In this document: positions 1 through 64,000 of the stretch, piece by piece
Layout: every line of letters starts with the position of its first letter
How positions within the stretch are numbered: position 1 is the stretch's first letter
NCBI GenBank assembly: GCA_945861065.1
Contig: CAMASI010000001.1
Coordinates: 62,001 to 126,000 of the forward strand
Direction: 5' to 3'
DNA: 64,000 bases
Origin: Klebsiella pneumoniae
GTDB taxonomy: Bacteria; Myxococcota_A; UBA796; GCA-2862545
Made by a program: the position numbers and the translations under genes
The notes under the pieces: model-generated
The model's database searches: none
Told to the model about the DNA's origin: nothing
What the model saw: the letters and a program-made list of their open reading frames with translations, nothing else

Positions 1-415
1 AAAGCCCCTGGGCGGCAGATCGGCTGCGCTGGATTTGGTGCTCCAACGCCATGCGCGCGGGCTCATCCCCAGTCAGGTCCAGGAATGACGGGACATCGAT
101 GCGCACGGGCCCTCGAAAGACGGCCCAATCGTCGGTTCGGTACACGACCGGAGGACTGATCACGCCGACGCGGCCCCAGCCCCAGCCCCACGACGTGACG
201 GTGCCGGGCGTAGAATAAAACTCGGAGACATTCCGGATCGACAACGCCATCGACTGGTATTGTTCGTCGGCCCAGTCGTTCCTCGACGGCGCGCCCTCAG
301 GGCTTGGCGGCGGCGCTGAATCCAGCGGAATGGCCAACGGACGGTCAGAGGTCTCACGACCGTCCTCCGCGGCCTCTTGGGCAAAGCTCAACGCAGCTAA
401 GAGCAGGAGGGTCAT
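1..415 (-). CDS. Secreted protein of unknown function (3' end outside window)
   Basis: I read an open frame on the minus strand from an ATG at 415 to the window edge, so the C-terminus is missing. The first residues (MTLLLLAALSFAQ) form a very short uncharged Sec-type signal that probably ends at FAQ, followed by a Pro/Glu-rich linker and then a folded-looking part with a Gly-Trp run around residue 75. I do not recognise a family. It starts 8 bases after the hexokinase stop codon, so it is probably the third gene of the leftward kinase/hexokinase operon. The signal peptide implies export to the periplasm or beyond, unlike its two cytosolic neighbours. Confidence 0.6.
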   Translation of the reverse strand, partial: MTLLLLAALSFAQEAAEDGRETSDRPLAIPLDSAPPPSPEGAPSRNDWADEQYQSMALSIRNVSEFYSTPGTVTSWGWGWGRVGVISPPVVYRTDDWAVFRGPVRIDVPSFLDLTGDEPARMALEHQIQRSRSAAQGL

Positions 416-423
416 GCCAAGCG

Positions 424-1533
424 CTAACCTGCCCCTGGTCGGTCCGACACAGCGGCGAGCGCCGCGCCCAGCGCGTTGGCATCGGGAATTGGTGTCAGAA
501 CCTCGACAGTTGTGCCGAGCGACCGCAGCGACCGCTGAAAGCGCATCCGCCACGACACGTTGCAAAACAGGCTCCCTTCGCCCACGAGCCTGACCGGTTT
601 GTCTACGTGCTTCGAGGCCCCAGCCACCGCAGCCGCCACCAAATCCGCAGACCGCCCAACAACCGCGTCCGCAAGCGTGTCGCCTTGGTCCGCCGCTTCT
701 ACGACGTCGCCCGCATGCGCCACCGAACGGGTACCACCGGCACCCACGTACAGCTCCGCCATCGTGTACCCCGCCACCGCTTTCTCAATTCGCTGGAAAC
801 CAGGCCGATCGGCCGCGTCAATCGCCGCGTCGACCTCCGTCAACGGCCCAGGATCAAAGGCCCCACTTTCGAGGTTCACCACATGCCGGACCGAGCGCGC
901 CGAATGGAGCTTTCCGATCCGTCGTTCCGGAACAGCGATGGCGATGTTGTGCCCCGTTCCGACGACGAGTCCGATCCAGCCGGACAGGCCCGGCCGGACC
1001 GTCGCACCGGCGAGCAAGGCGGCGACGGTGTCGTTGAGCACTCGGATGGGCCGGTCACCCACCAGACGGGCAAGTGCTTCACCCACCAATCCGAGCTCGC
1101 CCACGACAGGAAACGACTTCGTCCAGGCGATGTGCTTCGCGTCACCGGAAGGGGTCGCTTCGGCCGGGAAGGACCATACCCAACCGATTGGCAGGTCACC
1201 CGGTGCGTTCAGCTCGCGAATCAGCGAGGCATGCACGCCTAGGAACGAATCGATCGGCAACGGACCCGGTCGTGGCACCCGCCAAGGCTCCGAGCGGGCG
1301 ACCACGCCCCGGTGAAGGTCCACCCACAAGGCGCGGACCCAGGTCCCGCCGGTATCGAGCACAATTGCTTGGCCGCCAACAACGCCGTCGGGCACAAACT
1401 GCCAGGAAGGGAGGCAGCGCACCGCGCCAGGAGATTCTGCGGGCGTGGCGAGCAGGCCCCGTCGGACGTGTTCCGTCAGCGAATCGCGAACCTGCACCAG
1501 GCGGGACGTCTGGAGCGTGAACGGCTCTTTCAC
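424..1533 (-). CDS. Hexokinase family sugar kinase (eukaryotic type)
   Basis: Predicted to phosphorylate a hexose with ATP in the cytosol, the entry step of glycolysis. The 369-residue frame carries the eukaryotic hexokinase signatures in order: the phosphate-1 loop LDTGGTWVRAL (about residues 57-67), a WSFP...WTK sugar-binding segment, LNDTVAALLAG with the catalytic Asp, GTGHN, and NLESGAF matching the NTEWGAF motif. It lacks the CXCGXXGC zinc motif of ROK glucokinases. At 369 residues it is shorter than yeast or animal single-domain enzymes (about 450-490). The ATG overlaps the stop of the upstream protein kinase by four bases (ATGA), so the two are translationally coupled. Family assignment is firm; sugar preference is not visible. 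Confidence 0.88.
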   Translation of the reverse strand: MKEPFTLQTSRLVQVRDSLTEHVRRGLLATPAESPGAVRCLPSWQFVPDGVVGGQAIVLDTGGTWVRALWVDLHRGVVARSEPWRVPRPGPLPIDSFLGVHASLIRELNAPGDLPIGWVWSFPAEATPSGDAKHIAWTKSFPVVGELGLVGEALARLVGDRPIRVLNDTVAALLAGATVRPGLSGWIGLVVGTGHNIAIAVPERRIGKLHSARSVRHVVNLESGAFDPGPLTEVDAAIDAADRPGFQRIEKAVAGYTMAELYVGAGGTRSVAHAGDVVEAADQGDTLADAVVGRSADLVAAAVAGASKHVDKPVRLVGEGSLFCNVSWRMRFQRSLRSLGTTVEVLTPIPDANALGAALAAVSDRPGAG

Positions 1534-2447
1534 CGCAGGCCGTGCAACGTGGACGCGTCTGCCAAGACGTCTTCATCGAAGGTCGCCATGCGCTCATCCG
1601 GCGTAGGCGAGGCAGTGTCAATCGAGCTCCACGCCTCCGCCACCGCTTCCGCCATCGCCCGCGCCGAGGGGTAGCGGTCCGCGGCCCGGTGCGCGGTCGA
1701 ACGGCGAACGACTGGGCGCACCGCCGGCGGCAACCGTTCGAGCACCGAGGGGTCGAGGCTAGCCATGGCCAAGTCGAAGGGCCGGCCGCCGGTCATCAGG
1801 ATGTACAAGGTGGCACCGAGGCCGTAAATGTCCGCCGGCGTGCCCGCGCGACGGGGGTCCAAGCGCTGTTCCGGCGCCATGTACGCGAGCGTGCCCAGCG
1901 TATCGCCAGTGCCTGTGATTCGAGGGCCCGCGTCTTGTGCCAACACCCGCGCGATCCCGAAGTCGGACAGCTTGATGTGCAGGTCGCCGTCCAGAAGCAT
2001 GTTGTGGGGCTTGATGTCCCGATGAACAACCCCACGTCCATGCGCATATTCGAGCCCCGCGAGGGCTTCGAACACGTACCGCAAGGACTCATCACTCGGC
2101 CGAGGTCCCACCCTTCGCAGGTGAGCGGACAGGCTCCCGCGCTCGGCCAGTTCCATGACGAAGTAGCTCCAGCCGTCCTCATCGCCCATGGAAACGATCG
2201 GAACGATGTTGGGGTGATGAAGCTGCGACATGGTCGCGGCCTCCTGCTGAAAGCGCTGGCAGGCCTTCGTGCTTCGCGCGGCGACAGGCAACAACACCTT
2301 GATCGCTCGGTCACAACGGTCTTCGCGGTCCACAGCGCGCCACACCGAAGCCATGCCACCGGACCCCAACATGTCCAACAATTCGAATCGCCCGGCCCCA
2401 AGGTGACTCGGATGCGGGACGGAACCAGTAGCGAAATCTGAGGACAT
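1530..2447 (-). CDS. Hanks-type serine/threonine protein kinase
   Basis: Cytosolic protein kinase of 305 residues. Visible landmarks are the glycine loop GSGGMASV (28-35), the ATP lysine in AIK (50), HRDIKPHN (142-149), DFG (162-164) and APE (191-193). All catalytic residues are present, so it should be active. There is no membrane segment or PASTA/sensor domain after the kinase fold, only a short acidic tail. The ATG at 2447 was chosen because the family domain begins about 20 residues later; the frame stays open far upstream only because it runs antisense to pntA. It is the first gene of the operon, coupled to the hexokinase by ATGA, which makes the sugar kinase or its pathway a candidate target (inference). 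Confidence 0.9.
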   Translation of the reverse strand: MSSDFATGSVPHPSHLGAGRFELLDMLGSGGMASVWRAVDREDRCDRAIKVLLPVAARSTKACQRFQQEAATMSQLHHPNIVPIVSMGDEDGWSYFVMELAERGSLSAHLRRVGPRPSDESLRYVFEALAGLEYAHGRGVVHRDIKPHNMLLDGDLHIKLSDFGIARVLAQDAGPRITGTGDTLGTLAYMAPEQRLDPRRAGTPADIYGLGATLYILMTGGRPFDLAMASLDPSVLERLPPAVRPVVRRSTAHRAADRYPSARAMAEAVAEAWSSIDTASPTPDERMATFDEDVLADASTLHGLR

Positions 2448-2546
2448 GCAAGGTCTTAGTCTGGGGTCGCCGAAGTGTCCCTGCAAGTGCGTTCGGACAA
2501 TGCAATCGCGCCCCCGTGCGATACACGGCCGCGCCGCGGAGGGGAC

Positions 2547-3665
2547 GTGAGAATCGGTGTGCCGCGTGAGACAGCGCCACGGGAGAACCGGGTCGCTGCC
2601 ACGCCCGAAACTGTCGGGAAGATGAAGGGTTGGGGCACGATTGTCGTGGAGACCGGCGCTGGACGGGCTGCGGACATGAGCGACGAAGCCTACGTGGCGG
2701 CTGGCGCCACAATCGGTGACCCGTGGGACTGCGACCTTGTCCTGACCGTCGCTCCGCCAACGCTGGAGACTGCGAGCAAGTTGGCGAAGGGCGCTACGCT
2801 GGTCGGACATGCCGATCCCGAAGATCGGCCAGACGTGGTCGCCGCCTTGTGTGCCGGTGGCAACAATTGGGTTGCCGTCGAACACGTTCCGCGAATCGCT
2901 CGCGCGCAGAAAATGGACGTGCTGTCGGCGACCGCCAATCTGGCGGGCTACCGCGCCGTTTTGGAAGCGACCCACGTTTTCACGCGGTTCATGCCGATGT
3001 TGATGACAGCGGCGGGAACCATCACGCCGGCCCAAGTGCTGGTCGTCGGCGCGGGCGTCGCTGGCCTGTCCGCCATCGCAACCGCAAAGCGCTTGGGTGC
3101 GGTCGTCCGGGCTTTTGACACGCGGTCCGCGGTACGGGAGCAGGTCAAATCGCTCGGCGCAAAGTTCGTCGAAGTCGAACTCGGCGGAGACGCAGAAGAC
3201 AAGTCTGGCTACGCAAAAGCGCTGAACGCAGACAACGAATCCCGGGTGAAAGAAGCGCTGGACAAAGCCGCGCGTTCGTCCGACATCATCATCACGACGG
3301 CGCTGGTCGGGGGTCGATTTGCGCCCCGACTCATCGAAGCGTCCACGGTGGCGGGGATGAAGCCCGGCAGCGTCATCGTGGACCTCGCCGCGTCGCGCGG
3401 AGGCAACTGCGCGCTCACCGTCGCCGACCAGCATGTCATCACCGACAACGGCGTTCACGTGCTCGGCTACACGGACCTCCCGTCGCGCATGGCGACCGAC
3501 GCAAGCCGCCTGTACAGTCGCGCCATTCGCGAACTTGTCGGCCTGTTGCGCGGCAAATCGGAGTCCGACCTCGATCTCGATTCCGATGACGAAATTGTCC
3601 GTGGCGCGCTTCTGCTCCGCGCGGGCAAACCCATCCATCCAGCCGTCGGAGGCACTCGTGGCTGA
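2547..3665 (+). CDS. pntAA: NAD(P) transhydrogenase alpha subunit, NAD-binding part
   Basis: Soluble NAD(H)-binding domain I of proton-translocating transhydrogenase, which couples hydride transfer between NADH and NADP+ to proton flow. The protein starts VRIGVPRE at a GTG. I chose 2547 because GGAGGGG sits just upstream (2538-2544) and because the family begins here; an in-frame start at 2475 would add about 24 non-homologous residues. The Rossmann motif VVGAGVAGL and the following FDTR are clear. The gene is split from its membrane part, as in many bacteria with a three-subunit enzyme. Its stop overlaps the start of the next gene by eight bases, and the order pntAA-pntAB-pntB is standard. 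Confidence 0.95.
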   Translation: MRIGVPRETAPRENRVAATPETVGKMKGWGTIVVETGAGRAADMSDEAYVAAGATIGDPWDCDLVLTVAPPTLETASKLAKGATLVGHADPEDRPDVVAALCAGGNNWVAVEHVPRIARAQKMDVLSATANLAGYRAVLEATHVFTRFMPMLMTAAGTITPAQVLVVGAGVAGLSAIATAKRLGAVVRAFDTRSAVREQVKSLGAKFVEVELGGDAEDKSGYAKALNADNESRVKEALDKAARSSDIIITTALVGGRFAPRLIEASTVAGMKPGSVIVDLAASRGGNCALTVADQHVITDNGVHVLGYTDLPSRMATDASRLYSRAIRELVGLLRGKSESDLDLDSDDEIVRGALLLRAGKPIHPAVGGTRG

Positions 3666-3942
3666 GTTTATCAATCACCTGACTGTGTTCGTCCTGGCCT
3701 GCTTCGTAGGCTGGTCCGTCGTATGGAGCGTCACACCGGCGCTGCACACGCCACTGATGAGCGCAACCAACGCCATCTCGGGCATCATCGCGGTCGGCGC
3801 CATCGTCGCGGCAGCGGCACAATCCGAGCAACCCATCAGCGCGCCCATTGCACTGGCTGCGTTGTTCCTCGCCATGATCAACGTCGTTGGCGGCTTCCTC
3901 GTCACCCAGCGCATGCTCGCCATGTTCAAGAAGAAGGGCTGA
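3658..3942 (+). CDS. pntAB: NAD(P) transhydrogenase alpha subunit, membrane part
   Basis: Small membrane subunit of 94 residues that forms part of the proton channel domain II. It begins MAEFINHL at a GTG (3658) with a CGGAGG ribosome site a few bases upstream, overlapping the end of pntAA. Three hydrophobic helices are visible, followed by the family ending LVTQRMLAMFKKKG. Length and sequence are typical of the stand-alone alpha-2 subunit. Translation of pntAA, pntAB and pntB must be coupled: the genes overlap or are separated by two bases. Confidence 0.93.
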   Translation: MAEFINHLTVFVLACFVGWSVVWSVTPALHTPLMSATNAISGIIAVGAIVAAAAQSEQPISAPIALAALFLAMINVVGGFLVTQRMLAMFKKKG

Positions 3943-3944
3943 CC

Positions 3945-5351
3945 GTGGACCCGTCGATCATCTCTCTCGCTTACGTCGTGGCAGGCGTGCTTTTCATCCT
4001 CTGCTTGGCCGGGCTCTCCGACCAACGGACCGCCCAAAACGGAAACCGCCTCGGCATGATCGGCATGGTCATTGCGTTGGCAGCGACCATCGCTCAGCCG
4101 AGCGTGCTTGCAAACCCGACGGTGCTGGTCGCCGTGTTGGCCACCGCTGCAGCGGGCGGCGCCATTGGAACTGTGCTCGCGGTCCGTGTCGAAATGACCG
4201 CCATGCCAGAACTGGTTGCGCTGCTCCACAGTTTTGTCGGGCTCTCCGCTGTAGGCGTCGGCGTCGCTACCGCACTCGGAGCCCACGTGGACGGTGTCGA
4301 AGGCATCGTTCACCGCGGCGAAATTGGCATCGACATCGCGATTGGCGCCATCACCTTCACAGGCTCGGTCGTCGCCTTCCTCAAGCTGCGCGGAACGATG
4401 TCCGGCGCTGCACTTCGAATTCCGGCGCGCCATTTGGTCACGGGCGGCCTCGGTGCCGCGATTGTGGCCGGAATCGGCCTGTACGGCGCGACTGGAGGCT
4501 CGGTAGGCCTCGCGATTGCCACCGGCGTCGCATTGGTCCTGGGCGTGTTGTTGATCCACGCGATCGGCGGCGCGGACATGCCGGTCGCGGTGTCGTTGCT
4601 CAACAGCTACTCTGGGTGGACCGCCTCCGCAGCGGGCTTTGTGCTGCAGAACGACCTGCTCATCATCACCGGCGCGCTTGTGGGTTCGTCAGGCGCAATC
4701 CTGTCCACGATCATGTGTCGTGCCATGAATCGGTCGATTTTCAACGTCGTGTTCGGCGACTTCGGCGTCACCGCGGCCACCGCAAGCGCCGTGGACCCGG
4801 CCCTCGCCGCGGCCGTTGCCCGTGGCGTCAACGTGGCCACGATCGACGAAGCTGCCGAGATTCTCAAAGGCAGCTCCAGCGTCATCATCGTACCCGGCTA
4901 CGGCATGGCCGTCGCACAGGCGCAGAACGCCGTGCGAGACTTGGCGACGATGCTGGAAGAAGCTGGCGCCACCGTTCGTTACGCCATTCACCCGGTCGCA
5001 GGCCGCTTGCCGGGCCATATGAACGTGTTGCTCGCCGAAGCCAACGTGCCGTACGATCAGGTCCATGAGATGGACGACATCAACGCTGACTTCGGCTCTA
5101 CGGACGCAGTCTTGGTGCTCGGTGCCAACGACATCGTCAACCCGGCCGCGCTGGAAGACCCTTCGAGTCCACTGTACGGAATGCCGACCCTGGAGGTACA
5201 CAAAGCTCGCAGCGTGCTCGTCGTCAAACGATCGATGGCCGCGGGGTATTCGGGCGTGGACAACCCGCTTTATTACAAGCAGAACACGCTCATGGTCTTC
5301 GGCGACGCCAAGAAGGTCGTGGACCGAATGGTCAAGGCGTTGGAGCAGTAA
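3945..5351 (+). CDS. pntB: NAD(P) transhydrogenase beta subunit
   Basis: Beta subunit carrying the remaining membrane helices and the NADP(H)-binding domain III, 468 residues. The GTG at 3945 lies two bases after the pntAB stop. The N-terminal half is hydrophobic, with the conserved AMPELVALLHSFVGL segment. The C-terminal half has the NADP motif GYGMAVAQAQ, then HPVAGRLPGHMNVLLAEA and GANDIVNPAA. All expected motifs are intact, so with the two preceding genes a complete enzyme is encoded. The 3' end overlaps the convergent PurF-like gene by 20 bases. Confidence 0.95.
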   Translation: MDPSIISLAYVVAGVLFILCLAGLSDQRTAQNGNRLGMIGMVIALAATIAQPSVLANPTVLVAVLATAAAGGAIGTVLAVRVEMTAMPELVALLHSFVGLSAVGVGVATALGAHVDGVEGIVHRGEIGIDIAIGAITFTGSVVAFLKLRGTMSGAALRIPARHLVTGGLGAAIVAGIGLYGATGGSVGLAIATGVALVLGVLLIHAIGGADMPVAVSLLNSYSGWTASAAGFVLQNDLLIITGALVGSSGAILSTIMCRAMNRSIFNVVFGDFGVTAATASAVDPALAAAVARGVNVATIDEAAEILKGSSSVIIVPGYGMAVAQAQNAVRDLATMLEEAGATVRYAIHPVAGRLPGHMNVLLAEANVPYDQVHEMDDINADFGSTDAVLVLGANDIVNPAALEDPSSPLYGMPTLEVHKARSVLVVKRSMAAGYSGVDNPLYYKQNTLMVFGDAKKVVDRMVKALEQ

Positions 5352-6534
5352 ACAACGGCAGTTGGTCCGCGGCTTCGTCCGAGACCGGCCAACGCCCGAC
5401 CATACAGCCCTGGCAGCCTGACGCGGGCGCGTTCCCCATTCCGACGGACGCCACGCCCAACCAGTGCGCAACGCGGTCCGGCCCTACAGCCTCCGACAAG
5501 CGCAAGCCTTCGACGTCGACACCGTACCGGCAGTTGCCGACCACGGCAGGGAAACCCACGCGCAAATGCACAGCCGCAGCGCCGGATTCATGCAGCGCTG
5601 TGACCCACCGGCGCGCCGAGGTTGCCGACGGCAAGTAGGCAAGAACCAGCACGACCCGACGCCCCCGAACCGCCGCAGAGGCCACTGCGTACCCATTCGG
5701 CGTCAGCAACAGGCCACCGCCCAGGGGGAGTTTCGATTGACGTGCGAAGCCTGAAGCCACGGCACCTTCGCCCAGGCCCAACACAAGATCGGCGTCCGGA
5801 CACGGCGATGACGCTGCCAATCCCGCGCCGAGTGCCTCCCGCGCCTCCCACGCGCCTTCTTCAGTCGGCGCCACCAACACCTCCGCCTCAATCGTGCAGG
5901 CGTGCACCTCGCGCTTCGGGAAGGGCTGGATTTCGCGTGGCCCTCGGCCGTCGAACACCAACAACGAACCCGGGCCCACCTCGCGGACGGTTCGCACGCC
6001 GAGTTCGATGAGCGGACCCCGTTCCGAACAAGCCCACGCACCATCCAGGCGCTCGCCCAAGTACAGCGGCCGAATGCCACGGGGATCGCGGGCGACGACC
6101 ATGCGCTCCTCCCCACACACGGCCACGGCAAATCCCCCGTCGAGGTCGGTCAGCGCGTCCACCACACGGTTGACGAGTGTACGCTGCTTGGACCGAGCGA
6201 TCCGGTGCAACAACAGTTCCGCGTCCCCGTCCGAGCGCAGCAACGCACCTTCCGCGAGGAAAGTGTTCCGATGCCGGTCCCTGGCCACAAATCCGCCGGC
6301 CAGCGCAACACCTACGCCTCCGACCGCAGACCAACCTGCCGCAACACGATTGGCCCCTGTCGCACCTGCCGCAAAACGCCCTGTTCCGCCGACCTGCACA
6401 CCGGCGTCCGTTCCGACCCAGGAAGCCGACCCGCGATGCGCTAGCGCGGCGAGGCCATCCCGAATCAGGACGCCCGCCTCAGGTCCCGCGCCCGCAAGCA
6501 ACGCGCCGCCACGAGGCTCGTGCTCGGCAAACAT
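5332..6534 (-). CDS. PurF-like protein lacking both catalytic sites but keeping Fe-S cysteines
   Basis: Full-length (400-residue) homologue of glutamine amidophosphoribosyltransferase, shown by HRGSAS (33-38), ARDPRGIRP (148-156) and the overall order. The N-terminal catalytic Cys is absent: the protein begins Met-Phe-Ala, and an in-frame TAG (the purC stop) two codons upstream rules out a longer form. The RYST and NGN glutaminase motifs are gone. The PRPP loop, normally VVLVDDSIVRGTT, reads VVLVLAYLPSATS (294-306), losing both aspartates. In contrast C213, C335, C374 and C377 align with the four [4Fe-4S] ligands of Bacillus-type PurF (last pair CQGCMVGRWP against CLACFTGKYP). It lies three bases after purC. 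It cannot be a normal PurF; a structural or regulatory role is inference. Confidence 0.85.
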   Translation of the reverse strand: MFAEHEPRGGALLAGAGPEAGVLIRDGLAALAHRGSASWVGTDAGVQVGGTGRFAAGATGANRVAAGWSAVGGVGVALAGGFVARDRHRNTFLAEGALLRSDGDAELLLHRIARSKQRTLVNRVVDALTDLDGGFAVAVCGEERMVVARDPRGIRPLYLGERLDGAWACSERGPLIELGVRTVREVGPGSLLVFDGRGPREIQPFPKREVHACTIEAEVLVAPTEEGAWEAREALGAGLAASSPCPDADLVLGLGEGAVASGFARQSKLPLGGGLLLTPNGYAVASAAVRGRRVVLVLAYLPSATSARRWVTALHESGAAAVHLRVGFPAVVGNCRYGVDVEGLRLSEAVGPDRVAHWLGVASVGMGNAPASGCQGCMVGRWPVSDEAADQLPLFTAPTP

Positions 6535-6537
6535 CGC

Positions 6538-7236
6538 CTAGACGTCTCCGAACACCCGGGCGTGCAACGCCCGATACGTGTCCCCTAGGTCCGCCAACTC
6601 CCGGCGGAACACGTCCTTGTCGAACTTCCGCCGCGTACCGCGCTCCCACAAACGGCAGCCGTCTGGCGTGATTTCGTCCGCGAGCAACAACCGACCGTTG
6701 GCGCGACCGAACTCGTATTTGATGTCGACGAGGTCGATGTCGAACCCAGCCCAGAACTGCGTGAGCGCCACAGTCAGCGTCAACGCCGCCTCCTTCATGA
6801 AAGCAAGTTCCCACCTGTGGGCCCAACCGAGCAGGACGGGAACGTCATCCCCCATCAACGGGTCGTCGAGCGCATCGGACTTGTAGAACCACTCGACGAT
6901 GGGCTCACGCAGTGCCGTCCCCTCCGCCAATCCGTACCGTTTCGCAAATGAACCAGCGACCACGTTGCGGACCACAACTTCGACCGGCACAATTTCGACG
7001 CGGTGACAGAGATGGTCCGTGGGAGTGAGGACTCGAATGAGGTGCGACGCAATTCCGGCCGGCTCCGCTACTTCTCGAAACAGAAACGCGCTCATGCGCC
7101 CGTTCAGCGCACCCTTGCCCCCAACGCTCGCTTTCTTCACGCCGTTGAACGCTGTCGCGTCGTCCTTGAACCGCACAACGACCTGGCTCGGATCCGCCGT
7201 CGACCAAACCTGTTTCGCCTTTCCTTCGTACAACAT
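6538..7236 (-). CDS. purC: Phosphoribosylaminoimidazole-succinocarboxamide synthase
   Basis: Makes SAICAR from CAIR, aspartate and ATP in de novo purine synthesis. The 232-residue protein starts MLYEGKAKQV, the family N-terminus, and contains FKDDATAFNG, the RNVVAGSFAKRYG block, VDIKYEFGR and LADEITPD. The ATG at 7236 is preceded by GGAAG at a spacing of about seven; a GTG three codons upstream would leave no room for a ribosome site. The frame remains open upstream only as a shadow of the opposite-strand lipoprotein gene. It is followed after three bases by the PurF-like gene and so is presumably co-transcribed with it. Confidence 0.95.
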   Translation of the reverse strand: MLYEGKAKQVWSTADPSQVVVRFKDDATAFNGVKKASVGGKGALNGRMSAFLFREVAEPAGIASHLIRVLTPTDHLCHRVEIVPVEVVVRNVVAGSFAKRYGLAEGTALREPIVEWFYKSDALDDPLMGDDVPVLLGWAHRWELAFMKEAALTLTVALTQFWAGFDIDLVDIKYEFGRANGRLLLADEITPDGCRLWERGTRRKFDKDVFRRELADLGDTYRALHARVFGDV

Positions 7237-7314
7237 TTCATGCACTTCCAAGACCGACCCCGTGGCAAGCCACGCGGATAACCGGAACCCCGAGGCGGCG
7301 TTAGGCGCAGTTCT

Positions 7315-9189
7315 ATGTCGCCCATCGTGCTCCTGGCAGCGTGCGCGGACCCAGTTTCGGACCTGCCCAAGCCCCTGTTGAACGGCCCGGAGTTCTTCGA
7401 CAGTCCGTGGCCGTCCGACACGCGCCTCCTTCCGGATGGCGGCCTGGATGTGACCGATTTTCCCAACCCCTTCAGCAACAGCCTGCTCGATCGGTACCTG
7501 GGCTTTGTGCAAACCCGCCAAGGCGCCGGACCGAATGCGCCGATCTACGTGCGCTTCGATGACCTGATCGACGTGTCGAAACTGCCGACCCCGGACGCTT
7601 CGCTCGCGCCCGACAGCGCGGTCCAATTGTTCAACATCGACCCTACGTCGCCCGGCTTCCTGCACAAGGTGCCCATCCAATTCGAGTGGAGCGCCGAACC
7701 CACCAACTACGAGCCTGGAAACCTGCTCGCGACCGCCCCGTTGTTCGGCTGGCCGTTGCGTCCGGCGACCCGGCACGCGCTGATCGTGACCACGGCACTT
7801 GCAAACCGGGCCGACGGCATGGACGAAGCATTCTCGCCGCGCGACAATGCCTCTGATCCCTTCCGCGACCTGCTCGCTGCGCTGCCGTTGATCGATCTGA
7901 AGGCCGACGACATCGCCATTGCGACCGTGTTTACGACCGCGGACCCGCTCGAGGAGATGAGTCGGTTGGTGCGTTTCCTTCGGGAAGATGTCGGCCTGCC
8001 GGATCTGAACCTCGACGTAGACCTGATCAACACCTTCACCGACCACACCGTGTGGCGAACGCATTACCCCGGACCCCGCTTTACCCACGGAGAAAGGCCG
8101 TACTTGGCCGAAGGCGGCAACTTCGAGTTTCGCGCCGACGGCCAACCTGTGCTGGACGGATGGGACGACATGCGGCTCGCCGTTTGTGTTCCGAACAAGC
8201 CCAACAAAGCGCCCGAAGGCGGCTGGCCTGTCGTCATCCAACAACACGGCACAGGTGGCGACTACCTGTCGCACTGCAATGGCAGCCAGGACCTAGAGAT
8301 CGCGCGCCAGCTGGGCCTGCGGGGGTTTGTTTCACTCGGACTCGACCATCCGCTTCACGGCACACGCAACGGAGGCACGCCGCCTAGCGACCTCGCCAAT
8401 TTCAATCTGTTCAACCCAGAAGGCGCAACCACGAATTTTCGGCAGGGCGCGCTGGATGCGTTGTACCTGGCACGTGCGCTGCGCGAGAACGGGGCGAATT
8501 TCACAATGCCAGACGGCAGCGCCGTACCGATCGACGGCGAAAGTGTGTACTTTTTCGGCCACAGTCAGGGCGGGTTGACGGGCGCATTGGCAGCACCCTG
8601 GTTCGGTGGCGATGCGCACGCGGCCGTGCTCAGCGGGGCGGGCGGCACCCTGGCCATCACCATCGTCGACCGCAAAGACGTGCTGGACTTCGCACAGCTC
8701 GTGTCGGATGCCCTGCAATTCGCCGACAACGAAACCGTCACGGAATTGCATCCTGTGGTCGGCCTCATCCAAACCGCGGTCGAAGTGACGGACCCCGTCA
8801 ACTACGCGCCGTACTGGTTTCATCTCCAACCACCGATGGAAGGCGCTGCGCCCATCGACGTCTTGATGACGACTGGCACACTGGACCTGGCGACCCCCTA
8901 CCGAACGCATGTGGCTCTGGCTGCTGCCGGACGGGTTCCCGTACTGGCGCCCGGCGCGACGGACGAATTCGTCTTTCGGCTTCGCGGAACGGCCGAACGA
9001 GAGGGACCGCTGGGTTTGGACGTCGTGGCATGGGACGGCACGCGCGGCACGGCAGGCGTGGCGCAATGGCGGGGTGAGGACCATTTCCTCGTCTTCGACC
9101 TCCCAATCGCAGCCGACGTCTACGGCCTGTTCCTCGAAACCGCGGACGAGGGTGTCGCCGTGGTCGCGAGACCCAAGGATGTGAAATGA
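7315..9189 (+). CDS. Lipoprotein with alpha/beta-hydrolase fold
   Basis: Surface or periplasmic lipoprotein of 624 residues. The signal is only nine residues before the lipobox Cys (SPIVLLAAC) and has no positive charge. An all-beta-looking N-terminal region leads into a hydrolase domain with HGTGGD (probable oxyanion region), GHSQGG (nucleophile serine) and a C-terminal EDHFLVF that may carry the catalytic His. This looks like a lipase/esterase-type enzyme; the substrate is unknown. A paralogue with the same HGTGGD block lies at 13709. The stop overlaps the coaC start (ATGA), but a functional link between them is not evident. Confidence 0.7.
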   Translation: MSPIVLLAACADPVSDLPKPLLNGPEFFDSPWPSDTRLLPDGGLDVTDFPNPFSNSLLDRYLGFVQTRQGAGPNAPIYVRFDDLIDVSKLPTPDASLAPDSAVQLFNIDPTSPGFLHKVPIQFEWSAEPTNYEPGNLLATAPLFGWPLRPATRHALIVTTALANRADGMDEAFSPRDNASDPFRDLLAALPLIDLKADDIAIATVFTTADPLEEMSRLVRFLREDVGLPDLNLDVDLINTFTDHTVWRTHYPGPRFTHGERPYLAEGGNFEFRADGQPVLDGWDDMRLAVCVPNKPNKAPEGGWPVVIQQHGTGGDYLSHCNGSQDLEIARQLGLRGFVSLGLDHPLHGTRNGGTPPSDLANFNLFNPEGATTNFRQGALDALYLARALRENGANFTMPDGSAVPIDGESVYFFGHSQGGLTGALAAPWFGGDAHAAVLSGAGGTLAITIVDRKDVLDFAQLVSDALQFADNETVTELHPVVGLIQTAVEVTDPVNYAPYWFHLQPPMEGAAPIDVLMTTGTLDLATPYRTHVALAAAGRVPVLAPGATDEFVFRLRGTAEREGPLGLDVVAWDGTRGTAGVAQWRGEDHFLVFDLPIAADVYGLFLETADEGVAVVARPKDVK

Positions 9190-9764
9190 ACGTGCTTGTC
9201 GGCGTGTCAGGTGGGATCGCTGCCTACAAAGCCGCAGAGATCGTGTCCAAGGTCGTCGGCGCGGGTGGAAACGTCCGGGTCGCGATGACCCGCAGCGCAA
9301 CCCAATTCATCGGCCCCCTCACCTTCGAGGCGCTGACGAATCACCCAGTCCTGATCGACGCATTGACGTCCGGCGTCGGCGACCCCGACAATGGCGCCGT
9401 GGAGCACGTCGCATGGGCCAAGTGGGCCACGTTCGCGGTGCTTGCGCCTATGACGGCAAACACGATGGCGAAACTCGCCCTTGGCCTGGCAGACGACGCC
9501 GTGTCCACCGTGTGGCTCGCGCTCCCCGCGACCGTACCCAGCGTGTTGTGTCCTGCGATGAACACACACATGTGGGAGAACCCGATCACGCAACGCAACA
9601 AGCGGTGGTTGGAAGACTCCGGACGCCACCGGATCGTTGCACCCGTGGAAAAGCGACTTGCGTGTGGGGATGTGGGTGTGGGTGCACTCGCCGACACGGC
9701 TGACATCCTGCGCGCCATCGGGCTCGTGGAGGCCTCAGCCGGCGTTTGGCAGGCCCCTGCGTAG
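9186..9764 (+). CDS. coaC: Phosphopantothenoylcysteine decarboxylase
   Basis: Flavoprotein that decarboxylates phosphopantothenoylcysteine in coenzyme A synthesis. The 192-residue frame begins MNVLVGVSGGIAAYKA and has the family signatures: VAMTRSA, the conserved His in VEHVAWAKWA, APMTANTMAKLALGLADD, PAMNTHMWENP, and the Cys of RLACGDVGVG. It ends after the decarboxylase domain, so the CoaB synthetase half usually fused in CoaBC is absent and must be encoded elsewhere. The ATG overlaps the upstream stop by four bases. Confidence 0.92.
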   Translation: MNVLVGVSGGIAAYKAAEIVSKVVGAGGNVRVAMTRSATQFIGPLTFEALTNHPVLIDALTSGVGDPDNGAVEHVAWAKWATFAVLAPMTANTMAKLALGLADDAVSTVWLALPATVPSVLCPAMNTHMWENPITQRNKRWLEDSGRHRIVAPVEKRLACGDVGVGALADTADILRAIGLVEASAGVWQAPA

Positions 9765-9767
9765 GCC

Positions 9768-10757
9768 TCACACGCCAACGAACTGAAGAACCAACCGCTC
9801 CAGGATGCGTTTCCCTCCAGCGCGGTGCCCATTCATGGCCTCGTTCGTGTTGGCGATCGCTCGAAGCACGGTCGCGTCTGACACACCCGCGTCAAGCCAT
9901 CGACGCAGCTCCCGCGCTTGCCCAGGGCGCAGCCGAGTCCGGCGAGCCACCTCGTCGGGTCCCAACCCCGATCGGGCCAACGCGAGCCCGGCAGCGACCT
10001 CGCGCAACTGCCAGCCCAGCATGCCGAGCAACCGGTGTTCTTGGTCATCCGCTTCCGTCAAGCGCGCGAGTGCAAGCACGGCCGCGGCCCGATCCCGCGC
10101 GAGTACCGCGCCGGTCAGCGTCCACACATCCGCTTGTGCCAGCAAGGCCGTGCACGCCTCGACCGCAGCGGCGTCGATCACGGCGCCTTCGCCCACATAG
10201 GTTGCCAGCTTTCCGACCTCAGAGAGCAAGAGGCCGAGGTCCGCCCCGATCGACTCCACAAGCAGGCGCGCTGTGGGTTCGTCCATGTCCTTGCCCAACG
10301 CGCGCGCCTCCGATCGGGCAAATGCCACCGGGGAGACGGAATCGTTTGACAGCTCGACGAGAAGGCCCGCTTTGGTGAAGCGCTGCGTCAGGTTCCCGCC
10401 TTTGTCGGACTTCGGCAAAGCAGCGCCACTGAGCACCAGAACGGTCGAAGGACAAGGTGAGGACGCGTACTCTCCGAAGGCCTCGATGAAATCCGCCCGG
10501 GCTTCACCGATGTCGAGCACGACGACCAAGCGGCAATCGGCCATCATCGGCACCGTTCGCGCCACGGAAAAGGCGGACCGCGGATCGCCCATGCCGCAGC
10601 GCATCACCGTGTGGTTGAACGCAGGCAGGCCGAGCCGAGGGCGAACCGCGTCCAGAAGCAGCCGAAGCGCCCGATCGCGCAATGGGGCTGCGTCTCCAAC
10701 GACGACGTACACCGGCAGCGGAGCGCGCAGCGATTCCGTAAGTCTGGTCAGGGGCAT
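9768..10757 (-). CDS. holA: DNA polymerase III delta subunit
   Basis: Clamp-loader delta subunit of 329 residues, which opens the beta clamp during replication. The N-terminal segment PVYVVVGDAAPLRDRALRLL matches the family's FLIYGEE-type start. The middle contains the degenerate AAA-like domain, and the end reads MNGHRAGGKRILERLVLQF, resembling the usual LNSHRDPRLALERLLL ending. I chose the ATG at 10757, where homology starts; a longer frame would overlap the upstream gene extensively. It overlaps the stop of the LptE-like lipoprotein gene by ten bases, an arrangement common for lptE-holA. Confidence 0.85.
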   Translation of the reverse strand: MPLTRLTESLRAPLPVYVVVGDAAPLRDRALRLLLDAVRPRLGLPAFNHTVMRCGMGDPRSAFSVARTVPMMADCRLVVVLDIGEARADFIEAFGEYASSPCPSTVLVLSGAALPKSDKGGNLTQRFTKAGLLVELSNDSVSPVAFARSEARALGKDMDEPTARLLVESIGADLGLLLSEVGKLATYVGEGAVIDAAAVEACTALLAQADVWTLTGAVLARDRAAAVLALARLTEADDQEHRLLGMLGWQLREVAAGLALARSGLGPDEVARRTRLRPGQARELRRWLDAGVSDATVLRAIANTNEAMNGHRAGGKRILERLVLQFVGV

Positions 10758-11203
10758 GGTGCTGCCGCCACGGCGTCCACCGCGTGTGCCACGGCGTCCG
10801 CGGCGAGCGTACGCACGACCTCTGCGCGCAATGGAATCACCTCCGCCGCATGCCCTGTCGGCATCGTCCACCGACGGGTCGCACCCACCTCCCCTGTGCA
10901 TTGGCCTACCGACCAAGCCACGCGCAAAGTGGAGCGCATCACAGCGACACCTTCGCCCGGCGTCGCCCATTCGGCTGCATGATCCAACCCCACCACATGA
11001 AGGTCTAGTGGCGATCCCGTAGCCGAGCCCAACTCCGCCAACCGCGAAACCAGGCTGCCCCGAAGGTCTGCGAGCAAACCCAACTCCACTGTCGCACCAT
11101 CCACCCTACCTGCGCTGATCGAGGGTGTGGGCGACACGCCGAAGCGCCAGCCGCACGAGGTCGCGATAAGCGCCGTCACCGGACCCTGGACTCCCCGCCA
11201 CAT
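10748..11203 (-). CDS. LptE-like LPS-assembly lipoprotein
   Basis: Probable outer-membrane lipoprotein that would assist LptD in inserting lipopolysaccharide. The signal ends at ALIATSC followed by GWRF, resembling the CGYHF start of mature LptE, and the mature part has the small alpha/beta character of that family. Position directly upstream of holA supports the call, because lptE-holA is a conserved pair. Sequence similarity is too weak for certainty. Start choice is open: the ATG at 11203 shares the CATG with the divergent gene's ATG, while a GTG at 11179 follows a GGGGAG ribosome site and would give a nine-residue signal like other lipoproteins here. Confidence 0.5.
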   Translation of the reverse strand: MWRGVQGPVTALIATSCGWRFGVSPTPSISAGRVDGATVELGLLADLRGSLVSRLAELGSATGSPLDLHVVGLDHAAEWATPGEGVAVMRSTLRVAWSVGQCTGEVGATRRWTMPTGHAAEVIPLRAEVVRTLAADAVAHAVDAVAAAPCP

Positions 11204-11945
11204 GACGGCCCTCCTACTCGTTGTTTGCCACGCGATCGCGCAAGATGACGTGCAGACGCGTGCCTATCCATTCGAAGGCGCAGCGCCGATCCCTGCGAGG
11301 ATTCGCACCTACGACGTAGAGGTCGGTATGCGCTACCGCGCCATTGCCGTGCCAGCGTCTACCATCGACGGGCAGTGGTTCGACGTCAACGACCCCGGTT
11401 GGGCCTATGTGGACGAGCCCCGTCCCGTTGTTTCGGGGAACGCCTACGGAATGGAATTTGGCCTCCGAGGCACGCATGCGAACGGCGTGTTCTGGGCGGA
11501 GTTCATCGACTCCAATATGGGCGCTGGCTACTGGGACGACGTGGAAGAACCCGCCGATCACCTAGACGGCAAGTGGATCACACCCACGGCTGGTTTTGGC
11601 TTGGTAGCCGTCGGTGGCGACGCTTTGTACGAGGTTCATCTCCTCTCAGCGGGACAGACCGGCGGGCGCGTCAACCTCAGCTTCGTCGCTGGTGGCGGTC
11701 TCGGTGTGGGGGTTGTCGTCGGTAGATTGGATCAGTGGAACCCGGATGACTTCGGCAACCCAGCGTACAAGCGGTTCTTGGACGGAAAGCCCGCCGATGA
11801 GGCCGCCAAGATTCCACCCATACTTCCAATCTTGGACGTGTTGCTCGGCCTCAGGCTGTCCATGGGCGAACGATGGACGGTGCGGGGCGAGGGCGGAATC
11901 CACGGTGCGCTCTCCGGAGGGCTGTCGACCACCGTCCTGCTTTGA
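11202..11945 (+). CDS. Secreted or outer-membrane protein of unknown function
   Basis: A 247-residue protein beginning MTALLLVVCHAIAQ, a short uncharged signal probably cleaved after IAQ. The mature part alternates aromatic/glycine beta-like stretches (for example VEVGMRYRAIAVPAS near residues 45-60 and LSFVAGGGLGVGVVVGRL around 160-180) and ends in LL after a GLSTTVLL strand. That looks like a small outer-membrane barrel, but I recognise no named family. It is divergent from the LptE-like gene and their start codons share CATG at 11201-11204. Confidence 0.6.
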   Translation: MTALLLVVCHAIAQDDVQTRAYPFEGAAPIPARIRTYDVEVGMRYRAIAVPASTIDGQWFDVNDPGWAYVDEPRPVVSGNAYGMEFGLRGTHANGVFWAEFIDSNMGAGYWDDVEEPADHLDGKWITPTAGFGLVAVGGDALYEVHLLSAGQTGGRVNLSFVAGGGLGVGVVVGRLDQWNPDDFGNPAYKRFLDGKPADEAAKIPPILPILDVLLGLRLSMGERWTVRGEGGIHGALSGGLSTTVLL

Positions 11946-12004
11946 GCTTGCCGACGGCCAGGGCGTCTATTAGGCGGGCGGGCTTCCGCATCTTCGGAGT
12001 CCCT

Positions 12005-12316
12005 TTGATCCTGGTTACCGTCCGCGAGAATGAACCCTTCGAGAAAGCACTGCGTCGTTTCCGCCGGAAAGTGGAACGCGAGGGCATCCGCAAGGACATC
12101 AAGAAGAACAGCTTCTACCTCAAGCCAGGCGAACGCCGCCGGCTCAAGCAGCGCTTGGCTGAGAAACGCCGCAGGAAGGCGAGTCGTCGCGCCGCGCGTC
12201 GTGCGGCCCCAGGTGGCAACGACAGAGCGAGCGGCCCGATGCTGACTGGCCCGGCCGGTCCCGGCGGTCCGGGTGGACCGGGTGGGCCCGGCGGCGGTCG
12301 GCCCCCTCGCAACTAG
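12005..12316 (+). CDS. rpsU: 30S ribosomal protein bS21 with Gly/Pro-rich tail
   Basis: Small-subunit protein at the mRNA exit side of the ribosome. The core VTVRENEPFEKALRRF and the basic stretch that follows are unmistakable bS21. No ATG fits; the TTG at 12005, five bases after GGAG (11996-11999), gives a start next to the conserved VTVREN. Ordinary bS21 is about 55-75 residues. Here 103 residues are encoded and the last 30 or so are a collagen-like tail (GPAGPGGPGGPGGPGGG then RPPRN). The tail is in frame and ends at a normal stop, so it is encoded rather than an annotation extension. Confidence 0.85.
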   Translation: MILVTVRENEPFEKALRRFRRKVEREGIRKDIKKNSFYLKPGERRRLKQRLAEKRRRKASRRAARRAAPGGNDRASGPMLTGPAGPGGPGGPGGPGGGRPPRN

Positions 12317-12334
12317 GGCTTTGGTCCCTGGCCT

Positions 12335-13063
12335 TCACCATTTGAGCGCCTTCGCCCTCCGTTGAATCGCGTCCGTTTCGGGCGCGGTTGAGGGCGTTTC
12401 CAAAATCAGTTGACGTAGCGCCGAGAGTTCGGTCGTCGGCCGGTCGTGGCGAATCGACCAATTCAACAGGTCATCGAGCGCTTCGAGTCGCACGGGCGCG
12501 GCCATCAATTCGGCGCGACCGCTATCGACCGTAGACGGATCGCCGAGTTTGAACAACGCGGCCGACCACGGCAGGATTCGCGCTGGATCTGGCCATCGAT
12601 CCGCAGCCTCCAGCAACGCACTGAGCGTCGGCGTGTCCAATGCGGCTGCTTCCGGGTCCATCGCAACCCACCACTGCGCCCACACCAGCGTCAACCAGGC
12701 GGCACACGGTTGCTGATCTCCGGGCAGGCCAACAAACGAAGCCTGCCACGCCACCCGGTTGCGCAGGGGGCCGCCTCCCGCGTCAAGGCAGCGCACGCCC
12801 ACGGCACGGCCTTCTGCACGAACCCGCATGGCTTCGGCACCGGTCAACGTCAGCCCCAACGCCGCGCGCTCGCGCACCCGGCGCCACGCCACACCGCTGG
12901 CGTTGGGCGCAATCAACTCCGCCCTGTCCAGCGCCGCGTCCACGGCCGGGAGTCCGACTTTCGCCCGCGAAACCCACGCCCGATCGATCGCCGCAATGGC
13001 CCGTTCGAGTGCCCGATCGTTGTGTCTCCCCGCACAAGCGAGCCACACCAACCACCACACCAC
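12335..13063 (-). CDS. Lipoprotein of unknown function
   Basis: The 242-residue frame starts VVWWLVWLAC from a GTG (13063, or 13060), a nine-residue Trp-rich lipoprotein signal with no charge. The mature protein is largely alpha-helical by composition and rich in Ala, Arg and Trp, with repeated helix pairs that could be TPR-like. I cannot assign a family. It is convergent with rpsU (19 bases between stops) and divergent from the thioredoxin-like gene. The ribosome site is weak, so the exact start is uncertain. Confidence 0.55.
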   Translation of the reverse strand: MVWWLVWLACAGRHNDRALERAIAAIDRAWVSRAKVGLPAVDAALDRAELIAPNASGVAWRRVRERAALGLTLTGAEAMRVRAEGRAVGVRCLDAGGGPLRNRVAWQASFVGLPGDQQPCAAWLTLVWAQWWVAMDPEAAALDTPTLSALLEAADRWPDPARILPWSAALFKLGDPSTVDSGRAELMAAPVRLEALDDLLNWSIRHDRPTTELSALRQLILETPSTAPETDAIQRRAKALKW

Positions 13064-13125
13064 CGCGCCCCCGTTCGGGGTTAGCCCGGCGGGCGACGCC
13101 CTGGTGGGCAGCGGTTGGAGCAGCA

Positions 13126-13581
13126 ATGTGGACCCTGCTCGCATGTGCGACCCTGAAAGAAGCGCCGCAGATCGATGTGCATGGCCTGGTGAACGTCGCA
13201 GACGTCAAGGCAGCGGTGTGGGCACCGTCTCCGGGCGGGCGGGTCGTGAATTTCTGGGCGACGTGGTGCGCACCGTGCATCGAGGAGCTGCCTCGTTTGG
13301 CGGCCTGGGGACGCGCTCACCCCGACGTCGACCTGCTGTTCGTGAATCTCGACCTTCCGAAGGCCCGAGATCGATTCGTCCTGCCTTTTCTCAAGAAAAC
13401 CGGCCTAGCTGACCTGCACCATGTGCAGCTCGACCATCGCGATCCGGCCGTCGGTATCGCCGGCGTCGTTTCGCCGTGGGGAGGAGACATCCCGTTGACG
13501 ATCGTCGTCGGTCCAGACGGAGCGGAACGCCGACGGCTTGCCGGAAGCGTGGCTGACCCAGAACGCGAACTCGTCCAATGA
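13126..13581 (+). CDS. TlpA-like thioredoxin-fold lipoprotein
   Basis: Periplasmic thiol-disulfide protein of 151 residues. The catalytic motif WCAPC sits in NFWATWCAPCIEELP, typical of TlpA/ResA reductases, followed by LFVNLDLP and GDIPLTIVVGPDG with the cis-proline. The signal is only six residues before the Cys (MWTLLAC), so it is probably lipid-anchored. The ATG at 13126 has GGAG at 13117-13120. It could serve cytochrome c maturation, since haem proteins are encoded at 28-36 kb; this is inference. Confidence 0.8.
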   Translation: MWTLLACATLKEAPQIDVHGLVNVADVKAAVWAPSPGGRVVNFWATWCAPCIEELPRLAAWGRAHPDVDLLFVNLDLPKARDRFVLPFLKKTGLADLHHVQLDHRDPAVGIAGVVSPWGGDIPLTIVVGPDGAERRRLAGSVADPERELVQ

Positions 13582-13610
13582 AACAAACGTTTGACACGTG
13601 CTTCGTTCCC

Positions 13611-13696
13611 GCCCGGGTGGTGGAATCGGTAGACACAGGGGACTTAAAATCCCCTTTCCTTCACAGGAAATGCGGGTTCAATTCCCGCCCCGGGCA
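13611..13696 (+). tRNA. tRNA-Leu (anticodon UAA)
   Basis: Class II tRNA of 86 bases without encoded CCA. The acceptor stem GCCCGGG (13611-13617) pairs with CCCGGGC (13689-13695), with A as discriminator. The anticodon stem GGGGA/TCCCC encloses the loop CTTAAAA, giving anticodon TAA. A long variable arm and the GGTTCAATTCC T-arm follow. It lies between the thioredoxin-like lipoprotein and a hydrolase lipoprotein on the same strand. Confidence 0.97.
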
Positions 13697-13708
13697 TCGG
13701 AGCGAAAC

Positions 13709-15616
13709 ATGCTGATGTTTTTTGGATGGGGGTGTTCGCAGCCGGAAGTCGCGCCCGACCTGACAGTCGTGGACCGGGTCGCCGGAGATCGCACTCCGCT
13801 CACAGCCGATTGCGATGTCCTTGACACCGCGAGATGCCTGCTGCCCTGGCCGTCGAGCACCTTTAGCAAGGTGGATCCGACCACCGAGACAGGCCTGCGC
13901 GTCGCCGTTGCGCAGTCCTCGTTGCCAATTCAAACCGACGACGCCGCTTACCTCAACACGGCGGATGGGTTTTCCCGCGTGACCGGCGTCGTTACGGCCA
14001 TTCCAATTGACGCGGATCCGACGACCGTATCGATCAACGACCCGTGGTCGTCGCTCACCCCTGACGGCCCGCTCCAGGTCCTTGTCGCCCAACCCGGGCA
14101 TCCTCGGTACGGCGAACGAATCGGTTTCCGTGCCGAGATGCGCGACGTACTTGGCCAGTTCTTGCTCATCGGCCGCCCCGTGGAGGTGCTCGACGCCAAC
14201 ACCGACCATGTGGTCGTAGTGACCGATGCTGTAGGCGTCAGCGATCAGCCTCACTGGGTCGCCGTTGCGCTTGGACTGGCCGACCCGGAGACCGAGTCCG
14301 AAGCAGCGCTTGCTGGCTACCACGCACCGACGCGTGCGGTTCTCGCCGACGCCGGCCTCGACCCTGAGCACGTCATCCGCGTCTTTGATTTTACGACCCG
14401 GTCGGCCTCGGACCCGACCCGGCGCCTGCATGCCATGATGGATGTGCTCGCCGCCGCAACGCCAAGCCTGACCGCCACCTTGGATTCATGGTCTACGAGT
14501 TTGGACCCGAGCATTGCTGGAATTGCGCTAGGTCGCCTGAGTGGGGTGCCCGCTTTTTTGGGCCCGGAAGGCACCCTCGTGCTCGATGCTGAGGGCATCC
14601 CGACGATCACCGGTACGAGAGACGTCGAGTTTCGGCTGGTCGTCCCCTCGGGCGTTGAAGACTACCGCGTCGCGCTGTACGGTCATGGGACGGGCGGGGA
14701 CATCAACGACTCCTCCTTCGACGAGGACCTCGCGTCCCACGGGATTGCGAAGCTCAACATGCGCTTCGACGGATGGACCGGCGACGACCTCATCTTCACG
14801 CTTGTCGAGTTGACCACACTTCTCAAGGGTTCGGCGCTGTCCACGCAAGTGCTGATGCAAGCGTTGGCAGGCGGCACCTTGTTGGTCACGGCGCTGGACG
14901 GTCCGATCGGAGACGCGGTGTCTGCCGCCCAGATTGCGGGCGTGGACAACCCGGCGGTCGGCCGCCACCCCCTGACCGAAGGCGTGGTTTGGGTGGGCGG
15001 TTCTATGGGCGGCACCATGGGCGCCGTGATGGTGTCTGCGGATCCGAGGCTCCACACAGGCGTACTCAACGTGCCTGGAGGCGGCTGGACCCACATGATT
15101 CCTTACTCGTTGCTCTACGACAGCGGCATGGAGGGCATGTTGCTCAACGTGTACACCAACCCGCTGGATCTGCATCTGGCGATGGTCATGTCGCAAAACA
15201 ACTGGGATGAGGTCGACGGCGCCGTCTGGGCCGATGAAGCGTTGGCAGCCGGTGGCACCTTCCTACTGCAAGAATCGTTGGGCGACCCGATTCTACCCAA
15301 CCTGTCGACGGAACTGCTGGCGAACGCGCTACATGCGGTTCATTTCGAGCCGACGCTGCAGCCCATTCTTGGCTTGCAGACCACCACTGGCGCTGTGACG
15401 TCAGGCGCGGCGCTTGAGCAGTTTCGTGTGCCGGACACGGGTCAATACGACACCCATGGGTTTGCGGCGCTGGACACGCCCGCAGCGGAGGCCGCCTACG
15501 CCCAAATCCAACAACTGTTGGACACCGCGTGGGAGGGAGCACCCCGGATGGAACACGCGAGCGGATGCGCCGTCACGGGTCCTGAAGCGACCTGCGACTT
15601 CTCCGGGATGTGGTAG
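13709..15616 (+). CDS. Lipoprotein with alpha/beta-hydrolase fold
   Basis: A 635-residue lipoprotein starting MLMFFGWGC at an ATG with GGAG six bases upstream (13699-13702). Architecture resembles the gene at 7315: a long N-terminal beta-rich part, then a hydrolase domain with YGHGTGGD and a nucleophile elbow GGSMGG (near residue 435). A final Cys-containing tail (CAVTGPEATCDF) may form a disulfide. It is likely an exported esterase or lipase of unknown substrate. It starts 12 bases after the tRNA-Leu. Its 3' end overlaps the convergent plsC gene by 44 bases. Confidence 0.7.
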   Translation: MLMFFGWGCSQPEVAPDLTVVDRVAGDRTPLTADCDVLDTARCLLPWPSSTFSKVDPTTETGLRVAVAQSSLPIQTDDAAYLNTADGFSRVTGVVTAIPIDADPTTVSINDPWSSLTPDGPLQVLVAQPGHPRYGERIGFRAEMRDVLGQFLLIGRPVEVLDANTDHVVVVTDAVGVSDQPHWVAVALGLADPETESEAALAGYHAPTRAVLADAGLDPEHVIRVFDFTTRSASDPTRRLHAMMDVLAAATPSLTATLDSWSTSLDPSIAGIALGRLSGVPAFLGPEGTLVLDAEGIPTITGTRDVEFRLVVPSGVEDYRVALYGHGTGGDINDSSFDEDLASHGIAKLNMRFDGWTGDDLIFTLVELTTLLKGSALSTQVLMQALAGGTLLVTALDGPIGDAVSAAQIAGVDNPAVGRHPLTEGVVWVGGSMGGTMGAVMVSADPRLHTGVLNVPGGGWTHMIPYSLLYDSGMEGMLLNVYTNPLDLHLAMVMSQNNWDEVDGAVWADEALAAGGTFLLQESLGDPILPNLSTELLANALHAVHFEPTLQPILGLQTTTGAVTSGAALEQFRVPDTGQYDTHGFAALDTPAAEAAYAQIQQLLDTAWEGAPRMEHASGCAVTGPEATCDFSGMW

Positions 15617-16421
15617 CCGGCGCCTCTTGCGGTGTGGCGCCAGAACGCTGCATCAGCGCCGAGTGTCGCAGGCGCACATCTTCCCAACAGGCAGCCGCAA
15701 ACGTCGTGGACGTGCGGTAGTTGGAAGGCAACATCGCCTCGCCGAGGTCGAGCCACACGGTTTGCCCGGGGAATGCACCCAATCGGTCCGTTGGAAGCAC
15801 CTGGTCGCTCCCGACCACCGCGCAGGGAATCACGGGGATTCCGCGTGAGAAACAGTCCACGATGAGGCGCAGGTACACTTGTTCCCTCGGCCGCACGTGC
15901 CGGGTACGTGTGCCTTCGGGAAAGACTTGGATTCGGTTGCCCGCCAACGTCAATCGAAGGACCTCACTGCGCGCTTTGGACCGCCCGTCCTGACTCTTGC
16001 GATCAAAGAAGACCGTGCCTGCAAGCCAGCCGTAGACCCCGATGACGGGGATCCACAGGATCTCTGATTTTGACAGCCCATTGGAGCGCGTGGTGGCCAT
16101 CAGCAGCACCGGATCGAGCCAACTTTGGTGATTGCAGATCACCAACGCCCCTTGGCCTGGGTGCAGGCCCGGATCGCCACTGACTCGGAGCCGGACTTGC
16201 AGCGCCCAAAGAACGACGCGGCTCCACGCGACCGCCGCGTAGATCGTGTACCGTTCGCGTCGGCCCCGCGGAAGAACGGCAAAGGGCAGCACGCCGAAGG
16301 TGCCGACGACGAAGCCCGCCACGATTGCGACGGCCAGCACACCAAGGCCGTACGACACAGCCGCGATCGATCCCAAGAGGCGCACAGCGGCGGGTAACCT
16401 TGCCCACGCGGCTGGCCGCAT
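15573..16421 (-). CDS. plsC: 1-acyl-sn-glycerol-3-phosphate acyltransferase
   Basis: Membrane acyltransferase that converts lysophosphatidic acid to phosphatidic acid. The 282-residue protein has a hydrophobic N-terminus (residues 15-50), the catalytic motif NHQSWLD (NHx4D), the substrate motif FPEGTR, and a PVIPCAV block. The C-terminal tail is basic and Ser/Thr-rich. Length and motif spacing are normal for the family, though the exact acyl acceptor (phospholipid or another glycerolipid) cannot be read. It is convergent with the hydrolase lipoprotein and divergent from tRNA-Ala. Confidence 0.88.
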   Translation of the reverse strand: MRPAAWARLPAAVRLLGSIAAVSYGLGVLAVAIVAGFVVGTFGVLPFAVLPRGRRERYTIYAAVAWSRVVLWALQVRLRVSGDPGLHPGQGALVICNHQSWLDPVLLMATTRSNGLSKSEILWIPVIGVYGWLAGTVFFDRKSQDGRSKARSEVLRLTLAGNRIQVFPEGTRTRHVRPREQVYLRLIVDCFSRGIPVIPCAVVGSDQVLPTDRLGAFPGQTVWLDLGEAMLPSNYRTSTTFAAACWEDVRLRHSALMQRSGATPQEAPATTSRRSRRSLQDP

Positions 16422-16437
16422 TAGACCGCCGCCCCTC

Positions 16438-16510
16438 GGGGCTGTAGCTCAACTGGTAGAGCGCCAGAATGGCATTCTGGAGGTCGTCGGTTCGATCCCG
16501 ATCAGCTCCA
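16438..16510 (+). tRNA. tRNA-Ala (anticodon GGC)
   Basis: A 73-base tRNA without encoded CCA. The acceptor GGGGCTG (16438-16444) pairs with CAGCTCC (16503-16509), leaving the G3:U70 wobble that identifies alanine tRNAs. The stem CCAGA/TCTGG encloses ATGGCAT, anticodon GGC. D- and T-arms are regular. The 207 bases after it hold no gene that I can see. Confidence 0.97.
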
Positions 16511-16717
16511 TAGGTTTGAGGCCCACTTTCGCACCGCCTTTGACCGCATGAAGCAGCGGTCGACGCTCTCGTTCGCACGAAAGGCCGCGCTCGGGTTGAT
16601 GCATCTGCTAGAGACCTGATCGTGTCGCGCCGTGCATCGAGCACCCACTTGCCGACGCCCGCAGTTCGCGGCAGGTACGGCGAACGTAATCCCTCAATCA
16701 TTCGCACCTGAGGACCC

Positions 16718-17680
16718 ATGGCGGCCCGATCCCTGAAGAAACTCGACCGTAGCGAGGACGTGTGGGAAGCCGGCATGATCTACGCGCCCGCGGACATGCA
16801 GGGGACATTGGGTGTCGGCATTCTGATCGTGGTGGAGCGTGACTCAGGCGTCATCCGTCTGGCGTCGGAGGTTGACCGCGTCGAGTCCATACCGGCCGTG
16901 TTCCGGTTGGCCTTCCTTCGCCCCGGGCCCCCTGCACTGCCGTCTCGGCCGCAACGCGTCGTGTTTGACGACCCCGTCCTCCAAGCGCGCATGGTCGACG
17001 TCTTCGCCGAGGCCGATGTGTTTTCCATCGCGAGTCAAGAAACAGCGGCACTCGATGACGCGATCGCGAGGCTCCTCAACAACGCGGGTGCTCCGCCGGC
17101 TCCGGGAATTGATCGCGACGTGCCTCGCTGGCGCATCGCCCTCTCTGCATTCATTCGAGCCGCACCGTGGGAACGATTGCCGGACGCTGCGGAGTTCATA
17201 TTCACCGGCGGCGGGCTGGATGCGGCTGTCGCGGTCGTGCGCGGGCATGGAACCATCCCCGGAATTGTGCTCTTTCCAACCCGTCGGGACCGGGAAGAAG
17301 CCGCGCGATCCCAGCCAGAACGGACGCTGCTATCCTCCCTTCACGTGATGATAGAACCGCGAAGCGATATGTCTGCGGACGAGGCGGACCGCTGTCTGCG
17401 CCTCGCGCTTCATTTTCCCCCTGGATTGTACCCGCGGGTGTACGCGAATTCTAAGGGCGCATTCAGCGTGCCGACGGCCGGTGAACAGGATCGATTGTTG
17501 TACACCCTCAAGGCCATCACGGCGCTGTGCGAGCGACACCCGGCAAGGCTTATCGCTGGGCTTGAGTGCACGCACCGCCTGGATCTTGAAGACGGCATCG
17601 TGATTACAGTGACCGGCGCCATGGCCCAAGAAATGCCGGACCGCGATCATAAACGTGCGCGAAAATCGCGAATAAACTGA
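16718..17680 (+). CDS. Conserved hypothetical protein
   Basis: A 320-residue soluble protein with no signal or membrane segment. The N-terminal part (VWEAGMIYAPADMQGTLG, then ILIVVERDSG around residues 40-50) resembles the start of DUF6930-type proteins, but I cannot confirm this. The C-terminus is basic. It stands alone downstream of tRNA-Ala and overlaps the end of the phosphatase remnant on the other strand by 34 bases. It marks the left side of a stretch with accessory character. Confidence 0.6.
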   Translation: MAARSLKKLDRSEDVWEAGMIYAPADMQGTLGVGILIVVERDSGVIRLASEVDRVESIPAVFRLAFLRPGPPALPSRPQRVVFDDPVLQARMVDVFAEADVFSIASQETAALDDAIARLLNNAGAPPAPGIDRDVPRWRIALSAFIRAAPWERLPDAAEFIFTGGGLDAAVAVVRGHGTIPGIVLFPTRRDREEAARSQPERTLLSSLHVMIEPRSDMSADEADRCLRLALHFPPGLYPRVYANSKGAFSVPTAGEQDRLLYTLKAITALCERHPARLIAGLECTHRLDLEDGIVITVTGAMAQEMPDRDHKRARKSRIN

Positions 17681-17996
17681 CGCTGGTTCTCCGTCTCCGG
17701 CACCGGGAACTGCCCCGACTCACCCGGATATTTTCGAGAATATTGCTTGCCGTATGCCCGAATTGTGCCAGATAGCACCCGCCGATCGTACTCGCACGTC
17801 CCAGCCCACCCTCGCAGTGGACCGCCACGTTCTTGCCCGCCTCGGCAAACAAACGGATTTGCTGGAGGAGGTCGCAAACCGAACCCGTCGGCACTGACAC
17901 GCCGCGAATCGGAAACCGGATCACAACCAACCCGGCCGCCGTCGCACGCTCGACGAGCGATTCAATTCCGAGCCGCGCCAGCCTGGGCTCGTGCAT
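17647..17996 (-). pseudogene. Dual-specificity/PTP-type phosphatase module, frameshifted
   Basis: A phosphatase domain is visible in two frames. From the ATG at 17996 one frame reads IRFPIRGVSVPT and the P-loop HCEGGLGRAS (Cys and Arg catalytic), then CYLAQFGHTASNILENIR. After that it loses similarity near 17728, and another frame continues with the expected ending PETENQRQFIRDF and a stop at 17647. One indel therefore separates the P-loop half from the C-terminal helix. The C-terminal frame is the same as that of the upstream ADP-ribosylglycohydrolase, so two compensating shifts would make a single fused protein, an architecture known for this hydrolase family. Real decay and sequencing error cannot be told apart here. 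Confidence 0.75.
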
Positions 17997-18975
17997 TGTT
18001 TGCAATTCCCCGGTCGAGCAACAAATCCGCCAGCGCAATCGCGTCGCCGGTCTGGTAGACCGGGCCCCGCGGCGTTCGACACGAGAGAACCGCGTCCGTC
18101 CAACGGCGAGGGAAACCCGCCAACCCGTGAAATGCGCCGAGCAGCGCTCCGGTAATGCACCCATTGGTGTCGGCGTCACCACCGGCCATCACCGTCCTCA
18201 CCAATGCGCCCTCAAATGTTTTCTCGTGGATTAGCATATGAAATGCATTTCGCAGCGCGATGAGGACCCAACCCTGACCCCTTCCGTGACAGACTGGCTG
18301 GCGCGCGATGTCCCCCAGCGCTGCGAGGACTGCAGGCTCACCGGTCGCACGTTTTGCCGCCTCCAAAGCTTCGGTCGGCGACCCTCCGTTCATCCCGGCG
18401 GTGATCGCCACAACGAAGGCCGCGTTCGCGCCCTGGCACACTGGGGACGGATGGCTGAAACGGGCATCCTCACGGGCTCGTTCGATCAATTCTTCGACGC
18501 CCAACGTGGCGCCATAGATTGCCAGCGGACTGACACGCATCAACGCGCCGTTGGCCTGCATGTCTGCCGCACCATTTCGTTCCAAGGCACGCGCGAACAT
18601 CGTCCCCGCTGACGCGTCAACACCTCGACCTCCGAACGCTGCCCGCGTCGCGTTTCCGACGTCGAAGGGCCCGCTCTTGTACCAATCCGAGTATGCGCCG
18701 GCCCTTGCATCCAAATCCCATCCACGATTGACGAGCGTTCGTGCCAATGCGAGGGCCAGTTCACTGTCGTCCGTCACCTGGCCTGGCAGCAGCGCGAACG
18801 GCCCGCCGCCCACGATTTCCGAGTGGCCGTTCGGGTATTCGCGAAGAATCGCAGGAGGCTCGGAGAACTCGACAGTCGTTCCGAGTGCGTCACCGACGAA
18901 CTGACCCACGAGCACGCCGCGGGCGCGGTCCCGTTGCGCCGCAGGAAAACCATTTTCACGCCATGAGTCCCGCAT
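17962..18975 (-). CDS. ADP-ribosylglycohydrolase (DraG family)
   Basis: Predicted to remove ADP-ribose from proteins or small molecules using a binuclear magnesium centre. The 337-residue frame has GDALG, TDDSELALALA (first metal aspartates) and GGDADTNGCITGALLGAFHG (second metal set), all intact. The ATG at 18975 has GAGG seven bases upstream. The end (after LLLDRG) overlaps the start of the phosphatase module by 35 bases in another frame, so the protein is probably the N-terminal part of a hydrolase-phosphatase fusion now interrupted. The hydrolase itself appears functional. Confidence 0.88.
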   Translation of the reverse strand: MRDSWRENGFPAAQRDRARGVLVGQFVGDALGTTVEFSEPPAILREYPNGHSEIVGGGPFALLPGQVTDDSELALALARTLVNRGWDLDARAGAYSDWYKSGPFDVGNATRAAFGGRGVDASAGTMFARALERNGAADMQANGALMRVSPLAIYGATLGVEELIERAREDARFSHPSPVCQGANAAFVVAITAGMNGGSPTEALEAAKRATGEPAVLAALGDIARQPVCHGRGQGWVLIALRNAFHMLIHEKTFEGALVRTVMAGGDADTNGCITGALLGAFHGLAGFPRRWTDAVLSCRTPRGPVYQTGDAIALADLLLDRGIANNARAQAGAARN

Positions 18976-19537
18976 CTGCCAACCTCAAAGGCACGACTAT
19001 CCGACGCCGACCCAACCGACCGGCCCTACCCAGCAGAATCCCGCGCCAGGTTGCCCAACGTCATCTCAGCGGGGTACCGTCGGCGAAGTCTGGGAGGACG
19101 GCATTCGCGCCCGCTTTCTTCGTCCCGTGGAAACACGGGCCGCGAACCGCGCTCGAACTCCTTGTTGGGCGTTTGCTCTGCGAGTCCATCACTATCGACC
19201 GCGTTGCCTTCGAATGGGTCCCGCCCGGCGCACTGCTCGGGGAGATGCCCGTCATTACTTCGCCACGGTTTCGGTGAGTCCCCGGTACGTGCAGCGCGAG
19301 GGGGCGGTACAAGCAGCGTGGGCGAACGTGCGCGCGTCATGGACCCCCTTCGACCGTGAAGCCGTGCTTCGCTATGACAACGCCGCAGTGCAGACCGTCG
19401 GACGGGCATTCCAAGCCGTGCTCGCCGCACACGAGGAATTGAATCGTTTCCAGGCGGCGGGGGGGTGGGCCAAGTCTTCATCGATGTGGGCGATGGCGGA
19501 CGGGAAGCCGGCGCGGCTTGAGTAGGCGACGAAGGCC
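18976..19537 (+). other. Region without an intact gene; possible decayed coding fragment at 19070-19525
   Basis: There is no convincing complete gene. Two overlapping plus-strand frames look protein-like: one up to about 19275 (with LLVGRLLCESITIDRVAFEWVPP) and another from about 19245 to 19525 (with AVQAAWANVRASWTPFDRE and VGRAFQAVLAAHEELNRF). If real they would be one gene broken by a frameshift, but I recognise no family and the left end has no start. Its place beside a truncated transposase and a frameshifted phosphatase makes decay plausible. Confidence 0.25.
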
Positions 19538-19858
19538 CTACTGCTGCAGCTCACCCTTCCAGCCATGGGCTCGCAGACGTGCGCGACAGGTCTCGATCTC
19601 CTCAGGAGAGAACAGCCCGGAGAACTCGGGTTTCAGCGCGCGGGCCTCCACCGAAATGTCGAGACGGTGCAGCTCCCACAACTTGGTAAAGCCGCCGCTC
19701 GCCTTGGCGTGGATGAGCATTCGGGCCGCGTCCAATCCACCCCTGGCGCCCAGCATCTGGCGGAACCGCGTGGCATTGTAGCCGACGCCTTTCGCTTCCT
19801 CGTAGAGGTCGAGCATTTCTTGGTCCCAGCGACGAAGCAGGAGCTGTTCAGTCGACAC
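19538..19858 (-). CDS. Small conserved protein (GYNATRF family), function unknown
   Basis: A 106-residue protein. The GTG start at 19858 has a perfect AGGAGG (19863-19868) four bases upstream, which settles the start against the longer open frame. Sequence features are WDQEMLDLYEEAK, GYNATRF, MLGARGGLDAARMLI, GFTKLWELHRLDISVEA and PEFSGLFSPEEIETCRARL. This is a widespread family, in my recollection often found alone or near restriction and defence genes in accessory DNA, with no established activity. It has no signal or membrane segment. It lies next to an insertion-sequence remnant, which suggests mobility. Confidence 0.75.
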   Translation of the reverse strand: MSTEQLLLRRWDQEMLDLYEEAKGVGYNATRFRQMLGARGGLDAARMLIHAKASGGFTKLWELHRLDISVEARALKPEFSGLFSPEEIETCRARLRAHGWKGELQQ

Positions 19859-20161
19859 GATTCCTCCTAAAACGGCATCGGCTGTTGCCCTGCACACGGA
19901 ACGCGAATGCCAGTAGCAGCAAGTGTACGCCGAGGCACATCCAGCTTTCCGAGCCCCATCATCCTCGCAGCACGCGACTGCGTGGGTCGCTTCGCCCGGG
20001 TACACATGCGAAAGCGTTCCCGAACGTGTGTGATCGGATGCCGTCGGCGACGCTCGACGCCGACATGGGCGTGCGGAATACCAGTTGTGGATCCACCAGG
20101 AAAAATGCAGTGTCCCGGGTGTAAACCACGGCGCGTGAGCGCAGGAGCCCGGAGCACTGCC
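19859..20161. other. Intergenic region between divergent accessory genes
   Basis: 303 bases hold the ribosome site of the leftward small gene at their left edge and nothing else that I can identify. Frames running through it are short or lack similarity. I saw no clear terminal inverted repeat for the adjacent transposase fragment. Confidence 0.5.
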
Positions 20162-20842
20162 ATGACGTCATCCTACACCAGCCTGGCCGACACCGTTGGA
20201 CACATGATCGCCGCTCCGATGCTGGAACACGAAGCGAGCTGGGAAGGCTCGGAATCGCCCGACAGGCGAGTGTTCTGGGTGCTCATGGCTGCGGGCCTCG
20301 TGGCGGTCAGGGAGGTCCTCGCCGGTCTCGGTGCCCGGTACGAGGCTGAGCTTCGAGGACTCGGGTTTTTTGGCGAGCGGCGTGAGACGGTGACGTTCAG
20401 GACTCTGTTCGGTTGGACCGAGGTTGTGTCGGCCTACCTGCGCAAGGATGGCGAGACCGAGGGCGCTCGGCCGAGGCGAGACCGGCTCGGGATCGAAGGG
20501 GGTGGCATGAGTTTGGCCGTCGAGCGTGCGTTGACGGACTTCGGCGTGGACCAGTCCTTCGGCAAGGCGTCGGCGAAGTTCGAGGAACACCACGGCTCGG
20601 CCGTGCACCGGACGACCGCGCGCCGGACGGTGTTCAGAGTCGCCGGGAGGGCCTCGGCGTTCATCGCCTCGAAGCTCGAAACAGCGCCCGAGGAAACGCC
20701 GATCTGTGTCATGGTCCAGGCGGACGGCGCCAACATGCCGGTCGCGACACTCGAGCGGCTGGAGGGTCAGACGACGCCAACTGGCCGCCCGAAGATAAAG
20801 AAGGCCTGCTTCTATAGGGAGGCAAGGCTCGGACGGGTGTGA
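20162..20842 (+). mobile_element. Truncated ISKra4-like transposase
   Basis: A 226-residue frame matching the N-terminal half of ISKra4-type transposases: a helical start, GFFGERRETVTFRTLFGWTEV, a conserved GMSLAVERAL helix, and VMVQADGANMPV, where the first catalytic Asp would lie. The family normally runs to about 400 residues or more. Here a stop occurs about 30 residues after the DGA motif and the next 290 bases show no continuation in any frame. The catalytic domain is thus mostly missing, so this is an immobile remnant. Family call is by motif memory and is moderate. Confidence 0.6.
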
Positions 20843-21129
20843 TCGCTACCCGTTGGTCACGCTGGCGCTTTGGTGGTTGCGCCGGCGGCGCGGCCCTTGG
20901 CCTCCGCGGGGCCGGCTGGCGGCATCTGGCGTGCAATGAACGAGACACCGCGGCTGGAGCGACGCTTCGCTGGGCCGGGTTCCCGACTGTCGAGGCGGAC
21001 GTCCGCGATCGAGACCCTGGCCGAAATCACCAGTCGTACATCGACCGCGCCAGGAGATAGAGCCGACCGCATCGTCCGCGGGGGCAACCGCGCAAACGCT
21101 CCGGGTCGACCGCGTCGAAAAAGGACCCC

Positions 21130-21984
21130 ATGCTTTATTTCGCCTACGGTTCCAATCTCAATCTTGACGACTATGGCCTCCATTTTCGCGCAGATCTCCT
21201 CCGCAAGGTCTGCAAGGCGTGGCTCCCCGACCACGAGATCCAGTTTTCTCGCTACGGCAGAGGGAGAAAGGGCGGCGCGCTGAACCTCCACGCTTCCGTG
21301 GGCTCGGTCGTACCCGGCATGCTCTTCGAGGTCCTCGGCAATGGATGGGAGGATCTGGACAAAAAAGAGGGCCATCCGGGTGCGTATCGCCGGCAATCTG
21401 TGTTCGTCCTCGATGAGGCCGGCGACGAACTGGCAGCAATCACCTACATCGCAGCTTCCGACGGCTTCTTCCCACCCGACCCAGCCTACGTGGAGACGGT
21501 TCGAAGCGGCATGTCGGATTTCGACGTCGATGGCGCCACGATGGTGGATCTGGCGGCCGCAGATCAGCGCCGTCCGAGCGGTGTGGACGGGCTGTTCGTT
21601 TACGGGACGCTCTTGCGCGGCGAGTCGCGCGCGAATCATCTCCAAGGCGCCGCGGCGAGCCCTGCCCGGACACGCGGGCGGCTGCTCGATTGCGGCGCGT
21701 ACCCCGGCCTCGTGGTCGGGGAAGGGTGGGTGCAAGGGGAACTCGTCCACCTCGACGCACCGGAGCGCATGCTCAACGACCTGGACAATGTCGAAGGCTT
21801 TCGCGGCTTCGGCGTGCCCGGGGCCTTGTTCCGGCGCACCCTTGCGCAAGTGGAGGTCGAGTGCCTCGGGTCGACACTTGCGTGGACATACCGCTATGCC
21901 GCGAAGGGCGAGACGCTACCCACGCTCGCCGGTGGTTCGTGGCGCGCGCGGGGCGTCGCAACAACCAACGCAGCATTGCGGTGA
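21130..21984 (+). CDS. Protein with two gamma-glutamylcyclotransferase domains
   Basis: A 284-residue protein made of two GGCT/AIG2-fold domains. The first has FAYGSNL (residues 4-10) and the catalytic-type Glu at E80 in DKKEG. The second has LFVYGTLLRGESR (155-167) and E222 in DNVEGF. Both substrate loops and both glutamates are kept, so each half could cyclise gamma-glutamyl amines to 5-oxoproline. Bacterial members are usually single-domain. It sits between an insertion-sequence remnant and the UPF0182 gene and shares their GAG-rich codon choice. The true substrate is unknown. Confidence 0.85.
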   Translation: MLYFAYGSNLNLDDYGLHFRADLLRKVCKAWLPDHEIQFSRYGRGRKGGALNLHASVGSVVPGMLFEVLGNGWEDLDKKEGHPGAYRRQSVFVLDEAGDELAAITYIAASDGFFPPDPAYVETVRSGMSDFDVDGATMVDLAAADQRRPSGVDGLFVYGTLLRGESRANHLQGAAASPARTRGRLLDCGAYPGLVVGEGWVQGELVHLDAPERMLNDLDNVEGFRGFGVPGALFRRTLAQVEVECLGSTLAWTYRYAAKGETLPTLAGGSWRARGVATTNAALR

Positions 21985-22065
21985 GCCCGGTCCCCGTCAC
22001 CTCTGTCGCTCGCATCGGCGTATGATACAAACGGCCATGCCCAACAGTCCGACCGGCTCTGCGAG

Positions 22066-24756
22066 ATGACGCTTCGTCTCAAGCTCGCCTTGGTGGTCTT
22101 CGGGGTCGTGGTCCTGGCCCCGCGGGCCATCCGCCTCGCTACCGACTGGCTCTGGTTTGTGGAGACCGGCTACGAAGATGTCTTCGTGCGGAGACTCCTC
22201 ACCCAGGCTCTGCTCGGCGTCGGAACATTCATTGGCGTGTTCGTGCTTCTGTACGGCAGCGCGAGTGTCGCCATCCGTCGGTTCGGCCGGCCGTTCCGGA
22301 TCGAGGCCGGGGAAGGAGTCGCGTTCGTGGTCGATCGGCCGGGTGCCACCCAAATGGCCAGGGCCCTCTCCGCGGTCGGCGCACTCCTCGCTGGTGTTGC
22401 GGCGTCCGGGCAATGGCTCCCCTGGTTGTACGCCCTTCACGCAGTCCCATTTGGCGAAGCCGACGCGACGCTGGGGTGGGACGTCGGCTTCTACGTCTTC
22501 CTACTCCCGCTATTGGAGTTCGCTCGAGGTTTCTTGCTGGTCCTGCTCGTCGTATCGCTGGTCGCCGCGCTCGCACTGTACTCGGCGACGGGAGGGAGCC
22601 GCGCCAACGAGCGCACGTGGGTTGCTCTCAGCCCCGCCGCGCGACGGCATCTCTCGCTCCTCGTCGCAGGTCTGTTCTTGCTCCTCGCGTTTTGGTCCTG
22701 GGTCGACATCCCCCGGCTCCAGCTGACTCGATCGGGGATCATCCACGGAGCCTCGTACGTGGACGTCGAGGCACGGCTGCCGATGCTGTGGGTTCGGATC
22801 ATCGCGTCGCTCTTGGGTGCGGCCCTCGCGGTTGGGTCCGCCTACAGCTCTCGGGCGTGGCCGATCCTCGTTGGGGCCGGCGGATACCTTCTTGCGGCGG
22901 GCGGGGGGGCCCTTTACGCGGCGGCGCTTCAGCAGTTCGTAGTGACGCCGAATGAGCAGGTCAAAGAGGCGCCGTTCATCGCGAACAACGTCGCGGCCAC
23001 CCGGAAGGCGTTCGATCTCGACACCGTGGAGGAGCGTGGGCTTTCGGGTGATGCACTCGTCACACGTGACGACATCGAGAGGAATGCCGACACGATCCGA
23101 AACGTGCGGCTGTGGGACCACAAGCCGCTGCTCGACACCTTCGGGCAGATCCAGGAGATCCGGACCTACTACGACTTCGTCTCCGTCGACAACGACCGGT
23201 ACGTCATCGACGGAGAGTACCGGCAGATCATGCTGTCCGCGCGCGAGCTGAACTCCGAGAGCTTGCCCAACCGGACCTGGTCCAACGAACGGCTCACCTT
23301 CACCCACGGGTACGGTCTGGCGCTCGGCCCGGTCAACCAGGTCACGCCGGAGGGGCTGCCGGTCCTATTCGTCAAAAACCTTCCACTCGAAACGTCGGTC
23401 GACCTCGATGTGACCGAGCCCAGCATCTATTTCGGCGAGCTCTCGAACGACCATGTGTTCGTCAACACCCGCACCGAGGAATTCCACTACCCGCGGGGCG
23501 AGGACAACGTCTACGCGGAGTATGCGGGTGAGGGCGGCGTGTCGGTGGACGGGTTCTTGCGCAAGCTGCTCTACAGCGTTCGATTCCGGTCCTACAATCT
23601 CCTATTCAGTGGAGAGATCCTGCCCGGGAGCCGAATCCTGTACAACCGCAGGCTCGCAGAGCGGGTACAGGCAATCGCGCCCTTTCTCACCTACGACAGC
23701 GATCCGTACCTCGTCGTGTCAGAGGGGCGCCTGTTCTGGATCCAGGATGCCTACACCGTGAGCCACCACTACCCGGGCTCCACACCGGTGAACGGTCGGT
23801 TGAACTACATCCGAAACTCGGTGAAGGTCGTCATCGACGCCTATCACGGGACCACCAGCTACTACCTAGCCGATCCCGACGACCCCATCGCCCGGACCCT
23901 GAGTGGGATCTTCCCCGGCCTCTTCCGTCCGCTGGCGGAGATGTCCCCCGATCTCCAATCCCATCTCCGCTATCCGGAAGGGATCTTCTCTGTCCAGGCG
24001 GCGATGTACTCAACCTACCATATGACGAACCCCGCAGTCTTCTACAACAAGGAAGACCAGTGGGAGGTGCCCAGCCTCGATGCAGAGCGTTCGGGGTCAG
24101 GGGCCATCGAGCCCTACTACACGATCATGAAGCTGCCGGGAGAGGACAAAGCCGAGTTCATCCAGATCCTTCCGTTCACACCGCACGGCAAGGACAACCT
24201 CGCGGCGTGGATGGTGGCGAGGAGCGACGGGGCCCACTACGGCAAGCTGCTCGTTTTCCAGTTCCCGAAACAAAAGCTCGTCTATGGGCCACGACAGATC
24301 GTGGCGCGGATCGCCCAGGACCAGGTGATCTCTCCCCAGATCACGCTCTGGAATCAACAGGGCTCCGAGGTGATCAACGGGACGCTCCTCGCGATCCCCA
24401 TCGAGGAATCGCTCCTTTACATCCGGCCACTCTACCTGCGAGGGACTGGCGGGCGGATTGCGGAGCTCAAGCGTGTCATCGTCGCATACCAGAACCAGAT
24501 CGTCATGGAGGAGACGCTTGAGAAGGCCCTGGACCGGATCTTCGAGCCCGCGCCGGTTGCGTCAGCTCCGCCGCCGCCGCTCGACGCTCCTGCCGCTTTC
24601 CCCGCGGTGCCCTCTGACCTGGCCGTGCACGCGCGAGAAACCTACCAGCGGGCTACCGATGCGCAGCGTGCCGGCGACTGGGCGCTCTACGGCGAAGAGC
24701 TTCGGAAGCTGGGAGACGTGCTCGAGCAGATGGCGGAAGCGCCCGAGACGCCGTAG
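22066..24756 (+). CDS. UPF0182 family large membrane protein
   Basis: An 896-residue protein of the UPF0182 (COG1615) family, function unknown. The first 290 residues hold about seven hydrophobic helices; the rest is a large soluble domain with TRDDIERNADTIRNVRLWDHKPLLDTF-type and YGLALGPVNQVTPEGLPV-type blocks characteristic of the family. The final 60 residues form a Pro/Ala linker and a helical tail. The ATG at 22066 is the family start. Glu is mostly GAG here, whereas pntB and other flanking genes favour GAA, which hints at different ancestry. It is followed by a DUF3817 gene on the same strand. Confidence 0.92.
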   Translation: MTLRLKLALVVFGVVVLAPRAIRLATDWLWFVETGYEDVFVRRLLTQALLGVGTFIGVFVLLYGSASVAIRRFGRPFRIEAGEGVAFVVDRPGATQMARALSAVGALLAGVAASGQWLPWLYALHAVPFGEADATLGWDVGFYVFLLPLLEFARGFLLVLLVVSLVAALALYSATGGSRANERTWVALSPAARRHLSLLVAGLFLLLAFWSWVDIPRLQLTRSGIIHGASYVDVEARLPMLWVRIIASLLGAALAVGSAYSSRAWPILVGAGGYLLAAGGGALYAAALQQFVVTPNEQVKEAPFIANNVAATRKAFDLDTVEERGLSGDALVTRDDIERNADTIRNVRLWDHKPLLDTFGQIQEIRTYYDFVSVDNDRYVIDGEYRQIMLSARELNSESLPNRTWSNERLTFTHGYGLALGPVNQVTPEGLPVLFVKNLPLETSVDLDVTEPSIYFGELSNDHVFVNTRTEEFHYPRGEDNVYAEYAGEGGVSVDGFLRKLLYSVRFRSYNLLFSGEILPGSRILYNRRLAERVQAIAPFLTYDSDPYLVVSEGRLFWIQDAYTVSHHYPGSTPVNGRLNYIRNSVKVVIDAYHGTTSYYLADPDDPIARTLSGIFPGLFRPLAEMSPDLQSHLRYPEGIFSVQAAMYSTYHMTNPAVFYNKEDQWEVPSLDAERSGSGAIEPYYTIMKLPGEDKAEFIQILPFTPHGKDNLAAWMVARSDGAHYGKLLVFQFPKQKLVYGPRQIVARIAQDQVISPQITLWNQQGSEVINGTLLAIPIEESLLYIRPLYLRGTGGRIAELKRVIVAYQNQIVMEETLEKALDRIFEPAPVASAPPPPLDAPAAFPAVPSDLAVHARETYQRATDAQRAGDWALYGEELRKLGDVLEQMAEAPETP

Positions 24757-24816
24757 GCGGATTCCACCGGGGTGGATCGACTCGGAAAGGTTGGGGCGCC
24801 GATGGTGGGGCGAGGA

Positions 24817-25155
24817 ATGCTGAAGACGCCGATCGGCCGCCTGCGCGTCGTCGCATTCGCTGAGGGCTGCTCCTACCTGTTTCTCCTCGGCGTTGCGATG
24901 CCGCTCAAGTACATCGCCGGCCTTCCTCTGGCCGTGACGATCGTCGGTTCGATCCATGGTGCACTCTTCGTCGTGTTCTGCGCAGCGCTCTTGCAGGCGA
25001 TGCTGGCCGCGCACTGGTCGTTGCTTCGCGCGGGCGTCGTGTTCGTTTCGTCTCTGGTTCCCTGCGGAACCTTTGTCATCGACGGGCGCCTAAGGCGAGA
25101 AGACGATGCCATTCGCGCGACCGCCAGTGCCCCGTGCCGTGGTGGGGTCCCTTAG
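24817..25155 (+). CDS. DUF3817 small membrane protein
   Basis: An integral membrane protein of about 112 residues. The start TPIGRLRVVAFAEGCSYLFLL and the LLGVAMPLKYIAG segment are the DUF3817 signature, and three hydrophobic helices are visible. The ATG at 24817 agrees with the family start; an ATG at 24802 is possible and would add five residues. Function is unknown. It follows UPF0182 by 60 bases and may be co-transcribed with it. It converges on a leftward gene, with one base between the stops. Confidence 0.75.
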   Translation: MLKTPIGRLRVVAFAEGCSYLFLLGVAMPLKYIAGLPLAVTIVGSIHGALFVVFCAALLQAMLAAHWSLLRAGVVFVSSLVPCGTFVIDGRLRREDDAIRATASAPCRGGVP

Positions 25156-25156
25156 G

Positions 25157-25771
25157 TCAGGGCTTCGCCGTTGGAGGGTCCGGCCGCACCGCTTCGCCCA
25201 ACGGAAACCAGTGCTTTCCGTCCCAGGTCCACACCGCCTTCGACACGCCGCGCGCTCCGGCCGCATCGAACAAGTCCACCGCCCCCACCGCAAGGATCAG
25301 GTCCAGCTCGGGATCGCCGTGGCGCCACACCAGTGCCACCTCCTCCGACGGCACCGCGACCTGTAGCGGAATGCCCCCGGCCGCCGCCGCTACGACCTCC
25401 GGCGCCAGCCACACCAAGGCAGCCCCGCCCAGCCGATCGGCAAGCCGAAGGTAAGTTTGTGCCGTCCCAACAACAGTGAGCCGCTCGATGATTTCCGGCG
25501 CACGTGCCACCAGCGCCACGCGAGCCTCCGCGCCCAGCGCCACCGTGTCGCTACGCCAACGGCCCAGATCGTCCGTGGTCACCAGCGTCAGACGCTCACC
25601 TCGTGGCGCCCGGAAACACAGAAGCGCTGCACCGGGCCAAGGGTCGGAACACGCCAGCGTTTGACCGCCCCGTTGATGGGCCGACGCCCACACGGCCCAC
25701 ACGTCGCGTCCGTCCGGGCTGGACGGCACCGCCACAACCCCAGCCCAAGGCACCAACGCAAGCGCACCCAT
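25157..25771 (-). CDS. Secreted protein of unknown function
   Basis: A 204-residue frame starting MGALALVPWAGVVAVP, a probable Sec signal. The mature part is rich in Val, Ala and Leu and appears beta-rich, ending with WTWDGKHWFPLGEAVRP, a Trp-rich strand motif. No Cys cluster or known motif is seen. The ribosome site is weak, so the start could move by a few codons. It is divergent from the Trypco1 gene (74 bases between starts). Confidence 0.55.
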   Translation of the reverse strand: MGALALVPWAGVVAVPSSPDGRDVWAVWASAHQRGGQTLACSDPWPGAALLCFRAPRGERLTLVTTDDLGRWRSDTVALGAEARVALVARAPEIIERLTVVGTAQTYLRLADRLGGAALVWLAPEVVAAAAGGIPLQVAVPSEEVALVWRHGDPELDLILAVGAVDLFDAAGARGVSKAVWTWDGKHWFPLGEAVRPDPPTAKP

Positions 25772-25845
25772 GACCGCGCTTACCGCGCCGCCGTCTCCCC
25801 ATCGACCGCGGCACGTGCTAGTCGTGCCCGCCCCAAGGAGCGAAC

Positions 25846-26151
25846 ATGGCCTTCATCATGACCCAAGTAAGCGACGATGTCATGATGCTGCTGGAGTGCG
25901 AGACCACCGGCGCCTTCAGTAAGAGCGAGTTCGAGATCAAGCCGAACCCCATGATGGCCTTCCTCAACTCGGTGGACGCAGTCGCCAAAATCGCCCGCTC
26001 CGTCGGCGATGGCGTCGCGCCCGGCCTTGTGGAGTCCGGTTGCGACGTCGAAGTCGGATTCTCGATGAAGATCGACGGCGCAGGGGCCGTGATGATCAGC
26101 CAAGACAACACCCAAGGCCAGTTCAAGGTAAACTTGAAGTTTACTCGCTGA
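25846..26151 (+). CDS. Trypsin-co-occurring domain 1 (Trypco1/CU044_2847) protein
   Basis: A 101-residue soluble protein consisting essentially of one domain. The C-terminal half, EVGFSMKIDGAGAVMISQDN then GQFKVNLKF, matches the Trypco1 core (usually EVEFGLKLSGEAGAVIA...ANFKVTLRW), and the preceding helix AFLNSVDAVAKIARSV fits too. In other genomes this domain is linked with trypsin-like proteases and conflict-type proteins and is thought to be a non-enzymatic adaptor. Here no protease or partner lies within several kilobases. The ATG has AAGGAG upstream. Family call is by pattern; role is unknown. Confidence 0.7.
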   Translation: MAFIMTQVSDDVMMLLECETTGAFSKSEFEIKPNPMMAFLNSVDAVAKIARSVGDGVAPGLVESGCDVEVGFSMKIDGAGAVMISQDNTQGQFKVNLKFTR

Positions 26152-26157
26152 CCTCAA

Positions 26158-26658
26158 TCACTGGTCTCGACACAACCCGTCCAGTACGGCGCCAACGACG
26201 TCATCGCGGAGCAACGTGCCGTCCGGCGCCACGATCTCCACCCACACGCGCCGCTCGCCCACACGGCCCCACCACCTAAACGTCGTGGGACCGCTGCCCT
26301 CCGAGCCACGCCACGTCGCTGTCGCCGCGGGAAACAGCATCGGAATCGTCCGGAACGAACCGGCGTCCTCAAACACCCGCACAGCCTCGATCGGGTCGGT
26401 CAAAGGCTCCCCGGGCCACCGCGTGGCACCCAGTCGCGCGACCACATGGGTCTCCGTATGGGCCAGCGAAACTTCAGGGCCGCGGTCCGCCGTGCCCACC
26501 CAGCCCTCTGGCACGTTCCAACACAAACCCCGCGGCCCTTCCGACCACCGCATGGGTCCGACCAACCCGCCGATCGCCGACGACGCAGCAGGGGGCGGTC
26601 TCGGCGCCAGGTAAGGCACCTCACCTCGCCGAACGCACCCGAGCATCAGCCACATCAT
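26158..26658 (-). CDS. Lipoprotein of unknown function
   Basis: A 166-residue lipoprotein beginning MMWLMLGC, with only seven residues before the lipobox Cys. The mature part has a Pro-rich linker and then a compact beta-rich domain with RGLCWNVPEGWVG and FRWWGRVGERRVWVEI. The start overlaps the meaB stop by four bases (ATGA), so it is the last gene of a leftward four-gene operon. No family is recognised. Confidence 0.6.
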   Translation of the reverse strand: MMWLMLGCVRRGEVPYLAPRPPPAASSAIGGLVGPMRWSEGPRGLCWNVPEGWVGTADRGPEVSLAHTETHVVARLGATRWPGEPLTDPIEAVRVFEDAGSFRTIPMLFPAATATWRGSEGSGPTTFRWWGRVGERRVWVEIVAPDGTLLRDDVVGAVLDGLCRDQ

Positions 26659-27587
26659 GGGCGGTTCGAGGCTCGGGCGCCTTTTTGGGGCAGCATCGCG
26701 TGCGCCGAGCACAAACCGGCCCGCAGCGCGACGAGTTGCTCTGGCGCGACGTCGGCGAGGGCCTGTGCACGCGCTCGTTCCGCCACCAGATCCAACCACA
26801 AGGCCACGCGGCCTTCGCCCCTTCGTCGGCTCCACAACGCGTGTCCCGCGCCCTGCCAAAACAAGGACAACCGAAACAATTCCGCGCGGAGTTCGGCCAC
26901 GCCTTCTCCCGTATTGGCGACAGTCCGCAGTGCGGGTCGATCTCGCCGTTCAGCGACCAACGAACGCACCAACCGAGGCGCCCCGCCGCGATCCGACTTG
27001 TTGACGACAACGATGTCGGCCATCTCGAGCAGCCCGGCTTTGGCCACCTGGACGTCGTCACCCGACTCCGGTGTCACGACCAACAACACCGTGTCCGCCA
27101 CCGCCACGACCCCGATCTCCGTTTGGCCCACGCCGACGGTTTCCACGTAGACCCGATCAAATCCCACCGCGTCAAAGAGATCCACGACCGCCCCGACCGC
27201 CGCAGACAGGCCACCGACCTGCCCCCGCGCCGCAAGCGACCTCACAAACACCTCGACATCCAACCCGTGCCGCTCCATCCTGAGACGGTCCCCGAGCAGC
27301 GACCCACCGGACAAGGGTGAGGTCGGATCCACCGCAACCACTGCGACGCGTAGCCCCTCGGCCCGATCGAACGCCACCAACGCATCCACCAATGTGGACT
27401 TGCCGGCCCCAGGGGGCCCAGTCACGCCAACCACGAGCGGCATGCCCGGACCCAACCGGCGTCGCACCGCCAACTTGTCCAAGGCCAAGCCCATGTCGGT
27501 GTGGCCGGCCTCGATCCACGTCACCGCACGCGCCAACGCCCCTCGTTTGCCCGCCACGGCTCCCGCAAGCAGTTCAGCCGGCGTCAC
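26655..27587 (-). CDS. meaB: Methylmalonyl-CoA mutase-associated GTPase MeaB
   Basis: G3E-type GTPase that guards B12-dependent methylmalonyl-CoA mutase and helps load its cofactor. Walker A GPPGAGKST, VAVDPTSPLSGGSLLGDR, ETVGVGQTE, and NKSD in the base-recognition position are all present over 310 residues. The mutase itself is not in this window. It overlaps rsmD upstream by 14 bases and the lipoprotein downstream by four. Confidence 0.93.
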   Translation of the reverse strand: MTPAELLAGAVAGKRGALARAVTWIEAGHTDMGLALDKLAVRRRLGPGMPLVVGVTGPPGAGKSTLVDALVAFDRAEGLRVAVVAVDPTSPLSGGSLLGDRLRMERHGLDVEVFVRSLAARGQVGGLSAAVGAVVDLFDAVGFDRVYVETVGVGQTEIGVVAVADTVLLVVTPESGDDVQVAKAGLLEMADIVVVNKSDRGGAPRLVRSLVAERRDRPALRTVANTGEGVAELRAELFRLSLFWQGAGHALWSRRRGEGRVALWLDLVAERARAQALADVAPEQLVALRAGLCSAHAMLPQKGARASNRP

Positions 27588-28116
27588 GGAACTGACCGTA
27601 CAAACCTAAATGCGTGCCCCCATACCGGCGCAGGTCCACGCGCTGATGAGCGCCAAGTGTTTCCGGGAGCCGAGAGGCATCGCCAACTTCCAGCACAACG
27701 ATGTCGCCAATCGCTGCGCCGACAACCCCCAACCGGACGGGATCTTCGTCATAGGCGGGATCGACAAACACAACGTCGAAACGGCCTAAGCTGGGCGCAC
27801 AACGCAGGGCGTCATCTGCTCGAACGTCGATCGTAGCTCCCCAGGCAGCCACGACCTCCTTCAGCAGCGTGGACGCACGCCGATCGCGTTCAAGCGCCAC
27901 CACATCAGCGCCCCGCGACCACGCCTCCAGCGCCACAAGTCCGGCGCCCGCGGTCATGTCGAGCCATCGGCGCCCGCGTTGATCGTGCCCCAAAAGGTCG
28001 AACAAGGCTTCGCGTACACGACCCGCAGTCGGTCGCACGCCCGTCGGCACCGCGTGGGGAAGCACCCGTCCGCGTGCGGTCCCTCCGGTGATCCGCGGAC
28101 GCGCAGACGCGCTCAC
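27574..28116 (-). CDS. rsmD: 16S rRNA (guanine966-N2)-methyltransferase RsmD
   Basis: Methylates 16S rRNA guanine 966 with S-adenosylmethionine. The N-terminus PRITGGTARGRVL and VRPTAGRVREALFDLL are diagnostic, followed by a TAGAGLVALEAWSRGA SAM motif. The catalytic motif IV reads DPAY rather than the usual DPPY/DPPF. The protein is 180 residues, a normal length. The GTG start at 28116 overlaps the stop of the upstream lipoprotein (GTGA). Confidence 0.88.
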   Translation of the reverse strand: MSASARPRITGGTARGRVLPHAVPTGVRPTAGRVREALFDLLGHDQRGRRWLDMTAGAGLVALEAWSRGADVVALERDRRASTLLKEVVAAWGATIDVRADDALRCAPSLGRFDVVFVDPAYDEDPVRLGVVGAAIGDIVVLEVGDASRLPETLGAHQRVDLRRYGGTHLGLYGQFRDAG

Positions 28117-28571
28117 GACCCCGCGGGCGCGCCGGTCGGCGGCAGCGTGGGGGGAAGGCGACCCGACCCGGGCACTGGCGTCGGCACTTCCGACTTCAGC
28201 GTCCATGTGCACTCGCCCTCATGGCAACCGCACGTGTCGAGAACCTTGAAACAAAGCTTGTCTTCGCAAGTCGACGTGACCTCTTTCGCCGCTGCGACTG
28301 TCGTACACACCTCGCTCCCGCAGCCAGCCCGGTTGCAGTCTACGTCCGTTTTGCACTCGCCCGCTGCGCCGACACCTTCCACCCGATCCTTACAGTCCGC
28401 GTACAACGACGCAGGCGTCGGCGCCGGTGGCACCGGGTCGGGAACCGGTTGTGGAACTGGGTCCACCGGCGCCGAAGCGCTGCCTGTGGGCACCCCATTG
28501 ACAGCGGACGCGGGCGCGGCGGGTCTGCCGCAAGCCATGACCAAAGAACACACGAGCAGCAGGCGAGCCAT
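28113..28571 (-). CDS. Eight-cysteine-cluster lipoprotein
   Basis: A 152-residue lipoprotein. The signal MARLLLVCSLVMAC ends at Cys14, and the ATG has GGAGG upstream. A Pro/Ala linker leads to a domain with CKTDVDCNRAGCGSEVC, then a TC, a CF, and CGCHEGECTW. The spacing matches the eight-cysteine-cluster domain common in Myxococcota lipoproteins, whose function is unknown. The tail is Pro-rich. It is the first gene of the leftward operon with rsmD and meaB and is divergent from actA. Confidence 0.78.
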   Translation of the reverse strand: MARLLLVCSLVMACGRPAAPASAVNGVPTGSASAPVDPVPQPVPDPVPPAPTPASLYADCKDRVEGVGAAGECKTDVDCNRAGCGSEVCTTVAAAKEVTSTCEDKLCFKVLDTCGCHEGECTWTLKSEVPTPVPGSGRLPPTLPPTGAPAGS

Positions 28572-28727
28572 CGAAGCCTCCAAAAGACGGTGCCCGTTAT
28601 CCCAGGAAGGCCTGCGCACGCACCGCACACATTCCGGACACGTTTCGGTGCCGCGAATGATTGCGGCGAGGTTGTTTGGCCCAGGCTCAATGCATAGCGC
28701 TGCGGCCCACTTTGGAGGCGCGACCCC

Positions 28728-29477
28728 ATGCGCCGGCTCTCTACCTCCGCGTTCCTCCTTCTCAGCAGCTGCTGGGTTGCCGAGTACGACAAGATCGGTG
28801 ACCCAAAGTTTCCGATCGAACCCCATCGGCTGTACCCGCTGTACTTGCCGTCAACGGGCCAACTCGCCGCGGGCGCGGTGACCGGCAAGGACGACGCGCT
28901 TGAACAGCCGATTCCGTTCTCGCACAACATCCATGCGGAAACGCTTGCGATCCAGTGTGAGTATTGTCATTCCGAAGCGCGTCGCTCCATTCACGCCGGT
29001 GTACCGCCACTTCAGACCTGCATGGGTTGCCATCAGACGGTGAAAACCGACAACCCCGACGTGCAGAAGATTCACCAAGCGTGGTGCGGACAGCCCAACT
29101 GCAAGGTTGAGGAGGACGTATTCGGCACGCCCGTCGCGCCGGCCGCGGCCACCATTCCGCCGTGGCAAAAGGTTCATGACCTGCCCGACTACGTGTACTT
29201 TGCCCACAAGCGCCACATCCGCGCGGGCTTGGCCTGCACAGAGTGCCACGGTCAGGTGACGCTGCAGGGTGCCAAAGAGATCGTTCCGAACGAGGCAGGT
29301 ACGGCAGACGCAGCGTCCGTCTCTGCAGTGCGCACCGTGATGACGCGTGAATCCTCCCTGCAAATGGGTTGGTGCCTAGATTGTCACGCCATCCACCCAT
29401 CCATTGACCAGAACTATGGCGAGAAAGCGGACCTTCGGCGTGCTGAGCTGAAAGACTGCTGGACGTGCCACAAGTGA
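28728..29477 (+). CDS. actA: Alternative complex III pentahaem cytochrome c subunit
   Basis: Pentahaem c-type cytochrome of alternative complex III, the quinol:electron-acceptor oxidoreductase that replaces bc1. Five CXXCH motifs are visible: CEYCH, CMGCH, CTECH, CLDCH and CWTCH. The N-terminus MRRLSTSAFLLLSSC is a lipoprotein signal ending at Cys15. The protein is 249 residues. It begins the six-gene act operon and stands 14 bases before actB. The 156 bases upstream, shared with the divergent eight-cysteine lipoprotein, must carry the promoters, though no consensus is clear. Confidence 0.93.
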   Translation: MRRLSTSAFLLLSSCWVAEYDKIGDPKFPIEPHRLYPLYLPSTGQLAAGAVTGKDDALEQPIPFSHNIHAETLAIQCEYCHSEARRSIHAGVPPLQTCMGCHQTVKTDNPDVQKIHQAWCGQPNCKVEEDVFGTPVAPAAATIPPWQKVHDLPDYVYFAHKRHIRAGLACTECHGQVTLQGAKEIVPNEAGTADAASVSAVRTVMTRESSLQMGWCLDCHAIHPSIDQNYGEKADLRRAELKDCWTCHK

Positions 29478-29491
29478 GCGCCGGAGTCCCC

Positions 29492-32400
29492 ATGAATCGT
29501 CGCAACTTCCTTCGCGCTTTAGGGGTCGGTGGCTCAACGTCGGCCTTGTCGGCCTGCGGTTTGGACGACAACCGCTACTACACGCCCATCGAAAACGTCC
29601 TGCCGTACATCGTCAAACCCGAACAGGTCACGCCGGGCACGCCCACCTTCTTCGCGACGTCGGTGACCACCGGACCGACAGCTTGGCCCGTGCTCGCGGT
29701 CCATCGCGAAGGCCGCGTCGTCAACGTGATGGCCAACCGCACCGCACCGGTACCGGCCGCGGTTCCCACGGAGGCCCTGCTCGAATTGCAGCGGCACTAC
29801 GCGCCCGATCGTTTGAAGGGACCCACGATCGGCGGCGAAGCCACGACTTGGGAAGAAGGCCTTGGCAAACTTGCCGGCGCCATACGAGCCGCGAAGGACA
29901 CCGGCAAGAAAGTCGTCTGGCTCGGCGGTTACCGAAGCGGCACGATTGTAGACGTCATCCGTGCTGTTTGTACCGACGCGGTGTTTTGGGAGCCCCTCGG
30001 CCGCGACGCCGAGTCCGCGGCAATGAGCGCCCTGTTCGGCACGCCACGTTTGCCCCGATACGACCTCTCCGGCGCACACTACGTGCTCTCCTTCGGCGCT
30101 GACTTTCTGGGCGGACGTTGGGGCGGCGCGGCCACACAAGCGTCGTTCGCAGCCGCTCGCGACTCAAACCAGGGCCAGTTCTTAGGCCGGTTTGCGACCG
30201 TCGGGCCGCACCGCGACCAAACGGGCGCCAAGGCCGACGATTGGTACGCTGTGGTTCCGGGCACCGAGGCGCACGTTGCCGCTGCGGTCGCCAAACTCGT
30301 GGCTGCGAAAAATGGCTACCGCGGTATCTGGTTGGATTGGATCGCTAGTTTTGACGTAGCGGCAGCAGCGGCAGCCTCCGGCCTGACCGAAGAAGTTCTT
30401 CTGGAAATCGCCGACCGGTTCGTTTCGAGCCCTGGGGCCATTGCGCTGCCCGGAGGCACGTCCGGAGCCAGCCCGTTCGCCACCGAACTGGCGATGGCCG
30501 TGTATTTTATCAACCACATTTCTCAGTCGAGTGGCTTCCACCCCGACGGCTACGAAGGACCGATCAGCCGCTGGTCTGATGTGGAAGCGCTCATCGCCGA
30601 CATGAAGGCAGGTAAGGTCGGCGTGCTACTGATCGACGATCACTGCAATCCCGTCTACAGCACGCCCGCGGAAGCGGCCTTCGCAGAAGCCCTTTCCTCG
30701 GTGGGATTGACCGTCGGCCTCAGTAGCCATCCTTCCGAGACCGGCGCCAAATGCGCGGCATCGTTCCCGATCAACGACGGGTTTGAGGACTGGGGTGACG
30801 AGGCACTCGGCGGCGGCCTGCGGCTGCTTCGCCAGCCTTCGATGACTTCGCTGGTAGACTCGCGCTCCGTGGGCGACATCCTACTGGCAGTCTACCGCCC
30901 GACCGGAGACATGCCCGTCCTCGCTTCCACCTGGCACGCGCACCTACAGCAGGCGTGGACCGCGACCTGGGCTGCTGCGGCACCGCCGCCGAGCGCGGCC
31001 CCCGAGCAGGGCGCCGACGCCCCCAATCCCACAGCCTCGCCCGCAATGGCTCGCGCCTGGGAATCCGCGCTCCAAAGAGGCTTCGAAGTCGTGGCGTCGT
31101 CAACGGCCTGGGGTGAAGGCATTCCGGGCTCGTTCAGCCTCGGCACGCCGAGCGTTTCGGACTCTGGCGACCTGCACCTTCACGTGTACACCCAACCCTT
31201 CCTCCTGGACGGGCGGTATTCGAACGAACCTTGGGCACAAGAAGTCCCTGACCCGATGACCGGGCAGGTGTGGGACAGCTGGGCGCTGATGCACCCAGAC
31301 ACTGCGGCTCGCTTGGGCGTTGGCGACAACGACCTCGTTTCCATTCGCACCGACAAGGGCCAAATCGAAGTGGGAATCGAGGTCCACCGCTTTGTGCGCC
31401 CCGATACCGTAGCCGTCGCTTTTGGTGGCGGGCACACAGGTGCTGGACGCTACGCAGAGGGTGTCGGCGTCAACGTCGTGTCGCTCCTCGGCGTCGTCCG
31501 GGACGCGTCGGGTTGCCTCGCATGGCAACAGGCACGTTGTCAGGTGACCAGTGCGGGCAAGAAAGCCTCGCTGGTGTCCACCTTCGGCAGCGACGACCAC
31601 CTCGGACGTGGCTGGGTCGAGGTTGTCCCTGCCGCAGCACTCGTTTCGGTCGGCGACGCCGCCAACGACGTACCGGGTTCGATGGTCGCGCGGCACATCC
31701 TGCCGTTGGACCCCCGACTCATCAAGGCCGGAATTTCCGACTTCTACATGATGCCGGAGCACCCGACCTACCGGTTCGGTATGAGCATCGATACCGACGC
31801 CTGCACCGGTTGCGGCGCGTGTGCGATTGCTTGCTACGCCGAAAACAACCTGCCGGTCATCGGCAAAGACAAGGTCGCACAAGGCCGAGAGATGGGCTGG
31901 GTTCGTGTGAACCGGTACATCGACGGCGACGACGTGCACTTCGTCCCGATGATGTGCCAACAGTGTGGCCACGCCCCGTGCGAAAGCGTGTGCCCCGTGC
32001 TCGCGACCTACCACACGATCGACGGCCTCAACGCCATGATCTACAACCGTTGTGTGGGCACCCGGTACTGCAGCAACGCCTGTCCGTACGGTGCGCGGCG
32101 GTTCAACTACCACTCGTATGTGTGGCCAGAACCCTTCAACCTTCAGCTCAATCCGGACGTGGCGACGCGTACGATGGGCGTGATGGAGAAATGCACATTT
32201 TGCGTGCAGCGCATCCGGCGTGTCAAAGACGCTTACCGAGATCGCGGCTTCTCCGAGCGCGTCCCTGACGCAGCCCTGCGCCAATTGCCCGCCTGCGCCG
32301 ATGCCTGCCCCAGCCAAGCCATCACGTTCGGCAACCTCAACGACGAGGCCTCCACGCCGTCGCGGACCCGCAAATCGGCGCGCAACTACTACCCAATCCC

Positions 32401-32551
32401 GGAAATCAACACGTTTCCGGCGATTAACTACCTCGCACGCGCTTCCTTCCACGCCGCAGCTCCCGATCACGGGGGCCCCGGCGCAGCGGAACACGGCGCG
32501 CCGCCGGACCACCACCCTGCCGGCGGCGACACACCGCCGCAGACACACTGA
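29492..32551 (+). CDS. actB: Alternative complex III molybdopterin-like/Fe-S subunit
   Basis: Large extracytoplasmic subunit (1019 residues). The ATG at 29492 has GGAG at 29483-29486 and opens with a twin-arginine signal, RRNFLRALG, ending near LSAC. Residues up to about 740 form a molybdopterin-oxidoreductase-like domain, which in this family binds no Mo cofactor. The C-terminal part has four iron-sulfur sets: CTGCGACAIAC, CQQCGHAPCESVC, CVGTRYCSNAC, and CTFC with a late CADAC. The fused B1-B2 layout is the usual ActB form. The final 40 residues are a His/Pro-rich tail. Confidence 0.93.
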   Translation: MNRRNFLRALGVGGSTSALSACGLDDNRYYTPIENVLPYIVKPEQVTPGTPTFFATSVTTGPTAWPVLAVHREGRVVNVMANRTAPVPAAVPTEALLELQRHYAPDRLKGPTIGGEATTWEEGLGKLAGAIRAAKDTGKKVVWLGGYRSGTIVDVIRAVCTDAVFWEPLGRDAESAAMSALFGTPRLPRYDLSGAHYVLSFGADFLGGRWGGAATQASFAAARDSNQGQFLGRFATVGPHRDQTGAKADDWYAVVPGTEAHVAAAVAKLVAAKNGYRGIWLDWIASFDVAAAAAASGLTEEVLLEIADRFVSSPGAIALPGGTSGASPFATELAMAVYFINHISQSSGFHPDGYEGPISRWSDVEALIADMKAGKVGVLLIDDHCNPVYSTPAEAAFAEALSSVGLTVGLSSHPSETGAKCAASFPINDGFEDWGDEALGGGLRLLRQPSMTSLVDSRSVGDILLAVYRPTGDMPVLASTWHAHLQQAWTATWAAAAPPPSAAPEQGADAPNPTASPAMARAWESALQRGFEVVASSTAWGEGIPGSFSLGTPSVSDSGDLHLHVYTQPFLLDGRYSNEPWAQEVPDPMTGQVWDSWALMHPDTAARLGVGDNDLVSIRTDKGQIEVGIEVHRFVRPDTVAVAFGGGHTGAGRYAEGVGVNVVSLLGVVRDASGCLAWQQARCQVTSAGKKASLVSTFGSDDHLGRGWVEVVPAAALVSVGDAANDVPGSMVARHILPLDPRLIKAGISDFYMMPEHPTYRFGMSIDTDACTGCGACAIACYAENNLPVIGKDKVAQGREMGWVRVNRYIDGDDVHFVPMMCQQCGHAPCESVCPVLATYHTIDGLNAMIYNRCVGTRYCSNACPYGARRFNYHSYVWPEPFNLQLNPDVATRTMGVMEKCTFCVQRIRRVKDAYRDRGFSERVPDAALRQLPACADACPSQAITFGNLNDEASTPSRTRKSARNYYPIPEINTFPAINYLARASFHAAAPDHGGPGAAEHGAPPDHHPAGGDTPPQTH

Positions 32552-32565
32552 CCGGAATCAAAGCC

Positions 32566-33948
32566 ATGGCGTCCACTACGAAGCCTGTCTACGGCTACGA
32601 ACCGCACGATCCGGGCGCGCCCAATCGCCCGAACAACTATCGGCAGGTCAATCGCGACATCATTCGCGTTCTGCTGCGCCCTACCGCATTGTGGCTGATC
32701 TCCTTGGCCACTGTCGTCAGCATGATGTTGTGGGGCGGCTACTGCTGGTACCAACAGATCACCATGGGCATGGGCGTCGCCGGAATCACGCACCCAGTCA
32801 TGTGGGGCGTCTACATCGTCACATTCGTGTTCTGGATCGGCATCGGCCACGCCGGTACGCTGATCAGCGCGATCCTCTTTCTGGTGTCGTCCCGCTGGCG
32901 AACTGGGGTGTACCGGGCCTCCGAAGCGATGACGGTTTTCGCCGTCATGACCGCCCTGTTGTTCCCGGTCCTTCACCTCGGCCGTTGCTGGCAGGCCTAC
33001 TGGTTCTTCCCCTACCCGAATCAGCGCCAGTTGTGGATGAATTTCAAGTCGCCGCTCATGTGGGACGTGTTCGCGATCAGCACGTATTTCACAGTGTCGG
33101 CAGTGTTCTTCTACGTCGGGCTCATTCCAGACATCGCCATCTTCCGCGACCACACCCGTGGCCTCGTCAAGAAGGTCTACGGCGTCATGGCCCTCGGCTG
33201 GCGCGGCACCCACGGTCAGTGGCACCATTTCATGGCCGCCTACGGGTTCTTTGCCGCCTTCGCCGCGCCGCTCGTGCTGTCGGTGCACTCGGTCGTGTCT
33301 TGGGACTTCGCCATGGCGCCCACGGCAGGATGGCACTCCACCATTTTCCCGCCCTACTTTGTCGCCGGCGCCATCTTCTCGGGCTGCGCGATGGTCATCT
33401 CGTTGCTGATGCCCATGACGTACTTCTTCAAATGGGACGCCTACGTCAACATCTGGCACTTCGAAAACCTCGCCAAGATGTGCCTGCTGACCAGCGGCAT
33501 TCTCACCTATGCCTACGGCATGGAGTATTTCGTCGCTTGGTATTCCCAAAACCCCTACGAATGGGCGATCTTCAGCTGGCGTGCCACAGGTCACTACGCC
33601 GGTGTGTTCTGGGCCATGGTGTTTTGCAACTGCGTCGCACCTCTGGTCTGGTATAGCAAACGCATGCGAACAAACCCATGGAGTTTGTTTATCGTCGCGT
33701 TCATCATCAATATCGGCATGTGGTTGGAGCGCTTCAACATCGTCATCAGCTCGACGTCGCACAGTTTCGACCCGGCGACCTGGGGCAACTACTTCCCTTC
33801 CTGGATTGAGATCGGCGTCGTGATCGGCTCCTTCGGCTGGTTCTGCACCTGGTTCGTCCTTTTTTGCAAGACCTTCCCTGCGGTGGCCATCACCGAAATC
33901 AAGGAAATGGTCGTGCCGCCCGTCAAGGGCTCGTTGGAGGTCGCGTGA
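32566..33948 (+). CDS. actC: Alternative complex III NrfD-like membrane subunit C
   Basis: Quinol-binding membrane subunit of the NrfD/PsrC type, 460 residues with about ten hydrophobic helices. Recognisable blocks are GHAGTLISAILFLVSSRWR, FPVLHLGRCWQAYWFFPYPN and FNIVISSTSHSFDPATWG. It starts 15 bases after actB, and its stop overlaps the actD start (GTGA). Together with ActF it forms the transmembrane core. Confidence 0.93.
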   Translation: MASTTKPVYGYEPHDPGAPNRPNNYRQVNRDIIRVLLRPTALWLISLATVVSMMLWGGYCWYQQITMGMGVAGITHPVMWGVYIVTFVFWIGIGHAGTLISAILFLVSSRWRTGVYRASEAMTVFAVMTALLFPVLHLGRCWQAYWFFPYPNQRQLWMNFKSPLMWDVFAISTYFTVSAVFFYVGLIPDIAIFRDHTRGLVKKVYGVMALGWRGTHGQWHHFMAAYGFFAAFAAPLVLSVHSVVSWDFAMAPTAGWHSTIFPPYFVAGAIFSGCAMVISLLMPMTYFFKWDAYVNIWHFENLAKMCLLTSGILTYAYGMEYFVAWYSQNPYEWAIFSWRATGHYAGVFWAMVFCNCVAPLVWYSKRMRTNPWSLFIVAFIINIGMWLERFNIVISSTSHSFDPATWGNYFPSWIEIGVVIGSFGWFCTWFVLFCKTFPAVAITEIKEMVVPPVKGSLEVA

Positions 33949-34505
33949 CCGCGCTCGCAGCCACGAAACAACAGCCGATCAAGGCCATTTATCAGCACTT
34001 AGACTGCCTTCTTACCGGCGTGTCGAGGTTGCAGAACGCCCATATCGAAGGCTGGACGGTGCTCGCGCCGCTGCCCCGTCACGAAATCGAAGAAGCGATT
34101 TACGGCGGGCGCCCCTCCCCGGTCCGCTGGTGGACGCTGGTCGGTGCCACGCTCGGCGTGCACATCGGCTTCCTCGTGCCGGCACTCACCGCAGCACAAT
34201 GGCCGATGATCAATCCAGGCGGAAAACCCGTTGTGGCCCTGATTCCCTACGGCGTCATCATGTTTGAGTGCACCATTCTGTTCGGTGCCCTGTTCACGTT
34301 CGCTGGGATGTTGTTCCACTGCGGACTTCCCGCATTGTTGCCCCGCGCCATGCGAGACCCCAGAGTCACCGACGACGCCTTCGCCATCGTGTTCAGCAAA
34401 GCGCCCGGCGACTCCGTCGATCAGATTGTGACCCTGCTCAGAAGCAGCGGCGCAACCGAGGTCACCACCGGCGCGGCCACCGTGTACGAGGTTCCCAATG
34501 CGTAA
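33945..34505 (+). CDS. actD: Alternative complex III subunit D (DUF3341)
   Basis: A 186-residue membrane protein of the DUF3341/ActD type. The GTG start at 33945 overlaps the actC stop, which fixes it. Two hydrophobic helices are seen (around GATLGVHIGFLVPAL and IMFECTILFGALFTFAGMLF), followed by the conserved DDAFAIVFSKAP block. It overlaps actE by eight bases. Confidence 0.9.
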   Translation: MTALAATKQQPIKAIYQHLDCLLTGVSRLQNAHIEGWTVLAPLPRHEIEEAIYGGRPSPVRWWTLVGATLGVHIGFLVPALTAAQWPMINPGGKPVVALIPYGVIMFECTILFGALFTFAGMLFHCGLPALLPRAMRDPRVTDDAFAIVFSKAPGDSVDQIVTLLRSSGATEVTTGAATVYEVPNA

Positions 34506-35043
34506 GCTCGCCGCCGTTGTGGCGCTGATGGTGTCGGGCACCGCGCTCGCCCTGCCGTGGGACATCGACATGGCGGATTCCCAGGCCGTCAAAGCCTACG
34601 AGGCCCCGATGGGTTCGCCCGCGGTCGGATCGGTTGCTCAGCCCAGCGAGTTGACGCCAGACGGGTTTTCGCCGAATTTCATTCGCGGAAGCGCCGAAGG
34701 CGAAGCCCTCACGATGCCGGAAATGGACGCTGCCGGTCTCGTCTTGGGCAAGAAGATGTATGACATTTACTGCACCCCCTGCCACGGCGACGGCGCCAAA
34801 TTGGGTCCCGTCGCAGAGCCCGGACGTTTCGCTGGCGTTGCGACTCTGTCCGGTCCGTTGGGCACGGCGCACACGCGCACCGACGGCTGGTTGTACCTCT
34901 CGGTCCGCAACGGCGGAACGCTCATGCCATCCTACGGTTGGGCAATGACCGACCACGAGATGTGGGCCGTCGTCGCGCACGTGCGCACCCTTCCAAACGC
35001 CGCTTGGGTCGCGCCTACCGCCGCCGCACCGGAGACTCCATGA
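34498..35043 (+). CDS. actE: Alternative complex III monohaem cytochrome c subunit
   Basis: A 181-residue exported cytochrome c. It has a Sec signal (MRKLAAVVALMVSGTALA), one haem motif CTPCHGDGAKLGP, and a distal Met in TLMPSYG. It is in the standard place between actD and actF, overlapping both (8 and 4 bases). It is the likely electron exit towards an oxidase or soluble carrier. Confidence 0.92.
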   Translation: MRKLAAVVALMVSGTALALPWDIDMADSQAVKAYEAPMGSPAVGSVAQPSELTPDGFSPNFIRGSAEGEALTMPEMDAAGLVLGKKMYDIYCTPCHGDGAKLGPVAEPGRFAGVATLSGPLGTAHTRTDGWLYLSVRNGGTLMPSYGWAMTDHEMWAVVAHVRTLPNAAWVAPTAAAPETP

Positions 35044-36410
35044 GCGCGCAGCCGCCTGACGTCAATCTCGCGATCGACGCCGTTCCCGGGCGCACGTTGC
35101 CGCCCATGGCCAACATGGCCTCGATGGGCGCTATGGCCATCGGTCTCGCCGCCTTTGGCTACGGAATGTTCGTTTCGGAGGCCGGTCCCCTGTACACCTG
35201 GGGCGCCTACCTCGTGGGCCTGATGTACGTGTTTGCCCTGTCTTTGGGCGGCGTCGTCTTCTCCGTGATCCAGACCGGAACGTTGGCCCGTTGGGGGCGG
35301 CCGCTAAAACGAATTGCGGAGACCTTCGCCCTATTTCTACCGGTCGCATGGGTGTTGCTCCTCATCTTCCTGCTCGGTGGCCTTGGCATTTATTCGTGGA
35401 ACCCGAGCACAATTCAGCCAGGCGGGCCGGTCGCGCTAGCGCCTCATTCGGCTGAGGCCATGGCCGCCAAAGAGTGGTGGCTCGACCCCACAATCTTTGT
35501 CGTCCGAAATCTGCTGGTCACGGCGTACCTCTTCGGCTTGTCTCTTTACTACATCCGGGCGTCGCTCCGGCCCGACCTGATCGTCGCGAGCAAGCGCCTC
35601 GGGAATCGTGCACCTGCTTGGTGGTCGCGCCTGACGGCCGATGCCAACGACATTCACGATGAAGTGGAGTCGGGACAGCGCACCCAATCCAAGTTGGTTC
35701 CACTCCTCGCCCTGTCCTACATGATGGGCATGAGTTTCCTCGCATTCGACCTGGTGATGTCGCTTGCACCCTGGTGGGCCTCCAACATGTTCGGCGCGTG
35801 GATTTCCGTGTCGAGCTTCTGGACCTTCTGCGCCGCACTGGCGTTGACGACCAGCCTCGCGAAGGACTGGTTGGGACTCGGTCCCTTCGTCACCAAGGAA
35901 ACGACCCACCTGCTCGGCAAGATGATGCTCGCGGGCTGCATGTTCTGGGCCTACACAACCTACGCACAGCTCCTGCCGATTTGGTACACCGACATGCCTG
36001 AGGAAACCGATTTCCTTTTGGTCCGGATGTCGCTGCCTCAGTGGTCCTGGATGTCTCAAACGGTAGCGATCCTCTGCTTCCTCGGGCCCTTCACGATGCT
36101 GCTGTCGCGCGGCGTGAAGAAGATGCGGTGGCCGTTCGCAGGCGTGGCCATGGTCGTACTCGTTGGCATTTTCATGGAACGCTCCTTGTTGGTCATGCCC
36201 CAGGTGTGGCACGGCGACGTGTTTCCCACCGTCGATTTCCTCGTCATCAGCGTAGGCGTGTGGGGCGGCTTCATCGGGTTGTTCGTGGCCGTCGTCGGCC
36301 GCTTGCTCGCGAGCCTGCCCGCCATGCCCGTTTCGGACCCACAGTTCGAAGACCACCCCTGGGACGTGCATGTGCACGGACTCGACCCACAAGGGCACGC
36401 GCAACATTGA
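35040..36410 (+). CDS. actF: Alternative complex III membrane subunit F
   Basis: Second large membrane subunit (456 residues, about ten helices), a relative of ActC. The ATG at 35040 overlaps the actE stop as ATGA. Typical blocks are YMMGMSFLAFDLVMSLAPWW and MLAGCMFWAYTTYAQLLPIWY. It is the last act gene; no cytochrome oxidase genes follow, unlike in many act operons. Confidence 0.92.
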   Translation: MSAQPPDVNLAIDAVPGRTLPPMANMASMGAMAIGLAAFGYGMFVSEAGPLYTWGAYLVGLMYVFALSLGGVVFSVIQTGTLARWGRPLKRIAETFALFLPVAWVLLLIFLLGGLGIYSWNPSTIQPGGPVALAPHSAEAMAAKEWWLDPTIFVVRNLLVTAYLFGLSLYYIRASLRPDLIVASKRLGNRAPAWWSRLTADANDIHDEVESGQRTQSKLVPLLALSYMMGMSFLAFDLVMSLAPWWASNMFGAWISVSSFWTFCAALALTTSLAKDWLGLGPFVTKETTHLLGKMMLAGCMFWAYTTYAQLLPIWYTDMPEETDFLLVRMSLPQWSWMSQTVAILCFLGPFTMLLSRGVKKMRWPFAGVAMVVLVGIFMERSLLVMPQVWHGDVFPTVDFLVISVGVWGGFIGLFVAVVGRLLASLPAMPVSDPQFEDHPWDVHVHGLDPQGHAQH

Positions 36411-36452
36411 TCCCCGGCCCGGCGCGATAGCAGGACGCAAAGGTAAAGAACC

Positions 36453-37262
36453 ATGCGATTCGCTGTCATGCTGGCCGCGTGCTCGTCACAAGTCGCAGGG
36501 ACGCCCACCGACGTCCCAGTCGAACCCATCTGCGATGGCAACCTTCAACCCGATGAAGGCGACGTCGTAGATTCGCCATTTGACGTCGATGGCGATGAGT
36601 ACGTCACCGGGGACGACAACCGGTGTGTTGATTTCTACGGCGTTGATTTTGTCGATTGCGACGACAACAACCCGGACGTCAATCCAGGCAAGAACGAAAC
36701 GAAATGCAATGGCGTGGACGACGACTGTTCCGACCTCACGTCGGATGCGGAAGATTCTGACAACGACGACGCCACCGATTGTGTCGATTGCGACGACCAG
36801 GACCCGCTGCGGTCGCCCAACTTCGAGGAGGATTGTTGGGACGGCGCCGACAACAACTGCGACGCTGTCGTGGACGAAGGCTGCGGCACCAACTGGAATG
36901 GCGACTGGCAGCTCGATCAGACGGTGTTGTACACGTGTGCGCTCGGCATCGTGGACATGAACTTCGATACGCTCACGATCTTGTACACACCGCCCTATTT
37001 CACAGTGGCCAACGGATCAGGCACCACGCCCGGCGCCATGGAAGGTTTTCTCGACCCGTTCGTGAACGACTTTATGGTCGACGTGTTCAAGACCGTGGGC
37101 ACCGCGGCGAGTTGCGATGAGTATTATCGCGTCATCGGGTCATTTTCGGACGACGACCATTTCACAGCCACCATTGAGGCGGGGTACGATGGGGGGTTCG
37201 GGTGCCTCAACTGCGCCTACCAGATCTGGACCGTAGCCGGCACACGCATCACGACGCCGTAG
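36453..37262 (+). CDS. Lipoprotein with MopE-type DCDD repeats
   Basis: A 269-residue lipoprotein with a nine-residue signal, MRFAVMLAAC. Residues 25-150 hold acidic Asp/Asn/Cys repeats such as VDCDDNNPDVNPG, CNGVDDDCSDLT and CWDGADNNCDAVVDEGC. These are the putative calcium-binding MopE motif typical of Myxococcota surface proteins. The C-terminal half is an unrecognised beta-rich domain with a closing Cys pair (CLNC). It lies 42 bases after actF but is probably a separate function. Confidence 0.75.
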   Translation: MRFAVMLAACSSQVAGTPTDVPVEPICDGNLQPDEGDVVDSPFDVDGDEYVTGDDNRCVDFYGVDFVDCDDNNPDVNPGKNETKCNGVDDDCSDLTSDAEDSDNDDATDCVDCDDQDPLRSPNFEEDCWDGADNNCDAVVDEGCGTNWNGDWQLDQTVLYTCALGIVDMNFDTLTILYTPPYFTVANGSGTTPGAMEGFLDPFVNDFMVDVFKTVGTAASCDEYYRVIGSFSDDDHFTATIEAGYDGGFGCLNCAYQIWTVAGTRITTP

Positions 37263-37743
37263 CGACCACGACGACCTCTGCGGGCGCGGGCTCACCACTA
37301 GCGGTGGCGCACACGTGGGAGGCGCGGGCTTCCACCGAGACCTTGCAACCCAGCCGTTCCGCCAGGTCCCCGGCAAGACGTTGCACGTACTGTTCGTGCA
37401 GAACGGGTCGACGGGTATGCCAGTCCGCCAAGCGGCCGAGCGCACCAAAACCTGCCACACGCGTCACCGGCCAATAGGTCACCGTCACCAGGGTACGCGC
37501 GGGCACGAGGTGGTGAGGGCACAACGTGTGCACCACGATTCCGTCCAGCCGCACCAACCGTCCCGAAATCTCTGGCACCGGCTCCCACACGAACGGCGGA
37601 GTTTCGCCGCCAACGAATCTGCTCCACAACACGGCGAGCCGGCGTGCTGCGGCCGGAACCTCGTCCGGTGGCAACAACCCGGCGGCCAAGACCGCTCGCT
37701 CCAGGGCCGACACGACTTCATCTGCGGGCAATCGTTCCTCCAT
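37249..37743 (-). CDS. GTP cyclohydrolase I-like T-fold protein with altered phosphate site
   Basis: A 164-residue protein with the FolE fold. The zinc ligands are kept: C75 and H78 in CPHH (canonical CEHH) and H143-V-C145 near the C-terminus. Residues that hold the GTP triphosphate are not. The GLSK segment reads GFGALG (98-103), and the arginine normally four residues after the last Cys is a Ser (CATASG instead of CxxARG). The E of QER survives in LHEQ. It is shorter than E. coli FolE (222). It may act on a different pteridine-like substrate or be inactive. Its start is 27 bases from the divergent TerB-like gene. Confidence 0.7.
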   Translation of the reverse strand: MEERLPADEVVSALERAVLAAGLLPPDEVPAAARRLAVLWSRFVGGETPPFVWEPVPEISGRLVRLDGIVVHTLCPHHLVPARTLVTVTYWPVTRVAGFGALGRLADWHTRRPVLHEQYVQRLAGDLAERLGCKVSVEARASHVCATASGEPAPAEVVVVATAS

Positions 37744-37770
37744 GCTTCGTGCTATCGGACGTCCACGACC

Positions 37771-38238
37771 ATGGCATTCCCAGACGGCATCGATCCAATC
37801 CACCCGTCCCGACTCGATCGGCTTCGCGTGGCTTTTGCGGCCCGCGTCGCTCGCGACATTGTAGACGCCGACGGAATCCTCGACATGTCCGAGTTGGACT
37901 TGCTCGGGCGCGTATTCCCCGACAAGTTGATGCGCAGTTGCGGGTTCGTAGACGCCTCGGGCACGCTGACCCACGTGTTCACGCAGATGGCAGACGAAGC
38001 CTCAGGCGTGCTCAACCAGGAACTTGGGCTGGCATTGAAACTCGAATTGGTGTCCGTGTTCCATGAAGCGGCTTTTGCAGACGGCATCTCCGAGGACGCA
38101 GAGCTGCAGGTGCTTGAAGGCGCGGCGGAAGCGTTGGGCGTGACACGAATCCAGCTGCAACGCCACGTCGCCGCGCTTCGCGCGCACCGTACGCTCGTGC
38201 CTACGCGCGAATCGGCTGGAGACCCGGAACCCGGGTAA
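37771..38238 (+). CDS. TerB-like domain protein
   Basis: A 155-residue soluble protein with two TerB-type halves: AARVARDIVDADGILDMSELDLLGRVFP, split by a helix, and VFHEAAFADGISEDAELQVLEGAAEALGV. The acidic DADG/ADG positions suggest metal binding as in tellurite-resistance TerB. No other ter gene is nearby, so a role in tellurite resistance is not supported. Confidence 0.75.
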   Translation: MAFPDGIDPIHPSRLDRLRVAFAARVARDIVDADGILDMSELDLLGRVFPDKLMRSCGFVDASGTLTHVFTQMADEASGVLNQELGLALKLELVSVFHEAAFADGISEDAELQVLEGAAEALGVTRIQLQRHVAALRAHRTLVPTRESAGDPEPG

Positions 38239-38260
38239 ACGCCTCTTTGTGCCGCCGGAT

Positions 38261-39337
38261 TCACCGATCGCCAAAGTGAATGCCAAGTGCCCGGGCCGTT
38301 CGAACCAACTCCCCGTGCACGTCTACGCCTCGATTTTGCGCGATGGCGGAGGCTAGCGACACCGGTTCCACGCTGCCGTTCCGCAGGCGGACCATGTCGC
38401 CCCAGCGGCCTTGGGCCACCAGGTCCGCCGCCGCCACGCCGAAGCGCGTCGCAAGCAGGCGATCGGCCGGGGTCGGGCTCCCGCCGCGCTGGAGATGGCC
38501 CAGCACACACACCCTGACTTCCGCGTTCACCGCGCCTTCCAACTGAGCGGCCACGATGGCGCCCGCACCGCCTCCTGCACGTAGCCGCGCCTTCTGTTCC
38601 GCACCCATTGTGGATGTTTCGCCGGGCAACGATCCTTCCGCGACCACCACCAAGGTGTAGGTGCGCCCAATCGGGCGACGGGCCGCAATCGCCGCGGCCA
38701 CGTGTCGAGCCTCCCACACGATTTCCGGGATCAAGATGACGTCCGCGCCACCCGACAAGCCGGCATGCAGCGCGATGTGGCCGGCATCCCGGCCCATCAC
38801 CTCCAGGATGAGAATCCTTTCATGGGACTCCGCCGTCGTGTGCAGTCGGTCAAGCGCTTCGGTGGCGACGTCTACGGCGGACTGAAACCCAAAGGTCACA
38901 TCGGTTGCGCCGAGGTCGTTGTCGATCGTCTTCGGCACGCCGATGACGGGAACACCGCGCTCCTGCATCAACCGCCACGCGATCGCCTGGGTCCCGTCTC
39001 CGCCAACCACCACCAATCCTTCCAGTCCCTCGTCCCGCACCGCTTGCGCCAACGCCTCGGAGCGGTCCACGCGCGCCGTTCCTTCACGCCAAGCAAACGG
39101 GTCACCCCGGTTCGTCGTGCCGATCAGCGTCCCGCCTCGATGCAACAAACCGCGCACCGCAAGCGGCGTCAATGGCATCAGCCGCCGCGGTTTGTCCATC
39201 AAGCCATTGAAGCTGTCCATGACGCCGACCACGGTCCGATCGAGGTTCTTCACCGCGTGTCGGGTAAAACCGCGAATCACCGCGTTGAGGCCAGGGGCGT
39301 CGCCGCCCCCAGTCAGGATTCCTACGCGCCGCGCCAT
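38261..39337 (-). CDS. pfkA: 6-phosphofructokinase
   Basis: Phosphorylates fructose 6-phosphate in glycolysis. The 358-residue protein starts MARRVGILTGGGDAPGLNAVIRG and has GGDGT, PKTIDND, MGRDAGHIALHAGLSGGAD and HLQRGGSP. The Gly of GGDGT is the ATP-type residue, while the Lys of PKTIDND is the PPi-type residue. This mix occurs in ATP-dependent group III enzymes, so ATP is more likely. All catalytic residues are present. Confidence 0.93.
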   Translation of the reverse strand: MARRVGILTGGGDAPGLNAVIRGFTRHAVKNLDRTVVGVMDSFNGLMDKPRRLMPLTPLAVRGLLHRGGTLIGTTNRGDPFAWREGTARVDRSEALAQAVRDEGLEGLVVVGGDGTQAIAWRLMQERGVPVIGVPKTIDNDLGATDVTFGFQSAVDVATEALDRLHTTAESHERILILEVMGRDAGHIALHAGLSGGADVILIPEIVWEARHVAAAIAARRPIGRTYTLVVVAEGSLPGETSTMGAEQKARLRAGGGAGAIVAAQLEGAVNAEVRVCVLGHLQRGGSPTPADRLLATRFGVAAADLVAQGRWGDMVRLRNGSVEPVSLASAIAQNRGVDVHGELVRTARALGIHFGDR

Positions 39338-39404
39338 TCAACCTCCGGAGCGCAATGCTACACTCCAATCCCCCGCCGAGCCTCGGCTCTCCCCAAGATC
39401 TCGC

Positions 39405-40304
39405 ATGTCGTTGTTTACTCACGAGGCTGTGATCGTCGCGCCGCTCGCGTCGGGCTCGCGTGGAAATTGCACGTTTGTGGGTACGCGACACGCCGGAGTA
39501 CTCATCGACTGTGGACTTTCGACCCGTCAGGTCGAGCGTCGGATGGCTCAAATCGGCCTTGGGGAAACGGCGATCGCGGGTGTGCTCATCACGCATGAGC
39601 ATGCCGATCACATTGGCGCGGCCCGTGTCCTGTCGCGGCGGTTTCGCGAACGCCAAGGCGGCCTCGTCCCCTTCTTCATGACCGCTGGCACCCGTGGGTC
39701 GATTCCGCCGCAATGTATGCCTGAACAGCGTGTCCGGGTGACGCCGGGGCAGGCCTTCAGGGTCGGCGCGTTCGAGGTTGAGCCCTTTCAGGTACCTCAC
39801 GACACCGCCGAACCGGTCGCCTACGCTGTCACTGTAGGAAGCGTGCGCGTCGCCGTCATCACGGACCTCGGTCGGTCGACCCGCTTGGTCGAGACCGTGG
39901 TGTCAGATGTAGACATCGCTGTGGTGGAGTTCAACCACGACTTGGCGATGTTGCTCGACGGCAGCTACCCGTGGGCACTCAAACAGCGGGTCCGCGGACC
40001 GCACGGACACCTATCCAACGAGCAGGCCCGGGACCTCGTGCGGGCGGGATGTTCTGGGCGTCTTCGACACCTGGTGCTGGCCCATCTGTCCGAAGAAAAC
40101 AACTCGCCGAACCACGCCTTACAAGCCGCACACGATGCGTTGCCCCCAGGTTGCCGAGCCCAAATTCACGTCGCGACCCAAGATGAAGCGACCGGGCCTT
40201 TCACACTCGACGCCGACCTGCCCGCTCCCACACGCCGACCCACACGGGTCTCCCGCCCCGCCCGTCGCGACGACGCGGAACGCCAAGTCAGCCTATTCGC
40301 CTAG
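39405..40304 (+). CDS. Metallo-beta-lactamase fold hydrolase (YycJ/WalJ-like)
   Basis: A 299-residue cytosolic MBL-fold enzyme. The N-terminus PLASGSRGNCTFVG and the metal motif HEHADH, with later GPHGHLSN and LAHLSEENNSPNHA, match the YycJ/WalJ phosphodiesterase or nuclease subgroup. The last 40 residues are a basic unstructured extension ending QVSLFA. It starts 67 bases from the divergent pfkA. Confidence 0.85.
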   Translation: MSLFTHEAVIVAPLASGSRGNCTFVGTRHAGVLIDCGLSTRQVERRMAQIGLGETAIAGVLITHEHADHIGAARVLSRRFRERQGGLVPFFMTAGTRGSIPPQCMPEQRVRVTPGQAFRVGAFEVEPFQVPHDTAEPVAYAVTVGSVRVAVITDLGRSTRLVETVVSDVDIAVVEFNHDLAMLLDGSYPWALKQRVRGPHGHLSNEQARDLVRAGCSGRLRHLVLAHLSEENNSPNHALQAAHDALPPGCRAQIHVATQDEATGPFTLDADLPAPTRRPTRVSRPARRDDAERQVSLFA

Positions 40305-40323
40305 GGCTTTGTCGCGAGGCGCC

Positions 40324-40845
40324 TCATCGGATTCGTCTGGACAACTCCTTGAACAAGGGTCCACCGGCCCGACCGAGCCACGCAAACAACACCCCTTCCG
40401 CAGAGTCGACGGCGGCGCCGGCTAAGCGCATGCGGTCCAGTCCGAGCTGCCAATCCAGAGGACGCCGAGACAAGGTCGCGTCGGCAACCACGCGAACCGA
40501 TTGACCGGCCGCCCTCAGGTCCAGCACGGTTTGTGCAACACAAATATGGGTTTCCATCCCGCACACGACCCACTCGTCCGCTGCGTCGGCACGGACCCTT
40601 TCGACAAAGGCGGGCTCACCCATCGCGGAAAAACTGAGTTTTGGCACTGCGTCCTCAACCGTGAGCTGAGGCAGCGTTGGACCCAGTCCTTGCGGGTATT
40701 GCTCCGACGCCAACACGGGCAAGCCCAATTCTCCGGCCAACCAGCGTAGATTTACGGCAGCTCGAAGCGCGTCGTCGCGACGACTCTCTTCCATCACTGG
40801 AAACAATCGTTCCTGCCAATCCACAAGCATCAGCGCGCGGCGCAC
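40324..40845 (-). CDS. Isochorismatase-family hydrolase
   Basis: A 173-residue cysteine hydrolase. The triad Asp (LVDWQ), Lys (VPKLSFS) and Cys (GMETHICVAQT) is intact, with the cis-peptide before the Cys region. The family includes nicotinamidases and ycaC-like proteins, so the substrate is not predictable. It is divergent from lgt with 29 bases between starts. Confidence 0.87.
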   Translation of the reverse strand: MRRALMLVDWQERLFPVMEESRRDDALRAAVNLRWLAGELGLPVLASEQYPQGLGPTLPQLTVEDAVPKLSFSAMGEPAFVERVRADAADEWVVCGMETHICVAQTVLDLRAAGQSVRVVADATLSRRPLDWQLGLDRMRLAGAAVDSAEGVLFAWLGRAGGPLFKELSRRIR

Positions 40846-40874
40846 GGGCCCTCCAGCGTTACAGGTGAGACCGC

Positions 40875-41810
40875 ATGTACCCTACCTTGTTCACGACTCC
40901 CAGCGGTATGGGGGTGCACGTCTATGGCCTTTTCATCATGCTGGCCTTCTGCTCTGCCTTCTTGCTCGTACACCTGCGCGCACCGAAAGTAGGCATCGAA
41001 CCAGACAAGTTGTTGTGGACGTACGCCGCCGCTGCGGTCGGTGGCATGCTTGGGGCGCGTTTCCTGTACGCCGTCGCCGTGGACTTCGACGAACTGCTCG
41101 CCAACCCGCTGAGCCTGTTCTCCATGTCCGGTTTCGCTGTGTACGGCGGTGTCATCGGAGGAGCCGTGGCCGTGGGCCTCACGGCAGCCAACCTGTCCAT
41201 CCCCTTATGGAAGCTCGCGGATATCGCTGCGCCTTCGGTGCTCGTCGGCTACGGCGTGGGTCGAATCGGGTGCTTTTTCGCGGGCTGTTGTCACGGCGTG
41301 GTGGCGCCGTCGGGGGGCACACCGCTGCTGCCCGAGAACCTGCTACACGGCCAGTTGTACGCGTTGCCAAACTTCCCGTTCTTGACCTCGGAAGTGCACG
41401 ACGGCGTCGGACGCTTGCTGCACCAGCCGTTGTACCCAACGCAGTTGTGGATGGCGACAGAAGGCCTACTGCTCACCGCGCTGATGGTCTGGATGTGGAA
41501 ACACCGCACGTTTGACGGCCAGGTCGCAGGCATCGCCCTGATCCTGGAAGGACCGTCCCGCGCGTTCATTGAGGCGTACCGTGCCGACGAACGCGGTGTC
41601 GTCTACGCCTTCGACGCGCCGCAATGGGCAATCAATTGGCTCCCAGGAATGTTCCAGGCCGGTGCAGACCAGAGCGCACAAATCGGCGTCACGACGAGCC
41701 AAACCATTGCGGTCGGCATGGTCCTACTCGGGCTCAGCATTCTCGTGCTTCAACGCAACAAAGGTGTCGCGCCCGAAATCCCGATCGTCGTGGATGAAAA
41801 CTCCGCCTAA
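40875..41810 (+). CDS. lgt: Prolipoprotein diacylglyceryl transferase
   Basis: Inner-membrane enzyme that attaches diacylglycerol to the lipobox Cys. It is 311 residues with seven or so helices. Key regions are GFAVYGGVIGG (Tyr where E. coli has His103, as in many other lineages), GRIGCFFAGCCHG, YPTQLWMATEG and EGPSRAFIEAYRADERG. It is relevant to this window, where at least twelve lipoproteins are encoded, most with very short signals. Confidence 0.92.
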   Translation: MYPTLFTTPSGMGVHVYGLFIMLAFCSAFLLVHLRAPKVGIEPDKLLWTYAAAAVGGMLGARFLYAVAVDFDELLANPLSLFSMSGFAVYGGVIGGAVAVGLTAANLSIPLWKLADIAAPSVLVGYGVGRIGCFFAGCCHGVVAPSGGTPLLPENLLHGQLYALPNFPFLTSEVHDGVGRLLHQPLYPTQLWMATEGLLLTALMVWMWKHRTFDGQVAGIALILEGPSRAFIEAYRADERGVVYAFDAPQWAINWLPGMFQAGADQSAQIGVTTSQTIAVGMVLLGLSILVLQRNKGVAPEIPIVVDENSA

Positions 41811-41811
41811 T

Positions 41812-42786
41812 TTACCACTGGATCCCTGCATGCAGGCCGGGCCAAAACACAACGCGGTGTTGCCGGTCACTCGACGGTAGCCCCACCAACAAAGGCCACG
41901 CGTCGCCGCTTCCCCACCAACCGTTCAGGCTTGCGCCTGCGAACGGGGAAAAGCGTTTTGCCAATGGCAGGCCGAGTTGGGCCCGGAGTTTTCCGTGCAC
42001 GCCGGGAAGCACCAAGCTGCCCTCGGCCACCATCCACGCAGTGATGTCGGATTCCACAAATACGAAACGCGCGGGGAGATGCACCCCGAGACCCCAGCCG
42101 GCCGTCCACCAGGGCCCGTCTGGACGCACCCAGCCCGCACCGATCAGCGTATAGGTGGTCTTGGATCCAAACTTCACGGCCCCAGACAGGAGCGCAGATT
42201 CGCTGACCCACGTGTCGACGTGGAACATGCCGTCGCCGATAATGTTGACGAGCCCGATGGCGGGCCCATCGAGAGACTTGGCGACGTTCACGAATCCGAC
42301 CATCGCGCCCTTTCCGCTTCCGCCAACATTCAGCATTCCCATCTGCACACCGTCGAGTTCGGAGACGACGGTCATCGGGGCCGCGACGACGCCTTGCCAA
42401 GACTCGGCGACGGCGATGCCCCCGCTGACGGCGAGCCCGCGCGAAAATCCTTTGGCAATGCTGAGGCCTGCCGCCGCTTGCCCGCCCTGAACCCCACCTT
42501 TGCTGACAGTAATGATCCCAAACTGGCCGCCCTCGATCGTGCCATCGACGACTGTGACCAACGACGCGTCCAGGCCTTCCACCCGCGGGGAACGGGTGAC
42601 GAAGCCCACCGCGATGCCGTCTACAGGGCGGTCAGAAGCCGCCGCAAACCCCAATCCCGGGAGGATGCTTACCTTCAACGGCGCAGGTGGGCGCTCGGCC
42701 GCTTCCACGGGCCGTATGGCGGCCTCCACCTGTACCGCGACCTCGACTTCCTGACCGAACGCGAAAGCAAGCAGCGATAGGAGCAT
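41812..42786 (-). CDS. Surface repeat protein (LA_2272-like)
   Basis: A 324-residue exported protein starting MLLSLLAFAFGQ, a short uncharged signal. The middle consists of repeated beta strands of about 20 residues, for example VQMGMLNVGGSGKGAMVGFV and the following AIGLVNIIGDG. These resemble the GLVNV repeats of LA_2272-type proteins, presumably a membrane-associated barrel or beta-helix. The end contains Trp-rich strands (WWTAGWGLGVHL, SLNGWWGSG). Function is unknown. It converges on lgt with one base between the stops. Confidence 0.65.
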   Translation of the reverse strand: MLLSLLAFAFGQEVEVAVQVEAAIRPVEAAERPPAPLKVSILPGLGFAAASDRPVDGIAVGFVTRSPRVEGLDASLVTVVDGTIEGGQFGIITVSKGGVQGGQAAAGLSIAKGFSRGLAVSGGIAVAESWQGVVAAPMTVVSELDGVQMGMLNVGGSGKGAMVGFVNVAKSLDGPAIGLVNIIGDGMFHVDTWVSESALLSGAVKFGSKTTYTLIGAGWVRPDGPWWTAGWGLGVHLPARFVFVESDITAWMVAEGSLVLPGVHGKLRAQLGLPLAKRFSPFAGASLNGWWGSGDAWPLLVGLPSSDRQHRVVFWPGLHAGIQW

Positions 42787-42863
42787 GGGCCCCTCCGACG
42801 CTGTGGACACCGCGGACCTCCAAGCGCGTCACCGATAGGCCCACCCCATTCCGGTTAGGGCGC

Positions 42864-44438
42864 GTGTCCGTGTCCGCCCGCAACGCCTTGATCGTCGCCA
42901 CAGGCATCGGGCTGAGCCGTCTGATGGGCTTGGTGCGCGAGCGCGCGTTGGCGCACACGCTCGGGGTGGGACCGGAAGCCGACGTGTTTCGCGCGGCCCT
43001 ACGCATCCCCAACTTGATGCAGAACTTACTCGGGGAGGGCACCCTTTCGGCGTCGTTCATCCCCGTGTACAGCCAGCTTCGTGCTGCCGGACGCCACCAC
43101 GAGGCGGACCGCCTCGCCTCCACCATGCTCGCCGTACTCGTGGTCGTCTCCGGCGCCCTTGTGTGCCTTGGCGCGGCTCTCGCGCCCGCTCTCGTCGCGC
43201 TGCTTGCGCCAGGTTTTCTGTCCGACGAACGTTATGCGCTCGCCGTTCCTCTGGTTCGCCTGACTTTTCCGATGACCGGCCTGCTCGTGCTCTCCGCGTG
43301 GGCGCTCGGCGTGCTCAACAGCCATCGACGCTTCTTCGTCCCTTACCTCGCGCCGGTCGCGTGGAATCTCGCAATCATTTCGGCCTTCGTTTGGACCGCC
43401 GACGATTCCCCGGGCGCCGTGTTGTGGGCCGGTGGGCTCGGGGCCCTCGTCGGCGGCGCCGCCCAATTGTGCGTGCAGCTTCCTTCGGTATTCAAACTGT
43501 GGAAACCGAGTCGGCCACTGCTGGACGACAATGTCAAGGAGGTGCTGCGCAACGCCATTCCCGCAGTGTGGGGACGGGGCGCAGTTCAGATCTCGGGCTA
43601 CGTGGACCACACCCTGGCGACGCTCCTGAGCGCAGGCTCCGTGGCCACGATGTCTTACGCCCAGACGTTGACCCTGCTGCCCAGCAGTTTGTTCGGCATG
43701 TCCATCGCAGCAGCCGAACTTCCAGAGCTGTCTACGACCGCAACGACCGACCCCGCAGCATTCTCGGACCGCATTCGCGCCGCGGGCGAACGGGTGCTGT
43801 TGTTGGTCGTCCCTTCGGCCGTCGCACTTGCGGTTCTCGGCGACGTGTGGGTCACCGCACTTCTCCGCAGCGGCGCCTTCGACGACCATGCTGTCGGCCA
43901 GGTGACCTGGGTGCTCATCGCTGCGAGCCCCGGCATCATTTCCGGGACGACCAGCCGAATCACCGTGGCTGCCTTCAACGCCATGCGCGATACCTCGACG
44001 CCTGCCCGCATTGCCGTCGTACGCGTCGTCGTCTCCGCGCTGCTCGGAATCGGGGCGATGGCGATGTTCGAGCCCGTTGCCGCTTTCGGCGCGTCAAGCG
44101 CACCCCTCGCACACCTAAAAATCCCCGGCGTCGCGGCCCTCGCCGCAGCGGCCTCGGTGGCTTCAATCGGCGAAGCCTTTGTCTTGCGCCGCAAGCTCGC
44201 AAAGGTTGTGCCTGACTCTGGCGTGCCCGGCAACGTGCTGGGTCGGCAATTGCTCGTCTCCATTCTGTCGGCCATCGTGGCGCGCTGGGTCTGGGCGTGG
44301 GCAGATCAAGGTCCGCTGCTCGGCGCCGTAGTTGCCCTTCTCAGCTTCGTCACCGTGTGGGTCGGAATGATCCATTGGACCGGCAGCGACGCGGATCGAT
44401 CCGTCGTTCGCCGTCTGACGTCGCGTTTTCGCCGCTGA
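42864..44438 (+). CDS. murJ: Lipid II flippase MurJ
   Basis: Flips lipid II across the inner membrane for peptidoglycan synthesis. It is about 524 residues with some 14 helices. The family start ATGIGLSRLMGLVRERALAHTLG and FRAALRIPNLMQNLLGEGTLSASFIPVYS are diagnostic. No ATG is available; the GTG at 42864 (or 42870) follows TAGGG and lies just before the first helix. It is divergent from the surface repeat gene. Confidence 0.92.
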   Translation: MSVSARNALIVATGIGLSRLMGLVRERALAHTLGVGPEADVFRAALRIPNLMQNLLGEGTLSASFIPVYSQLRAAGRHHEADRLASTMLAVLVVVSGALVCLGAALAPALVALLAPGFLSDERYALAVPLVRLTFPMTGLLVLSAWALGVLNSHRRFFVPYLAPVAWNLAIISAFVWTADDSPGAVLWAGGLGALVGGAAQLCVQLPSVFKLWKPSRPLLDDNVKEVLRNAIPAVWGRGAVQISGYVDHTLATLLSAGSVATMSYAQTLTLLPSSLFGMSIAAAELPELSTTATTDPAAFSDRIRAAGERVLLLVVPSAVALAVLGDVWVTALLRSGAFDDHAVGQVTWVLIAASPGIISGTTSRITVAAFNAMRDTSTPARIAVVRVVVSALLGIGAMAMFEPVAAFGASSAPLAHLKIPGVAALAAAASVASIGEAFVLRRKLAKVVPDSGVPGNVLGRQLLVSILSAIVARWVWAWADQGPLLGAVVALLSFVTVWVGMIHWTGSDADRSVVRRLTSRFRR

Positions 44439-44599
44439 CGCCGGAGTTACAGCGGTGCGCAAGTGTGTTGAGCCTAGGAGCGCCAGCGAGCACCGAAGGG
44501 AGCGGGCTCAGATGCCCGTGACCGAGGAGCACAGCCAGCGACAACGGATCAACGCGCTTGCCCGCCGCTGTATGGCGGCGGCCCTCCCAGGAGCTCATC

Positions 44600-45433
44600 A
44601 TGGCGTATTGGACAGGAAAGCGCGTACTCATCACCGGTGGCAGCAAGGGCATTGGCCGGTCGTTGGCCCAACACCTCGCGTGCGAAGGCGCCCAGGTGGT
44701 CGTGGCCGCGCGCGGGCAGGCCGACCTCGACAGCACCGTCGCCAGCCTGACAGTCGTCGGCAAGGCGGTCCATGGATCGGTGTCCTTCGATGTGCGCGAT
44801 GAAGAAGCCGCAAGTCGCGGCGTCAGCGCCGCCATCGAAAAACTCGGCGGTTTGGACGCGCTGATCTGCAACTCCGGCGTCGCCCATCCCGGCTACGCGC
44901 ATACGCTGACCGCCGACGTGTTCCGGCAACAATTCGAGCTCAACACACTCGGCCACATCAACGTCGTCCTCGCTGCACTTCCGCATTTCCGCGCCCAGCG
45001 AAGCGGCCATGTCTGCCTCGTCTCCTCCATGCTCGGCTTCATGGGAATGTACGGCTACAGCGCCTATTGCACGAGCAAGTTCGCCATCGCCGGCTTCGCC
45101 CAAGCGCTCCGCCAAGAACTCGATATCGTCGGTGTCTCCGTCCATCTCGCCTACCCACCGACCACCACAACGCCCGGCCTCGACGAAGAAAACCGCATCA
45201 AACCCAAAGACGTTTGGCAGCTCGAAAGCGACAACAGTTTCAGCAAGACCTACCCGCCCGAAACCGTCGCAGTTGCGCTGGCAAAAGGCATGGAAAAAGG
45301 GCGCTTCGAAATCCTGGTCGGGGCTGACAGCGCCTTCATCCACGGCATGAATCGGCTTCTGCCAGGAACCACCCGGTGGCTCGCCGATCGGGAACTCGCC
45401 GCGGCCCGAATCAAGGTAGGTGACAAGCTTTGA
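44600..45433 (+). CDS. SDR family reductase resembling 3-ketodihydrosphingosine reductase
   Basis: A 277-residue short-chain dehydrogenase. The NADPH loop is TGGSKGIG and the catalytic triad is S (VSSMLGF) and YCTSK. The segment AYPPTTTTPGLDEENRIKP closely follows the KDSR signature PPDTDTPGFxEENxxKP, so reduction of a 3-keto sphingoid base is the best guess. The ATG has AGGAG seven bases upstream. No serine palmitoyltransferase lies in the window. The 160 bases between murJ and this gene hold no gene. Confidence 0.78.
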   Translation: MAYWTGKRVLITGGSKGIGRSLAQHLACEGAQVVVAARGQADLDSTVASLTVVGKAVHGSVSFDVRDEEAASRGVSAAIEKLGGLDALICNSGVAHPGYAHTLTADVFRQQFELNTLGHINVVLAALPHFRAQRSGHVCLVSSMLGFMGMYGYSAYCTSKFAIAGFAQALRQELDIVGVSVHLAYPPTTTTPGLDEENRIKPKDVWQLESDNSFSKTYPPETVAVALAKGMEKGRFEILVGADSAFIHGMNRLLPGTTRWLADRELAAARIKVGDKL

Positions 45434-45492
45434 CGGCGAAAAAGTGTGCAACGCGGCGCAGCAGGGCGACGTAGCGAGCCTCCGGAGATTGG

Positions 45493-46194
45493 GTGTTGTC
45501 CGCACTGATCGAAATCACCGACGTCGAACGCGTCTATAAGAGCGGCGACGAGGTTGTTCGCGCGCTCAACGGCGTGAGCCTCACGATCGAAGCCGGTGAA
45601 CATGTGGCGATCATGGGTACGTCGGGCAGCGGAAAGTCGACGTTGATGAACGTGCTTGGGGCTTTGGATCGCCCGACCTCCGGCACCTACCGGCTCGACG
45701 GGGACCTCGTGTCCGCAATGTCCGACCACGCCCTCTCAGCGGTTCGGAATCGCAAAATCGGATTTGTATTTCAGAGTTTCCATCTGCTCCCGCGATTGAC
45801 GGCCCTGGAGAACGTGGAAGTGCCTCTCACCTACGCCCGGGTCGGCACCCGCGAGCGCCACGAACGCGCCGCTGAGGCCTTACGCGAAGTCGGCCTCGCC
45901 GACCGCATGACGCACCTGCCGACCCAACTGTCGGGCGGTCAGCAGCAACGCGTGGCCATCGCGCGTGCCCTCGTGACCAAGCCCCGATTGCTTCTCGCGG
46001 ACGAGCCGACCGGCGCGCTGGACACCGATACCACCGTTCAGATTCTCGATTTGCTCGACGGGCTTCACGATCAGGGCCTCACACTCATCGTCGTCACCCA
46101 CGAACCCGACGTCGGAGCGCGTGCGGACCGGGTCCTACGCATTCGAGACGGGTGTGTCGTGTACGACGGACGCCCGGGCGGAGAACATCCATGA
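45493..46194 (+). CDS. ABC transporter ATP-binding protein (MacB/LolD type)
   Basis: ATPase of 233 residues that powers the exporter encoded downstream. Walker A GTSGSGKST, Q-loop FQSFHLLP, signature LSGGQQQR, Walker B LLLADEPTGALD and switch VVTHE are all intact. The GTG start has GGAG five bases upstream (45484-45487). It overlaps the TolC-like gene by four bases, the first of several overlaps that tie five genes into one operon. Confidence 0.93.
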   Translation: MLSALIEITDVERVYKSGDEVVRALNGVSLTIEAGEHVAIMGTSGSGKSTLMNVLGALDRPTSGTYRLDGDLVSAMSDHALSAVRNRKIGFVFQSFHLLPRLTALENVEVPLTYARVGTRERHERAAEALREVGLADRMTHLPTQLSGGQQQRVAIARALVTKPRLLLADEPTGALDTDTTVQILDLLDGLHDQGLTLIVVTHEPDVGARADRVLRIRDGCVVYDGRPGGEHP

Positions 46195-47513
46195 TCGTCA
46201 ACCTCCTTGCTTCCGCGGCAATGGCAGCGCCCGTCCAGTTGACGGCCTCGGACGCCGTGCAGCGGGCGCTGCTCGAAAATCCAGACGTCGATTCGGCCGA
46301 CCTGTCAGCGGCGATCGCACACATCGACGCCCGGCGCGCCCGACTCGATCGGTTCACCGCCTCCATCGATGCCACGAGCGGCGCCAGTCTCGCGTGGGCC
46401 GACCCGCCTGATTTGAGCGCGTCCACGACCGATCTCTTGTCCTGGGACGCCCGCGCAACGGCCTCCGTGCCGCTATTTGCGGGAGGTGCTATCGATGCCA
46501 GCATCGACGCAGCCGACGCCGGCGCAAAGTCCGCGGACCTCGACGTGGCCGATACACAACGGCGGCTGGTCCGCGCGGTCCTGTTTGCCTACTGGACGGC
46601 AGTCGGCGTGGACACCCGCATCGCGGCGGCCGTGGAGTCGTTGGACGCGACCCGAAAGTCGCACGCCATCGTAGAGGGAAGGGTAGGTGCAGGGCTCGCA
46701 GCAGGCATCGATCTCAACCGTTCCCAGGTGGGCCTGCTCGGCGAAGAAGCGGCCGTGCTCGGCCTGTCCCGCGAGGCCTTCGGGGCGCGCCAGGACCTTC
46801 TTGCCTTACTGCACGCGCCCCCGTCCACCGAACTGCTGCTCGCGGACACGATTGCGCCGTCCTCGTTTCGGCTTGACGCCGACGCCCTCGTGCAAGCGGC
46901 CCTTCAAGCCCGACCCGATCTAGGCGCCTTGAACGCAGCAATCGACGGTGCCGCCGCCCGGCGAAAGGTCGCTGCGGCAGGTTTCTACCCGTCGGTCACG
47001 GCAGATGCCGCGGCTGGCGTAGGAGCAAGCTCGAGCGGTGGAACCGTGGATGCCGGCTTTGGCCCCGTCGACCAGGGCACTGTCACGGCCGACGAACTGC
47101 GGCCAACGCCCGACGCCTCGATCGGCCTCAGCTTGCATTGGAATCCCTTTGACCTGTGGCAGACGGCAGACCAGGTCCGACAAGGAAGATACGCCGAGGA
47201 CCGCGCCCAGCTGGGCCTGAAATCCGCAGAAAGGCAGGTTGAATCCGAAGTGCGCAGCGCCGTGAATCGGCTGGAAACGCTGAGGTCGGAGGAGGTCCTG
47301 GTGCAGCGCCAAGTGGACCTCGCCCGCCGGAACAACCAGATCGTGCAGGACTTGTACAGCCTGGGCAGCGCTACCCTGCTCGATCTGCTCGATGCACAGG
47401 CCTCTTTCCGCGACGCAGTGACCCGTAGTGTCAACCATCGCCTCGACCTCGTGCTGGCGGAGGTCGAACTTGCCGACGCCGTGAGCGCACCCCTACCCGG
47501 AGCGGCCCCGTGA
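46191..47513 (+). CDS. TolC-family outer-membrane efflux protein
   Basis: Outer-membrane channel of 440 residues with a short signal (MIVNLLASAAMAAP). It is built of two similar coiled-coil halves, with family features such as ALLENPDV near the start, ARPDLGALNAAIDGA in the middle and the late LYSLGSATLLDLLDAQASF. It is located between the ATPase and the adaptor, so the operon supplies its own exit channel. It overlaps the next gene by four bases. Confidence 0.88.
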   Translation: MIVNLLASAAMAAPVQLTASDAVQRALLENPDVDSADLSAAIAHIDARRARLDRFTASIDATSGASLAWADPPDLSASTTDLLSWDARATASVPLFAGGAIDASIDAADAGAKSADLDVADTQRRLVRAVLFAYWTAVGVDTRIAAAVESLDATRKSHAIVEGRVGAGLAAGIDLNRSQVGLLGEEAAVLGLSREAFGARQDLLALLHAPPSTELLLADTIAPSSFRLDADALVQAALQARPDLGALNAAIDGAAARRKVAAAGFYPSVTADAAAGVGASSSGGTVDAGFGPVDQGTVTADELRPTPDASIGLSLHWNPFDLWQTADQVRQGRYAEDRAQLGLKSAERQVESEVRSAVNRLETLRSEEVLVQRQVDLARRNNQIVQDLYSLGSATLLDLLDAQASFRDAVTRSVNHRLDLVLAEVELADAVSAPLPGAAP

Positions 47514-48580
47514 TCTTTCTGCTGTACGCATGCTCCCTGTTCTCCGGCGGTGGCGATGGCGACCTCGACGACGCGCTGGTGCGGCAGGTCGAACGCGGCG
47601 AACTGTTGGAGGAGGTCACGGAGTCCGGCCGAATTGCCGCCCAAGTGGAGGTGGACCTGAAATCCAAGGTGTCCGGTGAGGTCATCGAGGTAGCCGTAGA
47701 TGAAGGGCAAAATGTCACGAAGGGCCAAGTACTCCTTCGAATTGATCGCCAGGAATACCAACGCGACCTCGACTTGACCCGTGTCCAAAAGCGCCAAGCG
47801 GAGTTGTCGCTCGCAACGGCCGACGTGGAGCGCCGCCGCAAAGAAGCCGCGCACGCTTCAGGCGGCATCTCTTCGCTGGAACTCGACCTCGCCATTCGCG
47901 AGTGGGAACAAGCGAAACTCTCCGTCGAGCGTGCTGAGATCGAGGTCGGCATGGCGTCGGATCGTTTGGCGTGGACCGAGGTCACCTCCCCGATCGACGG
48001 CACCATTATTCGGCGCGAAATCGACCCCGGCGAGGTCGTGACCGCCGGGATGTCAGCGATGGTCAACGGGGTCGCACAACTCACCGTAGCCCAACTCGAC
48101 AAATTGGAGATGGAGCTCGACCTCAACCAGGTGGACGTCGCGAAGGTCACGCCAGGGCTGCTGGCCACGGTGGAACTGGATGCTTGGCCCGGCGTGGACG
48201 TGCCCGGTGTCGTCGCAACGATCGCCGCCTCCGGACATCGCGACGAAGAACGAGGCGTGGACGTTTTCACAGTGCGCGTGGAAATCGATCCCAAGGCGGC
48301 AGACGTCGTGATCAAACCCGGCATGACGGCAACCGTCAAGATTCGCGTGAGTGCGACCCCAGATGTACTCAAAGTCCCCGTCGAAACGGTCTTCGAGGAC
48401 GACGGGAAAATGTACATTTATGTCATACGGGGCGACGGCTCGGACCGCACGAAAGAACGCGTTGAAGTCACGGTCGGACGCCGCAGCCAAACCGAACTCG
48501 AGATCAAGACGGGCCTGTCGGACGGGGATTCTTATTACGCGCAGGCGGACATTAAAGACATGTCGCTCGAGTTCGACTGA
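47510..48580 (+). CDS. Periplasmic adaptor (HlyD/MacA-like) lipoprotein
   Basis: A 356-residue membrane-fusion protein starting from GTG as MIFLLYAC, with seven residues before the lipobox Cys. It has the lipoyl/barrel-sandwich halves (VSGEVIEVAVDEGQNVTKGQVLLRID and AWTEVTSPIDGTIIRREIDPGEVV) separated by a coiled-coil hairpin, then the beta-barrel and membrane-proximal domains. It couples the two permeases to the TolC-like protein. Its last base is shared with the next ATG. Confidence 0.92.
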   Translation: MIFLLYACSLFSGGGDGDLDDALVRQVERGELLEEVTESGRIAAQVEVDLKSKVSGEVIEVAVDEGQNVTKGQVLLRIDRQEYQRDLDLTRVQKRQAELSLATADVERRRKEAAHASGGISSLELDLAIREWEQAKLSVERAEIEVGMASDRLAWTEVTSPIDGTIIRREIDPGEVVTAGMSAMVNGVAQLTVAQLDKLEMELDLNQVDVAKVTPGLLATVELDAWPGVDVPGVVATIAASGHRDEERGVDVFTVRVEIDPKAADVVIKPGMTATVKIRVSATPDVLKVPVETVFEDDGKMYIYVIRGDGSDRTKERVEVTVGRRSQTELEIKTGLSDGDSYYAQADIKDMSLEFD

Positions 48581-49800
48581 TGATTTGGGAGACCGTCCGG
48601 CTCGCGCTGCGGACCCTACGTGGCAACCCGTTCCGTACGGCGCTCACGGTGCTGTCCGTCACGATCGGCGCGTTCTCGATCGTCGTAATGATGTCGTTGG
48701 CGTCGTCAGGTCAGCGTACCTTGGCGCGCGCCATCGAAGAGGTTGGGGGCGCCCGCATGATGATGTGGATCCCCAACGATGTCGACGACCCGACACAACG
48801 GGCGATCTACGACCGGGGCTTCACATCGGAGGACCTCGACCGCATCCGCACCGTGCCGCACCTGCTCCAGGCCGCCGCACTCGGCGTTTATGGACGCGAC
48901 ATCGTGGAAGCCCGGGCCGACCATACGGCCAAAGCCGACGTCGCCGGCGCTCAGGACGGAATCCTCGAGTTGTTGTCGTGGAAACCGGTTTCGGGCCGCC
49001 TTCTCACTGTGCAGGACGGGACGGAACAGCGGCGAGTCACCGTGCTCACCCACCGACTCGCGCAAGATTTATTCGAGTCTGAAGAAGCAATCGGCCAAAC
49101 AGTTTCGGTACTTGACAAGCCGTATCTGGTCGTCGGTGTGCTTGAAAATAGAGATGGGATGGGGCTGCATTTTGGATTCGATTGGGCACGCACCGCCTTC
49201 ATCCCCCTTCGGACGGCCGAGGTGCGCGAAGGCCGAGACGAACGCGAACGTTACGTCATAGGAAGGAGCGACGACACCGATCATAACAAGCAGATCGCAG
49301 ACGTCGCCAATGCGATGCTGCTCGCAGGCCACCGAGGCGTCGAAGACTTTCAGGTCCTCGACTTCTCCAAAATCCTCGGGCAGTTTTATCAGTTTTTCCT
49401 GGTGCTCAACGTTTTAGTGGCAGTGATCGCCGGAATCAGTTTGCTGGCCGGTGGCGTCGGCGTCATGAATATCATGCTGGTGTCCGTGACCGAACGCGTC
49501 CGTGAAATCGGAATTCGAAAGGCCGTTGGGGCCAGCCGACGCGACATTCTTGGGCAATTCGTGCTCGAAGCTACCGTCGTCAGCCTGCTCGGCGGCGGCG
49601 TGGGTGTCGCAGCTGGCCTCGTTACCACCGCAATCGCTCATGTGGCCATAACGTCGGTCCAGGAGGGATGGGTGGCCACGTTTTCCGTGCCCGGCGTCGT
49701 GCTTTCACTCACCGTCACCGCGGCCATCGGCCTTGGATTTGGCTCCATTCCCGCCTGGCGCGCGGCGAGGCTCGACATCGTCGAGTGTCTGAGGAGATAG
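48580..49800 (+). CDS. MacB/FtsX-type ABC permease, first of two
   Basis: A 406-residue permease with no fused ATPase. One N-terminal helix (ALTVLSVTIGAFSIVVMMS) is followed by a large MacB periplasmic core domain, and then three C-terminal helices with the FtsX signature MNIMLVSVTERVREIGIRKAVGA. It pairs with the next gene, presumably as a heterodimer served by the ATPase at 45493. Confidence 0.92.
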   Translation: MIWETVRLALRTLRGNPFRTALTVLSVTIGAFSIVVMMSLASSGQRTLARAIEEVGGARMMMWIPNDVDDPTQRAIYDRGFTSEDLDRIRTVPHLLQAAALGVYGRDIVEARADHTAKADVAGAQDGILELLSWKPVSGRLLTVQDGTEQRRVTVLTHRLAQDLFESEEAIGQTVSVLDKPYLVVGVLENRDGMGLHFGFDWARTAFIPLRTAEVREGRDERERYVIGRSDDTDHNKQIADVANAMLLAGHRGVEDFQVLDFSKILGQFYQFFLVLNVLVAVIAGISLLAGGVGVMNIMLVSVTERVREIGIRKAVGASRRDILGQFVLEATVVSLLGGGVGVAAGLVTTAIAHVAITSVQEGWVATFSVPGVVLSLTVTAAIGLGFGSIPAWRAARLDIVECLRR

Positions 49801-49801
49801 T

Positions 49802-51025
49802 TTGGAAGCCCTCCGTGCCGCATTCGCGATGTTTCGCGCGCAGAAGTTGCGCTTCATGCTCACCGTGTCCGGTGTGGTGGTCGGTGTTGCGTCCCTCGTC
49901 CTGCTTGCCAGCCTGCTCGAAGTTGGCGAAGCGCAGTTGGTAGCGGCGTCGACGTCAGCGATAGGCGCCGATGTCGTCAGCGTCAGCAACGACTGGGAGC
50001 GCCGTCAGGAACATCCTGGCCAACGACGGCTCGACCGATCTGACATGAAGACGCTGGGCGACAGTTTGTTGCTGGACGACATCACATTCACCGCCAACTA
50101 CGGGATGCGCGACGCGAAGGTGCAACGGGGTACCGACGACGATTCGATGTTCATTATCGGCGTCACGGAGACGACGTTGGACGTGTACAACCTACGGGTT
50201 GCCGACGGTCGCCCATTCCACAGCAGCGAATACACAGGCACCGATCGCGTCGCCTTGGTGGGGGCGCATGCGTTTCGAGAACACGACGGCCTAGCGGTGG
50301 GCGACACGTTGAAGGTCGAAGGCGTGCCCTTCCGCGTCGTCGGCAAACTCGTAGAGAAGCCGGACATGGGCCCGGGCGGCCATTGGGGCTGGAATAATCG
50401 CATCATCATTCCCGCGAGGACCTTCAACCTCGAGTTCAACAATGACCGGCGCCCGAGCACCATCGACGGCCGCGTTGCCCCTCCTGGAATCGGCACCTTG
50501 GCATCGCGCCTCGATTCGGCTCGAATGAGCATGGGGTTCTTGTTGATGCAACGGCGGGAATTCCAGGTATTCAAATTCGAAGGGGGTGAAGGAGGTCGCA
50601 AAACCGAAGTCATCATCGTTCAGGTCATCGAAGCGCTCATCCTGTTGACCACCGTGTTCTCGATGATCGTCGGCGGCATCAATATCATGAACATCATGTT
50701 GGTCACGGTGACGGAACGAACCTCGGAGATCGGCGTGCGCCGCGCGCTTGGAGCCACCCAGGGGGACATCCGACGTCAATTTCTTGCGGAAAGCATCGCC
50801 GTCACCGGCATCGGCGCCGCCATGGGAACGCTGTTGGCCGTGGGCGGCGTGTGGCTCGCAAGCCACGCCCTCACCGTGTTTCTCACGCCTTGGCCCTTCC
50901 ATCTTGCCCGTTGGTCGCTCGTCGCCGGCATCGTGCTCTCGGTCGGAATCGGCCTCATCTTTGGGCTTCTACCTGCCGCCAGAGCCGCGCGGCTCGACCC
51001 CGTGGAAGCGCTGCGTTCGGAATGA
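49802..51025 (+). CDS. MacB/FtsX-type ABC permease, second of two
   Basis: A 407-residue permease starting at TTG (49802), one base after the previous stop. It has the same layout as its neighbour: an N-terminal helix, a MacB-like periplasmic domain, and the signature MNIMLVTVTERTSEIGVRRALGA. The two differ clearly in the periplasmic domain. It ends the exporter operon; the substrate is unknown. Confidence 0.92.
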   Translation: MEALRAAFAMFRAQKLRFMLTVSGVVVGVASLVLLASLLEVGEAQLVAASTSAIGADVVSVSNDWERRQEHPGQRRLDRSDMKTLGDSLLLDDITFTANYGMRDAKVQRGTDDDSMFIIGVTETTLDVYNLRVADGRPFHSSEYTGTDRVALVGAHAFREHDGLAVGDTLKVEGVPFRVVGKLVEKPDMGPGGHWGWNNRIIIPARTFNLEFNNDRRPSTIDGRVAPPGIGTLASRLDSARMSMGFLLMQRREFQVFKFEGGEGGRKTEVIIVQVIEALILLTTVFSMIVGGINIMNIMLVTVTERTSEIGVRRALGATQGDIRRQFLAESIAVTGIGAAMGTLLAVGGVWLASHALTVFLTPWPFHLARWSLVAGIVLSVGIGLIFGLLPAARAARLDPVEALRSE

Positions 51026-51067
51026 CCGCGGTTAGACGTCGGCGCTGTTCCTGACCTGGAGTCAAGC

Positions 51068-52735
51068 TTGAAGTCCGACATCGAGATCGCCCGCGCCGCG
51101 AGCGCGCTGCCCATTTCCGCGGTCGGAGAGAAGCTCCGAATCCCAGCGGACGCACTTGTCCCTTACGGGCGGGACAAAGCGAAGCTGTCGCTCGACTACA
51201 TTGAGGGCCTTGGGAATCAACCTCAGGGCAAGCTGATCCTGGTCACTGCGATGACGCCGACGCCCGCGGGCGAAGGAAAAACGACCACAACGGTTGGCTT
51301 GGGCGACGCCCTCAACCGAATCGGCAAACGCGCGGTAATCTGCCTTCGAGAGCCGTCGCTCGGGCCTTGTTTCGGCATGAAGGGAGGCGCGGCAGGCGGG
51401 GGCTACGCTCAAGTCGTTCCGATGGAGGACATCAACCTTCATTTCACCGGCGATTTTCACGCAATCGGCGCGGCCCACAACCTGCTTGCCGCCATGCTGG
51501 ACAACCACATTTATTGGGGGAATGAACTCGGCATCGACGTGCGGCGAGTGGCCTACCGGCGTGTCGTGGACATGAACGACCGAGCGCTGCGACAGATCGT
51601 CGCCTCACTCGGCGGGACCAGCAATGGTTTCCCCCGCGAAACCGGGTTCGACATTACTGTAGCGAGCGAGGTCATGGCCATTTTCTGTTTGGCCACGAAC
51701 CGGGCGGACCTGGAGCGAAGGCTCGGAAATATCGTCGTCGGGGTCGGGAAAGGAAGGCGCCAGATCACCGCCCGCGACCTGGGCGCTTCGGGTGCGATGA
51801 CGGTCCTGCTTAAAGACGCCCTCATGCCCAATCTGGTTCAAACGTTGGAAAACAATCCCGCTTTTGTGCACGGTGGACCGTTTGCCAATATCGCACATGG
51901 CTGTAATACCGTGCTCGCCACCCAAACTGCGCTCCGCCTTGGCGAATACGTCGTCACGGAAGCGGGATTCGGCGCGGACCTCGGTGCGGAGAAGTTCTTC
52001 GACATCAAGTGCCGCAAGGCGGGCCTGCGCCCAGCGGCGGCCGTCATCGTAGCCACCATCCGTGCGCTAAAAATGCATGGCGGCGTGGCTCGGGACGCGC
52101 TCTCAACTGAAAACGTGAACGCTGTTCGCGCAGGCCTCGTCAACCTTGAGCGTCATATCCACAATGTCCGCCGGTTCGGCGTGCCCGTCGTTGTGGCAAT
52201 CAACCGTTTTACCAGCGACACGGACGCTGAACTCGCCGCGGTGACAGAGTTTTGTGCTGGTTTAGAGGTCAAAGCCATCGGCTGCACCCATTGGGCCGAC
52301 GGAAGCCTAGGCACCGTCGCCTTGGCACACGAGGTCGTTGCATTGGCTGAGTCCGGCGTGGCGGACTTCCGAACGCTGTACGACGACGCAATGCCGCTGT
52401 GGGAAAAAATAAACACAATTGCTCGTACCATTTATTGTGCGTCTCAAGTCACGGCCGAAAAGAGTGTCATGGAACAAATCGCGCACCTTCAGCTCACCTA
52501 TGGAACCTTGCCCATCTGCATGGCGAAAACCCAGTATTCGTTCTCGACCGATGCCAGTGCCGTAGGTGCGCCGATCGGTCATGTCATCCCCATTCGGGAA
52601 GTGAGGTTGTCTGCAGGCGCAGAGTTCCTCGTGGTCGTATGCGGCGAGATCATGACCATGCCCGGGCTTCCGAAGGTGCCCGCAGCGACGACCATTCGAC
52701 TCGATGAGAAGGGCGAGGTGACCGGGCTCTTTTAA
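51068..52735 (+). CDS. fhs: Formate-tetrahydrofolate ligase
   Basis: Makes 10-formyl-THF from formate, THF and ATP. The 555-residue protein has [16 protein letters not shown] (P-loop), [39 protein letters not shown] and the C-terminal [10 protein letters not shown]. The TTG at 51068 has GGAG (51058-51061) six bases upstream. It lies 8 kb from a formate dehydrogenase operon, so formate is a shared metabolite. Confidence 0.95.
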
Positions 52736-52912
52736 CAGCCCTCCAAAGTCGCTTCAACAGGCTGGAGATGTGAACGGCAGTCGGGCCTGGCCTCCCTTCG
52801 CCATTGCGATGAGAGGACGCGGTAGGGACGCCCGGGCACGGGGCGCCGGGGACGTCGACGCTGCGCGAGCCGTCGTGTAATGGTGTAGACTTCCGACAGC
52901 GATGGAGGTGTG

Positions 52913-55841
52913 ATGATCCTGTTGCTGCTATTGACGGCCTGCGTGGACCCCCCGACGAAGGAGCGCAAACCTGCATCGGAGACGCCGCAGCCGACCGCAG
53001 ACCCGGTGGATGCGTGCGCGGGCGGTGACGAGGACGCGGACGGGCTGGTGGATTGCGCCGATCCCGACTGCGACGGGCCGGCCTGCCCGGAGGACTGCAT
53101 CGACGCAAGGGACAACGACGGCAGCGGCCTTGCGGACTGTGCCGATCCCGCCTGCTGGTGTGCAGATGCCTGCCCGTGCGACGTAGACGGCGATGGATAT
53201 CCGTCGGCGCATATGGGTGGAATGGATTGCGACGACAACAATGTGGATGTGAATCTCGGCGCGATCGAACAATGCAATGGCCTCGATGACGATTGCGATG
53301 CTTTGGAGGACGACGACGACCCGGACGTCGTCATCCCCGACGGCGTGACCATGTGGAAGGACGCGGACCTCGATGGCTTCGGCGACGTCGCGCAATCCTC
53401 CGTGCGGTGTGGCCCGGGTACTGGCTGGGTCCTGGATGACGACGATTGCGATGATTCGAATGGAACCGTGCATCCGAATACGACTGAATTGTGTGGGGAT
53501 GGACTCGACAACGATTGCGACGACCTGTTTGGCGACGACGACCCCGACGTCGACACGTCGGGCACCCCAAGCTGGCCCGACGAAGACGAAGACGGCTATG
53601 GCGACGAAGACGCAGTGCCGCATTACTGCGATCAGCCCGCCGGGTGGGTGGTCAACGGCGACGACTGCAATGACGAGCGGGCGGACGTCAACCCGGACAC
53701 GCTGTGGTACCCGGACGTTGACGCAGACGGATTCGGAGATCCAACCGGGATCACCGTCACTTCGTGCAAGAAACCCGATGACGACCACGTGCGAATTGGG
53801 TGGGGGGATGATTGCGATGATGTAGATGCCAATATCAACCCCGACATGGTGGACGATTGTGATTTTGTGGACTCGAATTGCGACGGGTCGGTGGACGATG
53901 CGTCATCGGCGCCGAGTTGGGTCTTCGACAGCGATGGCGATGGATTTGGCGTCGACCCATGGCCGGGCGCGCCATCGTGCCTGAGCCCAGCGTTGGGCTG
54001 GGTAGACGTCGCGCCCGGCCTGGATTGCGATGACGCAGAGCCGAGCCTGGGCGCACCGGGCGATTGGTTTGCCGACCTCGACGGTGACGGGGTGGGCGCG
54101 GATTTCGTGGCCCTTGCCTGCGAAGCGCCTGCCGACGCAACCGCGGTCGAGGGCGACTGCGATGATGCGGATCCGAGCATTCCCGGCCCGGTGGAGACCT
54201 GCGGGACCGGCGACGAGGACTGCGACGGCGCGGTGGGCTTCGACGACCATGTGAACCTGTCCACAACCAATGGACGGGTGGCTCGACCTGGACGGTGACG
54301 GATTCGGGGATGCGGCGACCTACGTTCCCTGGTGCCAGGACCTTCCATTGGATGTTGCCACAAACGACGACGACTGCGACGATTGGGACCCCCATTCGAG
54401 GGCAGGTCTCGCCTATCGTTTCGACGGCGACGGCGACGGTTTTGGGGCGGGAGAACCGCTGATCCCCGACACGGTCTGCGTCGCGCCTGGACCTGGCTAT
54501 GTGGACGACGATTTCGGCGTGGACTGCGACGATGCCGACGGCAAGAGCTTCCCGGGCGGCATCGAGCGCCATGCAAATGGCGTCGATGACGATTGCGATG
54601 CGCTGGAGGACGAGGCCACCACCATGCTGTTGTCCGATGTGGCGAGCGAAACGTGGCGTTGGCCGCAGAACGTCAGCTTTGGGAGCGCGATTGGCGTCGG
54701 TGGCGACCTGGACGGCGATGGACGGCCCGAGATCCTCGTAGGAGCGCCCTACAACAATGGCAACGATGGGGCGCTGCTTTGGGCGGGCCCCTCCGGTGAA
54801 TTGCGGGTGTGGATCGAGGGTTCGTTGAATAATGTGGGGCTCGCGCGGCCGGTTCTCCAGGATATGGACGCGGACGGCGCAACGGACGTCGTGGTCGGAA
54901 CAGAGGATGAAGACTACGCGGGCACCACCGACGTGGGCACGGCGCGCACGTTTTTTGGACCGGTATTGGACGAGTTTGCCACTCGGAGCCTTGAGGCGTC
55001 GGGGGCCGTGGTCGCGGGCCTGGACACGTCCGGAAGCCTGGGCCACAGCGTTGCCGCCGGGGACATCGACGGCGACGGCATCGCCGACTTGCTGATCGGC
55101 AGCTATGTGAGCGACGGCGGCGTCTACCTGTTCCGAGGACCCCAGGCGCCGGTGTCCCTGGCGCCGCTGGCGGATACCGCGGTTACGGGCGCCTCCTACC
55201 TGGGCGCCGACGTAGAGGCATTCGGCGACATCGATGGCGACGGTGTGGCCGAGTGGGGTGCGGGCGCCCACGTTGAGGCCCCAGGCGGCGCCGTCTACCT
55301 GTTTTCGGGCTTGCCATTGGGTGAACTCCTCGCCGAGGATGCGCCGATCGTCCTGCGCGCCGAGACGGCGTCCGATAATTTCGGCCTTTCCGTTGCCCCA
55401 ATAGGCGATGTTACAGGTGATGGCCTGGCCGACGTCGGCGTCGCAGCCCCGTATCAAGGCGCGGACAACCGCGGTCGCATCTACGTGTTTTCGGCACCGC
55501 TCTCCGGCGAAATCGCTGCCGTGGATGCAAAAGCTCGGATTTATTCGCTGATCAACTACAGCTATTGCGGCTTGACGGGCCTGGGCGCACCTGGAGACCT
55601 CGACGGCGACGGCACCGCGGACCTGGCCGTGCCGTGCAGTTCAAGAAAGCTATACGTGCTCTTCGGTGCCTTCGATGGCGCCTTCGACGTGGCATCAGCG
55701 CCGAGCGCATTCGAGACCAGCCTCGACGCCTATCCGGTGGTACAGTCCGCCCCCGTGGACGTCGACGTCGACGGCTTCAACGATTTGGTGGTGGGGGACG
55801 AGGATGGCGACGACGTCTACCTGCTCTACGGCCCCTTCTGA
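52913..55841 (+). pseudogene. MopE-repeat and FG-GAP lipoprotein interrupted by a frameshift
   Basis: One gene appears in two overlapping frames. The first, from the ATG at 52913 (GGAGG at 52904-52908; signal MILLLLLTAC), encodes DCDD-type repeats such as CNGLDDDCDALEDDDDPDV and CGDGLDNDCDD up to 54298. The second, open from 54270 to 55841, continues the repeat pattern at once (WLDLDGDGFGD) and then holds FG-GAP units (GDLDGDGRPEILVGAP, GDIDGDGIADLLIGS). A single extra base, or two missing, near 54262-54290 explains the break. Restored, the product would be about 975 residues, a surface beta-propeller protein with calcium-binding repeats. A sequencing error is possible. Confidence 0.8.
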
Positions 55842-55930
55842 GGCGCGACTGGCCACCTTCAACATCTACTGGCTTGGCGAATCGGACAAGAGCCGGCGTT
55901 CGGCAGGTGAACTCGATCGACTGACGCGGT

Positions 55931-56269
55931 TCATCGCCGGGAAGTATGATAGCGTCTCTTGCTCGTTCGGATTACCGCGAGGGACGAAAGCGTTTGGATG
56001 AAATGGACGGTACGGGCCTCGCCGACCTCGGCCAGCCGAAGTCCGTGGTACATTCCAAGGATGCAGGACGGGAAGCGCGGGTCGCCTACAGTGTCCTCGT
56101 ACGCCGTGACGGAAGCGACATTCCCGTTCGGCGCGACCTCGAGTTCGAGCGTGATGTCTCCGTGCAGGCCGGGCTTGTATTGCCAAGCAAGACCTGCGCA
56201 CGCCTGGAACTTGGACCTCGATGCGTTGAGGACACGGAGATCGATCCCTTGCGCATGGCTTCGGGTCAT
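55931..56269 (-). CDS. Protein with AgmX/PglI-type C-terminal domain
   Basis: The conserved part reads LHGDITLELEVAPNGNVASV then FPSCILGMYHGLRLAEV, a good match to the TonB-like AgmX/PglI C-terminal domain found in Myxococcota motility and envelope proteins. The start is uncertain: ATG at 56269 gives 112 residues, ATG at 56392 gives 153. The N-terminal extension looks non-globular. It is divergent from the eutB remnant, whose missing 5' half would have occupied this location. Confidence 0.55.
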   Translation of the reverse strand: MTRSHAQGIDLRVLNASRSKFQACAGLAWQYKPGLHGDITLELEVAPNGNVASVTAYEDTVGDPRFPSCILGMYHGLRLAEVGEARTVHFIQTLSSLAVIRTSKRRYHTSRR

Positions 56270-56433
56270 GGCAACGAGTCCGGCCGCGGCCGCAATCCGG
56301 CCGTCGCGGGGCGTCGGCGCCTCGGCAGGCTCCTGACAGCCGTCCAGGGCCTTTCGCCCTGGCGGGCTATCGCCCGGGCGGCCCCGGCCCATTCGGGGCT
56401 CGTTGGCACGGGGCTCGGCCCCTCGGCTGTCCC

Positions 56434-57850
56434 ATGGACCTGATGTTCCAGTCCTTCGCCGGCTCACAGACGGCTAACGAGGCCTTCGGCATTTCGGTCG
56501 CACTCATGGACGAAGCGTGGGCCACGATGAAGGAACGGGGCACTGGGAAGGGCAAGAATTGCATGTATTTCGAGACGGGTCAGGGCTCGGCGCTGTCGTC
56601 GGACGCGCACCACGGCGCCGACCAGCTCACCCTCGAAGCGCGCTGCTATGGATTTGCGCGTCGCTACAAACCCTTTCTTGTGAATACCGTCGTGGGGTTC
56701 ATCGGTCCGGAATACCTCGAAGACGGCGCCCAGATCACGCGGGCTGCGCTCGAAGACCACTTCATGGGCAAGCTGCTCGGGCTGCCGACGGGCTGCGACG
56801 CCTGCTACACCTACCATTCACGGATGGGCCAAGACGAATTGGAAAACCTGAAGGTGCTGCTCGGCACCGCGGGTTGCAGCTACTTGATGTCATTGCCCGT
56901 CGGGGACGACATCATGCTCAACTATCAGTCGACCTCATTCCACGATGTCGCCACCGTTCGGGCCCTGGTGCGCAAGCGGCCCACGCCTGAATTTGATGCG
57001 TGGCTGAACGAAAAAGGAATCATGGACGGCGACCGGCCAGGAAAACGTTTCGGAGACCCGACCGTGATTGAGATCGGCGGGCACCGTTCGACGCCGGAGG
57101 GCATCGCGGCATCAGCAGCCCGGCACACCCCAGCGCGGCTCGGCGTGGGCCATGTGGGCTCACGATACCCGACGAACGTCTCGCTGCAATTTCAGACCGA
57201 TTTGGCGGTGGCGCACGACGCGGTGAGCACGGAGCTGCCTGACGATTGGGCGACAACGCACGGCTACCTCCCGCTTCGCTCTCGGGTGAGGGACGGTCGC
57301 GAATTCCTGCTTCGCCCCGATCTCGGTCGTCGGCTCGACGCCGCGTCCGTGGCCCACCTTCGGGCCGAGCCCGGTGCGGCGTGGACGTACAGCCCATCCT
57401 TGCCGACGGACTGTCAGCGGTGGCGTGCATGGGCGCCGGGCCCGAGCTTCTTGCCCGGTACATCGCCGCCTGCGAGGCCCGTGGCTGGACCGTTGGAACG
57501 CCGGTGTGCGCAAAATTCGCCCGCGTGTGGCTGGAGGACGAAATTGGCCAGGAGGTCGGGGCACGCGTAGCGGTGATTCTACTCGGGGAGCGCCCGGGCC
57601 TCGGCACCGGCGACGGGCTCTCGGCGTACCCCGTGCACGACCCAAAAATCGGCAACACGGATCGCCAACGGAACATGGTGAGCAACATCCACGTACGCGG
57701 CGTGCCGCCGGCTTTGGCCGCGGAACGCCTCGCCCTGCTGACGGGCGCCATGCTCGACCAGCGGCTGTCCGGCGTGGCGTTGGACCTGACTTCGCTGGCC
57801 GATCGACTCGGGGACGCGGGACGCGTCGAACCCAAGCCCCGCTGTCGCGG
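56434..57850 (+). pseudogene. Truncated, fused and frameshifted ethanolamine ammonia-lyase (eutB-eutC remnant)
   Basis: The frame begins abruptly inside EutB at DLMFQSFAGSQTAN and continues through YFETGQGSALS, VNTVVGFIGPEYL, GKLLGLPTGCDACYTYH and DDIMLNYQSTSFHD. The first half of EutB (about 240 residues, including much of the barrel) is missing. No stop separates the end of EutB (RFGDP) from EutC, which starts near TPARLGVGHVGSRYPTN and reaches RRPDLGRRLDAASVAHL-like sequence. Near 57380 the frame shifts and EutC resumes with ILADGLSAVACMG, ARVAVILLGERPGL and NMVSNIHVRG. A truncated, shifted gene cannot make active enzyme. Confidence 0.85.
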
Positions 57851-57902
57851 CCGCGCCTTGTGGAGAGCGAGGGCATGCGGCGCAGATCGTAGGACGCGCC
57901 AA

Positions 57903-58532
57903 CTACCAGTCGCCGGAACAGGGATCGCACACCACGCCGTCGAGCCCCCACGTGGCATCGGAATCACCCGCCAGGTCAAAGCCCGCCACGCCCTGGCCGA
58001 CAGTCAACCACCAATCACCGACGAGTTCGGACCCCGCTGCCGACCCGTCACCCCCGTCCACGACGAAATGCAGGCATTCCCACGACAGCGGCCCGGGGCA
58101 GGCCTCACGGTCCACATAGGTCGACGTCCACTCAGCATTGTCCGTCGTCGTGGACACGCCTGTTCCTTTTGCGGGAATGTCGACGTCGCATACCACCAGC
58201 GGGGGGTCCAGCATGACCCCCCCGAGCGGCGTCTCCACGGCGTGCACGAGGATTCCGTCCTGTACCGTGCTCGACCAGGAAATGGTCCTCACCCATTCCG
58301 CCGCGCCCCCCGGCATTGCGACCGAATCGAAATCAACGGCGTAGACGGCGCGGCCCTCATCGTCGAATGTCGCGTTCCCGTTCGTCGCCACCAGGTTGTC
58401 CGCGACAGGGTCCTGCACGTAAGACCAGGTTCTTGTGCCGCCGAAGGGCAGGTAGACGTAGACCTGCTCGGGATTCACAAATGCAGTCACCTGGGGCGTG
58501 CAGGCCAGCCACCACCACATCGTCCACCTCAC
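57903..58532 (-). CDS. Lipoprotein of unknown function
   Basis: A 209-residue lipoprotein. MRWTMWWWLAC gives ten residues before the lipobox Cys; a second ATG at 58520 would leave six. The mature part is beta-rich with several aromatic strands (VYVYLPFGGTRTWSYV) and Cys residues late in the chain (CPGPLSWEC, CDPCSGDW), suggesting disulfides. No family is recognised. It converges on the eut remnant. Confidence 0.6.
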   Translation of the reverse strand: MRWTMWWWLACTPQVTAFVNPEQVYVYLPFGGTRTWSYVQDPVADNLVATNGNATFDDEGRAVYAVDFDSVAMPGGAAEWVRTISWSSTVQDGILVHAVETPLGGVMLDPPLVVCDVDIPAKGTGVSTTTDNAEWTSTYVDREACPGPLSWECLHFVVDGGDGSAAGSELVGDWWLTVGQGVAGFDLAGDSDATWGLDGVVCDPCSGDW

Positions 58533-58673
58533 CGAGCCTGTAACGGCGACGCTGAGGCATTGCCCAGCACGCCGGCCCAGCCCCCCTCGATCTCAGAAGA
58601 TCGCGTTGCCACCGTCCTGCCTACCTCAACGTCTCCGCGCTCAGTCGGGGCCGTCTATCACACGGCCTAAGCG

Positions 58674-59567
58674 TCAAGGGCTCGACCTCGAAAGGCGGAA
58701 CCCCAGGTCGAAGTAGGAGTGGTCCGGGGAGCCGTTGCGGCGGCCGGAGACGGTCGCGTAGCGCGCGTCGTAGTACCAATCGCCGCCGCGAAGGACACGA
58801 TGGAAGCCTGACTCTGCGCCGATCGGGTCCGTCGCGCCACGCGACGGGTAGTCGTCGAACCAATCCTGCGTCCACTCCCACACGTTGCCGCTCATGTCGT
58901 AGAGGCCGCAGGCGTTCGGGGCGAGGCCCGCCACCGTGTTCGTGCTGGTGTTGCTGTTCTCGTCGGTCCACGCCACGTCGGTCGAGGTGTTCGAGCCCGC
59001 GTACTGAGTGTCGGTCCCGCAGCGCGCCGCGCCCTCCCACTCGGCCTCCGTCAAGAGCCGGTAGCCAATGCAGTCGTAGGGGTTCATGCCGACGGCGCAC
59101 TTGACGTCGGCGCCGAACCCGGTGCAGATGTAGCATGCCTGCAACCCCGCAGCGTCCGACACCGCGTTCGCGTAGGCCGCCGACTCGTACCAATTCACCC
59201 GCTCGACCGGGCAGTTGTCCGGGCCTAACCCGTCGCAGTCCGTGAAATACGACGGGTTGTACCCCATCACCGCCCGGAACTGGCCCTGCGTCACCTCGGT
59301 GACGCCAACGTAGTAGGCGTGGGTGCGCGTGACGCTGTGAACGCCGTACCCGTAGTCGGGCTGGCCCGGCGTGCTCCCCATGTCAAAGGTGCTGGCCGGG
59401 ATCTTCACGAAGCCTGCGTCGATGCCTAAATCCGTATCCTTGTCGGTGTCCGAATCAGCATCGCTGTCCGCGTCTGTGTCGGCATCGCCGGGGTTCGACG
59501 GGTCGTCGGCCGTTCCCGTGCAGGCGGGCAACGTCAAGGTGGCGAGGCCGAGAGTCAAGGGGATCAT
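58674..59567 (-). CDS. Lipoprotein with formylglycine-generating-enzyme (FGE-sulfatase) domain
   Basis: A 297-residue lipoprotein with the signal ending LTLPAC, an Asp/Thr/Ser-rich linker of about 25 residues, and then an FGE-sulfatase (SUMF1) fold: PASTFDMGS, VTEVTQGQFRAVMGYNPS, RLLTEAEWEGAAR, GNVWEWTQDW and RVLRGGDWYYD. Extra cysteines sit in the middle. Such lipid-anchored members are common in Myxococcota and most are not proven sulfatase activators; the domain may serve ligand binding. It is divergent from the formate dehydrogenase operon. Confidence 0.82.
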   Translation of the reverse strand: MIPLTLGLATLTLPACTGTADDPSNPGDADTDADSDADSDTDKDTDLGIDAGFVKIPASTFDMGSTPGQPDYGYGVHSVTRTHAYYVGVTEVTQGQFRAVMGYNPSYFTDCDGLGPDNCPVERVNWYESAAYANAVSDAAGLQACYICTGFGADVKCAVGMNPYDCIGYRLLTEAEWEGAARCGTDTQYAGSNTSTDVAWTDENSNTSTNTVAGLAPNACGLYDMSGNVWEWTQDWFDDYPSRGATDPIGAESGFHRVLRGGDWYYDARYATVSGRRNGSPDHSYFDLGFRLSRSSP

Positions 59568-59685
59568 GGGGGCTCCGGCGTGGTAAATGACGAACGCGGT
59601 GGCAATATCCCGGTGCGCCGGTTGGCGTGGGGCGCCAGCACAGGCCCGTGCCCGCTCGAGATAAGACCCCCGCATTGGAGGCCCA

Positions 59686-61587
59686 ATGGCTCGCAAGCCC
59701 CTCTCCCGCATGACCCATCCCTACGTTCGCGACGACGGCGTGCTCCGCCGCGCCACCTGGGACGAAGCCCTCGACCGCGCAGCCGATGGCCTCCGCCGAA
59801 CCATCACCCAACACGGTGGCCCCGCGGTCGGCATCTTCTCGTGCAGCAAAGCCACCAACGAAATGAACTACTTTGCCCAAAAGTTCATTCGCACCGCAAT
59901 CGGTTCCAACAACATCGATTCCTGTAATCGAACTTGACACGCGCCTAGCGTCGTCGGTCTGGCGACAGTTTTTGGGGCAGGCGGAGGAACTTCCTCCTAT
60001 CGTGACATCGAAGAGTCCGACGTCATCGTGTTGTGGGGAAGCAACGCCCGCGAGGCGCATCCCATCTTCTTCCACCACGTGCTCAAAGGCTTGCACAACG
60101 GCGCGAAACTCTTCGTCATCGACCCGAGACGCACCCCCACCGCGGATTGGGCAGACGCACACCTCCCGCTGCGCGTAGGAACCGACATCGAATTGGCCTT
60201 CGGCGTCGCCCGCGAAATCATTGCGGCGGGGCTCGTCAACACCGAGTTCGTCGAAAACGCCACCGAAGGATTCGAGGCGTTTCGCGAACACGTGTCACCT
60301 TGGACCCTTGAACGCACAGAAGCAGCCACCGGCGTTCCTGCGGCATTGATCCGGCGCCTGGCCCACGCCTACGGGGGCGCCAACAGGGCACAGATCTGTT
60401 GGACCTTGGGCATCACCGAACACCACAACGCGGTGGACAACGTGTTGTCCCTGATTCACCTCGGCTTGCTCACCGGGCACGTCGGTCGCACGGGCTCTGG
60501 ACTCAACCCCCTGCGCGGTCAGAACAACGTGCAAGGGGGCGGCGATATGGGCGCACTGCCCCACAAACTCCCGGGTTTCCAGGACCTGGAAGACGACGAA
60601 GCGCGTGGCCGCTACGAAGCCCTGTGGGGCTGCACGATTCCGCCGAAAAACGGTTGGCACCTCACACAGATGTTCGAGGCCATGGGTCGGGGGGAACTCC
60701 GCACCGTGCTTGTCATCGGCGAGAATCCTGCCCAGTCCGAGGCTGACGCCCTCCATGCGCGCAAACTGCTCGCGGGCCTCGACACCCTCATCGTCATGGA
60801 TTTGTTCATGACCATGACGGCGGAAATGGCCGACGTCGTGTTCCCCTCCGCCGCCGCGTGGGTGGAATGCGGTGGAACGGTCACGAACAGCGAACGCCGC
60901 GTGCAACGTTGTCGCAAGGCCTTGGACCCGCCAGGCGAGGCCAAAGACGACATTTGGATTCTGGCAGAGCTCAGCAAACGCCTCGGCCGCGACTGGGGCT
61001 ACCCCACACCGGAAGAGTTGTGGGACGAACTCCGATTGTTGTCCCCGATGCACCACGGCATGAGCCTCGAACGAATCGAGGCCAACGATGGCCTCCAGTG
61101 GCCCTGCCCGACCGACGACCACCCAGGCACCCCTTTCCTACATGGACGCCTGTGGGAACGCCCCGTACCGGGTCGCCTCGCCCCTTTCACCCTCGTGGTT
61201 CCGGATCCACCCGTGGACACCCTGACCGCCGACTTCCCCATCCGACTCACCACCGGCCGACGGCTCGACGCCTACAACACGGGCGTACAAACTCAGCAGT
61301 ACGCGAACCCGCTGCGGCGACGGGAGACGATCGACCTGTCCCCCATCGACTGTGACAGGCTCGGCGTCAGCGACGGCGACATCGTGGTCGTCACCAGCCG
61401 ACGTGCGTCGGTCAATGTGATGGCCCGCGCCGACAAGGGCCTTGTTCCCGGGCTCGCGTTCATGACCTGGCACGACCCCACCGAGGTCGACACGAACCTG
61501 CTCACGATCGAAGCCACCGACCCAAAATCTGGCACGGCCGAGTTCAAAGCGACAGCCATTCGGGTCGAGCGCGCAACCAGTTTGTAA
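59686..61587 (+). CDS. fdhA: Selenocysteine-containing formate dehydrogenase catalytic subunit (lacks N-terminal Fe-S domain)
   Basis: Molybdopterin enzyme oxidising formate. The in-frame TGA at 59935-59937 lies in CNRT-TGA-HAPS, exactly where formate dehydrogenases carry Sec or Cys. The frame stays open on both sides, giving 633 residues with Sec84. Flanking family blocks are GSNNIDSCNRT, GLATVFGAGGGTSSYRDIE and LWGSNAREAHPIFFHH. Later come GQNNVQGGGDMGALP, GENPAQSEAD, and the C-terminal molybdopterin-dinucleotide domain with LTTGRRLDAYNTG. The protein starts directly at the THPYVRDDG region, so the usual [4Fe-4S] CxxCxxxC domain is missing from this polypeptide. Translation requires SelB and Sec-tRNA, not seen in the window. 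Confidence 0.9.
59935..59966 (+). promoter_or_regulatory. Bacterial SECIS-like element directing UGA to selenocysteine
   Basis: The TGA is followed by 18 bases and then GGTCT (59956-59960). GTCGTC (59950-59955) pairs with GGCGAC (59961-59966), making a six-pair stem with one G:U that presents GGUCU as the apical loop. In E. coli fdhF the loop GGUCU also starts 18 bases after the UGA. SelB recognition by this organism's machinery is inferred. Confidence 0.85.
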
Positions 61588-61632
61588 GCTGCGGGGCGCT
61601 GGACGCGGCCGGATGCTAGGGCGGCGCCAAAT

Positions 61633-63438
61633 ATGGACATTCACCTCCCCTCCGCAAAACCAACGCCCGACGAAGTCGAGGCGATCGTTTCCGTACTCGG
61701 CCCTGAACCCACGGACACGGGCCCTGCTGGGCTGTCGTCAGCGCAGGGTCAGCGTCATCTGCTACTCGAGGTTCTGCACGGGCTGCAGGCGCGAATCGGG
61801 TGGCTTTCCCCCGGCGGACTCGGCGAAGTCTGTCGTCGGCTCCATGTGCCTCCGGCCGACGCGTACGGCGTCGCCACGTTCTACTCACTGTTCTCCGTCA
61901 AGCCGCGCGCGAAAACCATCGTTCATGTCTGCGAAGACATCAGTTGCCAAGTGCGTGGTGCACCCGCGTTGATGGAGGCCTTGGCCACCCGCCTCGGACC
62001 CGCAGGCACGGAGCGTAACGGCGCCACCTGGATGCGGAGCCCCTGCCTCGGCTTGTGCGAGACGGCCCCAGCCGCGATGCTGACCGTGGCTGGCCGCGCG
62101 CCCGTCTGCGCCACCTGGGGTCGCGCCACGCTCGACCAACTCGTCGCCGCAACAGCGGGAATCGCGCCGCCACGAGGCCCACCGCCCGTCGCTCAGGATC
62201 CCGCCTCCTTGCGCCTGCTCCGCCGAGTGGCGGTCGATCCGACCCAGCTGCAGGCCTACCAACACGCTGGAGGCTACGCGGCCCTGTTCAAAGCCCTGGA
62301 CCTGGGACCCGCGGCGGTCATCGCGGAGGTGAGCGCCTCTGGCCTGATGGGTCGAGGTGGCGCGGCCTTTCCCACGGGGCGCAAGTGGGCTGCCGTGGCA
62401 GGACAGGCCGCCCAACCGCATTGGTTGGTGTGCAACGCAGACGAATCCGAGCCGGGCACCTTCAAAGACCGCGTGCTCATCGAAGCCGACCCCTTTGCCC
62501 TCGTGGAGTCCATGACCATTGCCGCGTTCGCTACGGGCTGCGCGATTGGAATCGTGTACCTGCGCGGAGAATATCCGTTGGCGCACGAGCGGCTATCCAA
62601 CGCCATCGCTCAGGCACGGGCCGCCGGATTGCTCGGGGAAAATATCCGTGGAACGGGCTTTTCTTTTGACTTGGATATCCGCAAGGGGGCCGGCGCCTAT
62701 ATTTGCGGAGAAGAAACGGCGCTTTTCAACTCGATCGAGGGCAAACGAGGCGAGCCGCGGAGTAAGCCGCCGTTTCCAGTCGAGGTGGGTTTGTTCGGGA
62801 AACCCACGCTCATCAATAACGTTGAAACGCTGTGCAACGTTCCGCTTATCTTATTGGAAGGCGCTGCCGCTTTTGCTGCGATTGGGACGAAAACGAGTAC
62901 TGGGACGCGGCTGTTTTGTCTGTCGGGCCACGTTCGGGCACCCGGCCTGTACGAAGTGCCGTTCGGAACCACACTGCGCGCGCTTTTGGACCTCGCAGGC
63001 GGCGTCGCGGAGGGGCGGTCGCTGCGCGCCGTGTTGCTCGGCGGGGCCGCCGGGACCTTCGTCGGACCCGGCGATCTCGACGTGCCCCTCACCTTCGAAG
63101 ACACCCGGCGCATCGGTGCGACGCTTGGCAGCGGCGTCGTCGTGGTGTTGGACGACCGCACCGCCCTTCTCCCGATTCTCCAACGGATCGCAGGATTTTT
63201 CCGAGACGAGTCTTGTGGCCAATGTGTGCCATGCCGGGTGGGCACAGTGCGACAGGAAGAACTACTCACCCGCGTGGCGTGCAAACGAACGCATGGGGGC
63301 GTCGCAGCGGAACAAGCGCTGTTTGCCGACCTCGACACTGTGATGCGCGACGCATCCATTTGTGGGCTCGGCCAGACCGCTTCGTCGGCCGTCGCCTCCG
63401 CCATGAAACGATTCCCCGATTTGTGGGAGGGCAACTGA
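61633..63438 (+). CDS. Fused NuoE-NuoF type diaphorase subunit of formate dehydrogenase
   Basis: NAD-reducing subunit of 601 residues. The N-terminal 150 residues are NuoE/FdsG-like, with 2Fe-2S cysteines in CEDISCQVRG and SPCLGLCETAPA. The rest is NuoF/FdsB-like: the FMN/NADH region GLMGRGGAAFPTGRKW, CNADESEPGTFKDR, GAGAYICGEETAL and the 4Fe-4S motif ESCGQCVPCRVG. The two are separate proteins in Nuo and in Fds-type enzymes; here they are one. It lies 45 bases after fdhA and overlaps the next gene (TGATG), so the enzyme is probably a soluble NAD+-linked complex. Confidence 0.92.
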   Translation: MDIHLPSAKPTPDEVEAIVSVLGPEPTDTGPAGLSSAQGQRHLLLEVLHGLQARIGWLSPGGLGEVCRRLHVPPADAYGVATFYSLFSVKPRAKTIVHVCEDISCQVRGAPALMEALATRLGPAGTERNGATWMRSPCLGLCETAPAAMLTVAGRAPVCATWGRATLDQLVAATAGIAPPRGPPPVAQDPASLRLLRRVAVDPTQLQAYQHAGGYAALFKALDLGPAAVIAEVSASGLMGRGGAAFPTGRKWAAVAGQAAQPHWLVCNADESEPGTFKDRVLIEADPFALVESMTIAAFATGCAIGIVYLRGEYPLAHERLSNAIAQARAAGLLGENIRGTGFSFDLDIRKGAGAYICGEETALFNSIEGKRGEPRSKPPFPVEVGLFGKPTLINNVETLCNVPLILLEGAAAFAAIGTKTSTGTRLFCLSGHVRAPGLYEVPFGTTLRALLDLAGGVAEGRSLRAVLLGGAAGTFVGPGDLDVPLTFEDTRRIGATLGSGVVVVLDDRTALLPILQRIAGFFRDESCGQCVPCRVGTVRQEELLTRVACKRTHGGVAAEQALFADLDTVMRDASICGLGQTASSAVASAMKRFPDLWEGN

Positions 63439-64000
63439 TGCGAACCTTGGCGCTTACCGTAAATGGCCAGCCCGTGGAGGTCCGGGAGGGCGCTACGCTG
63501 CTGGATGCGACGCGTAAGCTCGGAATCGACACGCCCACCTTGTGCTGGGGGCCAAACCTCACCCCCGTGAATGCGTGTCGCGTCTGCGTCGTGGAGCTCG
63601 AAGGTTCAAGGACCCTTGTGCCCGCCTGCGCGCGGAAAGCCGAAGCGGGAATGGTGGTGCAAACAGAATCGGAACGTGTGCACACCAGCCGTCGTCTGGT
63701 TCTTGAATTGCTCATGTCCTCCGTGGACACGTCCACCGCACCCACGTTGCAGGCGTATGCGGCTCGCTACGGCGCAGTCCCCGAGCGATTCGGCTGCGCC
63801 GGCGCACGGAGTCTGCCGGGCGAACGAGACGCGCGCACGCCCGGCCACCACCACATTTCTGACGGCGCCACGGCAGAGACGGTGCACCAGCCCACCAAAA
63901 TCGACAATGATTTGTACGTGCGCGACTATAGCAAATGTATTACCTGCTACAAATGCGTTGAGGCCTGTGGGACAGACGCGCAAAATACATTCGCCATCGC
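63438..64000 (+). CDS. 2Fe-2S/4Fe-4S iron-sulfur protein of formate dehydrogenase (3' end outside window)
   Basis: The ATG overlaps the stop of the NuoE-F fusion by one base. The visible 187 residues start with a 2Fe-2S ferredoxin domain (LCWGPNLTPVNACRVCVVE, then VPAC), as in the N-terminus of FdsA/NuoG. After a linker with HHH comes the first 4Fe-4S motif, CITCYKCVEAC, with FAI at the edge. This is the part missing from the upstream catalytic subunit, so it probably carries the electron-transfer clusters on a separate chain. Whether it also contains the missing cluster of the catalytic domain lies beyond the window. Confidence 0.85.
   Translation, partial: MRTLALTVNGQPVEVREGATLLDATRKLGIDTPTLCWGPNLTPVNACRVCVVELEGSRTLVPACARKAEAGMVVQTESERVHTSRRLVLELLMSSVDTSTAPTLQAYAARYGAVPERFGCAGARSLPGERDARTPGHHHISDGATAETVHQPTKIDNDLYVRDYSKCITCYKCVEACGTDAQNTFAI

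Follow-up and report, generated by a model that had tools for sequence, protein, structure and literature searches.

The question raised by this locus is whether an in-frame TGA ends a gene or is read as selenocysteine (Sec), and to which kind of enzyme the gene contributes. We analyzed the surrounding stretch of 64,000 nucleotides as a whole (hereafter the window), and the features of interest are collected in Table 1. Reading the TGA as Sec yields a single frame of 633 residues in which the TGA at codon 84 is the only one. Standard ORF calling returns an ORF of 83 residues (59686-59937) and a second one of 519 residues (60028-61587), which is the miscall into a short ORF and a truncated enzyme that the original prediction had expected from annotation pipelines. 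The residues around codon 84 (DSCNRT-U-HAPSVVGL) place the TGA at the position of the Mo ligand of formate dehydrogenases, in line with the earlier claim that it interrupts an otherwise continuous frame at the active site. Together with the genes downstream, we consider it highly probable that the locus combines Sec at codon 84 with a split, cytoplasmic, NAD-dependent Mo/W formate dehydrogenase encoded by three genes.

Table 1. Features of the formate dehydrogenase locus (window coordinates; C1 is the contig that contains the window).
Feature	Position	Strand	Basis or remark
GGAGG ribosome-binding site of the Mo-subunit gene	59677..59681	+	sequence reading, 4 nt before ATG
Formate dehydrogenase catalytic subunit (Mo/MGD, predicted Sec), matching the C-terminal part of FdsA-like alpha subunit	59686..61587	+	Pfam, TIGR01591, FdsA alignment
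In-frame TGA, codon 84, predicted selenocysteine	59935..59937	+	translation and orthologs
SECIS hairpin	59950..59966	+	stem 59950-59955/59961-59966, loop GGUCU 59956-59960
NuoE-NuoF fusion, FMN/NADH diaphorase subunit	61633..63438	+	Pfam 2Fe-2S_thioredx, Complex1_51K, SLBB, NADH_4Fe-4S
Fe-S module gene, N-terminal part of FdsA-like alpha subunit	63438..64000	+	continues to C1:126340 (window-equivalent 64340), 300 aa

The TGA is followed by a hairpin with a stem of six pairs, one of them U-G (GUCGUC against GGCGAC). Counted directly on the sequence, the GGUCU loop lies 18 nt behind the UGA, which agrees with the spacing and the six-pair stem initially proposed and with E. coli fdhF, where a hairpin with a GGUCU loop follows the UGA at an equal distance. 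A TGA followed after 16-20 nt by GGTCT and at least six pairs occurs once on both strands of the 64-kb window, and the chance expectation for this pattern is a mean of 0.02 (100 third-order Markov copies). Single-sequence folding gives the hairpin no support: the folding energy compared with shuffles was z 0.11 for 54 nt and z -0.17 for 38 nt, the minimum-energy fold of the 38-nt segment is a different, competing structure, and no bacterial SECIS model of Rfam matched at gathering or permissive thresholds. Thermodynamics alone is not significant; the case for the hairpin is built on comparative evidence.

This comparison covered 80 orthologs with 62-78% identity, which have either TGA (69 sequences) or a Cys codon, TGC or TGT (11 sequences), at codon 84. 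GGTCT is in place in all 69 TGA orthologs, which come from several phyla, and the loop glycine is encoded by GGT in 70/70 TGA genes with the window included (GGT has a share of 13% among the glycine codons there). The 11 Cys genes use GGG, GGC or GGA at this codon and GGT is gone. When codon bias was scored beyond amino-acid identity, the top eight of the 495 columns turned out to be codons 86, 89-94 and 97, all of them at or next to the hairpin. Furthermore, stem pairing is intact in all 192 cells of 32 chosen sequences, including compensatory double changes in two stem pairs (C-G to G-C in L040 and C-G to G-C in L068). The pairing and covariation score of the stem was unmatched by 500 shuffles and lower in slid controls, and RNAalifold recovers the same hairpin independently. 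The GGTCT loop is also found in fused Sec homologs with about 42% identity, one of which (L115) apparently shows this C-G to G-C swap too when inspected by eye. A pseudogene with a nonsense mutation, or a sequencing error for a TGC or TGT (Cys) codon, would make the TGA a true stop; Cys homologs exist, and a truncated, frame-broken eutBC locus nearby in the same MAG indicates that errors or decay occur. We nevertheless regard this explanation as very unlikely, because the same TGA is present in 69 independent orthologs, the hairpin is constrained at the codon level and both flanks of the TGA are intact; the conservation of the TGA across independent assemblies refutes it.

The four genes proposed for a check of the Sec reading, selA, selB, selC and selD, were all found in the draft genome (4.45 Mb, 147 contigs, 91% complete), among them selB and tRNA-Sec, whose absence had been named as the point that would count against it. 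The tRNA-Sec gene (selC, contig C12) scores 68.5 bits, above the Rfam cut-off, and has the anticodon tca; selB (C52) is above cut-off as well and contains an EF-Tu-like and two winged-helix domains; selA (C22) and selD (C3) were identified with E values of 3e-138 and 8e-109, respectively. The maturation gene fdhD is also present. As tRNA-Sec is common across the order (48 of 63 genomes), its presence is a prerequisite that counts for little as evidence, and its co-occurrence with TGA genes is uninformative. The selD gene is itself a selenoprotein gene with an in-frame TGA in the motif SAGUAAK (L021:1408-2661 on C3 of the genome G000, TGA at L021:1531). A search behind this TGA for an fdhF-like hairpin of four or more pairs found none, from which nothing is concluded, since the hairpins of selD genes may be of another form.

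Two other ways of reading the codon can be judged against the machinery and the orthologs. The frame would stay open with any residue at the TGA, so that Trp or another amino acid under a variant genetic code could be considered; however, the adjacent NuoEF gene uses TGA as its stop, which contradicts such a code, and the sole TGA of the gene falls on the Sec/Cys ligand in a genome with tRNA-Sec and SelB, which leaves this reading extremely improbable. Two functional pieces, a protein of 83 residues ending at the TGA and an ORF of 519 residues starting anew, are conceivable insofar as both ORFs exist mechanically. Such a cut would remove the metal-ligand residue together with its surroundings and leave the hairpin unexplained, and in the Cys orthologs this codon is TGC or TGT and the frame simply continues. 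In view of the conserved TGA, the Cys read-through orthologs and the Sec machinery, this reading was rejected and retains hardly any probability. Decoding of the codon-84 TGA as Sec is near certain from these sequence data, because the conservation of TGA and hairpin, the codon bias, the compensatory pairs, the loss of GGT in the Cys genes and the Sec machinery all point in this direction. This part of the result is ordinary, as the gene is a member of the known family FdhA, the most frequent bacterial selenoprotein family (103/285; PMC1794560). Automatic annotation will miss or truncate the Mo-subunit gene in genomes of this kind, and the Sec reading is a routine correction.

The domain content of the Sec-containing gene is less ordinary. 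It matches the Pfam families Molybdopterin (4e-69) and Molydop_binding (8e-23) and contains the Mo/MGD motifs U84-H85 and PLRGQNNVQG; the latter includes the RGQ motif, which is named in PMC8808070. The Molybdop_Fe4S4 domain is absent from this subunit according to Pfam. Its score for TIGR01591 (Fdh-alpha), 624.4 bits, is below the cut-off of 666.25 bits: the match starts at profile position 52, so that positions 1-51 are missing, and positions 1-49 are matched in the downstream Fe-S module gene at C1:126185-126331. This gene, whose ATG shares bases with the NuoEF stop codon (TGATG), encodes Fer2_4, Fer4 (two 4Fe-4S motifs) and Molybdop_Fe4S4 domains and aligns with residues 26-303 of R. capsulatus FdsA, and the Mo subunit aligns with residues 308-932; the two parts thus complete one FdsA with no overlap. 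Between them, in the same operon, the NuoE- and NuoF-like diaphorase is present as one fused gene. The original prediction of a whole formate dehydrogenase must therefore be narrowed: the Sec-containing part stands, but the gene encodes only the Mo/MGD part of the enzyme, with the Fe4S4 domain in a separate gene.

This arrangement is not peculiar to the window. The order Mo subunit, NuoEF fusion, Fe-S module is found in 74/74 of the orthologous loci in which the three genes are all in view, the Cys motif for Fe4S4 is present in 70/70 tested Fe-S modules, and none of the 80 Mo-subunit genes has an in-frame upstream Fe4S4 extension. In distant relatives from the same order, the Fe-S and Mo parts abut in one frame, preceded by NuoEF where this gene is in view. 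The order Mo-NuoEF-FeS is a circular permutation of this NuoEF-[FeS-Mo] layout, which suggests that it probably arose via tandem duplication with partial loss; the origin of the present layout would accordingly be a fission combined with a circular permutation. It could be argued that the Sec reading is correct and that the Mo subunit functions independently of the downstream genes, with an Fe4S4 cluster from elsewhere or with another partner, as it has no Fe4S4 domain of its own and the complex of three proteins is a prediction. We assume this to be unlikely, because 74/74 loci keep the three genes together and in one order and their domains sum to one complete FdsA-type enzyme without overlap. 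Synteny and domain complementarity rather suggest that the three proteins form one complex.

From these data a cytoplasmic, NAD-dependent formate dehydrogenase containing Mo or W is predicted as the product of the locus. SelB with Sec-tRNA(Sec) would recognize the hairpin just past the UGA and insert Sec at codon 84, where it would ligate the active-site Mo or W. Two polypeptides would make up the FdsA-type alpha subunit: the first gene would provide the Mo/MGD domain and the third gene the Fe-S relay with its Fe4S4 domain, which is normally found at the head of the Mo polypeptide, and the NuoEF-type FMN subunit encoded by the second gene would pass the electrons to NAD+.

Sec at the homologous Mo ligand is shared with E. 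coli formate dehydrogenase H (FdhF), which has its own N-terminal Fe4S4 domain and a hydrogenase as partner, not NAD. The fused Sec FdsA-like enzymes of the same order (L115-L123) resemble the window's enzyme in the TGA, the GGTCT loop and, at the identity given above, the Mo domain, but they carry Fe-S and Mo parts in one polypeptide, with NuoEF first where it is in view. With FdsABG(D) of R. capsulatus and C. necator (PDB 6tg9), the system has in common the 2Fe-2S/4Fe-4S relay, Fe4S4, Mo/MGD and the NuoE-/NuoF-like diaphorase; it differs in the distribution of the alpha subunit over two genes, the permuted order, the fusion of NuoE and NuoF and the use of Sec instead of Cys; a 2026 review classes the NAD-dependent enzymes of both species as Cys-Mo (PMC13397495). 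The alpha subunit of the Fds type is one chain with N-terminal Fe-S and Fe4S4 domains, whereas these domains are located here in a separate gene, so that the predicted enzyme would function as an Fds enzyme with another subunit layout. Methylobacterium extorquens FDH1 (PDB 7vw6, 7e5z) is similar in having Fe-S domains at the N terminus of its Mo/W alpha subunit and a single diaphorase beta subunit, which holds FMN, one 4Fe-4S and one 2Fe-2S cluster, but its alpha subunit is a single chain of 989 residues (PMC10869683), unlike the two-gene alpha subunit described here. The system is a variant of the NAD-dependent formate dehydrogenases, and its novelty is the split and permuted alpha subunit, not Sec. 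The literature searched contained no description of a split, permuted, Sec-containing NAD-type enzyme, which is a weak absence, as subscription papers lay mostly outside this search.

In a quick tree of 97 Mo domains, with the root placed on the fused sequences by assumption, a single change accounts for the split form, and a total of three are needed for the Sec/Cys label. The 11 Cys genes of the split form (L059, L060, L062, L063, L072, L073, L075, L076, L077, L080 and L093) belong to one actinobacterial clade, the Pseudonocardiaceae (Amycolatopsis, Saccharopolyspora), and form a single clade with a support of 100 nested inside the Sec genes, which indicates a single Sec-to-Cys switch within the split lineage sampled. 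The split layout is common to relatives from at least six bacterial phyla; the record titles, mostly of MAGs, name Actinomycetota, Acidobacteriota, Myxococcota or Pseudomonadota, Planctomycetota, Eiseniibacteriota and Dormiibacterota. Hence, we think it likely, with some reservation, that these genes represent a distinct lineage of NAD-linked Sec formate dehydrogenases of single origin that spread through at least six phyla, with the alpha subunit split between the Fe4S4 and Mo domains, a circularly permuted operon, the cluster beside the Mo centre on another polypeptide, and Cys in Pseudonocardiaceae. One record titled Klebsiella pneumoniae (L023) also encodes a split Sec formate dehydrogenase with 78% identity and clusters with the window's relatives; its organism name is likely wrong.

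The single Sec-to-Cys switch provides matched natural pairs to ask for the role of selenium in an NAD-linked enzyme. In addition, the split alpha subunit makes this a naturally bipartite form of an enzyme that is in demand for reducing CO2, and the split would allow testing if the Mo domain matures alone and then docks onto the Fe-S relay.

The genes upstream of the operon add some minor observations. A gene for formate-tetrahydrofolate ligase (51068-52735) precedes the formate dehydrogenase by about 7 kb and suggests a neighbourhood of one-carbon metabolism. The region 56230-58000 contains EutB/EutC fragments of ethanolamine ammonia-lyase and is a pseudogene or an assembly error, as the first half of EutB is missing and EutC runs on in another frame. 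Finally, a divergent gene at 58674-59711 encodes an FGE-sulfatase (formylglycine-generating-enzyme-like) domain, and the longest ORF of this gene overlaps with the 5' end of the Mo-subunit gene.
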